Positions 1 to 64,000 of a stretch of DNA of 64,000 nt are shown here, piece by piece. The notes under the pieces are model-generated. The model ran no database searches and was not told where the DNA came from. It saw only the letters and a program-made list of their open reading frames with translations. The DNA comes from Meghimatium bilineatum (Eukaryota > Mollusca > Gastropoda > Stylommatophora > Philomycidae), in contig CM067298.1 of assembly GCA_034231615.1 (NCBI GenBank), positions 60,728,387-60,792,386 on the forward strand. Reading direction: 5' to 3'. The first letter of the stretch is position 1; each line of letters begins with the position of its first letter. Position numbers and translations under genes: made by a program.

Positions 1-480
1 AGTTACGGTTCATGCCAAATATATTACATATATGCATGTATGTTACTGTATTTGGACGTGCGTATGTATATGTACTAATTACTTGATTTTAGGTGTGCTA
101 TTATACTCTTCTAATACTAGGCATACCCATAGATGCTTATATCTCCTCTTCACTGCTTGTATCAGGGTATAGTCGCTGATGGTTCTTTGTTGGTACAATG
201 TTCTTTTACTGTATGTTTCGATACAATAGAATCACGAGCGATAACACTTATTAATGTATTGAAAAAAGTACTTTCTCCGTAGTTTTCTTTTCATACCAAG
301 AAGACTTCAACCATTTCAGTCATGCAATGCCTAAAGTAGATGTCTTTTACACAGAGGAGGCAAACATGTGTATGTAGAAGGTAAGCTTCGCTTGCAGAGT
401 CTTGAGTAGATGGATATTGCGCAGAGGGGATCAATGTGTGCATGTAGAAGGCATGCTCCACTATTGTTTATGCAGGGATC
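1..480. other. No gene seen
   Basis: AT-rich sequence with no frame that resembles a known protein. At about 340-470 two loosely similar segments share the wording of a short passage near 59250 (around 'gtagaaggcatg'), so part of it may be an old dispersed repeat. Confidence 0.4.
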
Positions 481-880
481 AAATCACATGAAACTCTGCT
501 AGCATTTCATAGGGTACAATACAAGAATCATTGGACAGGTTTTTACGGAACAAATAGCAAACATAATCAAACAGAACGAAATTCCGATAAAGTCTCATAT
601 ACCGAGGCATCCAATATTCGACTCGTTGCGCGATGAGAGCCCCTGACCACTTGACATGCGCGCTGCACACTGAGTGGGAGATGGATGACCAGTTCATTGC
701 CCGCAAATTTCTACATCGGTATTCTAAGTTACGACTTTTTAGATTTCCGAGATAGTGCAATAGCATATCAAATTTAAAAGTTGTTATGTTGTCATGTGAT
801 TTGTCTACTGATTCTTGTATTGTACCTTTGATAGTGTAAAAGTTTACAACTTACGATCGCACAGTCAATATGACAACATA
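481..880. repeat. Patchwork inverted repeats
   Basis: The 18-mer GGTACAATACAAGAATCA at 513-530 recurs as its exact reverse complement at 809-826. AAATCACATGA at 481-491 recurs inverted at about 792-802, and ATGTTGTCAT near 786 is inverted near 869. The blocks are not colinear as one hairpin, so this is a shuffled palindrome rather than a simple TIR element. Its origin is unknown. No coding sequence is recognised between the arms. Confidence 0.55.
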
Positions 881-1855
881 GTTTCAGTATCCAGGCATAG
901 GAGGAGGTACAAACACATCTTATTCAAACTAGTTAGTAGAAAAATAATCTTTGTTGAACATCGAATCATCGATCGAAACTTGCTTGGATCTCCTCCTCAA
1001 GATTATGTCTCATCGTGTAGCGACTGACTACAACTCTTCTGTGGTTGTTTACCAGTCTCCTCTGGTTAACTTCATAATGCTCTTGTTTAGCCACATCCCT
1101 CTTGACATGATATTCCTGTAGTGTGCTCAAGATTGCAGACTCTACATTTCTACATTGGTCACTCGTCCTATCTTCTTAAGATCATTATTTGTCCAATCAG
1201 CAAAACCAGCAAACCTGAATGTGTCATCATTTCCTCGGCACAGGCATGTCTAGGCATATATATGAAACCGATTTTTGTCAGATTATACCGTTTCATCGAC
1301 TCCAACCACTGTCTGGGTATCCAGCCATTCTCAATCTTTCTCAGCATGATCAGTGTGTGGCTAAGAAAGCACGCACAAGTGTAGGGTTGAGCCTCTAATC
1401 ACATCATTGCCCTGGTTATCGCTATCGTCTTCATGGTCATGTTACTTGTAGTCGTGGCAAATGACTTGCTGTCTTGACTCAGTTTTCTTCCAACATGTGC
1501 CGTTACGTCCATTAGTTGCGCACATTCCGAACAACAGAGACATCTGTATAAATTACTAGGTCGTCCTCAGACCAATTCTCATCATTCAAAGCCTGAACTT
1601 TTGCTTCCACTACTGAAGTGGTTTTGTTGCCTACATTCTCTGCCAAGTCTGATGCGTACTAAAACAACATCATTGCGATATTCTGATGACACCTTCTCTT
1701 ACTTTGCACAAAGATCTACGTTATTGTATGAACATACATGTTGAATAATATTGCTGAAGACATGGCATATACCATATAATCCCAAACATTTTTGGTACTT
1801 AGACCACCTGCTAATTTTATTGGTTTTCCATTCTTGAATCTTGATTATAAACTGG
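881..1855. other. No gene seen
   Basis: Unique-looking sequence. Short open frames are present on both strands, but none has recognisable motifs or plausible splice structure. Confidence 0.4.
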
Positions 1856-1859
1856 CTTC

Positions 1860-2325
1860 ACAGCACGCGGGACATTCCCATAAGTGCTCCGCCCTCCGAT
1901 CCAGCAGCCATCCCAGTGTATGTAGACTCATAGTTCCGGTCAGGTGTTGATTGTGCTATCTTTGGGACTGTCCAAAAAATTTACTTTTCCTCCTCTCACC
2001 TCTGAATACTTCAATTTCTAACATTCTCTGTTCGTGTACGTTCTCAACCTCATTGACATCATCTGCATATTGAAATGAATTTATTACTGCCTTTATTAAA
2101 TCTGCTTTATCTCTTCTCAGCAATGTGCCGTCTATCGCCACATTGCCCGCCAATAAGTCGGCTCTCTCGTTTCCTCTGACTCCAGCATGACCAGGGCAGT
2201 ATATCCATGTAATGCTCTGGACAACTGAGTTGTTCAATAAGTCCCACTATTCTTTTCTTAGCATGAACTTTTCTATCTTGCGCAACATGCTTTGAGAGTC
2301 TGTGAGTAATACCGAGTGTGTTGAT
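1860..2325 (-). pseudogene. RNase H-type LINE 3' fragment (family F3)
   Basis: Decayed C-terminal part of a non-LTR retrotransposon polyprotein, read from 2325 down to 1860. The frame begins with an RNase H stretch, SVLLTDSQSMLRKIE, whose D is an active-site residue. It continues with WIYCPGHAGVRGNERADLLA, the conserved H and N-x-RAD end of a LINE RNase H domain. After one stop the next frame reads HLTGTMSLHTLGWLLDRRAE and ends in WECPACCE, a cysteine pair typical of the family's C-terminus. The RNase H domain would remove RNA from the element's RNA-cDNA hybrid. Stops interrupt it, so it is dead. Relatives lie at about 9.88, 10.94, 39.64, 47.33 and 55.86 kb. Confidence 0.85.
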
Positions 2326-2375
2326 ATATCAGTTATCAACCAATTAACGAAGCAAATCAGAACCTAGTAAAATAT

Positions 2376-3022
2376 ATGTCTATTGTTTCTCTCCAGGTGG
2401 TTTGTTATCCACTCTTGTTGTTAAACGTTGGGGGTGATCCGAGCTCCCGCTTAAGCTCCAAGGCCAGATATGTTACATCGGCTGTGTTATGATAGTGTTT
2501 GTTAAAGATGTCCCTGAAGTTTTCTATCCATTTTTCCCGTCGTCTTCCTATGGCTTTGTATCCTGATCTCATCTGTTTATATGCTTTCACGGGTAACTTG
2601 TCTTGATGCATTCTCATAATGTGGCAAAACCACTTGCTCTGCTGTCTTTTTATGTATTCTATGCAAGGTGTTATACCTATTTGTTCCCTGATGTCTTCTT
2701 TTCGTAATATGTCGAGCCTGGTAACCTCTGCAGCTTTTCTCAATAATTTCATCTCACACGTCACTATCTTTCTGTAATGTGAAGATAAGAGACCAGTTTT
2801 GGCATTGATAATGCAGTTTTGGTAGGAATATAATGTAAATCTTCTTTTATTCGTTAACTTCCATCTCGATCTTGGGATGAAGAAGCAGTGGCGACAGTTG
2901 GAATGTTACTGCATTTGCCTTTTGACACCTCGTCTCTATCTCTCTATCCAGTCTTCCATTTTATGTGAATTCCTGTACTTGTTTTACTCCTATGTTGTCT
3001 ATCTGTATGTTTAGATGGCTCG
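2376..3022 (-). mobile_element. 5'-truncated LINE, (TTGTCTA)n family F1
   Basis: Minus-strand LINE remnant covering the end of the reverse transcriptase (RT) and the C-terminus. Visible pieces are RLDREIETRCQKANAVTFQL, then the frame at 2764-2405 with CEMKLLRKAAEV, IEYIKRQQSKWF and GRRREKWIENFRDI. These are standard for the region after the RT thumb. The 3' end carries the family signature: a short TTGTCTA-like tail next to CCAGGTGG..TTATCCACTC. AAAATAT at 2369-2375 and 3023-3029 is a possible 7-bp TSD. Several frame changes make it non-functional. Three further minus-strand copies are at 6.30, 13.52 and 18.40 kb. Confidence 0.8.
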
Positions 3023-3029
3023 AAAATAT

Positions 3030-3400
3030 GTGCATATACTTATAGTTAATGCCTATGTATGTTATAAATAGTATGTACACCCTATTTGTGTTAGGTGTAA
3101 TAAGACATTCACGGAAAGCATACATATTGATGATGACCTGCGTAAATAGAAACCGCTTACGTGGACCCCCAATTACATCTTCTGCACCCCATTTTTTCTC
3201 ATGGACATGGACAACCTGCTAGTCAAAATTGACCCTTGGGGTCCATATAGACCACTTGGGAACCTATGACATAGACCAAAGTAGGACCAGGACGTTCGAT
3301 ACATTTTACAACTCGAACTGGCGGGTTATTTTGTGGAATTATGATAGGAAGCTAAAATCCCTAGATTGAAAACATTCACGACATTAATTAATGATAGTCT
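3030..3400. other. No gene seen
   Basis: No recognisable coding sequence or repeat, apart from the target-side copy of the 9-bp TSD that begins at 3401. Confidence 0.4.
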
Positions 3401-3409
3401 AAACAGTAT

Positions 3410-3671
3410 TGTTGAGGTGGATTTTCATTGCACCAGACATCATTCATAAGAGACAGCAAGTTTTGTAATGTGTTATCATCAGAAGCTTTAAGCATCTCAC
3501 TTGTTATTTCGTCAACGCCAGCGGCTTTGTTATTTCTTAGTTTATGGATAGCATATTTTAATTCGGTGATAGAGAAAATTTCACATGATACTGGCATGGT
3601 TGTCATTTGTGTGTCATTGACAAAATCTGGAGTAGCTGTTGGTTGAGGTCTATTTAATAGTTCATTAAATA
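3410..3671 (-). pseudogene. LINE RT N-terminal segment, inverted part
   Basis: Read on the minus strand this gives ILFNELLNRPQ, then ELKYAIHKLRNNKAAGVDEI and TSEMLKASDDNTLQNLL, ending in DVWCNENPPQQ. The pattern K..KAAG.DEI..EMLK is RT motif 0/1 of non-LTR elements, just upstream of the palm. In an intact element it would precede the sense segment that starts at 3672. It is open throughout but is cut off from the remainder by the inversion. Confidence 0.8.
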
Positions 3672-5050
3672 GAATGGTGCAATGAAAATCCACCTCAACA
3701 ATGGAAAGACGGTATCATCGTCAAACTCCCTAAGAAAGGCGACCCCTCAGACTGCAACAACTGGCGGGGTATCACCCTATTATCAGTCATAGGCAAGGTC
3801 TTCCTAAGCATCATATTGGAAAGATTAAAGAATGCTGTTGATAAACTACTCAGAGAAGAACAAGCAGGCTTTAGATCAGCTCGCTCCTGCACAGACAACA
3901 TATTTTCTCTTCGCATCATCATTGAAGAATCACTCGAATTCCAATCCCCGCTCATAATCAACTTTGTTGACTTTGAAAAAGCATTTGATAGTCTTCATCG
4001 GCCTACGTTATGGAATATTCTACAGCAATACGGTTTTCCTACTAAAATAATCAATGTTATAAAGGCATTCTACACCAACTCACATTGCTGTGTTCAAACA
4101 AACACTGAGAAGTCAGAATGGTTCCAAGTTGTTACGGGCGTTAAACAGGGATGCATCATGTCCCCATTACTTTTCTGCGTCGCTATTGATTGGGTCATGA
4201 GAAAGAGCACTGAAAATGAGCTGACAGGAATAAAATGGATTAATAATACCGTTCTCGAAGATCTTGACTACGCAGATGACCTGGCCCTTTTGAGCGCAAA
4301 CCACACAGATGCTCAATCTAAGCTTGACAATCTCCAACACTACTCAAATCAGATAGGGTTGAAAATCAACACATCAAAAACTCATATACTAGATTTTACG
4401 AGATCCAACGACAACATAGAAATTCAAAATGTTCCATTATTAAAAGTCAACAATTTTACATATTTAGGCACCAATCTAGCATTGGATGGAGACTCATCAA
4501 AAGAAATTTTACACCGTATTGCCCTTGCAGCGGGTGCTTTCAATAAACTACGCAACATATGGACGTCAAACACACTAAGAAACACCACAAAACTCAAGTT
4601 ATTTAACTCCAACATCATCCCTATTCTATCATATGGGTGCGAAAGTTGGAAAGCCACAAAAGCCACAGATAAAAGACTCGACTCCTTTGAAAACAAATGC
4701 CTACGTACCATTCTGAACGTTAAGTGGAGTGACTTTAAATCTAACACTACTATAAGAGAGGAAAGCAAACAAACCTATATATCTTCCTTCATTAGACAAA
4801 GGCGTTGGACTTAATCGGCCATGTTCTTAGAATGAACAGCCTAAGAATTCCCCAGCAATCACTACATTGGGTGCCACCTGGAGTAAGAAGAAGAGGGAGA
4901 CCTAGAGAAACTCTACGAAGAACCATTAATAGAGAAGGCATGTCAATGAACCTAAACAACACGCAACAATTGAAAGACCTGGCAACACAAAGACAGAAAT
5001 GGAAAGCTATGGTTTCTGCCCTATGCGCCGCCTATGGCCCTGGAGGAACA
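3672..5050 (+). pseudogene. LINE reverse transcriptase, palm to C-terminus
   Basis: The frame runs open to 4814. Motifs in order are QAGFRSARSCTDNI, then NFVDFEKAFDSLHR with the first catalytic aspartate, GVKQGCIMSPLLF, and DYADDLALLS with the catalytic YADD. Next come QIGLKINTSKT (thumb), YLGTNLALDGD, YGCESWKATKATDKRLDSFE and the tail. A stop at 4814 falls at RRW.LIGHVLRM, and the next frame (4805-5053) continues with GHVLRMNSLRIPQQSL, GRPRETLRRTINREGM and KAMVSALCAAYGPGGT. This is the ordinary ending of endonuclease-RT LINEs without RNase H. A single break separates RT from tail, so the copy is fairly young. Clade is not settled; RTE-like or a relative is likely. Confidence 0.9.
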
Positions 5051-5068
5051 TAACATAACAAACAGTAT

Positions 5069-5850
5069 AATGAATTTCTATGAATAGCTTCGTCCGTGTG
5101 TGCTGCCTCGCTGGAAGGGTCACGAATAAAATTTCTTTTACAACTGTGTCTGCTGAAATATGCTGTCTCAGGCTCGGTAGCTTTATAAACGTCCATCAAA
5201 CCCAGGTCTAAGTGAGTTAGTACGGGGGTGCTTTAGGCTAAGGGAGCAAACCCGGACATAAATCCTTCATGGTCTATCGAGTAAACATAGAGTGACCCGG
5301 GCTAATGGGAGTAAACCCTCTTTAACAATTTGGATGGGGACTGCTGATGGTCGCATTCGATCATCCTCTGGTATCTTATGCTTGATTCGAAGCGTATCGA
5401 CTTTGCTTTTCCCTTGGACTACATCATTGGAACTGAGTGGAACGTTAGTGCAAAATGGGAAAGATACTTTCTCCATATAGACAGCCCGGGCTTAGTAAAA
5501 CACATCACAGGAGCAACAAACGCACACTGCTTTTTCTATTTTTGCTTATGAGCATGCAAGACGCAAAAGGCCATACAAACAATATAAAACATTTTAGTCA
5601 ACAAGTGATGTTTACAGAAACACATTACAGAAACACTCCTTGCAACAAGTACGGATCACATAAACAGAATATAAAAATAAACATTAATAGATGCAGGAAA
5701 ACTTAATTGAACATAAACAAATTAGTCTCACATGAACGGTTAACAGAGATGTCCCCTCACAATAAGTAGTATATATTTTCTTTTTTTTTACAAAACCCAC
5801 CGAGTTAACACGAATACGTTGAGAAATAATACACATAAAATAACTTCTGC
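5069..5850. other. No gene recognised; GC-rich echo repeats
   Basis: At 5220-5500 the phrases 'gggagcaaacccgg', 'acccgggctaatgggag' and 'agcccgggcttagtaaa' echo each other, suggesting a degenerate repeat. Two overlapping open frames, 5267-5476 (minus) and 5292-5480 (plus), have no motif I recognise. 5500-5850 is AT-rich and featureless. Confidence 0.35.
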
Positions 5851-5854
5851 GTTC

Positions 5855-6110
5855 ATTTGCAAACTCCTGTAGATGAAGCAGGGGATATTCCAGAGAACGG
5901 AACCCGGTGTGCCATGTATTGATTCACAGCTTGCCTACGATATCTGCGCTTTCTGCTTGACACATCCATCTTCGGCATGGGTTCTGGATCACCTGATCGT
6001 CTGTGGAATAGGACAGCCACCTCCACTCCAAAAATCTCCTTAGTCGACTCTTTCGACGTACATGGCAGGAACCAGTGTTACAGTTTTATTCGCCTGTTTC
6101 CCTTTCGACC
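5855..6110 (-). repeat. GCGACTAA-family dispersed repeat, copy D
   Basis: On the minus strand the order of shared phrases is 'atgtacgtcgaaagagtcgactaagg', then 'gtggctgtcctattcc', 'gatgtgtcaagc', 'gcagatatcgtaggc', 'ccgttctctgga' and 'aggagtttgcaaatgaacgcag'. The same order appears in the plus-strand copies at 17.74, 50.40 and 61.99 kb. It is about 250 bp, non-coding and unclassified. I see no tRNA promoter boxes and no TIRs. Confidence 0.7.
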
Positions 6111-6119
6111 CCGAAAATC

Positions 6120-6288
6120 TTCCATGGCGTAGTGGTTAAGTAATGTGACTTAATAGACTGCGGATTCGATACAGTGACCACTTACAAGTACATTGTGGGA
6201 TGTGCCTTGTGATTATTGTTTGATCTACTGGATGGTATTCTCGGTAGGAAGACTGATGTTCAGATGAGATGGAAAAGTATATAATGAC
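6120..6288 (+). repeat. Degenerate tRNA-like SINE head
   Basis: 'tggcgtagtggttaag' at about 6125 matches a tRNA A box and 'cggattcgatacag' about 30 nt later resembles a B box. The spacing is short but within the range of tRNA-derived SINEs. No second copy of this family is evident in the window. The assignment rests on the two boxes only. Confidence 0.45.
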
Positions 6289-6296
6289 GTTTCATT

Positions 6297-7463
6297 GGCT
6301 ATTGTCTATTGTCTATTGTCTATTGTCTATCCCCAGGTGAATGATTGTTGATCGCATTCCCACTTGCCGTTAAGCGTAGGGGTGGTATCTTAAGCTGTAG
6401 TTTCAAGGCCAGATGTGTCGCCAAGGTTGCATTTAGTCCATGTTTGTTCAAGGTTATCTTAATGTTTTCTATCCACCGTTTTTTTTTGTCTACCTTTGGC
6501 TTTACACCCGGATATTCTTGTATTATATGCTCTTATTGGTATTTGGTTTGGCTTCATTCTCATAAGGTGAACGAACCATTTTACTTGCTGTCTCTCAATA
6601 TGTTCGATACATGATATTATTGATATTATACCAACTCTTTTCCTAATTTCTTAATTTCTTATTTTATCTAGTTTGGTAACCATTGCAGCTTTCCTCAGAC
6701 ACTTCATTTCACATGTGACGATTTTTCTTTGCTGCGAAGCTGTTAAAGACCATGTTTGACATTGGTAGCACAGGGCTGGTATAAAAATTGTAGATATTAT
6801 TTGTTTTTTAATTTCCATCTTGATCTTTGGATGAAGAAGTAATGGTAAAAGTTGGTAAGTCACTGTGTTTGCTTTCTGGCACCTTGTTTCTATTTCTCTG
6901 TCTAGTCTTCCATCTTCGGAAAAAATGCTGCCTAGATATTTAAATTCTTTGGCTTGTTTCACTTTGGTGTTATCTATTGTTATATGCATTGGTGTTGAAG
7001 ACTTGCTAATTTTCATAACTTATGTTTTTTGTACATTAATTTTCATGTTGTACTTCTGACATGCTAACATCAATGCATTGATGTGCTTTTGCAAAATTTC
7101 CTCATCTTTGTATATTAAACTTTGATCATCGGCAAATAATAGTTCATTGATTTAATTATTAAGTTCGTCATCAGGTTTATTTGCAATGTTTTCCTCTTTG
7201 TTGATATTAGCTTCTTTTATTATTCTGTCCATGTATATGTTGAAAAGTAGGGATAAAAGTACTCATCCTTTTCTTACTCCAGATCATGTTTCAAAAGGTT
7301 TAGTCATTCTATCTGTTGTTCTTACTGAGCTTTGGCATTTTTGATATATCGCTTTTATGTTATCTAACAGTTATCCTCTGATGTTATACATTTCTAAGGT
7401 TTCCCATAGAATGTTTCTATCTACTCTGCCGAATGCCTTCTCCTGTTCTACAAATACTGTGAA
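6297..7463 (-). mobile_element. 5'-truncated LINE with tandem TTGTCTA tail (family F1)
   Basis: Best copy of family F1. The TSD candidate GTTTCATT lies at 6289-6296 and 7464-7471. The 3' end has four tandem ATTGTCT heptamers (6301-6330) followed by the shared CCCCAGGTG sequence. The minus strand encodes FVEQEKAFGRVD (palm motif A area), GVRKG..LLSLLFNIYMDRII, then LLFADDQSLIYKDEEILQKH with the catalytic FADD. The intact frame 7016-6651 has INVQKT, FKYLGSIFSEDGRLDREIET and WSLTASQQRKIVTCEMKCLR, followed by C-terminal remnants down to 6340. Stops and frame changes are scattered in the RT. The copy lacks endonuclease (EN) because it is 5'-truncated. Confidence 0.88.
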
Positions 7464-7471
7464 GTTTCATT

Positions 7472-8495
7472 ATTGGCATAAATAAAGTATATCTTCAACG
7501 AAAGTGAATCTCTTAACAAAATTTAAAAATGGAATTTTTAACAATAGCAGTGAGTATTTTAGTGGAGATGAATATTTTAAAATATCTTATGTTATTCCAC
7601 AGTAAGTCAGTTATCTAATCACTCTGCTAATCTTTCATACTCAAACTTTTCTTGTTTCTTATTTTCGTCTTGTTTCTTGTTTCTTATTATTGAATCTGTA
7701 TTACGATATATTTTATTTACAATTTGTTGGTGCTTGGTTGGTGTTTATTGACAAATGTCCATTAGTCGAAACATCGAAAACGTTTGTATTTTTATCATTT
7801 GCTTTTATCCTTTATATGTGTTACCTTTTTTATTGGAATTTTGCAAAAAGTGTCATTTTGTTTTACTTATCTTCTATCATACCTCTTGTTATCACATTCA
7901 AATTTGTGTTACTGAGGCCCTGATACCTATAGCAAATTTGTTAGAAAATTTTAGTAATTAGATAACAATTTTTGAACAACTCATCACATGCGCCACTGTG
8001 TAATTATGATGCGATGTATGTGCCTTCGGCCAGACACAACTGACTTTAGCAAGGCTTACGGGCACCTTGACCTTCTATCGGATGTAACAGCCAATTAAAT
8101 ATCCCAACCCCTTTAGTCGCCTCTTAAGATATGCATGGAAAGTAACACTTTTGCTTTTTTCTTCTCATCGGGTTCCAGCAACACACGGGCACTTCACAAA
8201 CACTATCCATTTACTGTTGGTCTCAAGCTTGATTCACACTGAGACCAGTAATCAATTTTTAAAATTGTGTTCCATTTTATCGTCTCATTCAATTCTCATA
8301 TATCATTCTCTAGTCCACCATTTCCATTCCTCGTGTTATGTCTGTCTTTCTTTTTACTTTGCTGGATTCTTCTGGCTTCGATCTTTTTCTCTTGCCCATG
8401 ATCTAGTTCATACCGAACATTAATCTCTTCCTCTTATCATCGTCACCATATGTGCTTTCCTGTGTTTAATATATTGATTGTTTCGTTTATTGTCG
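7472..8495. other. No gene; pyrimidine-rich, contains two repeat fragments
   Basis: 7620-7720 is rich in 'tttcttgtttctta'. Near 7760-7790 'cattagtcgaaacatcg' is a degenerate member of the hammerhead-like motif set listed at 8502. 8085-8140 holds an inverted fragment of the GCGACTAA repeat ('ttagtcgcctcttaagat'). Open frames at 7690-7961 and 8151-8423 look like chance frames in low-complexity pyrimidine tracts. Confidence 0.4.
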
Positions 8496-8501
8496 TTCGT
8501 C

Positions 8502-8560
8502 CTGATTAAGGCTTTTAGTCAGAACGTCGTCTGTCGCTGTATCTCGTTAGAATATTTTAT
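8502..8560 (+). other. Hammerhead-like motif, degenerate (copy 1)
   Basis: 'CTGATTAAGGCTTTTAGTC' followed by 'AGAACGTCGTCTGTCGC' resembles the hammerhead core CTGATGA-stem II-GAAAC. CTGATGA is CTGATTA here and GAAAC is weakened. The same string with small changes, plus the downstream phrase 'tctcgtt', occurs at 20577. Hammerhead cores are known in Penelope-like retroelements, retrozymes and some SINEs, which makes a retroelement remnant likely. Activity is unlikely for this copy. Confidence 0.45.
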
Positions 8561-8599
8561 GTACCTATATGAGTAGCACGTATACATATTTCCGTTCAT

Positions 8600-9485
8600 T
8601 TGTAAATTTGTCTAGTGTTACCCTAGACCCTGTATTGGGTTGTTTCCCGACACTGGAGTCTTATCCCTAGATTACCCTTTGAGAACCTGGCCAATACGAA
8701 CTTGAATCCATACACTTTGCATCTGTTCACTTTTCCAGTTAATGTCTTATATCTGATGAACGCAAACCGCCAGAGGATATGTTAAATAAAGGAAAAAATA
8801 AGACATTATTTTATTATTGCAATGTCCAATTCTCATAAGAATTATTTCATACGAAAATGAATGGTCAAATACGGCCACAGATTCCCAACTTCTTTCAAAT
8901 GTCAACCTAAATTTATAGAAACAGAATGTCCCGTGACCTGAACACATTAAAAGAAGAACGGAATTCTAGTCGTGCAAAAGAAAAATATAAAAATTAAATT
9001 TCAGTATAAAATAATTCAATATAATTATAAAATTACTCATATTTTTTATTATGTTCGATTATGTTCGTTATATTCCATATTTAAAAAGTGTATTGCTCAA
9101 ACTTTAAAACACCGATAAACATGAAAATTTCCATAATGTATATGTTTATTTAATTGACTGTTTCAGCAGGCTACCCCACAGAAACCCACTATTTGATGTC
9201 GCAACCAGTGCGTGAGAAACTCCTGAATACGGAGATTGATATAATACTTATATAACTTTGAATGAGTGAAGAGAAATTGTATTGCAATGCATAATACAGT
9301 AGCTACCCGTGTAGTGATTCATGTGCCGGTCAGATTGGATTTACTGTACTCTTAATGTCAAGACAGTCAGCCTAAACATATGATGAGGATTTATGGAAGT
9401 GCTGGAACAAAGGAGAACAATTAAAATTTGAAGATGTTTAGTGAGACAGTTTTGTCTTGAGTAAATGTATATTGTCAAACATTTA
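8600..9485. other. No gene seen
   Basis: AT-rich. The open frame at 8747-8947 (minus) has no recognisable motif. Confidence 0.4.
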
Positions 9486-9490
9486 GTGTC

Positions 9491-9493
<3 letters not shown>

Positions 9494-9522
<29 letters not shown>
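9494..9522. repeat. (TA)n microsatellite
   Basis: About 14 TA dinucleotides. Confidence 0.95.
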
Positions 9523-9526
<4 letters not shown>

Positions 9527-9841
9527 CATATCATATGGGCTATTGTGGGCAGTGTCATACTTCACATTATAGATAATATTAATAGTATTGATGGGATCTG
9601 TATTTTATTAAAGCATAATTTAGATTTTAGAGCTTACATTTAGGGCAGAATATGGGAGTAAAGATATACCCATGAACACTGTTTAGGCAACTGTAAGGAC
9701 ACAACAACATAAAGAAACAGCATCGAATAAGACATTATTAACTTATCTTTAGAACATGGACTAATTGCAACGAATATTTTCTTCCAGCATAGACAGAGCC
9801 TACTGAAGTATAGGTATAAATGGAACAATTTACAGCACGCA

Positions 9842-10030
9842 TCTCAAATTCATTAGTTAGTTTGTTATTTAGTTAGTTAGTCGTCGGATCATCATCACTG
9901 CAAACTGGACATGTCGATAGTTGCTCCAATTTCTCCTTGAGTGTATCCGCCATTACACTTCTGCTGACAGTACCGGTCATATACTGGTTGACCACCATTT
10001 TTCTGCGTCCACTGACGTTGTTCTAGCGGA
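9842..10030 (-). pseudogene. RNase H-type LINE extreme 3' end (family F3)
   Basis: The minus strand reads as the last part of family F3. 'ccggtactgtcagcag', 'gagcaactatcgacatgtccagtttgcagtgatgat' and 'gatccgacgactaact' match 57176-57285 in order, including the C-terminal cysteine pair (CPVCSDDDPTT in the 57-kb copy). It ends in tandem AACT units (9842-9880), the family's 3' tail. It is too short to carry a domain. Confidence 0.8.
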
Positions 10031-10044
10031 GGTCTAGTATTGGA

Positions 10045-10135
10045 AACCAGGAAGGGGTATTTTTAAAATAACAAATGTTTTTAAGTTTTTATTAATAAAA
10101 TGTTTAAAAGTTTTTATTAATAAAATAACAAATGT
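10045..10135. repeat. AT-rich direct repeat
   Basis: 'aagtttttattaataaaat' occurs twice in tandem, flanked by 'aacaaatgt' on both sides. Simple local duplication. Confidence 0.7.
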
Positions 10136-10312
10136 AAGCCTTATTTGTTGAGACATCTTTCAAGTAATCGTGGACGAAGTCCATTTTTTTTTACCAGGGT
10201 CATAAATAGTAATGGAGCTTGCAGTTCATGTAATCTAGTCATCAATATGTTAGAATATCCCTTTTTGTTTGCTCCATATGCCATAATAAAAATGACATAG
10301 TCTCATATTAGA

Positions 10313-10556
10313 AGAGTCACCTTGCAATACGGTTCTGAATCATGATCACTGAATCACTGAGTATGCAAGCATGGTGACAAGAAAAGTCCATAGACGCATC
10401 GGGAATAATTTTTATAAATGACGCTCTTTGACTTTCTCTTGATGATAATTGATTCCGGACAAAATGTATACACACAGTGACCGATAAAAATAACTGGAAT
10501 GCTGAAATTGAGTCACTTGAGAAGGATGAGTTCACATGACTGTATTGTCGAGGGAC
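10313..10556. mobile_element. TIR element of the GTCGA MITE family, copy 1
   Basis: The right end ('gagttcacatgactgtattgtcgagggactcc') reverse-complements to the consensus end shared with copies at 14.34, 52.67, 57.73 and 63.75 kb: GAGTCC..TCGACAATACAGTC..TGAACTCATC, then AAGTGACGC and TTTGACTTTTCC. The left end is a weaker version. Non-coding, probably a non-autonomous DNA transposon. No clear TSD found. Confidence 0.55.
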
Positions 10557-10934
10557 TCCGATAAACCACTTTTATGTCTTCTAAATGCTTTAAAACAGTC
10601 TCACATAAGTTTGGTTATGGGACTGTCTGTGATAATAGAAATAACACATCTATTGCACTTCATCAAATTATATTCGTATAGGATAGATAACCCACTTTCA
10701 AGTTCATTTCCCCATATAACACGAGCAATCCTCTTATATGTGTATAGTGAAATTGAAATCAATTCTCTTTGATATTTCTGTTTGAGAACCAAAAAGCGAT
10801 GTTCTTTGAGATAGGACAGACTAACTGAGACTTCGGTGTTTTTCAGAAGGAGAATTTTCAGTTGTCTGTCGCTAGATCCGAACAAATGTATGATGTTTTG
10901 TGACTAGAGATGTACAGAGTCAGTTACCAGCCCA

Positions 10935-11395
10935 CGAGCACGTCCATCTCTAGAAAATATGTCATGCGTGCTGATTGTACAGTGTCGCTGGTCTTGGCTG
11001 GTTCAACTTCTTCTGCGCTTTTATTGACTGGGGTGAACTCTGGCTTCATGCAGTGTAATGGTCGAAGGTAGAATGCAGTACATTCATCTTCGTGCCTGAT
11101 CATATTGGTTTTCAATGCAACGAGAAAGAAGATAGGTTTACGTGCAGCGTTAATGTGTCCGGCAATAGAGCAATTGATCGGGCTGATGTTTTTACCTCCT
11201 TGCGAGAAACAACACGGATAAATGAGGTTGATGAGTATGATGAATCCTTTTTCACGTCCATAATAAAGCAATGGGCCTCCAAACGACGTTGCCAGAAATG
11301 AACATTGCTGTGCATTTGTATGATAATGTCAATCAACGGAGAACTGAAACTGTCAGTCATCATGTAAATGTGGTTACAGACAACTGATGATGATG
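10935..11395 (+). pseudogene. RNase H-type LINE fragment (family F3)
   Basis: The open frame 11092-11301 reads VSGNRAIDRADVFTSLRETT, which lines up with AIDLADVLNSLRDIARESET downstream of RNase H in the copy at 57.0 kb. Upstream, PDHIGFQCNEKEDRF is a decayed RNase H terminus corresponding to PGHVGVRGNERADEL. The element is broken and lacks RT. Its minus-strand open frames are antisense shadows. Confidence 0.7.
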
Positions 11396-11524
11396 GAGTA
11401 CACATGGGCGTATCCATAGTGCAATAATGATGAATTAACCAATAGCTAACGTAGACTGACGTCGCCAGATATACCGACATTGACCAATGATATGTCGCAT
11501 CAGCTAAATCGAGTGACTACTGTT

Positions 11525-11750
11525 TGAGATTAGATCATCATCATTAAGTGTCGTCTCCGCAACGAAGGTTGGCCAACAACGTATCACCAACATCACCTGT
11601 CCCTTGTCTTGGTGGTGCACTCTACTAGACTGTAACCTGTCCATCGTGTGATGTTATTCTCCCACTTGTATCTCTGCCTACTTCTTGCTCGCTGTCCTTT
11701 GACTTTACCCTCAAGTAAGGTCTTCAATAAGGTGTCATGTCTTTTAATTA
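11525..11750 (-). pseudogene. LINE C-terminal tail (family F5)
   Basis: Minus strand: IKRHDTLLKTLLEGKVKGQR, ARSRQRYKWENNITRWTGYS, then LVECTTKTRDR. This is the common tail of endonuclease-RT LINEs, with the pattern GHVKRHD.L.KT.LEG...G.R.RGRQR..W. Another minus copy is at 20.75 kb and a plus-strand relative at 54.66 kb. It contains stops and no RT. Confidence 0.8.
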
Positions 11751-12125
11751 TTAAAAGTCGTTTAATTGTCTTTTAATTGAGATTAGATAGCAGTAGCAAT
11801 ATTCCGTAAAGGGCTTATCTTGAGTCATGGTCAATAGAAATATAGATAGTTAATAATTTTTAAGCTTAACAAAGGTTCCCAGTGATTACATAGAAAATAC
11901 AAGATGTAGATTACATGTGATGTTAATAACTGACTGGATCATTCGGAATCTGTTTCAGGAATATTTTTACACACACAAACACACACGTAATTATATTATA
12001 ATATTGGAATAGAGGACATTTATTATAAGTATAAAATTATAATTAATATAATAACAAACTCTAATATGTCTGAAATTATATATTAACATTGTACAAGTCT
12101 AAGCACCTACATCAAGCAGTTCAGA
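11751..12125. other. No gene seen
   Basis: AT-rich, with nothing recognisable. Confidence 0.4.
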
Positions 12126-12129
12126 GGAG

Positions 12130-12720
12130 GACATCGAAAATGTCTATGGAGTACAAGAAATTGCAATGAAACAGTGTAAAAATTATTAAGTAACTATATT
12201 GATGAGGGATTTTAACGCAAAAGTAGGTAATACAAAGAATGTGACTGGAAAATGTTGTTTAGGGATTAAAAACGAAAGAGGTGACTTATTGATAGAGTGG
12301 GCACAAGCACATAATTTAATAATAGGGATACATGGTTCACGCAACGCCCATAAAGGCTGTGTACATAGATTAGCGCAGGAGAAAGTACACTGAATCAAAC
12401 TGATTATATTTAGTCTCTAAAAGACATAGAAACATAATTATATCTGCGAAAGCAAGACCAGGTGCTGACTGCAATAGTGATAATATAATACTTGTTGGGA
12501 TATTTTTTATAAGATTAAAGAAAATCAAAAGATAACCAAGAAATATGAAATTAAATTTAGCATCATTGAAATCAGATTATGCCATTAAAGAAAGATACAA
12601 CATAATTGTACAGAATTGATACACTGACATTGCAAAGATTCATAGTATTGAAGATCAATTGGACAAGCTAAAACATTTGGTAAATTAAATATCTGAAGAG
12701 TGTAATTTCAATGAAATTGT
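12130..12720 (+). pseudogene. LINE endonuclease fragment
   Basis: The frame 12199-12393 encodes RDFNAKVGNTKNVTGKCCLG and IKNERGDLLIEWAQAHNLII. This is the DFNAKVG...GERNERGE core of the apurinic-like endonuclease that nicks target DNA for LINE insertion. After frame slips it continues with TLNQTDYI, then IISAKARPGADCNSDNIILV (the SDH-type ending, with the key His not conserved) and a linker ending in NIIVQN. It is the only separate EN remnant besides LINE-H. It abuts an inverted LINE tail at 12.83 kb, so it has lost its RT. Confidence 0.85.
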
Positions 12721-12824
12721 ATGAACATTTCTGCAAAGATAATAATGCTAGAGTCTTTTCCACAATATTTCACACCCAGAGAGGAGCATTGCATTACTTG
12801 AATATAAGTAGGAGACGGGGTCAA

Positions 12825-13085
12825 AATTGTTGTTGCTCGTCCATCACAAGTGATGATTATCATTTGTTACATCCACTTTTGAAAATTAAATTAGAGGTAT
12901 GTCCTTGATTATGAGTTCGTAGATGGCTAAAGAGCCCTATTCGAGCTGTAACTGTCCTTGGACAGTTCGGGCATGGAATGACCACTGTAGACGAATCTTG
13001 GCCTATCCGTGACTTTCTACCTACTCTCCGCTGCTGCTCTGCTGCATTTCTCCTCTTTTCACAAGATGATGCACTCTTTTTTATT
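12825..13085 (-). pseudogene. LINE C-terminus with C2H2 finger (family F6)
   Basis: The minus strand encodes KRRNAAEQQRRVGRKSRIGQ, then VIPCPNCPRTVTARIGLFSH and LRTHNQGH. The C-x2-C and H-x3/4-H pattern is a single C2H2-like finger. The 3' flank ('tcatcacttgtgatggacgagcaac') is shared with the plus-strand copy at 41.06-41.49 kb, so both are 3' ends of one family. Function in the family is presumed nucleic-acid binding. Confidence 0.82.
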
Positions 13086-13089
13086 GTAA

Positions 13090-13505
13090 AACGCCATGTA
13101 AAAATAAGTTAGTGGTGAAATGCTGCGGGAAAAAAATGCTTCTCAAACACATTGTTTTAAATGATTTTTTATTAAAGAACATCAATATCCTTCAATTATT
13201 TTTTAATTTGTAACTGATAGGGGATAGTGGGTGAGATGTTACCAATTTTTAAAATGTCTTTCATAATGCTAAGTATCAAATTTATTGTTATAAGGGGTAG
13301 TGTAAAACCTATTTACCAACCTCCTATCAATATCTGAGTTTGAGAATCATTCACATTGGATTTAAGTGAAGGATAGTTACATATTGAAGAAAAGATTGCT
13401 TACGATTCAAGACTGTAGATATGGTTTGATGGAAACTTCTCAATGCTTGATATTACTTAGAAAAAAAAAAATAAAAGTAAGTATTATTGAACAAGCAATG
13501 AAGAC
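13090..13505. other. No gene seen
   Basis: AT-rich, with no recognisable coding sequence. Confidence 0.4.
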
Positions 13506-13521
13506 CCAATTCCCTCTTTTC

Positions 13522-13987
13522 TATTGTCTATTCTCTATCCTAAGTTGGATGATGATCAGAATATTCACATTTGCCCTTTAGGTTTAGGGAGCTTTATTTG
13601 TCTATCTAAGGCCAGATGTGTCACTTTGGGGACGTTGAATTGGTATTTGTTCAATATTGTCTCGATGTTATCTATCCATCTTGTTCCAGGTCTTCCTCTG
13701 GCCTTGTATCCGGATCTTCTTATGTTGTATATCCTTGTTGGTAGTTGATTATGGTTCATTCTCATAAGGTGTCCAAATTATTTTACTTGCTATTCCTCGA
13801 TGTACTCTGTGCCTGGTCTTATACCGATTCTTCTGATTTCATAATTTCTCATGCTGTCTAGTTTGTTCCAAATTTCGACTTTTCTCAGGTATTTCATCTC
13901 ACATGTGCGTTTTCTCTGCCGTTCTGCTTTGAGCGCCCATGTCTGGCATTGGTAGTAGAGTGTTATAAAAACACTGTGTATCTTCTG
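13522..13987 (-). mobile_element. 5'-truncated LINE tail (family F1)
   Basis: Flanked by TTCCCTCTTTTC at 13510-13521 and TTCCTCTTTTC at 13988-13998, a TSD with one indel. The minus strand encodes CQTWALKAERQRK, TCEMKYLRKVEIW, GIRPGTEYIEE, FGHLMRMNHNQLPTRIYN and GYKARGRPGTRWIDNIETIL. It ends with the family's CTATTGTCTAT tail at 13522. Stops are present. Confidence 0.85.
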
Positions 13988-14334
13988 TTCCTCTTTTCAC
14001 TGTGTGGAAATATTGGCCGAAACATTAGCTATGTGATTCTTCTTTTTGGAGTACAAAAGCAAACGTCCGATGCACATACTGGTAAAATTTTGCACAAACA
14101 CATTGTATATTACGCATAGCGAAATAGCATGAATATTGATCATTCTGAGTCTCCAAGACATCGTTTATAACATTATTTTTATCGTTATTATTATGTTATT
14201 ACCATGCAAATATCAATTGGGTGCATTAAAAAAGTGTTGAGATATTTAAAAACAAAAAGTGGTACGAATTATTTAAAGAACTGTAGTAAATTATTTATGT
14301 GATTACCTAAATTTAGCGGTTTGCGCCGAGTCCA

Positions 14335-14545
14335 TCGAATAGTATACAGTCATTTGAACTCACTATTCATCTTTTAAAAGTGACGCTATTTGACTTTTCC
14401 TGTCATTTCCATTGATCACCTTTTGTGCAATTTGCATTCACAACTACCGGAAATAAAACCTCCGGAAAAGTCAAAAAGCATCAATTTTGAAGATTGATCA
14501 GCGATGAGACTACACGTTTGTATTTGTCGAGGATTCATCTGTCAT
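14335..14545. mobile_element. TIR element of the GTCGA MITE family, copy 2
   Basis: The clearest copy. The left arm includes 'gagtccatcgaatagtatac', 'tcatcttttaaaagtgacgc' and 'tatttgacttttcc'. The right arm reverse-complements to 'gaatcctcgacaaatac', 'caatcttcaaaattgatgc' and 'tttttgacttttcc'. The arms span about 70 nt each with a short centre. It has no coding capacity. Confidence 0.65.
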
Positions 14546-15510
14546 CTCTGTTGAACTGACTCAATATGTCAAGTTTTCAGAGTTGTCAAAAGTTGTGAAG
14601 CATTCACAAATGACAAAATTAGATGAAAGGAATTTGACAGCTCAAAACATTTGTTATTATTATAAGGTTTCACTCTCCATTGAATGCAATATCCTTAATG
14701 TCTTAGAGTTGTTAAAACTGAGGTTGGATGTGATGGCTTTAAACTTCGAGAGTGTCAAAACACATCACAAGAACACTTTAGGCGGATATATACGTGCACT
14801 CGCTGTCACGTGGTCTCATGAGTACACATGCTAAACCCAAGTTAGAAATTTTTGTCAGTCTGTGAGCGTGAGCTGTTTAAATCTCAGGCAGTCAAATATG
14901 TAAATTTTCAAAGTACTAAGGCTGGCCATTCTATGTTTCTCTTTCTTCATTACGTTCAGGGAAAAAATAGACGAGGAAAAGAAGGTAGAATATCAAAGGT
15001 TTTATCTTGAGATGAGAAATGTCGCATGATGTCTGGCGTCTGATAAAACGTCGTAGAAAGAAAGTCAAAGGAGAAATGATAATAGTAGCGGTTGGGAAGG
15101 GGGAAGGGGGTGGAGGAAACAGTACATTTTTCGAAAATGAATTTTTCATAACGTTAATATGAAGGTGCGTGAATGTATACTAGTTATTGATGAACATTTA
15201 CATCTTAAAATAATTCTATGTGGAAATTCTAAACAATGAAGGTCTAGAACGACTTAAAACGTGATAGACAATGAACACAGATAGAACCAAATTTGTGTGC
15301 ATAATAGGTGAAATAAATTTTTTTAAATGTAGTCTTTCCTTCTCAATTATCGTACTCGTTCTTGTGCTTATTTGTGTCACTCTTTCTCCTTATCTTGTAC
15401 TTGTTTCCTTCCTTTTTTCTTACTTACCCACTCTCATTACTACCTATTTTTGCTCCTTGTATATCCTATCACAATGTGTGTCTCTTTCTGCAGTACTAAT
15501 TTATTTATTT
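14546..15510. other. No gene seen
   Basis: Open frames at 14583-14834 and 15271-15603 show no known motifs. 15330-15500 is pyrimidine-rich (ctt/tct runs), the same type of context that precedes the hammerhead-like motifs at 8.50 and 20.58 kb. Confidence 0.4.
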
Positions 15511-15516
15511 TTTTGT

Positions 15517-15552
15517 CTGATGAAGACTTTTTATCCGAAACATCGTCTGTTT
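15517..15552 (+). other. Hammerhead-like motif (copy 2, best core)
   Basis: CTGATGA at 15517-15523 and GAAAC at 15537-15541 are both exact, separated by 13 nt (AGACTTTTTATCC) that could form a weak stem II. ATCGTC follows. Helix I cannot be drawn convincingly from the T-rich flanks. I read it as a decayed hammerhead or a retroelement scar rather than an active ribozyme. Confidence 0.4.
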
Positions 15553-16284
15553 TTGTGGAAGTTATTAGTATGTATGCACTTGAATATTAGCAACATTCTT
15601 TAACACTTTACTTCCTTAATCCTTTCCCCCGGCATATTGCAAACAGTTACTAGCGTGCATCAGCTAACAGTTCTTCCTGTTGATATCTGTGCTTTTGTAT
15701 TATATTTGTTATTTTATAATATATCATTATTTTTCATATCACTGTGTGATTTGCATTGTCGAACTTGTTCTCAATGTCCACAAACTCAGATATACAAATA
15801 TGTATACTATTCGGTTGATTGATTTATAATAATTCCAAGTTTGGCTATTTTATCTGTGCATAATCTAGCATCTCGAATCCTGCACGTTTCTCTCTTATTG
15901 TTAGATCCAATGCTTCCCTCCCGCAATTTACAATTATTCTAGCCAGAACTTTTCCGGTCACTGGTAGGAGTGTTATTCCTCGTCAATTGTCCCATTCAAA
16001 AAGGTTATTTTTCTGTCAATTGAATTAGTTGTCCATCCTTACATTCGGAGGAATGCGTGCCTATTTCTCAATTTTCTAGAACAATTTCATCAGGTGCCAT
16101 GCCGGTTGGCGTAGTCGATCATGACTCGCTGCATTATCTATGTTCATGCACAAACTGTTTGATTTTTTTATCATATGAGAAAATACAATTTATTCGTCGG
16201 CATTACCACTTTTGATTACTTTTCTTGCATGAACGTTGACATCGTGTATGGGATATTGGTAGCATATCATATTCATTATGCAGT
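15553..16284. other. No gene seen
   Basis: Short open frames only. Around 16100, 'gttggcgtagtcgatcatgac' weakly resembles a tRNA A box but has no B box partner. Confidence 0.4.
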
Positions 16285-16400
16285 AACAAAGCCAGTAATA
16301 ATTTTTGGCTGTAGTGATTTTATAGTCAAACTAAATACGTCCAGTAGGTTGCCATTACGTTCAGAACGATCCGGAAGCATATCTGCTTATATCGGGGTTT
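16285..16400 (-). repeat. tRNA-derived SINE-B, partial copy
   Basis: 'ttttggctgtagtgattt', 'gtccagtaggttgccattac' and 'aacgatccgga' match in order the better copy at 16996-17190. The tRNA head is missing or decayed in this copy. Confidence 0.65.
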
Positions 16401-16529
16401 GAAAGTGGAGCCCTGGCCGACTAATACACGTTTTCATCACTCCCCTATAGAACCCGCTGATCTGTGGGTAAGGTAAATGAAAGTCCCATTGTAGTAATAT
16501 GCCGTCGGGGATGAAGATAACTTTTCATG

Positions 16530-16830
16530 TCCTAAACCACATAAACTATTAGGTGTACTGGCCAGTTCTCTTCCTTGCTGTGTTTACCTTCCCTAATGTA
16601 TGCGCCAGGTATGCATTTACAGCGATCTCTTGTCATCGAATAATGTCTTATCACGTGTTCGTACCACCGGAGTTTATGAAGTTTTATGACTGTTAACAGT
16701 GGTTCTTGTTGACCCGCTACTACATTAATTATATCATGCACAAATACATTGATCTTATGTTCTCTATAACTGATACATAACACATGTCTAAAGTACTTCA
16801 TTTCACACGCCTGGATTCTTTTAAGTCCGC
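16530..16830 (-). pseudogene. LINE C-terminal fragment (family F7)
   Basis: The minus strand reads RIQACEMKYFRHVLCISYRE, then HKINVFVHDIINVVAGQQEP, LLTVIKLHKLRWYEHVIRH and YSMTRD. This is the region after the RT thumb in endonuclease-RT LINEs (pattern CEMK..R..L.ISY.EHKTN..V...I). The later part is frame-shifted. No ends or TSD can be defined. Confidence 0.8.
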
Positions 16831-16995
16831 ATATATTATAAAATATTTTTAATTACTTTCCGATAGAAAAGAAAATCAGCCCTTACCGGGAATGGAATAA
16901 TGTATCTCAGAGGTGGGAGACAAATGCTAGAACCTCTCGGTCATTCGTTACACATCACATTTATTCATAAAAACAAATGTCCTTCTTTCCTAAAA

Positions 16996-17190
16996 CGTAT
17001 CCTATTCATGATGTAGCCATCAACCCAGAATTTTTTGGCTGTTGTGATTTTCTAGGCAATATAAATACTTTCAGTAGTTTGCCATTGCTTTTGAACGGTC
17101 CGGATGTTCAAATACATGAGGCGGGAATCGAACTCGTTATTTTGACCGTCACAGACGCGCTCTGTACCACTTCAACACAGAGCCGGACTT
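16996..17190 (-). repeat. tRNA-derived SINE-B
   Basis: The minus strand begins with 'aagtccggctctgtg', followed by an A-box-like 'gtggtacagagcgcgt' and a strong B box 'cgagttcgattcccgc'. The body carries 'ggcaatggcaaactactg'-like sequence. Pol III transcription would start at the 17190 side. It directly abuts the LINE fragment at 17205. Confidence 0.75.
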
Positions 17191-17199
17191 ATCAGACTA

Positions 17200-17605
17200 T
17201 ACAACGCCATTAGACAACAAACTAAACAGCTTCGAAAACAAATGTCTTCGCAAACTGATGAACATAAAATGGAGCGACTTCGTCAAAAATAGTGATCTAA
17301 GAGACAAAACACACCAAGAGTATGTTTCAAACATCATAAGAAAACGAAGATGGAAATACTTTGGTCACGTTTTACGACTAGATGTAAACAGAATAAACCA
17401 ACACGCCTGTGTGTGGTCACCTGAGGGTAAAAGAAAATGACGAAGACCTAAAACAACCCTTAAAAACACCATTCTTAAAGAATGAGAATTAATAGGTTGT
17501 AAGACCATCCAGGTACTAAAGCTGCAGGCAGCGGACCGCATCATATGGAGAAAACCTCTGCCCTATGTGTCGCTTGCTGCACGAAAGGAACAAACTAACT
17601 AACAA
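17200..17605 (+). pseudogene. LINE C-terminal fragment (family F2-B)
   Basis: LDNKLNSFENKCLRKLMNIK, WSDFVKNSDLRDKT, RKRRWKYFGHVLRLDVNRIN, then after a stop RRPKTTLKNTILKE and CKTIQVLKLQAADRIIW. It is the same tail type as F2-A (3.4-5.06 kb) but a different subfamily. The 3' end has an 'acaaactaactaac' tail. A close relative with the same 3' end is at 60.77-61.08 kb. Confidence 0.85.
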
Positions 17606-17734
17606 TGTCATAAACTTAGAACAGATAAATAACTAATGCCGCTGTGTAGGAACTACCTTGGCATGTACTCAGATACGGCGCTGCTCACATAATGCATCGA
17701 ACGCTCCAACATCAGAGAAAATGTCACGCCCATG

Positions 17735-17990
17735 TAAAGGGAGTAAAGAATAGCAACATTACTTCCCGAGATGCATGTCGTAAGACTCAATTTAAGCGAT
17801 GTTTCGTGTGGAGCTGACTAGTGCATTCTTTAGAGGGTCTAATTGACCATGAATCCATACTGAAATCTGATGCTTCAGGTCGAGAAGCGGAGATATCGCA
17901 GCTAAGCTGTAAAAAATGAGACAATGGAATATTTTCTAGAAAAAAACTTCCTCTAAACTGCAGGAGTTTGTGAACGAATGAAGACAAAAC
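17735..17990 (+). repeat. GCGACTAA-family dispersed repeat, copy B
   Basis: 'gagtaaagaatagcaacatt', 'gcatgtcgtaagactcaat', 'gaaatctgatgcttcaggt', 'gagatatcgcagc' and 'ctgcaggagtttgtgaacga' occur in the same order as at 50.40 kb. Confidence 0.75.
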
Positions 17991-18389
17991 ACATGAAATA
18001 TCCAACTTATCAGTGTTCCCTGTAGGCTGTCAAACTGCTATCAGTTGAAATTATGTGATAAACAGAAAAACATGTTTCATCAAAAATGTTTTAGTCATCA
18101 GACAACTTATTGCGAAACATCTTGATACAGAATCCGACTGAAAGTCTGTACACATGCGATTCGTTATAGAGACACGTGATTGGGGGAAGGGGGATATATT
18201 AAAACATAATTCAGAAGTCAATAATAATATGATCCTGAGATTATGTTCGATTCGGATACGAAAACATCATTTCTAAATCTAAACTGAGAGAATTACCCTT
18301 TCTACTTTGAGATAACAGAAAAGGAACAACAAACTTGTTAACACGTGCAATTTAAAACACTAAATTGTTCATGAGGATGAAACTAATTA
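17991..18389. other. No gene seen
   Basis: Nothing recognisable. Confidence 0.4.
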
Positions 18390-18400
18390 ATTAGTTTATT

Positions 18401-18696
18401 GTCTGTTGTCTTTCCCCGGGTGGTTTATTATCCACTCTTGCCGTTAAGCCTAGGGGTGATTGGAGCTCGAGCTTGTGTTCTAAAGCCAGATATGTGACCT
18501 CTGCTGTGCTATGACTGTTTTTGTTCAGGATGTCTCTGACTTTTTCTATCCATCTTTTCCGTGGTCTTTCTCTGGCTTTGTACCCTGATCTCATTTGATT
18601 GTATACCTGTATGGGCAACTTGTCGTGATGCATTCTCAAAATGTGACCGAACCACTTGATCTGTTGCCTTTCTACGTATTCTGTGCAAGGTATATT
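18401..18696 (-). mobile_element. 5'-truncated LINE tail (family F1)
   Basis: The minus strand encodes CTEYVERQQIKWFGHILRMH, then HDKLPIQVYNQMRSGYKARE, RPRKRWIEKVRDILNKNS and ALEHKLELQSPLGL. This tail frame is open, so it is one of the better preserved copies. The tail motif is TTGTCTGTTGTCTTTCCCC. A TSD candidate is ATTAGTTTATT (18390-18400) against ATTAGATTTATT (18697-18708). Confidence 0.85.
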
Positions 18697-18708
18697 ATTA
18701 GATTTATT

Positions 18709-19405
18709 ACTAGTTATATATTTATCGTATGTGCTCTGTGGCAGAGAGGTTACACATCTCGGCTCATATGACAACTTGCTCGAACTTGCTCGTGACTAGA
18801 AACCCGACAGTAAAAATTATAGTGTGGGTTGCCATTTAATGTATTAGAGGTGACTCAAGTTTCAACACATGTTGAATAACAATGTCCTATAAAAGATACG
18901 CTTTAGCGATGTTATATTTCTTGTATTCTTTCTTCAACTTAATGGGAATAAAATTGGTACTTTGTAATTTTTTTCCTTCATGGTAGGTTGTGGGAATGAT
19001 ATATTGTTGGTTGTGACTGCTTACTTTATATAATTTTTTTCCTGTTTTTTTTTGTTGTCGTGTGTTCCTCAATGAGCGGGTATCGATTGCATGATTATTT
19101 TACTTGTGTCATCTATCTCGTCTTTGTTGATGTTCCGTATAAATATATCTGTATTATGTTTAATGTATCGATTGTGGTATTTTATCGATTGTTGTAACGT
19201 ACATATTGTACTAACGTACCCATTGTGGTATTGTGTCTTTGCAGTACTGTACAGATTATGTAAATGCACCGAATGTGGTAATTTACCGATTGTGGTAATG
19301 CACCGATTATGGTAATGTAGCTTGCACCTTAAAACTCTATTGTGTAAAACAGTCATCTGGGACTTGTAAAAGATCTAGAAATTCTCCTTATGTTAAAAAA
19401 CTATA
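18709..19405. other. No gene; degenerate short-period repeats
   Basis: At 19160-19320 a phrase of about 18-19 bp ('gtggtaatgcaccgatt' and variants) recurs several times with heavy divergence. The overlapping open frames on both strands here are products of that repeat. Confidence 0.5.
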
Positions 19406-19668
19406 TTAATCAAAATCTGAAAGTAAAGCTACATTGCCTGGCATGCATATGAAACTATAGTGACAAACACGTACTCCCTCTCTAGGAATTGGAAAACCAT
19501 CTTCATCACAGACGTTGATTGTGCCGTCAAATTTATAACACATATGATAGGGTGCACTAACCGTGTATAAGACAGCTAATAAATCTCCCCATTGCACATA
19601 GGAAGTAAGAGCGAATTTCTCGTAATTTTTAGGGTTCTCAAACAAACAACTTACCGCGTATATCTATC
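19406..19668 (-). CDS. Exon-like frame, unknown protein
   Basis: The minus-strand frame is open from an upstream stop near 19670 to a TAA at 19406. It reads AVSCLFENPKNYEKFALTSY, VQWGDLLAVLYTVSAPYHMC, YKFDGTINVCDEDGFPIPRE, then GVRVCHYSFICMPGNVALLS and DFD. It has four cysteines in its second half and normal composition. There is no ATG at the start, so it would be a last exon or a decayed piece. 37203-37332 on the plus strand encodes a relative (CLFENLRNCEQLALTSYVQW), and several differences between the two are silent third-position changes, which argues for past coding selection. I do not recognise the family. A secreted cysteine-containing protein or an ORF of an unknown repeat are both possible. 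Confidence 0.4.
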
Positions 19669-19671
19669 TAT

Positions 19672-19812
19672 ATACTCACCATTCAAATTAAAATGTTGTA
19701 TGCATATGATCAGATACACTCACCATTCAAATTAAAATGTTGTATGCATATGATCAGATACATTCACCATTCAAATTAAAATGCTCTATGCATAAGATTG
19801 GATGCACTCATG
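19672..19812. repeat. 44-bp tandem repeat
   Basis: About 2.7 units built on 'actcaccattcaaattaaaa' plus 'tgttgtatgcatatgatcag'. The last unit is diverged. Non-coding. Confidence 0.9.
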
Positions 19813-20285
19813 ATTTTAAAAAGTTATTCCTAATCTAATCACGTGTCCAGAAATCGGCATTATCTCTAAAAATGTCATAATATCAAGTTATTAATTATTT
19901 ATCGATCTCTGCGCATTCCTTAACGTTCATATTATTTTATTTTATTCTCAATCAATTCTAGAATCAGATCTGTAATTTCTATTTCGTGAGTCTTCATTAT
20001 TTTGTTACTTCGATCAATTTCACTGTTTTGTTTGGACTATCTTTCTGAATTGTTTACAGATATATCGTTCAAGACTAATGTTTACCTAAATCTTGCCTAC
20101 AGAAAGAATTATCACGGCATTGTAATAGAAAATATGATAGCATTATAACAGAAAATAGTATAGCATTGTAAAAGAAAATAGTCCTTCAGAGAATTACTGA
20201 GCGTAATCTTCTTCTGTGCTCGCTTCCTGATAATCGAGACGAAATTACATGTGATTTCTGTCGGGGAACATGAAGTACGTTGTGC
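19813..20285. other. No gene seen
   Basis: AT-rich. At 20110-20185 the phrase 'agcattgtaa.agaaaatag' is repeated three times in degenerate form. Confidence 0.45.
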
Positions 20286-20289
20286 TGCT

Positions 20290-20370
20290 GACATTCAGTG
20301 CATCTGTATTATTTACGCCTGGCGGTCTAACACATCCAATTTCGGCACTACTGAGCGTAATTTTGCCTAA
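20290..20370 (-). repeat. GCGACTAA-family repeat, partial
   Basis: 'tctaacacatccaatttcgg' and neighbours match the middle of copy D (5855-6110), same strand. Confidence 0.5.
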
Positions 20371-20576
20371 AGAATCACCGCAGCCATAAAATTACGGACT
20401 TAGCGATACATCCTGAATGAAATAATAAAAGTACCAGTTTCGGGGAACAGCCCTAAACAGGAAATTGGTGGCTTCCTCCGTCGTCAATTCACTATTGTCC
20501 TTCCCCCTTTTCTTTCCTAACTATCACAACCATGTTTATCTCTATGTAAGATTTGTTTACTGTGGTCTTTGTTTGT

Positions 20577-20640
20577 CTTGATTAAGGCTTTTTAGTCGAA
20601 ACGTCGTCTGTCACTATGTCTCGTTGCTAGGTTATTTTAT
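20577..20640 (+). other. Hammerhead-like motif (copy 3)
   Basis: 'TTGATTAAGGCTTTTTAGTC' then GAAACGTCGTCTGTCAC. GAAAC is intact and CTGATGA is altered to TTGATTA. It is close to the 8502 copy in sequence and downstream context ('gtctcgtt'), so both derive from one repeat family. Confidence 0.5.
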
Positions 20641-20744
20641 TACTTATTTTGGTAACCCACTAATATCTATTTTTGTTCATTTTGACATTCTGAATGATAT
20701 ATGCTACCAACAGAAAATAGTAGCTGTCATTCAATACAATTGTC

Positions 20745-20950
20745 ATCATGAGCCGTCTCCGTAAAGAATGTCATCTGCATCGGACCTCCAGCATCATTTG
20801 TCTCTTGCGTTGGCGGTTCCTGCTTCTAGACTGTAACATGTCTATCTCCTAATAGTTCTCTTCCACTTGTATCTCTGCCTACCTCTTGCTCGCTTCTCCT
20901 CAACTCTACCCTCAAGTATGATCTTCAACAATGTGTCAGGTCTTTTAATA
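20745..20950 (-). pseudogene. LINE C-terminal tail (family F5)
   Basis: The minus strand reads IKRPDTLLKIILEGRVEEKR, ARGRQRYKWKRTIRR, then after a stop CYSLEAGTANARDK. It is homologous to 11525-11750 on the same strand. Confidence 0.8.
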
Positions 20951-21799
20951 AATTAAATGTATTTATTTATTTGATTTCTATTTCCTTTAATTGTTCTTTT
21001 TTAATACAACGTGTTGTCAGAACCTCACTGTTCGTTTTCTTCTCTTTCCACGAAGTTCAACATATTCTTCTATATATCGACAGTTCAAATGCATCAATTC
21101 TAGTCTTCTATTTTTTATTCGTTACTCATGTTTCTGAGTCATTAAGTGATGTAGAATAGATGTAATATTTTAAAATTCTCATTTGGTCATTCAATATATT
21201 GCTTTACAAAAAGGCGTTCAGTTGCAAAGTTTGATAATATAAAAACTGATAACACGATAGACAAGAACTAGCGTCTAATGACTATGCACTCAAAATTTAA
21301 CTCAACAATTCAACTCAATAACTGAACAGTATACTAGCAGAACAACAACAGCCAGTGCCGTACAAACGTCTACAATGGAGGTAGGGGTTACCTTTGGAAA
21401 AAGAGTCATTCGCCAATTTTCGTTGTAATTCCCTCTTTTTCATTAGTTTTTTTACTTTTTCAAATCGAATAGGGGGTGGGGGTGGGGATATGTTTTGGCT
21501 ACGTTCTTAGTACTTAATTTCATTCTGTTCTGATTTCCCTAGGGAGGTTTGTTTCCCCACCACCATACCCCCTTATCAACGGGCTTGACAACAGCTCACA
21601 AATACATGTGTAAATCACACAAATTCATTTTTACCAAAAGCATGCTCCTAACACCAGATCGCCAATCAAAGAACCAACTCACTTTGCATTGTTTTAAATA
21701 TGGTATGATATGAAATTTAAATAGCAGGCAAGATAACACGACTTTAAATGATGAGACTTTTGTTGAAATTTTTAACTTTCAACCGTCATGGATTGAGCA
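20951..21799. other. No gene seen
   Basis: AT-rich, with a G-rich tract near 21470 and a C-rich one near 21560. No recognisable coding sequence. Confidence 0.4.
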
Positions 21800-22650
21800 A
21801 TGTGAATACATGTTTTATGGTGAATATTTGTTGTGAATACAGAGGGCCGTGAATACATGTTTTTATGGTGAATAATCGTTGTGAATACAGAGCGCTGTGA
21901 ATACATGTTTGTATGGTGAATATTCGTTGTGAATACAGAGCGCTGTGAATACATGTTTTTATGGTGAATATTCGTTGTGAATACAGAGCGCTGTGAATAC
22001 ATGTTTTTATGGTGAATATTCGTTGTGAATACAGAGCGCTGTGAATACATGCTTTTATGGTGAATATTCGTTGTGAATACAGAGCGCTGTGAATACATGT
22101 TTTTATGGTGAATATTTGTTGTGAATACAGAGCGCTGTGAATACATGTTTTTATGGTGAATATTCGTTGTGAATACAGAGCGCTGTGTATACATGTTTTT
22201 ATGGTAAATATTCGTTGTGAATACAGAGCGCTGTGAATACATGTTTTTATGGTGAATATTCGTTGTGAATACAGAGCGCTGTGAATACATGTTTTTATGG
22301 TGAATATTTGTTGTGAACACAGAGCGCTGTGAATACATGTTATTATGGTGAATATTCGTTGTGAATACAGAGCGCTGTGAATACATGTTTTTATGGTGAA
22401 TATTCGTTGTGAATACAGAGCGCTGTGAATACATGTTTTTATGGTGAATATTCGTTGTGAATACAGAGCGCTGTGAATACATGGTTTATGGTGAATATTC
22501 GTTGTGAATACAGAGCGCTGTTAATACATGTTATAATGGGGAATATTCGTTGTCAATACATGTTATTATGGTGAATATTCGATGTGAATACGTTATTATG
22601 GTGAATATTCGATGTGAATACGATATTATGGTGAATATTCGTTGTGAATG
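21800..22650. repeat. 48-bp minisatellite
   Basis: About 15 head-to-tail units of 48 bp containing 'gtgaatacatgtttttatgg', 'tgaatattcgttgtgaatac' and 'agagcgct'. The last part (22550-22650) degenerates into about 30-bp sub-units ('ttatggtgaatattcgatgt'). Because 48 is divisible by 3, the minus strand has a 236-residue open frame (21772-22482) of 16-residue repeats (MYSQRSVFTTNIHHKN). No signal peptide, splice sites or non-repetitive protein part accompany it, so I treat the frame as a by-product of the repeat. Confidence 0.95.
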
Positions 22651-22914
22651 TGTGAAAAAAGTCTACCTTTACAAGTTTTTCTCTTCATCAAGGTGTATGA
22701 TATGTATTTATCCCACAAGTCCCCAGGAAACCTGATCGAATTGATGTTTCCACTTTTACAGAAGACAATTGATCAGCGACCTCATTTTATATAATCAAAG
22801 TGATTCTGTTACATTTAAAACACGTTTTAGCAGGACTACAGAAAACACATACATATAAAATAAAGTCTTCAGTATAGTAAAAGTGAAGTAAAGTTTCTCT
22901 CTTCTACGTCAAAG

Positions 22915-23158
22915 AGGCGTGTTGGAGAATGTAGTTTTAGGCCCTTATTTTTCATTCCCCCACTGCATACCTAGGGTTGATGTAGTTAGCATCATGCCCG
23001 CCGTCTTCACTTTTCCAGGAAATATGTTATCCATTTCCTTTGAATGGCTTGCCGTGGTAAAAATCAAAACATCTCCACTTGAACTATAAATTGAGCTGTC
23101 AACATCCGACTAGGAAACTAGTTGACTAAAGACTAAACTACCGAGGCCCCTAATATAA
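22915..23158 (-). repeat. tRNA-derived SINE-D (candidate)
   Basis: The minus strand starts 'ggggcctcggtagtttagtc' (A-box-like) with 'tatagttcaagtgg' about 55 nt further on (B-box-like GTTCAA). The body 'gcaagccattcaaaggaaat' resembles conserved SINE bodies. Only one copy is in the window. Confidence 0.55.
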
Positions 23159-23159
23159 C

Positions 23160-25565
23160 AAATTTACTTTAATTGTAACTTACGCCACATGCACTTACAT
23201 TTTAATGCAATGGTTGAAATAACTTATTAGCAAGCTTCAAAATTCGCGGTTGAATTTTATTTAATACCAGTCTCATGGCATATTCATTACTTAATGTTTC
23301 TTGATTTAGTTTTCAAATGAAGAAGCGTAAGAAATTCACTTTCAAATAGACGTTTAAACATATAAGAGTGAAAGGTGAATGAAAATTGCTTAAATTTTTT
23401 AAATTAAAATTAGTTTCTGTTTCAACCAAAGACTCGACAGAAAACCCTTAACGCCCTCATACGTGCTTGCGATCCGTGGTTTTGGAACCCGTACTTTATA
23501 TTGTCAATGTATATGGCGCAATCGTTTCATATAAAGTAATAATACACATGTATGCATATCATCCACTGATACGTGAGTCCAGTTCAGTGACAGTAAGTAA
23601 AGCCACAGCCATTTCCGAATTATAAGACCTGCAAACAATCTCACTTTCTTTGGCAGATCTAGACTTTGCATGGTCACTATGTGACATCTCCTGTCACCAG
23701 ACATTGAAAAGCACGGAGAAGCTGCATCAGTCAAAGTGAGTTACGCAGTCCGCAAAATCTAGACTATAATCTTAAGTAAAATATAAATTCCAATGAAACT
23801 GATGCTGTAAAAATTATCATTGTTTACTTGCATCATTGCTTTATAATGATTAATAGGCCGACTTTTAAATTAAAACTTCACTTAAGTGTGTACTTGGTTC
23901 CATAAAGTCTGCATTTATGCATATGTTACTTCCCAGGACTGCGTTAATTTTATAATTTAAGTAAAATATTCTTCCATCACCCCATTTTTCTCTTTCCCTG
24001 TAACTTCCAGACAACTGAATATCTTTCTTCGGCGCAGCATAATTGCATGATGTTCCACTCAATCCATCTTCAATTTCCCTCTAATTTCCTGCAGTACTGG
24101 CCAGTGTCTTGCTCTCTTAAATTCGCATTATTACTACTTCTATTTGTATTTTACGATAACTTCGAGTCGCCACATAGCGAGTGTGCTACTGAGAATATTA
24201 TAAAGTAATATAATTATTTCTTTACAGTTAGCTATCTCAGATTCCTCTCAATGCGCTCGGTATTTCATCCAGGTCGTATTATCTAATATTTATAGCTAAT
24301 CTATACATCTAGGGAATATCCCACCACTCGCAACCCCGTGGAGTTACATTTTAAACGGTCATGTTCACCTTACAGCTTCATTTAATATATTTGCATCAAG
24401 CGATCGTTAACGGTAGTAAATATCAATGTTACGATTGAAAAACTCTTATATATTTCCTCTTACGTCTTCTAAACGTTGATCTATCCATGAATGACCTATC
24501 CATGAATGCAGATGAATTTTAACGATTTGTCTTTCTTCATTGAATCCAATTTACATAACTTTTTGCTTCATTTGTCAACATTCGTAAATTGTTTAGAAAT
24601 AGATGTTCTAGTATTAGACAAAGTGTTTCCGTAATGTCTCAAGTTACTCGCTCGACCCGTTGACCTGTAGGAAGATTAAGCTTATCATTATTCAGGTTTA
24701 GTATTTTCCTATTTTCTCTGTTTCTAGTTAGTATGAATCTGTAGCTTGGGAGTTGTGGGCGTCTCCGAAACCCATAGCACGGGGTTAAATTTCAGCTGAT
24801 GTCAGTTAGGCATCCGGAACTTTCGGAAAATAATGGCCAACAACTTAAAGTCAAAGATGTTGGTGTTGATTGTAACGTCTGGAACAGCATATGTAAGCAA
24901 CTGTTTACATGATTTTTGTATCGCTCACATTTAATTCCTTCTCAAACTCCATGCCAGTTAAAGCTGTAGTCGGGAGTACGGATTGTGTTGTGTTCCAATC
25001 CACAAACGTCGCGTTATATTTATCATGTAGTCCGACAGACATAATTTTTGCATCGTATTTCTGGGTCACTGTGACCTTTGACGGGATGAAGTATCCAACA
25101 CAGCGTGTCCCCTTCCTTTGTTACCTCTAGCGACACGCATGCACGCTCACAATTTTACTGTTCTTTGATCCTGTTTCGTGTCCCCCTTCAAACCACAGTA
25201 TAATAATCCATTCAATGTGCTCATTTATTTCGGTCTGTCCACACCTTCTATAACTGTACCACACAAATTATATTAACGTATATATTTCCCTAACTTTCCC
25301 CATATCATTGCCTGTTTAGTAATTAGCTTTTTATACGTTATATTTTCATCAGTAAACACAGACATAATTCAGATATATGATTACTTCACCGCTATTCCTA
25401 ATATTGCTAATATGCCAGTATTACGGTAATATATATGTATACACGTTTTTTGTATGTGTGTCTGGTTGATTGATTCTTCATCATTACATAACGAATAACC
25501 TCCTCCACATTGACATCCATGGAATAGATGAATGACAACAAATGATACGTTGTTATTCTTTATTT
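23160..25565. other. Gene-free stretch
   Basis: The longest stretch without a recognisable element, 2.4 kb of AT-rich DNA. Open frames at 23504-23734 (minus), 23865-24062 (minus) and 24909-25130 (plus) are short and match nothing I know. The second has ordinary composition (GSYREREKWGDGRIFYLNYK) and could be an exon, but I see no supporting splice pattern. Confidence 0.4.
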
Positions 25566-25568
25566 TAT

Positions 25569-25580
25569 GAGATTATTCTC
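25569..25580. repeat. LINE-H copy 1 TSD, 3' side
   Basis: GAGATTATTCTC, identical to 30314-30325. The 12-bp duplication frames the whole of LINE-H copy 1, including its nested insertions. Confidence 0.9.
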
Positions 25581-25648
25581 TTCTTCTTCTTCTTTCGTTC
25601 ACTTGAAACATGTCTATATCTGTAATTCTGTCTCCTTAATAAAACTCA

Positions 25649-26312
25649 ATAGAAGGTGGTAAGTAACCCATAGCACTTATTAATGCCGCAGGGGTGTGAG
25701 ATGTTAGCGATCTCACATTTCACAGGCTCTGCAAATGAGGGCGGTAGCCATCTCCTCTCACTCGCAGTCTTTACTTCCCGGATTAATCCGGTACCCATTT
25801 AAGGCTGGGTCGACCTGGGAGCCGTTGCGATCTGAAAACATTTCCGCCTCAGCTGGGGAATGAACCCAGGACCACTCATATGCGAAGCCAGTGCGCTAAC
25901 CACTGCGCTAACGCGGCTCCCAAGTAAAATATGAAGGTGGTACTGCTAGTAGAACATAATGGAAAATAATACTCACGTGTAGACAGGTAATGAAGTCCTA
26001 CTGAATGACGACTAAAAACACTTCACACTATCACTAACGGAAGATAGACCATGTATCTTACTACCACATTTCACTCGGATACGCATTCATTTTTACTTGT
26101 GGTTTTTTTTATGTTTGTATGTTATGTCCGTATCTTGAAAAAGGCCTATTGGTCAGAAACGTCGACTTTGTCCTGTGTATTGTCATCTGTAGATTATATT
26201 ATGTGTTTTGTTTTGTTATATGTACCATATTTACATCCGTTAGTGATAGTGTGTAGTGTTTTTAGTCGTCATTCAGTAGGACTTCATTACCTGTCTTACA
26301 CGTGAGTATTAT
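25649..26312. mobile_element. Foldback element nested in LINE-H copy 1
   Basis: Flanked by TTAATAAAACTCA (25636-25648) and TTAATAAAACTTA (26313-26325), a 13-bp target duplication of LINE-H sequence. Copy 2 has this target only once. The insert has inverted arms of about 78 bp at 25964-26041 and 26236-26312, nearly identical, with one indel. The centre is about 190 bp and contains 'ggcctattggtcagaaacgtcg' at 26145-26165, a hammerhead-like relic. The left part was later hit by SINE-A. No transposase is encoded. A Penelope-like origin is possible but unproven. Confidence 0.8.
25662..25932 (-). repeat. tRNA-derived SINE-A, copy 1
   Basis: The minus strand starts GGGAGCCG, followed by A box 'tagcgcagtggttagcgc' and B box 'ctgggttcattccccag'. 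The latter is a perfect T-arm, with stem CTGGG/CCCAG and a 7-nt loop. CGGCTCCC, pairing with the 5' end like an acceptor stem, appears about 30 nt after the T-arm. A tRNA-unrelated body follows, ending in 'atgggttactt'. GAAGGTGGTA at 25652-25661 and 25933-25942 is the likely TSD. It sits inside the foldback insertion. Confidence 0.88.
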
Positions 26313-27745
26313 TTAATAAAACTTACTGTCTTTTGTAGTTCATACAGTGTCCCATAGAGTTTTGATTTCAGTGTTGTTTCCTCTGGCCAATATTTCTGCC
26401 TCAGCGTTTCATGCTCAGAACACTCTTGAAGTATATGTTTGCCACTCTGTGCTGCCTGTCCACATGTACACATGGCCGTGTTGCCAATCTTGAACTTTGT
26501 ATACATGTGACTGCGGAGTCGGTTGTGTCCTGTTCTGAGACGTAGAATTATAACTTGTTCTGGTCTGTTCATAATATGATAGTCATCTTGTGTTGGTGTT
26601 TGTGGCTTTCTTATTGACTTGATCATCTGTTTTTTCTGATGGTAGGTGATTGGTATATCTGGTTGGTCTTCGGCAGCACCTTCCTTAGCCAGTTGGTCTG
26701 CTTTTTCATTTCCTTGTATTCCACAGTGAGTGGGTATCCACTGCATGGTTACCCTATACTGGTAAGACAATTCGCTAAGTAGTTTTTTCAAGTCTGTTAG
26801 TTTTCCAGACTGGAGAGCTTGAAGCACTGACCTTTCATCTGTCAGGAATACCACAGGCTGTAGGTCAGAGTTGGAGTTCAGCAGTTTTTTAGCTGCAACA
26901 CTAATTGCCTGGATTTCTGCATCATAATTATTGCAGAATTTTCCTGTCGGTGTTCTGATTGTATCTCTTGGCTTGTGTGGATATTCTATATATACACCTG
27001 CACCTCCATTCTTCACGGCATTCTGTGCTGACCCATCTGTGTATAATCTGACCCATATATCTTGTGGATATTCCTCATTCAGGAAACTGAGGGTGACTGT
27101 CCTTCGCTGCACACTGTTCTGTTCGTCCTCGCTTAGTATTCCTTTCACATGGGTCTGAATGTATATTGACATTCCATGTCTTTCACTCCACGGGGTTTGT
27201 TCTGGTACATTCCTTAAGGGGCTGTCAACTTCAGGTAGGTCTGTAAGTTGTCTGCGGAGTCGTTTAGCTTGATGGATAAAGCTGCTTCTTTTCAGTCGTC
27301 CCATTGCTAGATTTTGGAATCTTTCCTTCATTGGATGACTTGGCATACACTGAAACTTTTCTGCCTGAATTAGTACTTTTGTGTCTCTGCGTTCGCCAAG
27401 TGTTTGCGTTCTTCCCATTTTCTGCATCTCTGCTATGGGTGTTGATTTCATTGCTCCCAACATTATTCTAAGTGCCTGGTTTTGCACTTTATATTGATCT
27501 TGTAATGTGGTGTTTGATGCAGGACACCACGCAGCTGAACCATATTCCAGGTGTGGTCTTATGCCTTGCTGGTAAACTTTACTGAGTATATTTCCACTGG
27601 CTCCCCATGTGGTTCCACTTAGTTTTCTCAGGATAGCTAACTTCCTCCTGGCTTTTGTTGTTGCTTTGTTTATGTGCTGCTTCCATGTCAGTTTATCATC
27701 AAAAGTAACTCCGAGGTATGTGGGGGGTTGTTTGTCTTCTTTCAA
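26309..27745 (-). pseudogene. LINE-H copy 1: RT thumb, RNase H, zinc knuckle
   Basis: Open frame of 478 residues. It begins with the RT thumb (PTYLGVTFDDKLTWKQHINK) and the connection region (RPHLEYGSAAWCPASNTTLQ). RNase H has all expected acidic positions: YTDGSAQNAV, NYDAEIQAIS, FLTDERSVLQ, and WIPTHCGIQGNEKADQLAKE. The zinc knuckle C-x-C-x8-H-x4-C follows (CTCGQAAQSGKHILQEC). It is separated from the upstream RT by a frame change in a C-run near 27725. The last residues are lost to the nested insertion: copy 2 ends ETELQI whereas this copy stops at SFIK. Confidence 0.93.
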
Positions 27746-27809
27746 GAGCTCTCCATCTATTTTGATATGACCGCTTTTGTTTTGGTGAGAGGGTAAAGAG
27801 TGTAGTGCT

Positions 27810-28660
27810 TCACTTATCTGTGTTAATGCTGACGTACCATCTATTAGCCCATAAGGTTAGGGCATCGATAGCTCTTTGTATTTGTTTAGTGGCCACTGTC
27901 GCATGTTCTTCCGCGCACCAGATCACCAGGTCGTCAGCATACATTGCCACTTTGATCCCGTGTGGTAGTTCAGCAACTAGATCATTGATGTAAACCAAGA
28001 AAAGTGTGGATGACAGGACTCCTCCCTGGGGGACTCCATGACGTAGTAGAACTTTCTTGCTCTTGCGACCATCTAATTGTATCCTGGCTCTTCTATTATG
28101 CAGGTATGCTTTTACCCATTTGTACATTCTTGAGGTAACTCTGCAATTTCGCAATTTCTTTAGGAGCCCTTCTTTCCAGACCTTATCAAATGCTTTTCTG
28201 AGGTCTATCCATGCTGCTAGTACCAGTTCTTTTCTTGGAAGGCATCCTCAATCTCTTGGGAGAGGTAGGTTGCCTGATCTTCAGTAGAGTAGCACTGTCT
28301 GAAACCTGCTTGCTGTGATACCAGAAGGTTTTCACTTTCAAGGTACCACTGCATCCTAAGATTGATAATGCGTTCCATTGTTTTGCATAGACAGCTTGTG
28401 AGGCTGATGGGCCTGTAGTTGGAGACTGTGTTGCCATCTTTTCCTGATTTGAGGAGTGGTTTCATTATTGCTTCTCTCCACGCCTGTGGTACATTACCTG
28501 TGGACCAGGTTGTGTTAAAGATCTGCAGTAGCTTTGCTCTTGTTGCAATTCCCAGGTTTCTAATCATTTCATTGGACACTCCATCAGCTCCAGGGGACTT
28601 TTTAATTTTTAATTTAGATATTGCATGCTCCAGTTCTCTCATTGTGATTGGTGCCTCCAT
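27810..28660 (-). pseudogene. LINE-H copy 1: RT palm and fingers
   Basis: Two frames. 28660-28217 has KIKKSPGADGVSNEMIRNLG, NYRPISLTSCLCKTMERIIN and QQAGFRQCYSTEDQATYLSQ. 28154-27810 has RHGVPQGGVLSSTLFLVYIN and VAMYADDLVIWCAEE with the catalytic YADD. Between them a single A is missing relative to copy 2 (the AAGAAACTGG region near 28217), which shifts the frame across the D-x-x-KAFD motif. A TGA replaces a cysteine codon just after SINTDK. Confidence 0.92.
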
Positions 28661-29290
28661 GACTTCATGTATAGGTTCGCCTTGTCCAATGTTTTGCTGG
28701 TTCTCTCGAACCTCCTGTTATTTGTCTTGGCTGACTTTGATGTTATTGTCTTCTGCAAAGGAATCTGCAAAGTAATCAGCTGCATGTTTACCTGTTAAAA
28801 TGCATATATCTTTATAAAGTGTGATCCTGGTATTTCTCCCTGTACCTTCATCATTTAGTTGTTTTACAAGTTTCCATAATTTCCTAGTATCTCTTTCTAG
28901 GTTCAGCGACTCTGTTTTTTCTTTCCAGCTACTCCGTCTGGCTTGTAACTTGGCTCTTTGAAATTTAGCCTTTGTTTGCTGATATTTGTTGTGATTTTCT
29001 TGGCTATGTCTGTTCTCAGCCTGCTGTCTAGATGTTTCTATCTATTTTTGCAGCTTTTCCAGTTCATCATTCCAGTAGGGTTTGTAGTTTTTGCGTGCCC
29101 CCGTGGGTATGGTTTTACTAGCAGCATGTAGTATACATCTATTAAATTCACTCACTGCTCTATTGATGTCTTTGTCCAAGTTCATGTCCTTAGCTAGAAC
29201 ACTGGTTAAATGCTGGTACATTTTAAAGTCTGCCCTTTTATAGTTCCACCTAGTGAGCATGCTGCTGTCCTTGGTAAATTCATTGTGGAT

Positions 29291-30145
29291 TTACAGAAAT
29301 ACTGGTCTGTGGTCACTACCCCCAAGCTGCTTTCCAACGACACGTGTGATGTTCCATTCCAGGTCTGGTGAATGGAATGCCAGATCTGGTGTAGAGGTGG
29401 TGTGCCATGCTCTCGAGTAGAAGGTTGGTGAGTCTGCTGGCTGGTTAATAAGGATGAGATTATTTTCATCCTGCCAGCTCTCAAGTTCCTCACCTCTCTT
29501 GTCGATATGATCATAGCCCCAGCTCTGAGAGTGGCTGTTGAAGTCACCACACACCATAAGTCTCTCTTTATCTGGAATTGTGTCTAGTGCCAATGGTTTA
29601 TCATTTGGGCAGTAGTAGTTCAGGAGATGGAATTCTGCACTGTCTGTTTTTAGGTGGAGCATCTGGTGTTCTGCCCCTTCCATATATACTTCCAGCTGAC
29701 ATGCGCTGATATTGTTTTTAACAAGTGTCAGAATTCCACCCTTTCGACTGTCCTTTCGGTCAGATCGGTAGCACTGGTAGCCTCTGATTTTGAAGGCTAT
29801 GTCGCTGCTGAGGTGTGTTTCTTGGATACAGCATATATTAACTTGTTCTTCACTGAGGACATTTTCAAGTTCCAATTTTTTGCTGTATCCATCTCTTTTA
29901 CTTTTGACACCCTCAGCATTCCAGTGCATTATTTTTATTGGTCGTTTAAAGTTTGTTTGGCCAGTAGCTCTATTCCCTTGCCTCCTGGCTCCTCGAGGCA
30001 ATTGAGAAGGACTTTCAGTAACTGAGGTTGGGCCCTTTCGAGGTATAGGGCCCGGCACTGTCCCTGCCTGAACGTCCGCCACAGGGCAGATACCATAACT
30101 TTTTATAGATACAGACATGTTTCCATTGTGTTTTGTGCGTGGCAT
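29291..30145 (-). pseudogene. LINE-H copy 1: endonuclease domain
   Basis: Starts at ATG (30145) with MPRTKHNGNMSV. A 75-residue basic, proline-rich leader precedes the apurinic-like endonuclease: IMHWNAEGV, CCIQETHLSSD, LMVCGDFNSHSQSWGYD, STPDLAFHSP and GGSDHRPVFL. The catalytic N, E, D-N, D and D-H residues are all visible. The enzyme would nick the target to prime reverse transcription. The frame ends at a TAA directly after HRPVFL, where copy 2 has GAA, so this is a nonsense change. The EN-RT linker continues below it with further stops (for example near 29042 and 28720). Confidence 0.93.
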
Positions 30146-30239
30146 CCTGATTATCTGTGCGTCTTTTGGCTGTATGCCTCCATCTTCAGCACTCTGCTTA
30201 CTTGGGCAGGACTATGGTCCTGCTCGAATGGGAATGCCC

Positions 30240-30314
30240 GACCAGTCTTAGTTTCCAGCCCCTGATGGCTGAACTAAGCCCCATCACCACTGCACGGTGC
30301 TGGCCTTGATGGAG
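30240..30314 (-). ncRNA. HDV-like self-cleaving ribozyme, LINE-H copy 1
   Basis: Folds like the copy at 32539. P1 is (C)UCCAUC with GAUGGGG, P2 GGCCAG with CUGGUC, P3 ACC with GGU closing the 7-nt loop GUGCAGU. P1.1 is AG with CU and P4 is CAGCC with GGCUG. J4/2 contains CUAA, matching the CNRA signature whose C is the catalytic base. Loop 3 differs from copy 2 while the stems are kept. The predicted cleavage site falls at the TSD border. Confidence 0.75.
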
Positions 30315-30325
30315 AGATTATTCTC
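30314..30325. repeat. LINE-H copy 1 TSD, 5' side
   Basis: GAGATTATTCTC, partner of 25569-25580. Confidence 0.9.
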
Positions 30326-30689
30326 AAACTCCAGCTAGTTATTATGTACTCAGTACAAAGACATGTCTAGCGATGAGACAAACGATATATGCGCGTGTTC
30401 ATCCGACACATCAAACTTAAGCATACTATTAAGGGATAATTGTTGTCCTTCCATGATATAACTGCAAACATATACAGAACTCTTCAACAGGAAAGTATAC
30501 AGTGTCAACAATTTATTTTAATGGAATGAGATAATCACACGCTTATTCCTTCTTAGTAGCATCTTCTTAAATTCATGATATGTTATAGTACAACTATTCG
30601 TTGTCCTTTTTTGTAACCACGGCTAAACTCTAGCAGTAAGTGGTTATATGATACATGTTAAATGATCGTGTTAGTTGCCAGTTTTTGTG

Positions 30690-31095
30690 GGTCTGCATGT
30701 TCATATGTGGGTCTGCATGTTCATATGTTTGTAGCATATGTGGGTGTGCGTGTTTTTATGTTTGTAGCATATGTGGGCGTGCGTGTTTTTATGTTTGTAG
30801 CATATGTGGGCGTGCGTGTTTTTATGTTTGTAGCATATGTGGGCGTGCGTGTTTTTATGTTTGTAGCATATGTGGGCGTGCGTGTTTTTATGTTTGTAGC
30901 ATATGTGGGCGTGCGTGTTTTTATGTTTGTAGCATATGTGGGTGTGCAAGTTCTTATGTTTGTAGCATGAGTGTGTGCAAGTTCTTGTGTTTATAGCATA
31001 TGTGGGTGTAAAAGTCCTTATGTTTGTAGCATATGTGGTTGTGTAAGTTCTTATGTTTGTAGCATATGTGGGTGTACATGTTCTTATGTTTATAG
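30690..31095. repeat. 33-bp minisatellite
   Basis: About 12 units of 33 bp ('gtttttatgtttgtagcata' plus 'tgtgggcgtgc'). The central units are almost identical and the right third is diverged. Since 33 is a multiple of 3, long frames exist in several phases on both strands (30655-30996 and 30662-30970 plus, 30701-31138 minus). These are artefacts of the repeat. Confidence 0.95.
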
Positions 31096-31099
31096 CAGA

Positions 31100-32205
31100 A
31101 ACCTGCGACCGTGTCTGGCATGATGTTCTCTGACACATACTAAAACAATTTAGTTTTCATACCACGAACATAGACATTGTTGAAGCACATTGAGGAAACG
31201 CAAGTAGTACTGTCTTATCAAAAACTAGCTGTAAGACCCGAGAGTTGCCGTAGAGAAAAAATATAAATGTATGAGTTTTATTATTCATGCATTCAAATTT
31301 ATAATAAAAAGAGAAGAGTGATAAGAACTATTGTCAGCGCTTGACATCAGGTGCAACAGTTAAAGAAATACAATTTTGTGTCTGTCTAGTTGTAAGTCAC
31401 TTAAGGACGCTGAGATCCATACCCAAATAAGTTGACGGCCAAAGGATTTTCAAAATATTAATGTACATAGTTATCACAAAGATAGTTCTTGTGTTCTTAA
31501 GAAAAAGGTGAACATACGGTATTTACTAATCAAAATAAAACTAGCCCATAATTTGGGCTTTAATCCCGCCCTTCCCCTTTTTTGTATCTCATTGACACAC
31601 ACCCACAACAATTACTGCATAGACACAGTTTCAATGCATTACTTCAAAAACAGTTCGTTTTAAAATTTTCATATTTTAGTCTTGCCTTTTAAACAACTGC
31701 AATGTTTCCATAGAAATAATTCATTTCTCCACAGTTCAATTACGTAGACACAAAGATCTGAGTTATACGTTCCAGATTCAATACGATTTAATCCAAGACT
31801 CCGTACAACTAACCTCACAATAATAATTCTTTCTAGTTTAGCATTCAATGGAGTCATGAATCCATGTTCTGAAGAAAGCAATTCTTTCTCAATAATAGCT
31901 CTTCAAACCATTCACACATCGCCACTTATCTTGGCTGAGACTGACTCGTAGTCACTGGGGTATAATTTGCTGTACCAGCCAATGAAAAGCATGGAAAATG
32001 TTTGCGCGGCCCAGATAAAGGATGTTTGGGATCCGCGCGAATAATTGTTCTGGGAAAAAGAATTCAGTAAATGGCCAAGCGGAAAATAGATACTGGTTTT
32101 CTTTGAAAATGAGTGCAAATCACTGTTTATGGCTAGCAAATACAAAACTTGGAGTTATTAAGTTTAACTTCCGCTAATACATATGATATGTAGTAGCGAC
32201 TTTGA
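31100..32205. other. No gene recognised
   Basis: Mostly AT-rich. A locally GC-richer frame at 31912-32145 (minus; SFIWAAQTFSMLFIGWYSKL) is open for 77 codons and has one possible membrane segment, but I recognise no family and see no splice sites. Confidence 0.35.
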
Positions 32206-32209
32206 CTGG

Positions 32210-32538
32210 TATCTTTAGCAACAAATTGGCATTCACGTCAACACTTCAAAGACTAGGGTCATAAACTTTACTAACTGTAACTGTAAAATTACCCTCAACG
32301 TAGAAACAATTCGAATAGTTGATAAATGTTTCTATTGAGGAAGCCAAATTACAAGAGATGGACACACAACACAGGAGATTTCTATCAGAACTGCGTTGGC
32401 ATCAAGTGAGTTCAACCACCAAACAAACATCTTGAAATAAAAAGCAATAGGTAAATATACCACACTACGACTGTTCAACTCCAATGTGATATTCGTGTTT
32501 ACAAACGGTTGCGAACGTTGGAAAATGACAAAAACACC
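32210..32538 (+). pseudogene. Old LINE RT fragment, split by LINE-H copy 2 (left part)
   Basis: Frames read NWHSRQHFKD/IGIHVNTSKTRVINFTN (RT thumb), then GSQITRDGHTTQEISIRTAL and LRLFNSNVIFVFTNGCERW, and KMTKT at the breakpoint. They correspond to IGLKINTSKT, LGTNLALDGD, LKLFNSNIIPILSYGCESW and KATKAT of F2-A. The rest continues after 36597. Several stops make it older than LINE-H copy 2. Confidence 0.8.
32527..32538. repeat. LINE-H copy 2 TSD, 5' side
   Basis: GACAAAAACACC, identical to 36597-36608. Confidence 0.9.
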
Positions 32539-32613
32539 CCCCATCGAGGCCAGAACCTTGAAGTGGTGATGGGGCTTAGTTCAGCCATCAGAGGCTGGAA
32601 ACTAAGACTGGTC
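32539..32613 (+). ncRNA. HDV-like self-cleaving ribozyme, LINE-H copy 2
   Basis: P1 is CCCCAUC (32539-32545) with GAUGGGG (32568-32574). P2 is GGCCAG (32548-32553) with CUGGUC (32608-32613). P3 is ACC (32555-32557) with GGU (32565-32567), closing a 7-nt loop. P1.1 is AG (32562-32563) with CU (32575-32576). P4 is CAGCC (32582-32586) with GGCUG (32593-32597). J4/2 has C-U-A-A at 32602-32605, fitting CNRA. This is the nested double pseudoknot known from R2 and other LINE 5' ends. The cleavage site coincides with the first nucleotide after the TSD. Confidence 0.8.
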
Positions 32614-32707
32614 GGGCACTCCCACTCGAGCAGGACCATAGTCCGGCCCAAGTAAGCAGAGTGCTGAAGACGGAGGCAACCAGCCAAAAGGCGCACAGAT
32701 AATCAGG

Positions 32708-33967
32708 TTGCCACGCATAAAACACAATGGAAACATGTCTGCATCTAATAAACGTTATGGTGCCTGCCCTGTGGCGGACGTTCAGGCAGGGACGGTGCCG
32801 GGCCCTATACCTCGAAAGGGCCCAACCTCAGTTACTGGAAGTCCTTCTCAATTGCCCCGAGGAGCCAGGAGGCAAGGGAATAGAGCTACTGGCCAAACAA
32901 ACAAACGACCAATAAAAATAATGCACTGGAATGCTGAGGGTGTTAACAGTAAAAGAGATGGATACAGCAAAAAATTGGAACTTGAAAATGTCCTCAGTGA
33001 AGAACAAGTAAATATATGCTGTATCCAAGAAACACACCTCAGCAGCGACATAGCCTTCAAAATCAGAGGCTACCAGTGCTACCGATCTGACCGAAAAGAC
33101 AGGCGAAAGGGTGGAATTCTGACACTAGTTAAAAACAATATCAGCGCATGTCAGCTGGAAGTATACATGGACGGGGCAGAATACCAGATGCTCCACCTAA
33201 AAACAGACAGTGCAGAATTCCATCTCCTGAACTACTACTGCCCAAATGATAAACCATTGGCACTAGACACAATTCCAGACAAAGAAAGGCTTATGGTGTG
33301 TGGTGACTTCAACAGCCACTCTCAGAGCTGGGGCTACGATCATATCGACAAGAGAGGTGAGGAACTTGAGAGCTGGCAGGATGAAAATAATCTCATTCTT
33401 ATTAACCAGCCAGCAGACTCACCAACCTTCTACTCGAGAGCATGGCACACCACCTCTACACCAGACCTGGCATTCTACTCACCAGGCCTGGAATGGAACA
33501 TCACACGTGTCGTTGGAAAGCAGCTTGGGGGTAGTGACCACAGACCAGTATTTCTGGAAATTCACAATGAATATACCAAGGACAGCAGCACGCTCACTAG
33601 GTGGAACTATAAGAGGGCAGACTGGAAAATGTACCAGCATTTAACCAGTGTTCTAGCTAAGGACATGAACTTGGACAAAGACATCAATAGAGCAGTGAGT
33701 GAATTTAATAGATGTATACTACATGCTGCTAGTAAAACCATACCCAGGGGGGCACGCAAAAACTACAAACCCTACTGGAATGATGAACTGGAAAAGCTGC
33801 AAAATGAGATGGAAACATCTAGAAAGCAGGCCGAGAACAGACCTAGCCAAAAACATCACAACAAATATCAGCAAACAAAGGCTAAATTTCAAAGAGCCAA
33901 GTTACAAGCCAGACGGAGCAGCTGGAAAGAAAAAAACAGAGTCGCTGAACCTAGAAAGAGATACTAG
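32708..33967 (+). CDS. LINE-H copy 2: endonuclease domain and linker
   Basis: Starts at TTG where copy 1 has ATG; the first in-frame ATG is at 32735. The leader (PVADVQAGTVPGPIPRKGPT) is followed by the apurinic-like endonuclease: IMHWNAEGVNSKRD, CCIQETHLSSD, CYRSDRKDRRKGGILTLVKN, LMVCGDFNSHSQSWGYD, STPDLAFYSPG and GGSDHRPVFLEIHNE. All catalytic positions are present. The helical linker WKMYQHLTSVLAKDMNLDKD continues to RRSSWKEKN. There a seventh A in GAAAGAAAAAAACAG (copy 1 has six) throws the frame to a stop at 33967. The correct continuation lies in the next frame. Confidence 0.95.
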   Translation: MPRIKHNGNMSASNKRYGACPVADVQAGTVPGPIPRKGPTSVTGSPSQLPRGARRQGNRATGQTNKRPIKIMHWNAEGVNSKRDGYSKKLELENVLSEEQVNICCIQETHLSSDIAFKIRGYQCYRSDRKDRRKGGILTLVKNNISACQLEVYMDGAEYQMLHLKTDSAEFHLLNYYCPNDKPLALDTIPDKERLMVCGDFNSHSQSWGYDHIDKRGEELESWQDENNLILINQPADSPTFYSRAWHTTSTPDLAFYSPGLEWNITRVVGKQLGGSDHRPVFLEIHNEYTKDSSTLTRWNYKRADWKMYQHLTSVLAKDMNLDKDINRAVSEFNRCILHAASKTIPRGARKNYKPYWNDELEKLQNEMETSRKQAENRPSQKHHNKYQQTKAKFQRAKLQARRSSWKEKNRVAEPRKRY

Positions 33968-36560
33968 GAAATTATGGAAACTTGTAAAACAACTAAATGA
34001 TGAAGGTACAGGGAGAAATACCAAGATCACACTTTATAAAGATAGAAACATTTTAACAGGTAAACATGCAGCTGATTACTTTGCAGATTCCTTTGCAGAA
34101 GACAATAACGTCAAAGTCAGCCCAGACAAACAACAGGAGGTTCGAGAGAACCAGCAAAACATTGGACAAGGTGAACCTATACCTGAAGTCATGGAGGCAC
34201 CAATCACAATGAGAGAACTGGAGCATGCAATATCCAAATTGAAAATGAAAAAGTCCCCTGGAGCTGATGGAGTGTCCAATGAAATGATTAGAAACCTGGG
34301 AAATGCAGCAAGAGCAAAGCTACTGCAGATCTTTAACACAAGCTGGTCCACAGGTAATGTACCACAGGCGTGGAGAGAAGCAATAATGATACCACTCCTC
34401 AAATCAGGAAAAGATGGCAACACAGTCTCCAACTACAGGCCCATCAGCCTCACAAGCTGTCTATGCAAAACAATGGAACGCATTATCAATCTTAGGATGC
34501 AGTGGTACCTTGAAAGTGAAAACCTTCTGGTATCACAGCAAGCAGGTTTCAGACAGTGCTACTCTACTGAAGATCAGGCAACCTACCTCTCCCAAGAGAT
34601 TGAGGATGCATTCCAAGAAAAGAAACTGGTACTAGCAGCATGGATAGACCTCAGGAAAGCATTTGATAAGGTCTGGAAAGAAGGGCTCCAAAAGAAATTG
34701 CGAAATTGCAGGGTTAGCTCAAGAATGTACAAATGGGTAAAAGCATACCTGCATAATAGAAGAGCCAGGGTACAATTAGATGGTCGCAAGAGCAAGAAAG
34801 TTCTACTGCGTCATGGAGTCCCCCAGGGAGGAGTCCTGTCACCCACACTTTTCTTGGTTTACATCAATGACCTAGTTGCTGAACTACCTCACGGGATCAA
34901 AGTGGCAATGTATGCTGACGACCTGGTGATCTGGTGCACGGAAGAACATGCAACAGTGGCCACTAAACAAATACAAAGAGCTATCGATGCCCTAACCTTA
35001 TGGGCTAATAGATGGTGCGTCAGCATTAACACAGATAAGTGCAGCATTACACTCTTTACCCTCTCACCAAAACAAAAAGCTGGTCATATCAAGATAGATG
35101 GAGAGCTCTTGAAAGAAGACAAACAACCCACATACCTTGGAGTTACTTTTGATGATAAGCTGACATGGAAGCAGCACATAAACAAAGCAACAACAAAAGC
35201 CAGGAGGAAGCTAGCTATCCTGAGAAAACTAAGTGGAACCACATGGGGAGCCAGTGGAAATATACTCAGTAAAGTTTACCAGCAAGGCATAAGACCACAC
35301 CTGGAATACGGTTCAGCTGCGTGGTGTCCTGCATCAAACACCACATTACAAGATCTAGATAAAGTGCAAAACCAGGCACTTAGAATAATGTTGGGAGCAA
35401 TGAAATCAACACCCATAGCAGAGATGCAGAAAATGGGAAGAATGCAAACACTTGGCGAACGCAGAGACACAAAAGTACTAATTCAAGCAGAAAAGTTTCA
35501 GTGTATGCCAAGTCATCCAATGAAGGAAAGATTCCAAAATCTAGCAATGGGACGACTGAAAAGGAGCAGCTTTATCCATCAAGCTAAACGACTCCATAGA
35601 CAACTTACAGACCTACCTGAAGTTGGCAGCCCCTTAAGGTCTGTACCAGAGCAAACCCCGTGGAGTGAAAGCCATGGAATGCCAATATACATTCAGACCC
35701 ATGTGAAAGGAATACTAAGCGAGGACGAACAGAACAGTGTGCAGCGAATGACAATCACCCTCAGTTTCCTGGATGAGGAATATCCACAAGATATATGGGT
35801 CAGAGTGTACACTGATGGGTCAGCACAGAATGCTGTGATGAATGGAGGTGCAGGTGTATATATAGAATATCCACACAAGCCAAGAGATACAATCAGAACA
35901 CCGACAGGAAAATTCTGCAATAATTATGATGCAGAAATCCAGGCAATTAGTGTGGCAGCTAAAAAACTGCTGAACTCCAACTCTGACCTACAGCCTGTGG
36001 TATTCCTGACAGATGCAAGGTCAGTGCTTCAAGCTCTCCAGTCTGGAAAACTAACAGACTTAAAAAAACTACTTAGCGAATTGTCTTACCAGTATAGGGT
36101 AACCATGCAGTGGATACCCTCTCACTGTGGAATACCAGGAAATGAAAAAGCAGACCAACTGGCTAAGGAAGGTGCTGCCGAAGACCAACCAGATATACCA
36201 ATCACCTACCATCAGAAAAAACAGATGATAAAGTCAATAAGAAAGCCACAAACACCAACACAAGATGACTATCACAATATGAACAGATCAGAACAAGTTA
36301 TAATTCTACGTCTCAGAACAGGACACAACCGACTCCGCAGTCACATGTATACAAAGTTCAAAATTGGCAACACGGCAATGTGTACATGTGGACAGGCAGC
36401 ACAGAGTGCCAAACATATACTTCAAGAGTGTTCTGAGCATGAAACGCTGAGGCAGACATATTGGCCAGAGGAAACAACACTGGAATCAAAACTCTATGGG
36501 ACACTGTATGAACTACAAAAGACAGTGAGTTTTATTAAGGAGACAGAATTACAGATATAG
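33936..36560 (+). CDS. LINE-H copy 2: RT, RNase H, zinc knuckle
   Basis: Open from the A-run frameshift to TAG at 36560 (the same frame is open back to 33699). RT: KMKKSPGADGVSNEMIRNLG, WREAIMIPLLKSGKDGNTVS, NYRPISLTSC, LAAWIDLRKAFDKVWKEG (first catalytic D), RHGVPQGGVLSPTLFLVYIN, and MYADDLVIWC (catalytic YADD). The thumb is PTYLGVTFDDKLTWKQHINK. RNase H: RVYTDGSAQNAV, NYDAEIQAIS, FLTDARSVLQAL, MQWIPSHCGIPGNEKADQLA. The zinc knuckle is CTCGQAAQSAKHILQEC. It copies the element RNA at the nicked target and degrades the RNA strand. All active-site residues are intact, so this part may still be functional protein if expressed. Confidence 0.95.
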   Translation, partial: TESLNLERDTRKLWKLVKQLNDEGTGRNTKITLYKDRNILTGKHAADYFADSFAEDNNVKVSPDKQQEVRENQQNIGQGEPIPEVMEAPITMRELEHAISKLKMKKSPGADGVSNEMIRNLGNAARAKLLQIFNTSWSTGNVPQAWREAIMIPLLKSGKDGNTVSNYRPISLTSCLCKTMERIINLRMQWYLESENLLVSQQAGFRQCYSTEDQATYLSQEIEDAFQEKKLVLAAWIDLRKAFDKVWKEGLQKKLRNCRVSSRMYKWVKAYLHNRRARVQLDGRKSKKVLLRHGVPQGGVLSPTLFLVYINDLVAELPHGIKVAMYADDLVIWCTEEHATVATKQIQRAIDALTLWANRWCVSINTDKCSITLFTLSPKQKAGHIKIDGELLKEDKQPTYLGVTFDDKLTWKQHINKATTKARRKLAILRKLSGTTWGASGNILSKVYQQGIRPHLEYGSAAWCPASNTTLQDLDKVQNQALRIMLGAMKSTPIAEMQKMGRMQTLGERRDTKVLIQAEKFQCMPSHPMKERFQNLAMGRLKRSSFIHQAKRLHRQLTDLPEVGSPLRSVPEQTPWSESHGMPIYIQTHVKGILSEDEQNSVQRMTITLSFLDEEYPQDIWVRVYTDGSAQNAVMNGGAGVYIEYPHKPRDTIRTPTGKFCNNYDAEIQAISVAAKKLLNSNSDLQPVVFLTDARSVLQALQSGKLTDLKKLLSELSYQYRVTMQWIPSHCGIPGNEKADQLAKEGAAEDQPDIPITYHQKKQMIKSIRKPQTPTQDDYHNMNRSEQVIILRLRTGHNRLRSHMYTKFKIGNTAMCTCGQAAQSAKHILQECSEHETLRQTYWPEETTLESKLYGTLYELQKTVSFIKETELQI

Positions 36561-36596
36561 ACATGTTTCAAGTGAACGAAAGAAGAAGAAGAAGAA

Positions 36597-36608
36597 GACA
36601 AAAACACC
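36597..36608. repeat. LINE-H copy 2 TSD, 3' side
   Basis: GACAAAAACACC, partner of 32527-32538. Confidence 0.9.
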
Positions 36609-37150
36609 GGAGAAGAAACTGAATTTCAGTGTCTTAATGTGTTACAAAACTCTTTGATTTGTGGGCGTATATCCCGTTTCGTCCACCGTTGTAACATTTG
36701 CAGTGTTAGATAAGTTGCGTAACATTATAGATTTTGGTAAAGGGGGTTAAAAGGATTAGAACTAGTTTATAGATTATTTTAGGAAGGGGCGGGGAAGAAG
36801 AGTTAGAATCAGTGTTTAAAATTAATAATTAATTTTCTAAGAATTCTCGTCTAAGGCGTGAATCGATATGATTTATAACACAACGGTGAACCAAACAGCA
36901 TTTTTTACCGATATTTGTTATGAAGAAAGCAAATCTAACAAGCAAGTAAGAGGCAACAAACATAAATATGTTTCTACAACAATAAGAAGAAAGTGACCGA
37001 CGTATATCGGACATGTACTTAGAATTAATGAAAACAGACTGCCATTACAAGCATTATAATGAGTAACAAATGATAAAGGAAAGCAGAAAGACCAAGAAAG
37101 ACTCTCGCAGAACAACTATCAAAGAAGGTATGGCTATGTATCACGAGGCG
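36609..37150 (+). pseudogene. Old LINE fragment, right part of the split copy
   Basis: Directly after the TSD the frame TPEKKLNFSV continues KMTKT from 32526. A central part (36650-36950) is unreadable. 36980-37130 gives YIGHVLRINENRLPLQAL, then in other frames KGKQKRPRKTLAEQLSK-like sequence, the usual C-terminal tail. Together with 32210-32538 it is one decayed plus-strand F2-type LINE. Confidence 0.65.
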
Positions 37151-37202
37151 TTTCCTATCAGTAGCAGATTATGAACAAGCTACTTTGACCTTCAATTCAG
37201 AA

Positions 37203-37332
37203 TGATTGTTTGTTTGAGAACCTCAGGAATTGCGAGCAATTAGCTCTTACTTCATATGTGCAGTGGGGTGATTTCTCTGAGCTGTCTTTCATTTCCAGGA
37301 GACTTCAGTTTTCGGCTTATTGCAATACTTAT
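37203..37332 (+). pseudogene. Relative of the exon-like frame at 19.4 kb
   Basis: CLFENLRNCEQLALTSYVQW then GDFSELSF matches CLFENPKNYEKFALTSYVQW GDLLAVLY at 19640-19560 (minus). Homology begins at 'ttgtttgtttgagaacc' in both and fades after about 90 nt, followed by a stop near 37332. Differences include silent changes (TCC/TCA, CAA/CAG, GGA/GGT). The copy seems cut off by the dispersed repeat that starts at about 37345. Confidence 0.5.
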
Positions 37333-37344
37333 TGAAGAAGCCTT

Positions 37345-37505
37345 CTACTCATAGACGGTCTATAATTGCATAGATGACATGCTACAAAGCTTCCGTACGA
37401 GAGCCTCAGTATAACAACATGTCATCTACGTAGGTTTTCTGTTGCATAGGTTGTTTGTCTAGTGGGCCATTGGTGAGACCCACAGACACAACCACATGCG
37501 TATTG
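37345..37505 (+). repeat. Dispersed repeat R2, copy 1
   Basis: 'atagatgacatgct', 'aacatgtcatctacgtaggt', 'tttctgttgcat', 'ctagtgggccattggtgaga' and 'cccacagacacaaccacatg' match in order the reverse complement of 48415-48562. An internal ATGACATG/CATGTCAT inverted pair gives foldback potential. Unclassified. Confidence 0.75.
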
Positions 37506-37518
37506 AGAATGATAGTTT

Positions 37519-38122
37519 CTTCTTCTTCTTTCTGTCCTCATGTACCTTTCGGTGTTGAGGGGAGAGTGAGTGTAGGTCTTTTGCCCTTCTATTTGCCTCC
37601 TCTGCTGTTATATTTCGGCGTGTCTCTAATACACTATCTATCCACCTTTTACGAGGGCGTCCAACAGGTCTCCTGTTTTCGTATCGTTTGTTAAGTGTTT
37701 TTTGGATAATACTTTGCTCTTTCTGTCTGGTTATGTGGCCGTACCATTTAACTTGTTGTTTCTGTATGTATTCTATTGTTGGTTTGATCCCTAATTGTTT
37801 CCTTAGTGCTTCATTCCTGATTATGTCTCTCAAGCTAACTCCAATCATACGTCTCACACATTTCATTTCAGTGGTGTTAATCTTATGTATTGTTCTAGAA
37901 TATAATGTCCAAGCTTGACCCTGATAACACAATGTTGGTAAGAAAATGGTGTTGAAAAGCGCTTTCTTTTTTTTTTTAGTGTAATATCTTTGTTTCTTAG
38001 TAAAGGTGTTAATTGAACAATGATCTGACAGGCTTTATTACATCTTGCATTTATTAAGGCCTGTCAGATCATTGGTCAATTAACACCTTTACTAAGAAAC
38101 AAAGATATTACATAAAAATAAA
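37519..38122 (-). mobile_element. LINE fragment with palindromic 5' inversion (family F8)
   Basis: TSD GATAGTTT at 37511-37518 and 38123-38130, and a (GAA)n tail at 37519-37532. The minus strand encodes LTPLLRNKDI-like sequence, ALFNTIFLPTLCYQGQAW, TLYSRTIHKINTTEMKCVRR, IEYIQKQQVKWYGHITRQKE and RRPVGRPRKRWIDSVLETRR. The distal 5' part (38055-38122) is an inverted copy of the adjoining 60 nt (37977-38035). The result is a near-perfect hairpin with 'gcctgtcagatcattg' in both arms. This fits twin priming with a long overlap. Confidence 0.85.
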
Positions 38123-38130
38123 GATAGTTT

Positions 38131-38857
38131 AGATAAGATACAAAATAAAGCTATTACAGAGTAAGAATAATTTCATTTTTGGTTGCTCCAGAGATACAGA
38201 AATAGTGGCCATGCGCTGCTTGCCGGACAATCCTACTATTATTAAAATAACGGATATATGCCGTGCTCGTTCATAGCTGCTCATCAGTGCAAACAAGAAT
38301 CACCCCTGATGATATTGAAAGGATCAAAAGAAACAGAATAAGGATGACAGCCATTGATCAACAGAACAGAGGTTATAAAAAACATTTTGCGCATTAGGGG
38401 ATATAGATCACAGAAAAGTGTGGGACTGTAAGCATATCAAGTTTACAACTTCCGTTCGTGTGATCATTAAATTTGTCAGCAAAAATTGCCATAATATTTC
38501 AGTGCATGCAAATTCAGACGTCCAGGCTCTTAAGAATTTCTCATATTGAGATATTACTGTCTACACTGATTGGGCAGTGATTTTACGTGTGCACAGCGCA
38601 TGGATATTCACGGATCAATGTAGAAAAACGTGATTTAGGAAAGAAAGTAGTACGGTAAGTACAATAAGTAGTCTAGTATGACGTTATGATGATGATAATT
38701 AACAACCCTATTAGTTGAGAGCATGTATAACTTGACAGCGCATTGACTTTCTGACAAAATCATAGTTGCATCTTAATTTTTAAAGAGACAACACCCTCGA
38801 CTCATATAGTTATCTCAAGGCACAGTTGTGCAAAATGAGGGTTATGGATGCCTGTGT
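38131..38857. other. No gene seen
   Basis: Nothing recognisable on either strand. Confidence 0.4.
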
Positions 38858-38867
38858 AGTCCATAAA

Positions 38868-39130
38868 AAAGTAACCCATAGCATTTATTCATGCTGTAGG
38901 AGTGTGAGATTTTAGCGATCTCACATTTCAGAGGCTCTGCAAATGGGGGCGGTAGCCATCTCCTCTCCCTCGCAGTCTTTACTTCCTGGATTAATCTGGT
39001 ACCCATTTAAGGCTGGGTCGACCCGGGAGCCGTTGCGATCTGAGAAACATTTCCGCTTCAACTGGGGAATGAACCCAGGACCACTCAAATGCGAAGCCAA
39101 TACGCTAACCACTGCGCTACACGGCTCCCC
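38868..39130 (-). repeat. tRNA-derived SINE-A, copy 2 (complete)
   Basis: 263 bp with perfect 10-bp TSDs AGTCCATAAA (38858-38867, 39131-39140). The minus strand starts GGGAGCCGTGTAGCGCAG (A box GTAGCGCAGTGG) and has the same perfect T-arm with B box GGGTTCATTCC. CGGCTCCC lies about 30 nt later, pairing with the 5' GGGAGCCG. Near-identity to copy 1 shows recent activity. Confidence 0.93.
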
Positions 39131-39135
39131 AGTCC

Positions 39136-39290
39136 ATAAATATGAGGCATTCCAGTGTTCCAGTACCCAGAATTACTACGTTCTGCCAAAATTAAGCGTA
39201 TACGCTTCTGGACCAATTTTCTCATCATTCTCCTGTCAAATGTGTTGACCAATCCGCAGTGAGGGCACATCTAGCATTTCCTGTCACATG
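39136..39290 (-). repeat. Dispersed repeat R3, copy 1
   Basis: The reverse complement matches 40550-40705. Shared phrases are 'agatgtgccctcactgcgga', 'tggtcaacacatttgacagg', 'tggtccagaagcgt' and 'gtaattctgggtactggaac'. The minus frame (CPHCGLVNTFDRRMMRKLVQ) contains a C-x2-C pair and may be the 3' end of a LINE ORF, but this is not certain. SINE-A copy 2 sits at its edge. Confidence 0.6.
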
Positions 39291-39429
39291 AAAACATAGA
39301 TGGCATGTCCTTTAACCTGCATTTCTCATTATCCATCGTGATTATTTGATATAATACAAAAACAAGAAATTTAGGCAAAAGATAACAGTGATGATTTTTT
39401 CAAAGATAACAGCATGTCAGCCTATCCCC

Positions 39430-39520
39430 AACTTTTCTTAGTCGCTTCCTACAAGATGCATTGAAAGAAGACAGTGGCTCTATTTTTTTACCTTGAACTA
39501 GAATTGCAGGCCCCGGTTAC
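39430..39520 (-). repeat. GCGACTAA-family repeat, partial
   Basis: 'cccaacttttcttagtcgct' then 'tacaagatgcattgaaag' is the inverted start of the family (compare 8085-8140 and 60620-60680). Confidence 0.45.
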
Positions 39521-39639
39521 CACATGGGCGAGTAATATGACGATGACGATGAAAGATTTGACCAGGACACTGAAATGGCGCTTTTTATTCATCTTATGAG
39601 TACAGTATAGAAATATACCGTCGGGTTACCTATGTAAAT

Positions 39640-40015
39640 AGTGGCTGGGTCTATGAAGACATATGTGTTGAAAATAGTTATTGTTATTTTTCTGTCTGGA
39701 CATTGTGGTATTATGGGGAATGGACACGAAGAAGACTTACCAACAGTGACAATTTTTAGTTGTATTTGCCGAGTTCAGTATATTGAATGTAATCAATGGG
39801 TAGGCGATTCTGTTACAGAGAGTGTTTCTCCTTCCATATCTATGGCTAGAGTGAAGGACCTGAGCGTGACGCGTCAAGTAATTAGAAATATGCGGAATAT
39901 AGGAATCACAAGAAGAGGTATCATCCAACACAGAATCGGAACGGTCAGCTATCACGCGTTAAGAAAATACTGAATAGAAGATCACACGCATATGGACGTG
40001 CCCTCATTGCCAAAA
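39640..40015 (+). pseudogene. RNase H-type LINE 3' fragment (family F3)
   Basis: VIFLSGHCGIMGNGHEEDLP is a decayed RNase H end (consensus FLPGHxGxxGNERADxLA). Downstream, MARVKDLSVTRQVIRNMRNI and GIIQHRIGTVSYHALRKY align with MSVVRREHISKISKREVNQH and RTGIISRYTLKDIPKW at 47.6 kb. No RT is present. Confidence 0.75.
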
Positions 40016-40289
40016 TAACTAGTCCGAAATTTACAACTGTTCTCTTTGTCGTTAGGATTTTCTATTTGTTTTTGTCTGTCAGATCATACGGTCCATCGCA
40101 TGATTAAGGAACATGGGAGAAACATGGAATAATTGTTACACGTTTCTGTAGTTTAGATTTTATTTGTTTATATTTGTGCATGTTTTTAGTAAAATCCATT
40201 TCTAAACATTTATTTACATTTTAATGTGTTTAAAACTCACTTCCCCCTCCCTCTTTCTCGGTTGTTCTCTCTTTCATACTCCCTTTTTC

Positions 40290-40390
40290 TCTCTCAGGCT
40301 TTTATGACAACCCGGAACTGGAATTGTAGTTTGGGTGCAAAGATTGGGGCCACTGTCTTCTTTCCATGCATGTCGTAGAAAATGATTTAA
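40290..40390 (+). repeat. GCGACTAA-family repeat, partial
   Basis: 'cttctttccatgcatgtcgt' with the preceding 'aactggaattgtagtttggg' corresponds to the family's 5' part, degenerate. Confidence 0.4.
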
Positions 40391-40549
40391 AAAGTTGGGA
40401 GATAGGTTGGCAATTTGTCACTTGTAAAAACACTATTCTCATATCTTGTTACAATTTCCTACTTATGTCTTCTAACACATAATCGCCATAGATGACGAGG
40501 AGGTGCAGGTCAACTGACATTATATCGTTGTCTTTCTGTGGCAGACTCA

Positions 40550-40710
40550 TTGGTAAAGATGAATGCAAGATGTGCCATCACTGCGGATGGGTCAACAATT
40601 CAGGCAGATAAATGATGAGATAGTTGGCCCAGAAGCGTGTGTTGTGCTCCTGGCAGCACGTGGTAATTCTGGATACTGGCGCACTGGAATGCTTCCCTTC
40701 GGCGACTAAT
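40550..40710 (+). repeat. Dispersed repeat R3, copy 2
   Basis: Inverted partner of 39136-39290, more diverged. It holds CKMCHHCGWVNN in frame before a stop. Confidence 0.6.
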
Positions 40711-41059
40711 CATGCAGACATAAAATCCTATCTCGTATTCATCCATGCCTTTGTAATCTTATGTGAGGCTGGGTGTTGCATCGGTAACACAAATGATAAG
40801 AATCTTTGCTTTTCTCAGTCATGTTATGAGTTGTCATGAGTTTCCTGCTCACAGTTAAAGGGAATATATCAGCATCATCTCTCTCAGCTACATAGTGATG
40901 ATGAACAGATATCTTGTTAAGATGTTGCCAACACATTTCCACGGTTAATTCTCTTATCACTTCTTCATTCCTTCTTTTTCGCTGTCTATGATATTCTTAA
41001 ATTCCTCCTGTGTCATCTCATTTCCAAGGCAGAAATTCTGTTTGCCAATGATTTATTAT

Positions 41060-41490
41060 TTATGATTTATTAAGATACTTCTCTATGGTGAGCTAGAGAA
41101 GGGTATACGATCTCAAGGTGGCCAAAGGAAGCGCTACAAGGACTCGTTAAAGGACTCACTGAAAGCCTTTGCAATAGACCACGATACATGGGAAGAACTT
41201 GCACAAAATAGATCTACATGGCGTTCTAAAATTAAAAAAGAGCGCATCATCTTGTGAAAAGAAGAGAAATGCAGCAGCTCAACAGCGGAGAGCAGCTAGA
41301 AAGTCACGGATAGACCAAGATCCGTCTACAGTCGTTATTCCATGTCCAAACTGTCCAAGGACATTTACAGCTCGAATAGGGCTCATTAGCCATCTACGAA
41401 CTCATAATCAAGGACATAACTAAAATTGAATTTTCAAAAATGGATGTAACAAATGGTCATCATCACTTGTGATGGACGAACAACATATGT
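41060..41490 (+). pseudogene. LINE C-terminus with intact C2H2 finger (family F6)
   Basis: The first frame gives LLYGELEKGIRSQGGQRKRY, KDSLKDSLKAFAIDHDTWEE and LAQNRSTWRSKIKKE, the usual tail after RT. A frame change leads into 41199-41423 with CEKKRNAAAQQRRAARKSRI and CPNCPRTFTARIGLISHLRT H. The finger C-x2-C-x12-H-x3-H is complete. The 3' flank 'ggtcatcatcacttgtgatg' equals that of the inverted copy at 12.83 kb. Confidence 0.87.
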
Positions 41491-41819
41491 TTACATGATT
41501 CACAGCTGTCAATGACTACTAGAAATATGTATGCTCTAAACAAATGTATATTAGCTTTACTGTAAGTGATTTGCTAAATATATTTCATTGACGCTAATTT
41601 TGAAGTCGCTGTTGCAATTCTTCTTTTGATTGGGATAGTAGTTAAATAAGTATTATTCCTAATATTATTTTTTTAATGAGACATATTGCATTGCACGTTT
41701 CAAATTCTAAGCTATATAAAAAGATAAAAAGAGTATTTTGAACGAATCTGAAATTTACTTACCATTTACTAGTCATTTCTTGAGTGATGACATACTCATT
41801 CAACCGTCCCCCTCTCTCT

Positions 41820-41892
41820 ACACACACACACACACATGCACACACACACACACACACGCACATACCCATACACACACACGCACACCCGCACA
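41820..41892. repeat. (CA)n microsatellite
   Basis: Imperfect CA repeat with cpg and cata interruptions. It supplied the target site of the adjacent MITE. Confidence 0.9.
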
Positions 41893-42104
41893 CAGTGCCG
41901 GATTTACCTATTAGCTAAACAAGATATAGCTTAGGGCCCCCACTTTCATGGGGCCCCCCCAACAAATTTGTATTTCACTATCTATATATTCTTAATCGTT
42001 GAAGGTCGCATTATTTCAAATAGTTTAGGGCCCTATATTTCAAATAGTTTAGGGCCCTATATTTCAAATAGCTTAGGGCCCTATCAAGTCTAAATCAGGC
42101 CCTG
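41893..42104. mobile_element. hAT-like MITE, 212 bp
   Basis: TIRs CAGTGCCGGATTTA (left) and CAGGGCCTGATTTA (right, reverse complement), 12 of 14 identical. Both ends are flanked by the 8-bp direct repeat CCCGCACA (41885-41892, 42105-42112). An 8-bp TSD with CAG-starting ends is the hAT superfamily signature. The interior has 'cttagggcccccac' and a triplicated 24-mer ('atttcaaatagtttagggcc' plus 'ctat') at 42018-42085. No coding capacity, so it depended on a transposase elsewhere. Confidence 0.85.
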
Positions 42105-42112
42105 CCCGCACA

Positions 42113-43000
42113 CATATATAACCACACACACATCCTCTCATATTTCCTAATTTCGTATTAATTGACATTTATTGATTAGTAACAGTTTTTAACTTGCGAA
42201 TTCCTGCTCTTATTTTGACAACTCCACAAATCATCCATTTTATTGTTGTTACTCTCATGGAAAATGTTTTCTCTGTCAGGAACGATGTAATTCGACTTGA
42301 GCTGTGAATGGCAGGCAGGTTTTAAGCGAGTCCCTGTCGTCTTAACTGGAAAGTGCTCAACATTCTAGAGGCAAAGGAGCTGACACGTAGAATTTGTTAG
42401 CGGGTGGAATATAAATAAATATTAGTTATATAAAATATATCTTTAAAACAAAAGGATGCTCAATTATCGCATATACTAAGAAAAATGCAATATAAGAGTT
42501 GGGAGCATATGTGTGGGTGTATGGGTGTGCGTAACAGAGAGCGAGAGAGTATTAAAATGTTACATTCTGCTGTGAATACGAAATAGTTTGGAAAAGTTAC
42601 GCAATAGTTTTGATAGTTTTCCTTATTGAAAAAAAAAAAAAAACTCAGTACATGAGCCACAGAGAGTTTTACAGGAGATACGAAGAAAACTTTGAAAATA
42701 AAGCTTTCCCCCCCCCCCCTCCAGGATTTATGTGAGAAATAACAATTTGCACGATATTTTGTAAATATGGGAAAAGTCTTTTTCCTTAGATTTCAAGGTT
42801 CCAGAGGTGAAATAAATTGCCAAATATTCATCACGGAACACAGTTAACGACTGTTTTAGATTAACTACGCATACGAAATGACTATATATTAAGTGAAATC
42901 GCTAGAAGGTACTCAGTGGGAACCTGTTGTACTATGATACTACGATACATGGGAATTCGTGTTCTGAGTTACAAATTTGTAATTTCAAAACCAATCAACA
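42113..43000. other. No gene seen
   Basis: AT-rich, with A13-type and C11-type homopolymers near 42628 and 42711. The 42460-42660 frame is not recognisable. Confidence 0.4.
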
Positions 43001-43002
43001 GA

Positions 43003-43150
43003 CATTCATAATTGGTTGGTGGTTGGTTGCTGATCCAGCGGTCTATGGGTCTTGCTCTTTGGCCCAATGTCATGAAATGGAATTATTTTGCTGGGAAGTC
43101 TGTGGATTTTCGGCCCACCCAGGGACAGAGCCAGAGAAAACAGACATCCA
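43003..43150 (+). repeat. Dispersed repeat R1, copy 1
   Basis: 'ggtggttggttgctgatcca', 'gcggtctatggg', 'ctttggcccaatgtcat', 'ttttgctgggaagtctgtgg' and 'ggcccacccagggacagagc' match in order the inverted copy at 48885-49035. Unclassified. Confidence 0.8.
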
Positions 43151-43164
43151 TCAATCTATATACC

Positions 43165-43405
43165 TTTAATTTCTCAGGGCCGCAAGTGGTATTACATTGG
43201 ATGCCTCGTGACATAGATTCCTCCAGAGATTTATATCTTTAAGCGATGTGGATGAATGTGAATGTGATACGCATGAACCTTGACATGTCAAATCTTTAAT
43301 GTTGTCTTCCCATGATTTTGTATGACATCCTATGTATCTTTCCCCTTCATTTGTTTTCTGCAAGATAATATATATCGGTATATATGTCCAAACCATGCAT
43401 ATTTT
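43165..43405 (-). pseudogene. LINE C-terminal end (family F4)
   Basis: The minus frame holds GCHTKSWEDNIKDLTCQGSC, then LKDINLWRNLCHEASNVIPL and AALRN. The pattern W.DNIKDLT...W..L..EASNVIPL is a standard LINE C-terminus. A relative is at 49455 on the plus strand. Confidence 0.75.
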
Positions 43406-43445
43406 TGTCATTTTACTATTGATTCTTGTGAATCTACAGAAAATA

Positions 43446-43595
43446 CCATCTGTTGGAAGAAACCGGGTACTGATGTTTATGTAACCATCAGAGATGCCAT
43501 CTGTTGGAAGACACTGTGTACTGATGTGTATGTAATCATAAGAGATACTTTCTATTGGAAGAAACTTTATATTGATATGTATGTCCGAAGTGCAA
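43446..43595. repeat. 51-bp tandem repeat
   Basis: Three diverged units of 51 bp ('ccatctgttggaagaaacc' and 'actgatgtttatgtaaccat'). The plus-strand frame therefore shows 17-residue repeats (ICWKKPGTDVYVTIRDA). Coding status unknown, probably chance. Confidence 0.8.
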
Positions 43596-44088
43596 AAAGT
43601 AGATCCTTTTAGTTAACAGGTATTTTAATATAGTCTTTGTCTTATATAAGTGTCTAACATTTATGCTAATATATTTATGCTAACATTTATTTTCAATTTC
43701 CGGCTGATCTCTCTGGAAACAGGACAAGGATCGTATTAGATTTCCAGCAAGATGTAGTCCAGAGAACAGCGATCCATTGTTTATACCAATTGTATGATAC
43801 ATCCGACTTCGGTGGTATATAGTTTTTATTGCGTATACTTCAGTGTAGTGTACGTTCAGCCATGAATGTCTACATTATATAATTATTAAACTTCAGGAAG
43901 TGTTCATATTCGTTGCCTGTTTAAATAAAATTTCAAACGACATAGACGATTTACTTCATTACACTCGGATTTCCACATATGTAGTCTCCGTCCTTCTTCA
44001 TAATGCAACATGTTGTCTACCGAATGTATCACTGATAATACATAACTACATAGTTAGGGTCATATTCCTCAGGAATCTCATAAAAATG
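43596..44088. other. No gene seen
   Basis: Nothing recognisable. A 65-codon frame at 43900-44097 has no motifs. Confidence 0.4.
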
Positions 44089-44195
44089 CACTTGTAAACA
44101 AGACGTCCTGTCCGTTGTCAAACCTGCGACCTCTTGAAGACACGACAAATTGTGTGTTAACACTGCACCGCCAAGATCAAATGTCAATGTAAGGT
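44089..44195 (-). repeat. tRNA-like sequence (candidate SINE head)
   Basis: The minus strand carries 'ggcggtgcagtgttaacac' (A-box-like) and 'ggtcgcaggtttgacaac' (B-box-like) about 30 nt apart. One copy only, so a tRNA pseudogene is equally possible. Confidence 0.4.
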
Positions 44196-44975
44196 AATAC
44201 TGCAGTGAAATGTAACAACAATAGTACTTACCTAGAACACATGTTTTTGAAAGTTTTACTTGAACACGACGGACTATCACTAAAACTAAGAGGATCAAAT
44301 GCCAGTGTGTTATTTGTAACATGTAATGCTGCTATCGATGCATTATGCATCGAAAATGCAGATTTCGCAGTCACGATGTAGACAATAGCAACGTATTCCG
44401 AACTACAAACTGCATCCTGTTAACTGAGGGGAGTTTAGCAACTAAGAAGTCTATGAGATCAATGATGTCCTGGCACTGGCGTGGTACATGATGATGGCAA
44501 TGAGCAGAATCAGTAATGCATGTAGTGTAGAAATGTTACTGTCCCATTTTTTCTGGTATTTCTAAGGTAGACAGACGTCTACGGAGAAACATGATCGTCC
44601 GTGTCACTGGCATGACATTTAATTATGACATTTGATGTTGTCACAATCGTATGTCAACTAATGCAGACAGAATCTGTCTATCATCAAATGCACTTTACAG
44701 ATGATAAAGGTTAAGTATATTTGACAGACATAGACGCCAGTTAATTTTCGTTAACGTGGCAGAAATAGTTACCAGACCGATCTAAGTGTTCTCGCATATA
44801 CCATTTAATGTTGGCTTGCTGCCAACACGAGATGCCAAAATATTTATTTTGGCACTCTTATATAAGTTCATCATTTCTTTCTAAGACTACGTATAGCCGG
44901 AATCACACGGGGAGCAAAATTAGTAGCACTTACCAACTACCATTCATGTTATAAGGAGAGGGGGGGTGTTGTTGG
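44196..44975. other. No gene seen
   Basis: No recognisable element. Confidence 0.4.
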
Positions 44976-44976
44976 C

Positions 44977-45131
44977 AACGCCACTTTATGATCTCTGCTG
45001 CGATGAAGTTTGCTGAAGATCTTATGATCTCTACTGCGATGAAGCTTGTTGAAGATCTTATGATCTCTACTGCGATAAAGCTTGCTGAAGATCTTATGAT
45101 CTCTGCTGCGATGAAGTTTGCTGAAGATCTA
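44977..45131. repeat. 36-bp tandem repeat
   Basis: Four units of 36 bp ('ttatgatctctgctgcgatg' plus 'aagtttgctgaagatc'). The plus frame 44988-45284 shows 12-residue units (MISAAMKFAEDL, four times) followed by FLDCFEERNIFIYSMHRNYK. The open frame runs about 150 nt beyond the repeat, so a coding origin cannot be excluded, but nothing supports it further. Confidence 0.85.
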
Positions 45132-45745
45132 TTCCTGGATTGCTTTGAAGAAAGAAACATTTTCATCTACAGCATGCACCGAAATTATAAGAAAGTCACA
45201 GCACATTTTCCTCTAGAGAAGAAGACTGTCCAGCTCGTGTCATTTGGCTTTAACGCCATATTGAATACAATCAGTCAACTGTGACGTGAAAACTGTCACA
45301 TGATGAAAACATGATAGCATCCTCATAGGAATATATTGAATGATCAAAAGAGAAAATGCTGACTGGGTGGTTGGCATTGTGACATAAGAGAATATATATG
45401 CATATATTGCGAAAATGATTTACAGCATACAAGATAGAAGAATGTGGACAAACATGATAACCCACGCTACACAGCATGGATTGTAACAAGAGGAAGCAAT
45501 GTTTACACTCCCAATCTGCGATTGTTTCCTCAACACCGTCTCCAATATAAGACCTACTCGCTAATAGGAAATGTAGTCTTTTAAAATAATTACTTTAACT
45601 ATTCCTTTGATTTTCTTCAGCTGTCACACAAAGCATAATCTAAGTATAATGTCATGTTGAACAAGAGTGATAAACTCATACTAATTTTTGTTCTACTGCC
45701 AATTTTCTAAAACAATATAACTTTTATAATAACTGACATTTACCT
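45132..45745. other. No gene seen
   Basis: Tail of the frame above, then AT-rich sequence leading into the minisatellite. Confidence 0.4.
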
Positions 45746-45747
45746 AT

Positions 45748-47322
45748 CACTTAGTATCACTTATATTACTTACTATCACTTAGTATCACTAATATTACTT
45801 ACTATCACTTAGTATCACTTATATTATTTACTATTACTTTGTATCACTAATATTACTTACTATAACTTACTATCACTTATATTACTTACTATAACTTAGT
45901 ATCACTTATATTCTTACTATCACTTAGTATCACTTATATTACTTACTATCACTTAGTATCACTTATATTACTCACCATCACTTAGTATCACTTATATTAC
46001 TTACTATCACTTAGTATCACTTATATTACTTACTATCACTTAGTATCACGTATACTACTTACTATCACTTAGTATCACTTATATTCTTACTATCACTTAG
46101 TATCACTTATATTACTTACTATCTCTTATATTACTTACTATCACTTAGTATCACTTATATTACTTACTATCACGTAGTATCACTTATATTACTTACTATC
46201 ACTTAGTATCACTTATATTACTTACTATCTCTTATATTTCTTACTATCATTTATATTCTTACTATCACTTAGTATCACGTATACTACTTACTATCACTTA
46301 GTATCACGTATACTACTTACTATCACTTAGTATCACGTATACTACTTACTATCACTTAGTATCACGTATACTACTTACTATCACTTAGTATCACTTATAT
46401 TCTTACTATCACTTAGTATCACGTATACTACTTACTATCACTTAGTATCACGTATACTACTTACTATCACTTAGTATCACTTATATTCTTACTATCACTT
46501 AGTATCACTTATATTACTTACCATCACTTAGTATCACTTATATTACTTACTATCACTTAGTATCACGTATACTACTTACTATCACTTAGTATCACTTATA
46601 TTACTTACCATCACTTAGTATCACTTATATTACTTACTATCACTTAGTATCACGTATACTACTTACTATCACTTAGTATCACGTATACTACTTACTATCA
46701 CTTAGTATCACTTATATTCTTACTATCACTTAGTATCACTTATATTACTTACTATCTCTTATATTACTTACTATCACTTAGTATCACTTATATTACTTAC
46801 TATCTCTTATATTACTTACTATCACTTAGTATCACTTATATTACTTACTATCTCTTATATTACTTAATATCACTTAGTATCACTTATATTACTTACTATC
46901 TCTTATATTACTTACTATCACTTAGTATCACTTATATTACTTACTATCACTTAGTATCACTTATATTACTTACTATCTCTTATATTTCTTACTATCACTT
47001 ATATTCTTACTATCACTTAGTATCACTTATATTAATTACTATCACTTAGTATCACTTATATTACTTACTATCTCTTATATTTCTTACTATCACTTATATT
47101 CTTACTATCACTTAGTATCACTTATATTACTTACTATCTCTTATATTTCTTACTATCTCTTATATTCTTACTATCACTTAGTATCACGTATACTACTTAC
47201 TATCACTTAGTATCACGTATACTACTTACTATCACTTAGTATCACGTATACTACTTACTATCACTTAGTAACACTTATATTCTTACTATCACTTACTATC
47301 ACGTATATTACTTATTATCACT
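45748..47322. repeat. 29-bp minisatellite, about 1.6 kb
   Basis: Built from 'cacttagtatcacttatatt' plus 'acttactat' (29 bp), about 54 units. Variants are a CACGTATACTACTTACTAT type, a 28-bp type lacking one nucleotide (TATATTCTTACTAT), and shortened CTCTTATATTACTTACTAT units. They alternate in runs, giving higher-order structure. AT-rich, no stable coding frame. Confidence 0.97.
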
Positions 47323-47324
47323 TT

Positions 47325-47785
47325 GAGTCAATGAATATGATTCAGAAAATCGAAACAGGTGATGTACGTAGGGGATGGTTGGAGCCATTAGAGAGAGCTA
47401 AAATGAGGGTATCACTACGAAAACTCACGCTTATCTTTGTCCCCAGCAAGTGGACATGGAGAGAAACGAATGGGCCGATCAATTAGCTAGCCACACGACC
47501 GCAACAGATGGTCAGTCTACGGACCGAGCAGACATACTTATTGCTCTTTGTGAGTCCTCACTATCAGAGGATTTTAGAATTCGCGAATTGGGAGTGAGAA
47601 TGAGCGTGGTCCGTAGAGAACACATATCAAAGATTTCCAAAAGAGAAGTGAACCAACATAGAACCGGAATCATCAGCCGTTATACATTGAAAGATATACC
47701 GAAGTGGAGATCTGATCACCTATGGACGTGCCCCGTGTGCGAAGAGGATAATCAACATGCCTAATACTTAATTTATCTATCAGAT
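47325..47785 (+). pseudogene. RNase H-type LINE 3' fragment (family F3)
   Basis: MIQKIETGDVRRGWLEPLER then, after a frame slip, HVDMERNEWADQLASH-like RNase H end (47450 frame starts MDMERNEWADQLASHTTATD). Then STDRADILIALCESS, SKREVNQHRTGIISRYTLKD and LWTCPVCEEDNQHA with the C-terminal cysteine pair. Directly abuts the minisatellite, which may have expanded at its 5' truncation point. Confidence 0.85.
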
Positions 47786-48162
47786 ATCTGTACACGCAGA
47801 GATTGAAATGAAGCTAAGGGTCGACATTAGAAGACCTGCAATAGACCGTCTTCTTCGTAGTATGTGTCTCTGCTCTTATGAAAATTGTCATTTAGGATAA
47901 TCTGGCTTAGGTGGCAGAACTACAATTATTGCATCATCGCAGTGGAAATACAAGTTTGCATGAGGGGGTGATCTTACGGATAAAACGATATTTTACATAC
48001 TATTATGAATACCCAAAGGCTGTCACACAGTCACACTACACACAGGTAGTGAACAGATAGCGTAAGTTGCCTACTATAATAAGGGTGGATGTAGTCAAGT
48101 TGGCTCCATCAGTAGACAAACGGTTCTTCTGGTAGAAAGGGGCAAGTGTCGATAGAACACTA

Positions 48163-48325
48163 CGCCAGTAAGGTACACTCTCTATAAGTAACACTAGCCC
48201 GGTAAGGCACACTATCTATAAGTAACACTAGCCCAGTAAGGCACACTATCTATAAATAACACTAGCCCAGGAAAGCATACTCTTTAAGTAACACTAGCCC
48301 AGTAAGGCACACTCTATAAGTAGAT
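48163..48325. repeat. 34-bp tandem repeat
   Basis: About 4.5 units ('cccagtaaggcacactatct' plus 'ataagtaacactag') with small indels. Confidence 0.9.
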
Positions 48326-48414
48326 TGCTAAATAAAAATCGGAGAGGAACTGGCTCGTGTGACATCAATCAATCGGAGATATCCGTAAACGCCAAACTTT
48401 TAAACACATATGAC

Positions 48415-48562
48415 CGAATTCACCACGCATGTGGTTGCGTCTGTGGGTCTCACCAATGGCCCACTAGACATACCATCCATGCAACAGAAAACCTTAGTGG
48501 ATGACATGCCGTTATATTGAGGTTATCTTCTTATAGAAGCTTCATGGCATGTCATCTATACA
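48415..48562 (-). repeat. Dispersed repeat R2, copy 2
   Basis: Inverted partner of 37345-37505. The more complete outer hairpin is ATGACATGCC (48498-) with GGCATGTCAT (48547-). Confidence 0.75.
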
Positions 48563-48884
48563 GTTATGATTTATTTTTTTTGGAAATGTTTTTCATGTTT
48601 GCCTGAATATATATGTATGCACCCTCTGTGGTTTGGAAGGAGACAGCGATGTACTGTGCATCACTGAGGAGGAGAAAACTGACATCACTGTTTTTCCTAT
48701 GGCTGAGGCCCATCATAGAGGCACAGTGACTAAGGACGTGACAATCCTTTTGACTTGAACATTTGGTTGCATGCCTGGAGCAATAGAGAAGTTCGGCATA
48801 ACCAGTAGTCAATTGGTGGCGGGGAATGAGCACAGTGAACCCTATCTTGGCTACAGTGGCTAGGAGCAGTGCATAGGTTGAAAA
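48563..48884. other. Unclassified, possibly an extension of R1
   Basis: Continuous with R1 copy 2 on its body side. There is no second copy in the window to define the boundary. Minus-strand frames here have no recognised motif. Confidence 0.35.
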
Positions 48885-49035
48885 CTACCTTCTTGGAGGT
48901 GTGATAGTTATTCTCTGGCTCTGTCCCGGGGTGGGCCGAAAATCCACAGACTTCCCAGCAATATAATGCCATTTAATGGCATTAGGCCAAAGGGCATGAG
49001 CCCATGGACCGCTGGATCAGCAACCAACCACCGAA
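48885..49035 (-). repeat. Dispersed repeat R1, copy 2
   Basis: Inverted relative to 43003-43150, with about 85 percent agreement by eye. Confidence 0.8.
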
Positions 49036-49074
49036 TTCACTGTGACCTTCACTGTAAACATCGATGTCCTACTA

Positions 49075-49170
49075 ACATAGATGTTCATAAAATATTACTT
49101 TAACCATGAATACAATATTACTTTAACCATGAATACAATATTACTTTAACCATGAATACAATATTACTAC
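49075..49170. repeat. 23-bp tandem repeat
   Basis: About four units of 'catgaatacaatattacttt' plus 'aac'. Confidence 0.9.
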
Positions 49171-49454
49171 CTACTTCTTATGGTTCATGCAGTGTGGTGT
49201 TATATATCATAATGTCTATAGCCTTTTTTTTGGTGTACTCTCAATCATTTCTGATACCACTGTTCTCCCATGTAAGACTGTCACGCATCTTCTCTCTTGT
49301 CTTTCCCTGCCCTCTTGCTCTTCGGTTTACATTTTGTCGCGATGTACTCCAACTTTCGTCTGTTCATGTGCCCACAGAATGTGAAATGCCTTCTACTGAT
49401 TCTAAATCAGATGCTACCCTGCCGTATATCCTGATTGAGAAATCTGCGTACTCA

Positions 49455-49640
49455 CAGAGAAGGGCTAATAAAGGCATGGACAGACAACATCAAGGAATAG
49501 ACAGGGCAAGATATTTCCACACTCATCCGCATCGCTGAGGATAGAATTCGCTGGAGGACTCTGTGTGTTGAGGCATCCAATGTGGTACCCCTACGACCCT
49601 GAAGGGTTACGGGTGTATTGATTGATTGATGATGTACTCA
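49455..49640 (+). pseudogene. LINE C-terminal end (family F4)
   Basis: Reading ..RRAKKAWTDNIKEWTG.., then RIAEDRIRWRTLCVEASNVV and PLRP, allowing one frame choice (KAWTDNIKE at 49470; IAEDRIRWRTLCVEASNVVP from 49530). The 3' tail is TGATTGATTGATGATG. Same family type as 43165-43405. Confidence 0.75.
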
Positions 49641-50394
49641 CGGAACGTTGTGCATGATATTCATTGAGTTTTATTCATTTAAAAAAAATATAATCCAACA
49701 TGGCATCATAATATTCCGATATCCTCTCCCATAATTGTCTTCATTAGAAGAGATGAAACACACCAATAATTGTTGACATCAGGCGATTAGTTGAGTCGGA
49801 CTTTAATCGGTGTGTCGTCGTTGTGTCAAAACAAATATCTGCCAGTACGAGCAATGTTTGAATATGTTTTCTCAATTTCACTGGGTATTTGCAATTTCGA
49901 TGTACGTTTTTACAGTCGTCATTTATAATTGATATTGAATGTGCATCTGTAGATATGCATCTCAAATCTAATTTGAGATCTAAATGAGGAATGTCAGTGT
50001 TTAAAGTGTCTGTATTGTGCTATGTAACTATTATACCACAGATTAAGTAACTTCAATTACGTTTCCAATAGACCTCAATCTGAGAACCAAATATAGCTAA
50101 AAAAATTTCTTGTGATAATTTAGAGGTTGCAGATACAGTAACATGATCATATTTCAGTCATTTCATGCTGTAGCCGTTTGGTGTACTTTAACCGAGCGTA
50201 CAGTACACACACAATATACATATTATGACTTAGTTAATTTAAAACGACAGCGTTTTTTTAACATACAGAGAATTGTAACGGTATACACAGACATTCGAAC
50301 GCGTATTATAGGCGGCTTGATTCTACTCTGTAGATTTGTACAGATCCTCAAGAATCAATAATGTCAATAGTTTAAAAACGCCCGTCTGTTGCCG
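49641..50394. other. No gene seen
   Basis: Nothing recognisable. Confidence 0.4.
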
Positions 50395-50397
50395 GGC

Positions 50398-50668
50398 CCG
50401 AAAGTTGAGTAAAGAATAGCAACACTATTTACCTTCCACGCGTGTCTTAAAAAATGACTAAGGAGGTTATGGGATGGAGTTGGCTGTCCCATCCCATATA
50501 GGGTCAGTGACCCAAAGTCATGCTGAAGTCGGATGTATCAGGCCGAAAGGTGCAGATATCGCAGCAATGCCGTAAACCATAAGTTTACGTGACACAACGC
50601 ATTCCGTTCTCCGGACTACATCCTGCTAATCTGCAGGAGTTTGAGAACGAACGCAGAAGAAGAATAGT
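50398..50668 (+). repeat. GCGACTAA-family dispersed repeat, copy A
   Basis: Reference copy, with phrases 'gagtaaagaatagcaacact', 'ggctgtcccatcccatat', 'gctgaagtcggatgtatcag', 'gcagatatcgcagcaatgc', 'cattccgttctccggactac' and 'tctgcaggagtttgagaacg'. Confidence 0.8.
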
Positions 50669-51600
50669 TTGAAAAAATGAAAACTTGCATGTTTGAATAT
50701 GTCAGACGCTATCATTCATAGGCAAAAACAATCCCGCAGGGAACAACTTCAAGAAAACTCATAGGAATGTAATAGAACTTGTAATCTGTACTCATCTGTA
50801 AATGAGTACCTGACGCACGAGTTAGGGAGATAAAAACAGCAAGGAAGGGAACTGGCCACCCCACCTAATATTTGCTGCGGTTTAGTACATGAAGAGTTTT
50901 CTTCATCCCCGACGGCAGGTTGCTGCCATGGGGCATACCTTTACCTTTATTAGAACTACAACTATTGCTTATCTATACGACTGACTCATTTGACATTACA
51001 AATCCCGTATCATAGCTTTGCCTATATAGAAAAACCATATCTCTTTTAACCTTATCTCTATTCCATCAACTAAATAAGAGGGTTGCTGCAAAGTTCTTTC
51101 CCTATAGTTTCGTTGGCTATCATTTCTGAATATTATTACATTAGCAATAAGAAAATCCTTCTACTAATTATTAAATTCTCAATTTTATTTAAGCTGTTTT
51201 ATTAAAGCCCAATTTTGTTTCTAGTGATTCCTACGTGCATTCTAAGGGAAATGATGATCAAAAGTTACAAAATAGGGCAACACTTGCGCAGCTTAATAAA
51301 TATCTTTATATGTTCCTGTGAAGAACACAAAATCATCTCTTTGATAATCCCATATCCCTCCTCATTTTCATTTTATCTGGCTTCTCTTCCTTAAGTTTTC
51401 TTTATTTTAACCAAGAAGATGGACACTGTTTAAATGATGACAGAGTAAAATATTGCAGATTCTCATTCTTTGCATGTTTGATATATGGCCAGAACGACAC
51501 GAGATAATGTATCGATTAGCTCGTCTTCTTTTGGTCAACTGCCTGTTAAACTGAGAACGTGATGCTTGAATTATTTCTTATTCCAGTCAATTGTCAACAT
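50669..51600. other. No gene seen
   Basis: AT-rich, with no recognisable element. Confidence 0.4.
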
Positions 51601-51602
51601 GT

Positions 51603-51845
51603 GGAGCGCGTGGCAGTATGACTAGAACACCGGCCTCAGAATCCTGAGTCCAGGGTTCAATTCCGAGATGAAATAAAAATTTCTTCCTGTACATGTCGAG
51701 GCGACAGCAACGGCAAAGCGGTCTTTGTTTCCACAGCCGAAACGACTACCTGCATTCCATAACAGGAAAACACGCAGTAATGACCGTTTTTGTCAACTTG
51801 CCTGGTTTGATAACGTGATAGAATATCTTTCTACAGACAATAAAT
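51603..51845 (+). repeat. tRNA-derived SINE-C
   Basis: 'gcgcgtggcagtatgactag' is A-box-like, and 'gagtccagggttcaattccg' contains a perfect B box (GGTTCAATTCC). The body has 'gaggcgacagcaacggcaaa' and 'ataacaggaaaacacgcag'. The latter recurs at 62383-62416, marking a second, truncated copy. It borders the 29-bp minisatellite. Confidence 0.75.
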
Positions 51846-51861
51846 AATATAAAGCTGTACA

Positions 51862-52648
51862 TTTCTACAAAACTTCTTGCTTACATTTAATTTCTACAAA
51901 ACTTCTTGCTTACATTTAATTTCTACAAAACTTCTTGCTTACATTTAATTTCTACAAAACGTCTTGCTTACATTTAATTTCTACAAAACTTCTTGCTTAC
52001 ATTTAATTTCTACAAAACTTCTTGCTTACATTTAATTTCTACAAAACGTCTTGCTTACATTTAATTTCTACAAAACGTCTTGCTTACATTTAATTTCTAC
52101 AAAACTTCTTGCTTACATTTAATTTCTACAAAACGTCTTGCTTACATTTAATTTCTACAAAACGTCTTGCTTACATTTAATTTCTACAAAACGTCTTGCT
52201 TACATTTAATTTCTACAAAACGTCTTGCTTACATTTAATTTCTACAAAACCTCTTGCTTACATTTATATCTACAAAACCTCTTGCTTACATTTAATTTCT
52301 ACAAAACGTCTTGCTTACATTTAATTTCTACAAAACGTCTTGCTTACATTTAATTTCTACAAAACGTCTTGCTTACATTTAATTTCTACAAAACGTCTTG
52401 CTTACATTTAATTTCTACAAAACGTCTTGCTTACATTTAATTTCTACAAAACGTATTGCTTACATTTAATTTCTACAAAACGTCTTGCTTACATTTAATT
52501 TCTACAAAACGTCTTGCTTACATTTAATTTCTACAAAACGTCTTGCTTACATTTAATTTCTACAATACGTCTTGCTTACATTTAATTTCTACAAAACGTC
52601 TTGCTTACATTTAATTTCTACAATACGTCTTGCTTACATTTAATTTGA
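51862..52648. repeat. 29-bp minisatellite, about 27 units
   Basis: Highly homogeneous tandem array of 'atttctacaaaacgtcttgc' plus 'ttacattta'. The first units carry CTTCTT, most later ones CGTCTT. One unit is shortened near 52261. Confidence 0.97.
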
Positions 52649-52654
52649 GTGTCA

Positions 52655-52820
52655 AATTATTTATTGACTTTCCCCCGTAATTTTCATTGATCATTATGCT
52701 CATGTTTTGTATCGACAACCAAAGAAATTTACGGGAAAAGTCGAATGAGTCAATTTAGAAGGCTGTTTCCCCATTAACCAATAGGTGATATTGTCGACGA
52801 TTAGGATCACGGTTTTGATA
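52655..52820. mobile_element. TIR element of the GTCGA MITE family, copy 3
   Basis: The inner arms 'gactttcccccgtaattt' and 'aaatttacgggaaaagtc' pair, and the right end carries 'ccaataggtgatattgtcga'. The left end seems replaced by the minisatellite. Confidence 0.6.
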
Positions 52821-53094
52821 ATAACATACAATTTTAAAACCGTGTTATTTTACAATATGCCAGTGCTCATCTCTTCCTTTTTCCTGCCATGCAGTCTACT
52901 GCACCATTGATGTTTGCTCCAAAGTATTAGAATTTTTCCAAATATTCTATCTCGTATTGTCTATTCTGATTTTTGGTTCTTGTGTTGTTATATCTGTTGA
53001 CAAGATTTTTGTTCTTTACGTGTTTAAATATTAGTTTTGTAATTCGCTGTATTTCTTTGTGTTCTTGATTAGTTTAGACCATGTGATAAACTTA

Positions 53095-53850
53095 AAAATA
53101 CATGGATAGAGAATACAAGTAGAGAAATATCATTATCTTGGACACATAATTACAAATGACGGCACATGGGAAGCAAACTTAAAAGGAGAATATGAATGGT
53201 TTAAAGTACTTTCATTGATAAATAAATCGCATGTGACATATTCTTTCCAAAGAGTGGTCTTCCTTGTGTATTCTTTGCACACTCCGCGATTCTGGGCGAT
53301 TTGACCTGTCGCAGCTAGAGACATGTTTATGCAATCTGATATATCACTGCACCATCGTTGTTTTGGGATCCCTCTTCCCCTGTTGCTGTTAACTCTGCCT
53401 GCAGCTGTTAATTGTTCCATGATGTTATGTCTCTTTATAGGACCAAATCAATCACAGTTTCTTGTTAGAATGTTGTTAAGGAGCTCTTCTACGTTTATTG
53501 ATCTTAACACTTCTTGATTGTCTTTTTAGCTGCCCAATGTATACATAAAATTCTTCTGTAGCATCTCATTTCGAAAGTAGCGATTCTCATTGACATGAGG
53601 AAAATCTTAACCTCTAAACAAATTACAAACAAGTTAAAAATGAGAATTGTAAAATACTACATCTACTATATATTAATGTAAGGCTCAGAAACATGGGCAA
53701 TGAGTACACAATTAGGAGACTGAATTGATGCCTTTCATATATGAATAGAAACAAAAATACTGAGTACACCATAGAATGAGAAGAGAACCAACACAGAGGT
53801 TCTAACAAACTTCGTATGAAGAGAGAATTATTGAAGGGAATGAAGGCGTG
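53095..53850 (+). pseudogene. LINE RT fragment split by an inverted LINE tail (F9)
   Basis: Plus strand: VEKYHYLGHIITNDGTWEAN at 53118-53180, then after the interruption MRKILTSKQITNKLKMRIVK and YYIYYILM.GSETWAMSTQL at 53590-53710. These are consecutive in intact LINEs (thumb and following domain). The block 53216-53585 between them is a minus-strand tail. TCATTGA on both sides is a weak TSD candidate. Confidence 0.75.
53200..53590 (-). pseudogene. LINE C-terminal tail inserted in the above
   Basis: Minus strand: NEMLQKNFMYTLGS, EVLRSINVEELLNNILTRNC, GPIKRHNIMEQLTAAGRVNS, NRGRGIPKQRWCSDISDCIN and MSLAATGQIAQNR. Normal tail of an endonuclease-RT LINE, 5'-truncated, with stops. Confidence 0.8.
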
Positions 53851-54575
53851 CAAAGGACCTCGCATTGTTTTCGTGCGAACCCAGGGTTAGCAGATAACCA
53901 AGATCCTAACTGTACCTCCTCGTGCTGCACCCTGGAAACAGAAAGACAGCCGCTCTTGCTGTATTCTTAGCCAACACATTTAGGCTTATGTCCTCACGGA
54001 ATGAGATTTGAATGTACAGACAAGCAATATTTCAGACACCTCTGTGCCAACCACATATACAGTGTCAATGTCGACACACAACTATGCAAGACAGTCCAGT
54101 TGGGGCATACGAGAAAGAGGGTGGCGCCAATGCAAGTGATTCGAAAGAGCAGATGCACGAGGAGAGATGAAAATATGACATTCGGAGTACAATTAGAGAG
54201 CAGCACAGCACCAGATGGCAGTGCCATGTTCAAAAAGAATATGGAAACTTTCCAAGGAAATCGGATTTAAACAAGTTATGCTAGCTCCAGGCAAGCTTAA
54301 AATTACTGCTGCTCCTTAAGGGCAGAGATCAAATCGTGGGTGCTCCGCCAAGAAGGCAGCTTGGGCCCAACTCTACTGTCGAGTTCTTCCTATACCGGAT
54401 CCAGGCTCGTGGATGAGAAAAGGTTCAATACCAAATGGACAGAGGAGAAAACGTCCAATTACACGAAGCAAATTCAGGCTGTCACAGGTTAGGTAAGTCC
54501 ATTACCCAAATTATAGGCATGACGAAAACAGATGCCCGAGCCACAGAGCCAGCCAAAACGAGGTGCAAATAACAT
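53851..54575. other. Unrecognised sequence with an open frame
   Basis: The plus frame 54001-54270 (MRFECTDKQYFRHLCANHIY...) is 89 codons, and adjoining sequence is moderately GC-rich. I recognise no domain. It may be part of an unidentified mobile element given its surroundings. Confidence 0.3.
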
Positions 54576-54654
54576 AGTTCTACTGTGGCACTAGCAGTAC
54601 AACGTACCTCACAGTTCCTGGCATAAATAATTCGATTTTTTCGTGGTGGTTATC

Positions 54655-54830
54655 AGAGAGCGAACGCAAAAGAAAAAGGAAATAGAAGGAAATAAAGATC
54701 AAACAAATAAAATATTTTGGACATATTAAAAGATATGACACCTTGTTGAAGACCTTAATGTGAAGGTAAATTCGATGGAAGGCGTGCAAGAGGGAAGCAG
54801 AGATACAAGTATGTCTATCTATACGCTGTG
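54655..54830 (+). pseudogene. LINE C-terminal tail (family F5)
   Basis: KEIKIKQIKYFGHIKRYDTL, LKTLM, then in the next frame EGKFDGRRARGKQRYKYVYL. It is the same tail type as at 11.5 and 20.7 kb but on the plus strand, meeting the next element tail to tail. Confidence 0.75.
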
Positions 54831-54831
54831 G

Positions 54832-55225
54832 CTCTTGTTTGCCTTGCGGCGTCAGGGGTAGAAAACAGAGTTCTCTGGAGATGGCCTTCTTGTGTGCTCT
54901 TTGTAAGCTTATTCCTGTGGCTTCTTTAATTTCTGTGGTCCATCTTTTACATGGTCTGTCTCTGGTTTCATAACCGTGATGTCTATGTGTCATGGTCATC
55001 TGTGGGATGATGTCTGTTAATAGTCTGGAAGTGTGTGAAAACTACTTGGTCAGTTGTCTTGTGATGTTTTCCAATACAGGTATTGTTTTGGTTATCTTTC
55101 TGACGTTGTTGCTTCTAATTCTATCTATTAATGACACTCTGAGTATTCTTCGTAGATATGTCATTTCTTCTGTTAGTATTTTTCTTTTGTCTAAAAAAGA
55201 GGATACAAGTGAGTGAGTAAAATCG
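54832..55225 (-). pseudogene. LINE C-terminal fragment (F9-like)
   Basis: Minus strand: KRKILTEEMTYLRRILRVSL, IDRIRSNNVRKITKTIPVLE, NITRQLTK, then MTMTHRHHGYETRDRPCKRW and TTEIKEATGISLQRAHKKAI. Order and spacing match LINE tails (E.. LRRI.RVS..DRIRN..VR). Broken by at least two stops or shifts. Confidence 0.8.
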
Positions 55226-55855
55226 CGAGACGAACAGGTTACAGTACTCTGCAAGTAGAGGTCTTAATCCCATAACAAATAAATAAACAGATTATATGAG
55301 CTTCTACCATCATAATGTTAAAGGTAACGCCATACTTATAGTCAAAATGGACTCGAGACCATAACTGATGAAGGCGTTCTTCACAACAAAAGACGCTTTA
55401 ATTCTCCACCCACCAACCATCCTATATATGTTATTCATGATATTCTAATTTCGTTTACATTTTTTGTTTAATAATCAATCTTTAGTTCTACATTATAGGG
55501 AAAGGCGATGGGAGAATCATTTCCTCATTATATATTTGTACGCTTGATCTATTGGCCTCATTTAACAGTGTAGCAATATTTGCTTTTCCAAGCGTGGCAA
55601 AATCGATCAAATTTCTTACAAATGTTCTTGCTTTTACTTGCCTGGTAAATTGCTCAAGTAAAAATCTCATGAGAGACTGTTAGGACAAGTTGAAGTGTGA
55701 AAGAGGTTTACATTGAGTCAATATGAGTTTGACAATATTCAATATTAAGTCAAAATTTCGTATAGTATTATGTGGTTATGATGCAGGTGATAGTGGTGGC
55801 TGTTGTGGTATTGTCAATGCGTTGTGACAGCTGGATGGTGCACGTAGTTATAGTA
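55226..55855. other. No gene seen
   Basis: Near 55366, 'actgatgaaggcgttcttca' is a weak hammerhead-like match without a proper GAAAC. Otherwise nothing. Confidence 0.4.
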
Positions 55856-55859
55856 GATA

Positions 55860-57285
55860 TAATGAATTCGAGACTTGGTTTTCCTTGAACAATCACGTGG
55901 TAAAGATACCTACGTCGCATGTTTCATTGGCCGGGAACAGGTTAGAAAGATCCAACATAATTAGATACCCGGGTGTGTTGTTTGACAGAAGTCTAAATTT
56001 TAGGTAAAATGTTGACAACATTATCATAAGCGCAAGCAAAGGTTTAGCAGCCATATGGCTGCTGTGCAGTGTGACCAGAGGTTGTTATTTCTTTTGAACC
56101 AGGGTGTGGTGGTGGTTTGTCTATATGCACTGGCTATTCTGACTCTTAGCCAAATTCAGATCGAAAGATTGGATATAATTCAGAATGCAGCAATACGCAT
56201 AATTCTTGAGTCCACAAAAGACACATTGACAATAGCTCTGGTTTACCTACTTGACTGTCCTACGGCAGAACACAGATTACAGTATGGCAATGCACGGGCG
56301 TAATCTTAGATACATGCAGATAAGGAACACCCATTGCATTCCGAAATACAGAAAGTTAAAGTATCAGACTTGAGAGAGGGAAGTCATGGATCGAACGTGC
56401 TGAGGATGTCATACACAGCATGTGCAGATTGCAAGATGTGACAGCATGTGCAGAATGGGTAGATCTATCCGCATATTTCGGAACGTGTTTGACAGTAGTA
56501 ATAATACTGAGCAGGTAATGCAAGCAATGGTGTCCCACAGCTGTGGAGTAAGAGGTGCAGGCTTTGGTCAGTGGGGATGCCAAAGACGGGAATGTGATTA
56601 TATATATATATACTGATGGATCTGTGATTAGAAATGTTCGCAGGGCTTGGACCTTCACGGCTCAGTGCGCAGGTAAAATTGTCAGGGAAGAGAGTGGGGC
56701 CTTTACTGTAACTAGGAGTAACAATATCATGGAGATTGTGGCGGTGACCAGGACATTTGAGTGGATAGGCACACAGAAGGTATCGCAGGTCTGCATCTTG
56801 AGTGACTCATGATGCCATCTCATGAGTATGACTATGGAGATACAGGTGAGTCTCGTTCACGAACAGTGGATTGAGGCCATAAGAAAGGCGAGTTTGAAAG
56901 CAGCTACATTAATTTTCTTGCCGGGACATGTGGGTGTTCGAGGTAATGAAAGAGCAGATGAACTGGCGTCATGCGCGATTGTTGCACAAGACGATGGGGC
57001 AATAGATCTAGCTGACGTTTTGAACTCCTTAAGAGATATAGCACGCGAGAGTGAGACTAGTCTGGATAATGATTGATTTTCAATGTCCAAGATTAAAGAC
57101 CTGTTTTTCAAATGCTGTGTTGCAAAAAGTGAATATTTTGGAGTTCGCAGAATAATGATGGTCAACTAGCAGAGAACCGGTACTGTCAGCACATATTGGC
57201 GTATACACCCAGGAAAAGATCGGAGCAGCTATCGTCTTGTCCTGTTTGCAGTGATGATGATCCGACGACTAGCTAAATAATAATG
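55860..57285 (+). pseudogene. RNase H-type LINE, longest F3 copy
   Basis: Starts within the RT thumb (SHVSLAGNRLERSNIIRYPG, VLFDRSLNF). The connection domain is at 56055-56303 (LSQIQIERLDIIQNAAIRII, LDCPTAEHRLQYGNARA). RNase H is at 56590-57000: IYTDGSVIRN, RSNNIMEIVAVTRTFEW, VCILSDS and LIFLPGHVGVRGNERADELA, with the D, E, D and terminal N-RAD residues all visible. After it come DLADVLNSLRDIARES and the C-terminal cysteine pair CPVCSDDDPTT, then an AACTAGC-type end. It has at least five frame interruptions, so it is an old, dead copy lacking EN and the RT palm. Confidence 0.88.
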
Positions 57286-57720
57286 AATGCTGGGTGGCGC
57301 TAGTAGTAGTATTATAGATAATTACACCTAGCATGACAGCAGTAATTGTAGTAGCGAAAATAGCAGCTGGGTGGCGACAATAGTCGTAGAAGCAATGACA
57401 GTGTGTGTGACGGAAGTAGTTATAGTAGCGACAATGAAACAGAGCATGACAGTATTAGTTGTAGTATAAGCAATAACAGCTATGGTGACAGCAGTAGTTA
57501 TAGTAAAGTGACAGACGAAGAGCTTCGTTAGACAGTCTTGTGCTCAGTGTCACTACTTTACCATTTTGGACATTTCCCCACTATTGTCATGATTTTAAAT
57601 GGTCCTTTATTTATACTTTTCTATTTATACATCGCCAGTCGTCACCGACCAGTACAACAATAATCAGAAAGACCTTAGGTAGTGACGCTGCACACATGCC
57701 TGCCTAACAAAGGTCATGAT
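57286..57720. other. No gene; irregular trinucleotide-like repeats
   Basis: 57290-57510 is rich in 'gtagtagttatagtagcgac'-type wording with no fixed period. A degenerate low-complexity tract. Confidence 0.5.
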
Positions 57721-57724
57721 TTGA

Positions 57725-57940
57725 CCGAGTCACTCGTCAATTATACAGTTATGTAGTCATCGGTTTTTCAACCTTCAACAGTAAACTTTTTCCTGACGTT
57801 AACCAAGTCTCTCATTGGTTTTCTATACAAATTTCTCAATGAAAATCATAGAAAAAATCAATTGGCGTCACTTTGAAAGATGAATCTCGATGAGTTCTCA
57901 GGACTGTATAATCGAAGAGGATCTCGTGTAAACGGCAATA
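57725..57940. mobile_element. TIR element of the GTCGA MITE family, copy 4
   Basis: Left 'gtcaattatacagtta..gtcatcgg' pairs with right 'ctcgatgagtt..gactgtataatcgaag'. The inner 'ggcgtcactttgaaagatga' is the family's AAGTGACGC box. Confidence 0.6.
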
Positions 57941-58368
57941 TTTAGTTGTCATAAAACGTATGTTTGACCTTTGTTAAAAAAAGAGGTAACAAGTGGTCTT
58001 AAGGAGACTCAAATTATGTTAATGCTGGATACAGACTTACTGAGACTGTTGCAAGTATAGAATACCTGTTTTACGATTTAATTACTACCCCATTCGTTTT
58101 TTATTATTGATTATCCCTCGGTTGATCACTATTTGTATACATGGCTATGTTTGGCATAAGATTCCAATTGTATAAATAATGACCAATCGGACTGACTCCC
58201 AACACAAGGCCCCATCTGGTCATGTGACAATTCTAGCAACAAGACTGTAGTACACCGTCGCTGGTTCCGCTCTTATACGAGTATAACCAAACTTGACTAT
58301 TGAATCGTAATATCGTGACTTATTAATCGTCCATATTAGTCTGTTTCTCTGTTTGAATCCACAGGAAT
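57941..58368. other. No gene seen
   Basis: Nothing recognisable. Confidence 0.4.
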
Positions 58369-58369
58369 T

Positions 58370-58805
58370 ACAAGTACAGATTCTCTTATTTCTAATTACA
58401 AGTACAGATGCACTTATTTCTAAATTACAAGTACATAAGCACTTATTTCTAAATTACAAATACATAAGCAGTTACTTCTAAAGTAAAAGTACAGAAGCAC
58501 TAATTTCTAAATTGCAAGTATAGAAGCACTTATTTCTAAATTACAAATACAGAGGCACTTATTTCTAATTACCAGTACATAATCACTTATTTCTAATTAC
58601 AAGTACAGCAACACTTATTTATAGTTAGTTAGTAGTACAGAAACACTTCTTTCAAAATTACTAGTACAGAAACATTTACTTCTAATAAAGAGTATAGAAG
58701 CATTTATTTCTAAATTACAAGTACATAAGCACTTGAATATACATTACAAGTACAGAAGCACTTATTTCTAAATTACAAGTACAGGAACACATATTTCTAA
58801 AGTTG
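58370..58805. repeat. Degenerate 29-bp tandem repeat
   Basis: About 15 units of 'ttacaagtacagaagcactt' plus 'atttctaaa', with many substitutions and small indels. An inverted, shorter array is at 62515-62635. Confidence 0.9.
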
Positions 58806-59295
58806 CTATCCATAAAGTACAACAACAATAAAGAGAATGTGAGGATAGGAAGGGGATCTGAAACAAAATTTGACATTGCTAATAAGGAAGAGGGCGGTGT
58901 TTAACAAAAGTTGGTGACAACAATACTGTGTCTATCCACCACTTAAAATGCTTGAATTGGAATCATTTTTCGAACAAATAGGAAAGTCATCATGCAGTTT
59001 GTTATTTTTATAATTTCTCGGCTAAAGAAATATTTAGAAGTTGTGAGAGATTTTAAAAATTTGATATAATTATGAAAAGTTGGAGATTCCCTGAATTCAT
59101 GACAGCTGTTGATAAGGGAGGGAGCAAAATTGCAAAATATTGTTGACGTAATGTATGGACAGTCCCTTGACTGCTATGGATATTTCTTCAGAATGTTTGT
59201 CCTATCCAGAAGACTAAGCGATATGTCATGATTTGAGAAGAATCGTTTTATCCAGAGGTGTGTGTAAGTAGAAGGCATGTCCAGTAAGTAAAAAA
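58806..59295. other. No gene seen
   Basis: No recognisable element. Confidence 0.4.
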
Positions 59296-59298
59296 AGT

Positions 59299-59411
59299 AA
59301 AGTAACCCATATCATTTATTAATGCTGTACGGTTGTGAGATGTAAACGAACTCACATTTCAGTGGATCTGCTATATGAGGACGGTAGGCACCTCCTCTTC
59401 CTCGCAGTCTT

Positions 59412-59474
<63 letters not shown>
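59299..59474 (-). repeat. SINE-A, copy 3, 5'-truncated, with (TA)n
   Basis: 59299-59414 matches the 3' half of SINE-A ('agtaacccat', 'tgtgagatg', 'cctcgcagtctttact'). The tRNA head is missing and a run of about 30 TA units (59412-59474) replaces it. More diverged than copies 1 and 2. Confidence 0.85.
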
Positions 59475-59475
<1 letters not shown>

Positions 59476-60110
59476 TATGTACCGCCAGATGCACGAGTTT
59501 CAAAACACTAACAATGCAACGAGAGTAAAAGATCGTTTCAACATTCTAAGATCCACTGAGACAGGATAATTTATACAATGAATTTGAAGGTAAGCACGGC
59601 AGATAATTTACATAAATAATTCTAGGATAAGATACATCACATAGCGCGGCAGATAATTTGGATAAATGATACGATGATAAGGGTGAATCAGATATCACAG
59701 CAGTTAATGTAGACGACGAATTCGAAGATATACATAAATCACATAACCTGATGCCAACGTATGAAATGTTTAGAAAAAATATAATTACTTAATCCTAATT
59801 TAAAATTAAACGGAATATGCCATAGAGTTAATATACTCTTACATAAATATAACCTGCAATCAGCTTTACTGCTTGAACAAGATCGTTAACTTCCGCATAA
59901 ACCTAGTACAATACATATCGAGATACTATTTTTTTATTACTAATTGCTGATTGAGTCATCATTCTATACAACTGCTGTATCCAATGTTTTTCCATTCAGA
60001 ATAACAGCAATTTGGAGGTCAAGCAATTCTGATTTTGCCTTCGTCTTTATCTGCTGTGTTCGTTTAGTCCGTTCTCAAACTGGTGCTCGTTAGCAGAATG
60101 TATTAACTTA
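59475..60110. other. No gene seen
   Basis: AT-rich. 'gcggcagataattt' recurs at 59596 and 59645. Confidence 0.4.
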
Positions 60111-60112
60111 TA

Positions 60113-60486
60113 CTCTGTTCACTCTAAGAATGAAGTGGGTCATAACACACCCCCACATTACTCCAGGACAACAGGTTATTTTTAAACAGCTGATGAAGTA
60201 TATAGAAACAATATTATTTAAAACATTTAAAAACGATTGAAAACAATATTTAATTATCGTCGTTTCAATAAAACATTTTAATACGAAATTTAAAATCAAC
60301 ATTGTTAGTTTTATTATATATCATTTATCCAATAATTATAACTAAAATATTCATATATTTATTATCCAATCAAATTTATCCAATAATATATCCAATATAA
60401 ATTATATCGATTAATCGATTAATCCGTTCTGCGTCCAATAACCAATCAAAAGCACTGACACACTTCACTCTTAAAATGAACAGAGT
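60113..60486. mobile_element. TA-flanked TIR element (mariner-like MITE), 374 bp
   Basis: The left end CTCTGTTCACTCTAAGAATG and the right end (reverse complement) CTCTGTTCATTTTAAGAGTG agree over about 31 nt with four differences, and both are followed by AAGTG.GTCA. The element is bordered by TA on each side, the target of Tc1/mariner-type transposases. The interior is AT-rich and non-coding. Confidence 0.75.
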
Positions 60487-60619
60487 ACAAAGCGTGGAGT
60501 GTACTGCGTTGTGTCATGGTTCCCAAAACTGTGATATATGTGGCTTTAGATCGACACGTCCGACATCAGCATGGCGTCTTTGTAAATTAACCATTTTTGG
60601 TACAGCCAGCGTCATCTCC

Positions 60620-60680
60620 CAAAAACTTAGTCGCCATCTTCGACATGCATGGCAGGTTATCGTTGCTATTCTTTGATCCC
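60620..60680 (-). repeat. GCGACTAA-family repeat, partial
   Basis: Reverse complement reads 'gatcaaagaatagcaacgat', then 'catgcatgtcgaagatggcg' and 'actaag', the 5' end of the family. Confidence 0.7.
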
Positions 60681-60764
60681 ATTCGGTCTTCTGTCAACAG
60701 ACTAAAGAAATAAGTTCAATAAATCTACACAAATATCAACTTTGTATGTACGGATCAACAGACA

Positions 60765-61080
60765 CAAGATATAACCAATAAACTATGCACACTCGCAGAG
60801 CAAATTGGCCTTCAGATCAACACGTCCAAATCAAATATCATGCAACTTCACACTTCAACGAATAACATCTTAGTAAATAACCAAATACTGGGGGGAAAAA
60901 AAAGGTATCCAGGTTTAACTAAAATCAACTCCTAAAAACACCGTTCTTAAAGAAGGGGAATTAATAGGCTGTAAGACCATCCAGGAACTAAAGTTGCAGG
61001 CAGAGGACCGCATCATATGGAGAACCAAAACCTCTGCCCTATGTGTCGCTTGCGGCACGAAAGGAACAAACTAACTAATG
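60765..61080 (+). pseudogene. LINE RT and tail with internal deletion (F2-B)
   Basis: TNKLCTLAEQIGLQINTSKS is the RT thumb. After 'ggtatccaggtttaac' it jumps to the tail LIGCKTIQELKLQAEDRIIW RTKTSALCVACGTKGTN, ending 'acaaactaactaa'. The tail is homologous to 17460-17605. The connection domain is absent, so an internal deletion occurred. Confidence 0.8.
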
Positions 61081-61984
61081 TACGGAAGTATAATTGCAAC
61101 TAACTTAAGACCGGCCAAAATATCTATCAGTTAGTTTCTATGTTGCATATCCTCGATATCAGCTATAACACAGTTGACATCACCATACAGCGGTCTCTAT
61201 GAGTTGTTGATATGACAATACCTACACAATTTACACAGTTTAAATGATACATGTAAACATCTAAAAACCATTTATAATAAACAACTTTATTATCAAGGCT
61301 CCCCGTAGGTTTCCGTGAAAAAAAATTCACCGCGTGAGAGCACTTACACTGTAGTTCTTGAACCGATGTAAAATATTTCATCCAATCGCAATGCTTGGTA
61401 TCAATTTTCGCTGATTGAATTTGAAATTGGACAATATTGGTAAATGGAAACGCATATTGATTTTTTAGTTTAACAATCTACACACTTGGGTACCTGTACA
61501 TGAACGCACAGACTTAACAATAGAAAAGATACAGCAGAAAGAAGTACTTGCATTGAAACATAATCTTTCTATTATATATCTCCAATTCACTGTAAACAAA
61601 TAAACAACCTTTCTAGCAGGCTCTTTCAACTGCGAAAACTATCCTGGACAATACTGTTTTTCGTTTCTCTATCCCTTGTGTAATCCACTTTCCTGCATCT
61701 CTCTCGTGGATAACGCCTTAGTTTATTTTTCCTATTCCGTGTGTTTCTGAGATTTAGTAGATGATTGGATAGATAACGCCAAATCAAGGTTATCAGTCTC
61801 ATGGTTGGATGTTTCTGTCACTGGTCTGGGCGTAGTTTTTCAAATATCTCTTGGGCTTCAGTTATTGAAGGCAATATTTTTTCCCTTCGATTTTTTATGA
61901 GAATTTATTTCTTTAAATGATAAACATAGAAATACAAGGAGAGATTCTGCAACAATCAATAAGTTTATAAATATATCAGAACCG
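61081..61984. other. No gene seen
   Basis: Nothing recognisable. Confidence 0.4.
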
Positions 61985-62212
61985 AAATGGGAGTAAAATT
62001 AATAACACTGTGATCTAACGTGTATGTCGTAAGAGGCGCCTAAGAAGGTTTTCGTCTAAAGTTCGATGTTCATCCACTGTTCTTAGATTTAAATGGCCCA
62101 AAATAATGATTACATCGGATATAACAAATTGAAAATTGCAGGAAACATGCTGTAATTCGGTTTATATCATGCAAACCAGCAAGGGCTTGAGAACGAATTT
62201 AGAAAAACTAGA
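61985..62212 (+). repeat. GCGACTAA-family dispersed repeat, copy C
   Basis: 'gtatgtcgtaagaggcgcct', then 'aagaaggtt' and 'agggcttgagaacgaattta' in family order. More diverged than A and B. Confidence 0.65.
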
Positions 62213-62382
62213 GAGAGTTTAGAAGTTGTTAAAATAGTAAAACTGTCATCCCTTGTCAATGTGTGACACATTCAATAACAACCAATGACTTGTTTTAAGT
62301 ATTATTCCCATTAAAAAAACATTAACACTGAATTATATGTTTTTAGTTCTCTGTTCTCTCTCAGCCCATAGAAAACCTCACT

Positions 62383-62416
62383 GCACTCCTTCACAGGAAA
62401 ACATGCAGTAACGACA
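62383..62416 (+). repeat. SINE-C body fragment
   Basis: 'actccttcacaggaaaacat' plus 'gcagtaacgac' matches the SINE-C body at 51755-51785. Confidence 0.6.
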
Positions 62417-62514
62417 GTAAGTTCTCGGTTTTTATATATTTCTGTAGTTGATCTATTCGTTTCTCTTTCTCCTTTGCTCCATGACTTTATGAGATTTTTT
62501 GCTGCTTCAATTCA

Positions 62515-62635
62515 AGGTGCTTTCGTATTTGTAATGTAGAAATAAGTGATACTGTAATTGTAATGTAGAAATAAGTGCTTCTATACTTGTAATTAGAAAT
62601 AGGTGCTTCTGTACATGTAATTATAAATAGCAAAA
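62515..62635. repeat. 29-bp repeat, inverted relative to 58.4 kb
   Basis: About four units of 'gtaatgtagaaataagtgct' plus 'tctatactt', the reverse complement of the 58370-58805 unit. Confidence 0.85.
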
Positions 62636-63090
62636 TGCATTCCTGTTATACATAACCAAATATAAAAAATATCATTGAATTCACCTCTGATTCATGTTCC
62701 TGGTGAAGATACTTGAAATGATTCACAAGTTTTACTTCACTGTTTGTTACGATTCCCAGAAATTACAGGCAATGAAGCTCTTCTGCTTTTTTAAGTTGGA
62801 GGAGGGAGGGAAGCTGATTTCAGAGCTCATTCGTGCCCAGCGAGTTACAATTATCAGCGATATGCAATACTTTGAGAAGTCCCTTATACTCAGGCAGGGA
62901 AGGTATATAAATGTACGTGGAACATTTTTTTCACAATTTGTATGCAGGTATCCATCCATTTAAAGTCCTTCAAACATTTGCATTATTCTAGATGGCAACT
63001 TCTGACCACACAAACTATCTCTTTAATATGATTTATTTTATTTTATTTCAGCTTACCAATATGCAATATTTCAACGTCAGCAGAAAAGTA
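62636..63090. other. No gene recognised
   Basis: A plus-strand frame at 62694-62963 is open for 89 codons (MFLVKILEMIHKFYFTVCYD...) but has no known motif. Confidence 0.35.
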
Positions 63091-63093
63091 CGT

Positions 63094-63412
63094 TTGTTAG
63101 ATTATCCACAGATATCTAGATACAGCATGCTGATTGATGAGATTATTCACAGATATCTAGATAAAGCGTGCTGATTGACGAGATTATCCACAGATTTCTA
63201 GATAAAGCGTGCTGATTGACGAGATTATCCACAGATTTCTAGATAAAGCGTGCTGATTGACGAGATTATCCACAGATTTCTAGATAAAGCGTGCTGATTG
63301 ACGAGATTATCCACAGATTTCTAGATAAAGCATGCTGGTTGATGAGATTATCCACAGATATCTAGATACAGCATGCTGGTTGACGAGATTATACACACAT
63401 AAATAGATACAT
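63094..63412. repeat. 41-bp tandem repeat
   Basis: About 7.5 units of 'gtgctgattgacgagattat' plus 'ccacagatttctagataaagc'. A single diverged unit recurs at 63610-63648. A C/G-rich hairpin ('ggaggggtttcaagcccctc') lies just after the array at 63455-63475. Confidence 0.93.
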
Positions 63413-63749
63413 AAAGCGGGGTTGTGGGCCCGGTGATAAGGGAGGTGTTTGGTGGAGGGGTTTCAAGCCCCTCCCTTAGCAAATCTGAACATGACTTTTA
63501 GTTCTAGAGACTTAACCAAAATGTCGATAAAAACCTCAACGATTTTTCACAAAAAAAAGGTTTATAAAATTCAGTAAAACCTCATCCTTAAGGTAATCAT
63601 ATCTACAAACCTGTTGATTGATGACTATCCACACACATCTAGATGCAAGGACCACCAACACACTTAGGTTATTTTTTCCCTTTGTGATTTGCGGTTTTGA
63701 ACAACTTTTCGCAAATACACTTAGAAAACAAGTACCTCTCTGGGATAGT

Positions 63750-63880
63750 TTTGGCGCGACTGTCGACAATATAAAAACTATTGGCTAATGGGAAAATAAA
63801 ATGACTCATTTGAATTTTCCGGGGTTTTTTTTTATTGACTGGCGACACAAGGTAATCGCAGAGCAACAAATTCTATCTCG
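63750..63880. mobile_element. TIR element of the GTCGA MITE family, copy 5 (partial, inverted)
   Basis: 'actgtcgacaatataaaaac', 'tattggctaatgggaaaat' and 'atgactcatttgaattttcc' are the reverse complement of the right end of copy 3. Confidence 0.6.
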
Positions 63881-64000
63881 CATCAGCCAAGATGAGTAAT
63901 TGATGTGTTAGATCAATACGGAGTACAATTTTGCAGAAGGATTTCTAATCGTATTTCACAATTGGACAGTATTAAGAAATAGAAACACATACTAGTTAGG

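Follow-up and report, generated by a model that had tools for sequence, protein, structure and literature searches.

HDV-like ribozymes have been reported in LINEs of the R2, R4, RTE, Baggins, and L1Tc/ingi groups (PMC3774820, PMC4035085). Among R2 ribozymes, rigid conservation is described only for five positions, one of which is the catalytic C, and in the jewel-wasp R2 ribozyme a G-to-A change at the loop-3 G leaves no detectable cleavage (PMC3774820). The loop-3 U and G are reported as perfectly conserved among natural variants of the HDV ribozyme and as highly conserved in the CPEB3, R2, and L1Tc families (PMC3386971), and the catalytic C is described as the base that opens J4/2 (PMC10879173). 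P1.1 comprises two pairs in HDV, whereas in the active CPEB3 ribozyme a single Watson-Crick pair is accompanied by a U-U opposition (PMC9901934). As for the position of the cut, a 5′-end location is given for R4, Dong, Baggins, and L1Tc, and likewise for the R4, L1, and RTE clades, and R2 is described as often cleaving upstream, in 28S (PMC3774820).

The described ribozymes closest to the locus considered here are those of the L1Tc/ingi clade, which occur in LINEs and SIDERs of trypanosomatids. L1Tc encodes endonuclease, reverse transcriptase (RT), and RNase H; for five ribozymes of the clade, cleavage was mapped to C1, and these RNAs are reported to be set apart from those of HDV and R2 by how their P1 G-C pairs are oriented and by the pairs of P1.1; the authors also call earlier ribozyme screening criteria too strict (PMC4035085). 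The same report describes a region downstream of the ribozyme in L1Tc and L1Tco that attenuates cleavage, and proposes a structural switch (PMC4035085). The functional HDV-like ribozyme of L1Tc occupies the first 77 nt of the element (the 5′ primer starts CCCTGGC), and this segment, Pr77, is reported as both promoter and ribozyme (PMC4748587). The printed L1Tc motif positions place CCACC at 16–20 and CGTG at 25–28; if P3 is formed by ACC 18–20 paired from base 28, then loop 3 of L1Tc would be 7 nt long with G at position 6.

We analyzed a 64,000-nt stretch of DNA (hereafter the window) that carries two copies of one LINE. The boundaries and coding content of the forward-strand copy, copy 2, are as follows:

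32539 to 36596, + strand: the second LINE copy, some 4.06 kb long and ending in a (GAA)n tail, with a TSD pair and Pfam endonuclease, RT, and RNase H matches
32527 to 32538, + strand: 5′ copy of the 12-bp TSD, GACAAAAACACC; the RNA is predicted to be cut after 32538, immediately 5′ of 32539
36597 to 36608, + strand: 3′ copy of the TSD, GACAAAAACACC, repeating 32527 to 32538
32708 to 33967, + strand: open frame of the apurinic-type endonuclease (Pfam PF14529 and PF03372), with a TTG start as listed
33699 to 36560, + strand: open frame of the RT and RNase H (Pfam PF00078 and PF00075)

A 12-bp duplication bounds the element and so places the predicted cut at the boundary of TSD and LINE, as the original prediction held; the position is ambiguous by at most 2 nt, since the last TSD bases are CC and the first four element bases CCCC. 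The RT/RNase H frame differs from that of the endonuclease, and the coding region of copy 2 is therefore interrupted; no ORF1 was seen in the LINE upstream of the endonuclease frame, the first ATG of which lies 169 nt from the 5′ end in copy 1. R2 and R4 encode restriction-like endonucleases, whereas the present element has an apurinic-type endonuclease together with RNase H. We take this combination of domains and its layout to fit the I superfamily. Across molluscs, that superfamily is reported to be represented by Nimb and Ingi as the sole clades, with one further clade, of unknown identity, in a single cephalopod (PMC10294476). Both TSDs in the window start with GA, which are the letters that would continue the (GAA)n tail (25569–25596 and 36583–36608), and during integration this tail may therefore anneal to the target.

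The first 75 nt of copy 2 can be parsed as an HDV-like double pseudoknot with the following parts:

32539 to 32613, + strand: HDV-like ribozyme candidate, 75 nt, the first bases of LINE copy 2, identified as a descriptor match
32539 to 32545, + strand: P1 5′ strand CCCCATC, pairing with 32568–32574 (7 bp)
32548 to 32553, + strand: P2 5′ strand GGCCAG, pairing with 32608–32613 (6 bp, one of them G-U)
32555 to 32557, + strand: P3 5′ strand ACC, pairing with 32565–32567 (3 bp)
32558 to 32564, + strand: loop 3, UUGAAGU, 7 nt
32565 to 32567, + strand: P3 3′ strand GGT, directly abutting the P1 3′ strand
32568 to 32574, + strand: P1 3′ strand GATGGGG, pairing with 32539–32545
32580 to 32599, + strand: inner P4 hairpin, 32580–32586 with 32593–32599, –10.1 kcal/mol when folded alone
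32602 to 32605, + strand: CNRA motif CTAA in J4/2, with C 32602 as the proposed catalytic cytosine
32608 to 32613, + strand: P2 3′ strand CTGGTC, pairing with 32548–32553

Viewed purely as complementarity, with no pseudoknot energy assigned, the double pseudoknot is present here, with a P1 of about 7 bp, a P2 of at least 5 bp, and a 3-bp P3 abutting P1. The original prediction named a 7-bp P1, a 6-bp P2, a 3-bp P3, a 7-nt loop, P4, and a CNRA motif, and every one of these parts is found at 32539–32613. In addition, U 32558 and G 32563, at positions 1 and 6 of loop 3, match the signature pair of HDV. The 2-bp P1.1 that had also been claimed is weaker than stated: in the canonical register there is one G-C pair (G 32560 with C 32575), and the other position is an opposition of U 32559 and U 32576. 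Two points concern the register of the catalytic strand. C 32602 is first in J4/2 if P4 ends at A 32601, and not if it ends at A 32599; and the CNRA register is not unique, as an A variant fits as well, by eye through the AAGA beside the P2 3′ strand.

Set beside the described systems, the candidate has something in common with each. An HDV-like fold at the LINE 5′ end is shared with R2, R4/Dong, RTE, and Baggins. The genomic and antigenomic HDV ribozymes have the same order of P1, P2, P3, P1.1, P4, and J4/2, along with the loop-3 U and G and the CNRA motif, and differ in P1.1, the present one being weaker than the two-pair element of HDV. The single Watson-Crick pair plus U-U is also the arrangement of mammalian CPEB3, a ribozyme that is intronic in a host gene, unlike one at a LINE 5′ end. 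The closest agreement is with Pr77 and its L1Tc/ingi relatives: in both cases the segment is the first 75–77 nt of a LINE with endonuclease, RT, and RNase H, starts with C, has a C-rich P1 5′ strand, and has its cleavage site at the element 5′ end (predicted here), and in both a competing downstream sequence is found (reported there, predicted here). In the fold that we infer for L1Tc, loop 3 ends in CGT, and the present loop 3, placed one base earlier, ends in AGT. This likeness is a geometric agreement read from printed positions, and not proof of common descent. There are also differences. In the present P4 a perfectly paired extension at its base occupies the CNRA strand, which may set it apart from L1Tc; the present element lacks the CGTG promoter motif, with AGTG at +24 to +27; and its tail is (GAA)n as opposed to poly(A).

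On balance, the sequence makes it reasonably probable, in our judgment, that the 5′ end of this LINE encodes a self-cleaving HDV-like ribozyme of the L1Tc/ingi type. Descriptor rarity, the position at the junction, the loop-3 U and G of copy 2, and the resemblance to L1Tc/ingi ribozymes together point to this as the best-supported reading. The folding calculations bring in two further structures that would compete with it:

32575 to 32606, + strand: extended lower P4, in which CTTAGTT (32575–32581) pairs with AACTAAG (32600–32606) in a perfect 7-bp helix
32608 to 32633, + strand: hairpin downstream of the candidate, in competition with P2 for its 3′ strand and possibly acting as an attenuator

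The extended P4, which was absent from the original account, encloses both C 32602 and the P1.1 strand. HDV ribozymes are not known to have such a 7-bp pairing between J1/4 and J4/2, and a run of seven consecutive pairs is unlikely to be accidental. Over 14 nested prefix folds (seven lengths for each of the two copies), the outer five lower-P4 pairs have mean probabilities of 0.98–1.00, and C 32602 is unpaired with a probability of 0.00–0.01 in all 14; the inner two lower-P4 pairs, in a separate calculation, have probabilities of 0.75–0.76 and 0.30. The net cost of opening the lower P4 is about 4.4 kcal/mol (–14.5 versus –10.1 kcal/mol). Because the programs cannot represent a double pseudoknot, such nested folds do not disprove activity; even so, this competing closed fold makes ribozyme activity uncertain. 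The modeled lower P4 may be either a regulatory or post-cleavage state of the RNA, or a sign that the segment forms two hairpins with no ribozyme.

The downstream hairpin has –9.6 kcal/mol in copy 2 and –7.0 kcal/mol in copy 1 when folded alone, and in the 69–110 fold of copy 1 another structure beats it. Over the seven prefix lengths, the probability that the P2 3′ strand is unpaired ranges over 0.17–0.74 in copy 2 and 0.18–0.97 in copy 1, and that of P1 being formed over 0.08–0.98 and 0.00–0.98, respectively; both swing with transcript length, and nested folding therefore gives a stable picture of neither. The fold z-score of an 86-nt segment is modest (–1.60), and we do not count it as support.

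Comparison with the second copy of the element, on the reverse strand, allows the competing folds to be set against the substitutions between copies:

25569 to 30325, – strand: LINE copy 1, with the 12-bp TSD GAGAATAATCTC at 30314–30325 and 25569–25580
30240 to 30314, – strand: the equivalent 75 nt of copy 1, with six substitutions, the helices kept, and the loop-3 signature U replaced by G

Base 30314 is both the first base of P1 in copy 1 and the last base of its 12-bp TSD. The copies differ at 6 of the 75 nt (8%), at 9 of the following 120 nt, and at 2.4–3.8% in eight later bins. Five of the six substitutions lie outside the helices (one of them at the loop-3 signature U), and the sixth turns a C-G pair of P1 into U-G. 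Each of the 23 pairs in the parse can form in copy 1 as well as in copy 2; 22 are invariant, one varies on one side, and none on both sides. Compensatory changes, which the original account had proposed to look for in P1 and P2, are found between the two copies at 0 of 23 pairs. The original prediction had described copy 1 as agreeing independently in position and fold. What stands of this is that the helices form; the agreement is not independent, there are no compensatory changes, and G takes the place of the loop-3 U. The copy 1 candidate is itself probably impaired. Permutation of the substitutions gives p = 0.018 for avoidance of the HDV helices and CNRA (0.078 with the loop-3 U and G also constrained), p = 0.003 for the parse with the extended P4, and p = 0.028–0.029 for two nested hairpins. 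Two copies cannot separate these folds, and the extended P4 fits the substitutions best.

A first alternative holds that the first 68 nt are simply two nested hairpins (1–36 and 37–68) serving translation, RNA stability, or recognition by a LINE protein, with P2 and the CNRA motif coincidental and no cleavage taking place. In both copies, two hairpins are indeed the nested minimum free energy structure of the 75 nt, at –29.2 and –27.9 kcal/mol; formation of the outer five lower-P4 pairs is nearly certain in the folds, and the substitutions avoid the stems of these hairpins too. This explanation leaves several observations unaccounted for, however. When P1 and the P4 hairpin are held fixed and the rest is shuffled, P2 and P3 arise together in 194 of 200,000 shuffles, and P2 and P3 along with the loop-3 U and G and P1.1 in 9 of 200,000; nor does it explain why P1 matches the TSD junction. 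We regard two hairpins without a ribozyme as a rather unlikely account of the segment. The proposal of an HDV-like ribozyme at the LINE 5′ end stands in part: rarity and junction position favor it, while the weak P1.1, the sequestered C in 14 of 14 folds, and the lack of covariation count against it.

A second possibility is that the conserved 5′ segment chiefly serves as an internal promoter for RNA polymerase II, as in jockey-like LINEs and Pr77, with the +1 start setting the 5′ end. An internal promoter would also yield precise 5′ ends, and the dual function reported for Pr77, with its CGTG motif at +25 to +28, gives the idea a precedent, whereas the present element has AGTG in nearly that place and a promoter does not predict the pairing of a double pseudoknot. 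We hold a primarily promoter function to be distinctly unlikely, and we note that the roles of promoter and ribozyme are not exclusive.

It remains to consider how often such a parse would arise by chance. The relaxed descriptor specified a 7-bp P1 in which no more than one pair is G-U, a J1/2 of 0–5 nt, a P2 of 5–6 bp, a P3 of three Watson-Crick pairs abutting P1, a loop 3 of 7–8 nt, a P4 of at least four pairs, and CNRA before the P2 3′ strand; the strict descriptor added the loop-3 U1 and G6 and P1.1. On both strands of the window, the relaxed descriptor matches only the two LINE 5′ ends (32539 and 30314) and the strict descriptor only one site (32539), compared with 133 and 2 matches, respectively, in 196 Mb of random sequence with the dinucleotide composition of the window. 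At these random rates, the 128,000 strand positions would be expected to yield 0.09 relaxed matches (2 seen) and 0.0013 strict matches (1 seen). The true chance lies above the computed rates, since both descriptors were written after the sequence had been seen. Separate 8-Mb random runs at two compositions gave 0 and 0 strict matches and 5 and 1 relaxed matches.

As a control, the catalytic letter was varied. With A in place of C, the same two sites in the window match (32539 and 30314), and with G or T none do. In the 196 Mb of random sequence, the counts for C, A, G, and T were 2, 3, 0, and 1 under the strict descriptor and 133, 201, 131, and 215 under the relaxed one, so that random sequence shows no preference for C over the other letters. 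A still looser descriptor proved unspecific and was set aside, with 11 sites in the window (2 on the + strand and 9 on the – strand), where 16 shuffled windows averaged 3.7. That the parse is a mere by-product of a hairpin-rich 5′ UTR and free descriptor choices, as the background matches of the loose descriptor and the post hoc nature of the tighter ones might suggest, we consider highly improbable given the observed excess of relaxed and strict matches over prediction.

A search with HDV covariance models was proposed at the outset as a check of the candidate. Those of Rfam give no sense-strand match to the LINE 5′ ends at E values up to 10, and a search of the window at Rfam gathering thresholds returns one match, which is tRNA-like, and no HDV family. 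The HDV-type models of Rfam are narrow, and to our knowledge Rfam has no L1Tc family. An antisense match to drz-agam-1 (RF01787; 14.3 bits, E 1.3, gathering threshold 37) was set aside as chance because it lies on the wrong strand and far below the cut-off, and the Rfam HDV-F-prausnitzii model had no match in one genome or in 14 control genomes. Separately, the 5′ end of copy 1 (30280–30335, – strand) shows weak matches to mir-2067 (18.4 bits, E 0.19) and mir-2066 (15.3 bits, E 1.3). These are far below cut-offs and probably reflect chance, and they raise the question of whether such annotated microRNAs are derived from LINE 5′ ends.

Related loci were sought with the LINE protein, which found none in viral_contigs or genome_contigs, and with a degenerate RT motif, which found none in viral_contigs but matched 3 contigs of genome_contigs. 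When the two genomes that contain L001 and L003 were searched by protein, 5 places came up. The relatives fetched are distant LINEs, 28–35% identical, in Solemya symbiont assemblies. The relaxed descriptor matches none of the eight loci (L001–L008) on either strand, though any of these loci may stop short of a LINE 5′ end. By eye, L002 and L003 have a CCHC-type ORF1; the contigs of L005, L006, and L008 are as long as those of L003, L001, and L002. Seven of the loci (L001–L006 and L008) are eukaryote-type LINEs with RT and RNase H inside bacterial Solemya gill-symbiont assemblies, one of them at 521946–524516 of a 537,613-base scaffold, and are likely to be host contamination or a chimeric scaffold end.

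Among the papers listed in searches of an open-licence library, none names the present lineage in its title or at the beginning of its abstract, and the main text of two mollusc LINE papers does not contain the word "ribozyme"; a prior description is possible.

The surroundings of the element also differ from those of L1Tc, in that the genome here is apparently not of the compact trypanosomatid kind, judging from its SINEs, satellites, and few long ORFs. The 3′ region of copy 1 contains about 680 nt of extra sequence that includes a tRNA-derived SINE (25661–25917, – strand), a second copy of which, about 93% alike, lies at 38869–39119. In the same 3′ region, 25981–26296 holds a 61-nt inverted repeat (98%) with its arms 194 nt apart, which is possibly a small inserted DNA element. 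Elsewhere in the window are three arrays with a 29-nt period whose units are unrelated by eye (45744–47323, 51861–52646, and 58366–58801), further arrays with periods of 33, 48, and 41 nt, and a second LINE RT fragment of a different kind, with DUF6451 (3816–4814, + strand). Pfam searches of 10 other ORFs of the window gave one sub-threshold match.

Returning to the HDV-like ribozyme as the preferred reading, we envisage the following sequence of events. An upstream promoter would read through the insertion, and the first 75 nt of the LINE transcript would adopt the double-pseudoknot fold, with C 32602 acting in co-transcriptional cleavage 5′ of base 32539. Cleavage would free a LINE RNA whose 5′ end is exactly defined and which could then be translated and copied by target-primed reverse transcription, and the 5′ end would be kept intact, or regenerated, in new copies. 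In the competing fold, the active site would be shut by the extended P4, and the P2 3′ strand would be captured by the downstream hairpin; this fold may limit cleavage or may be the post-cleavage state, in line with the switch proposed for L1Tc. A more far-reaching version, which we offer tentatively and think doubtful, is that the L1Tc/ingi-type 5′ ribozyme, instead of being peculiar to trypanosomatids, is ancestral and has been vertically kept in RNase-H LINEs into animals, having here become a bistable switch in which closure of the active site by the extended P4 times the cutting of the element RNA.

If active, the candidate would add a lineage of RNase-H LINEs, apparently outside the trypanosomatids, to the LINEs known to process their 5′ ends with an HDV-like ribozyme, and it would provide a test case for vertical inheritance versus repeated origin of LINE ribozymes.
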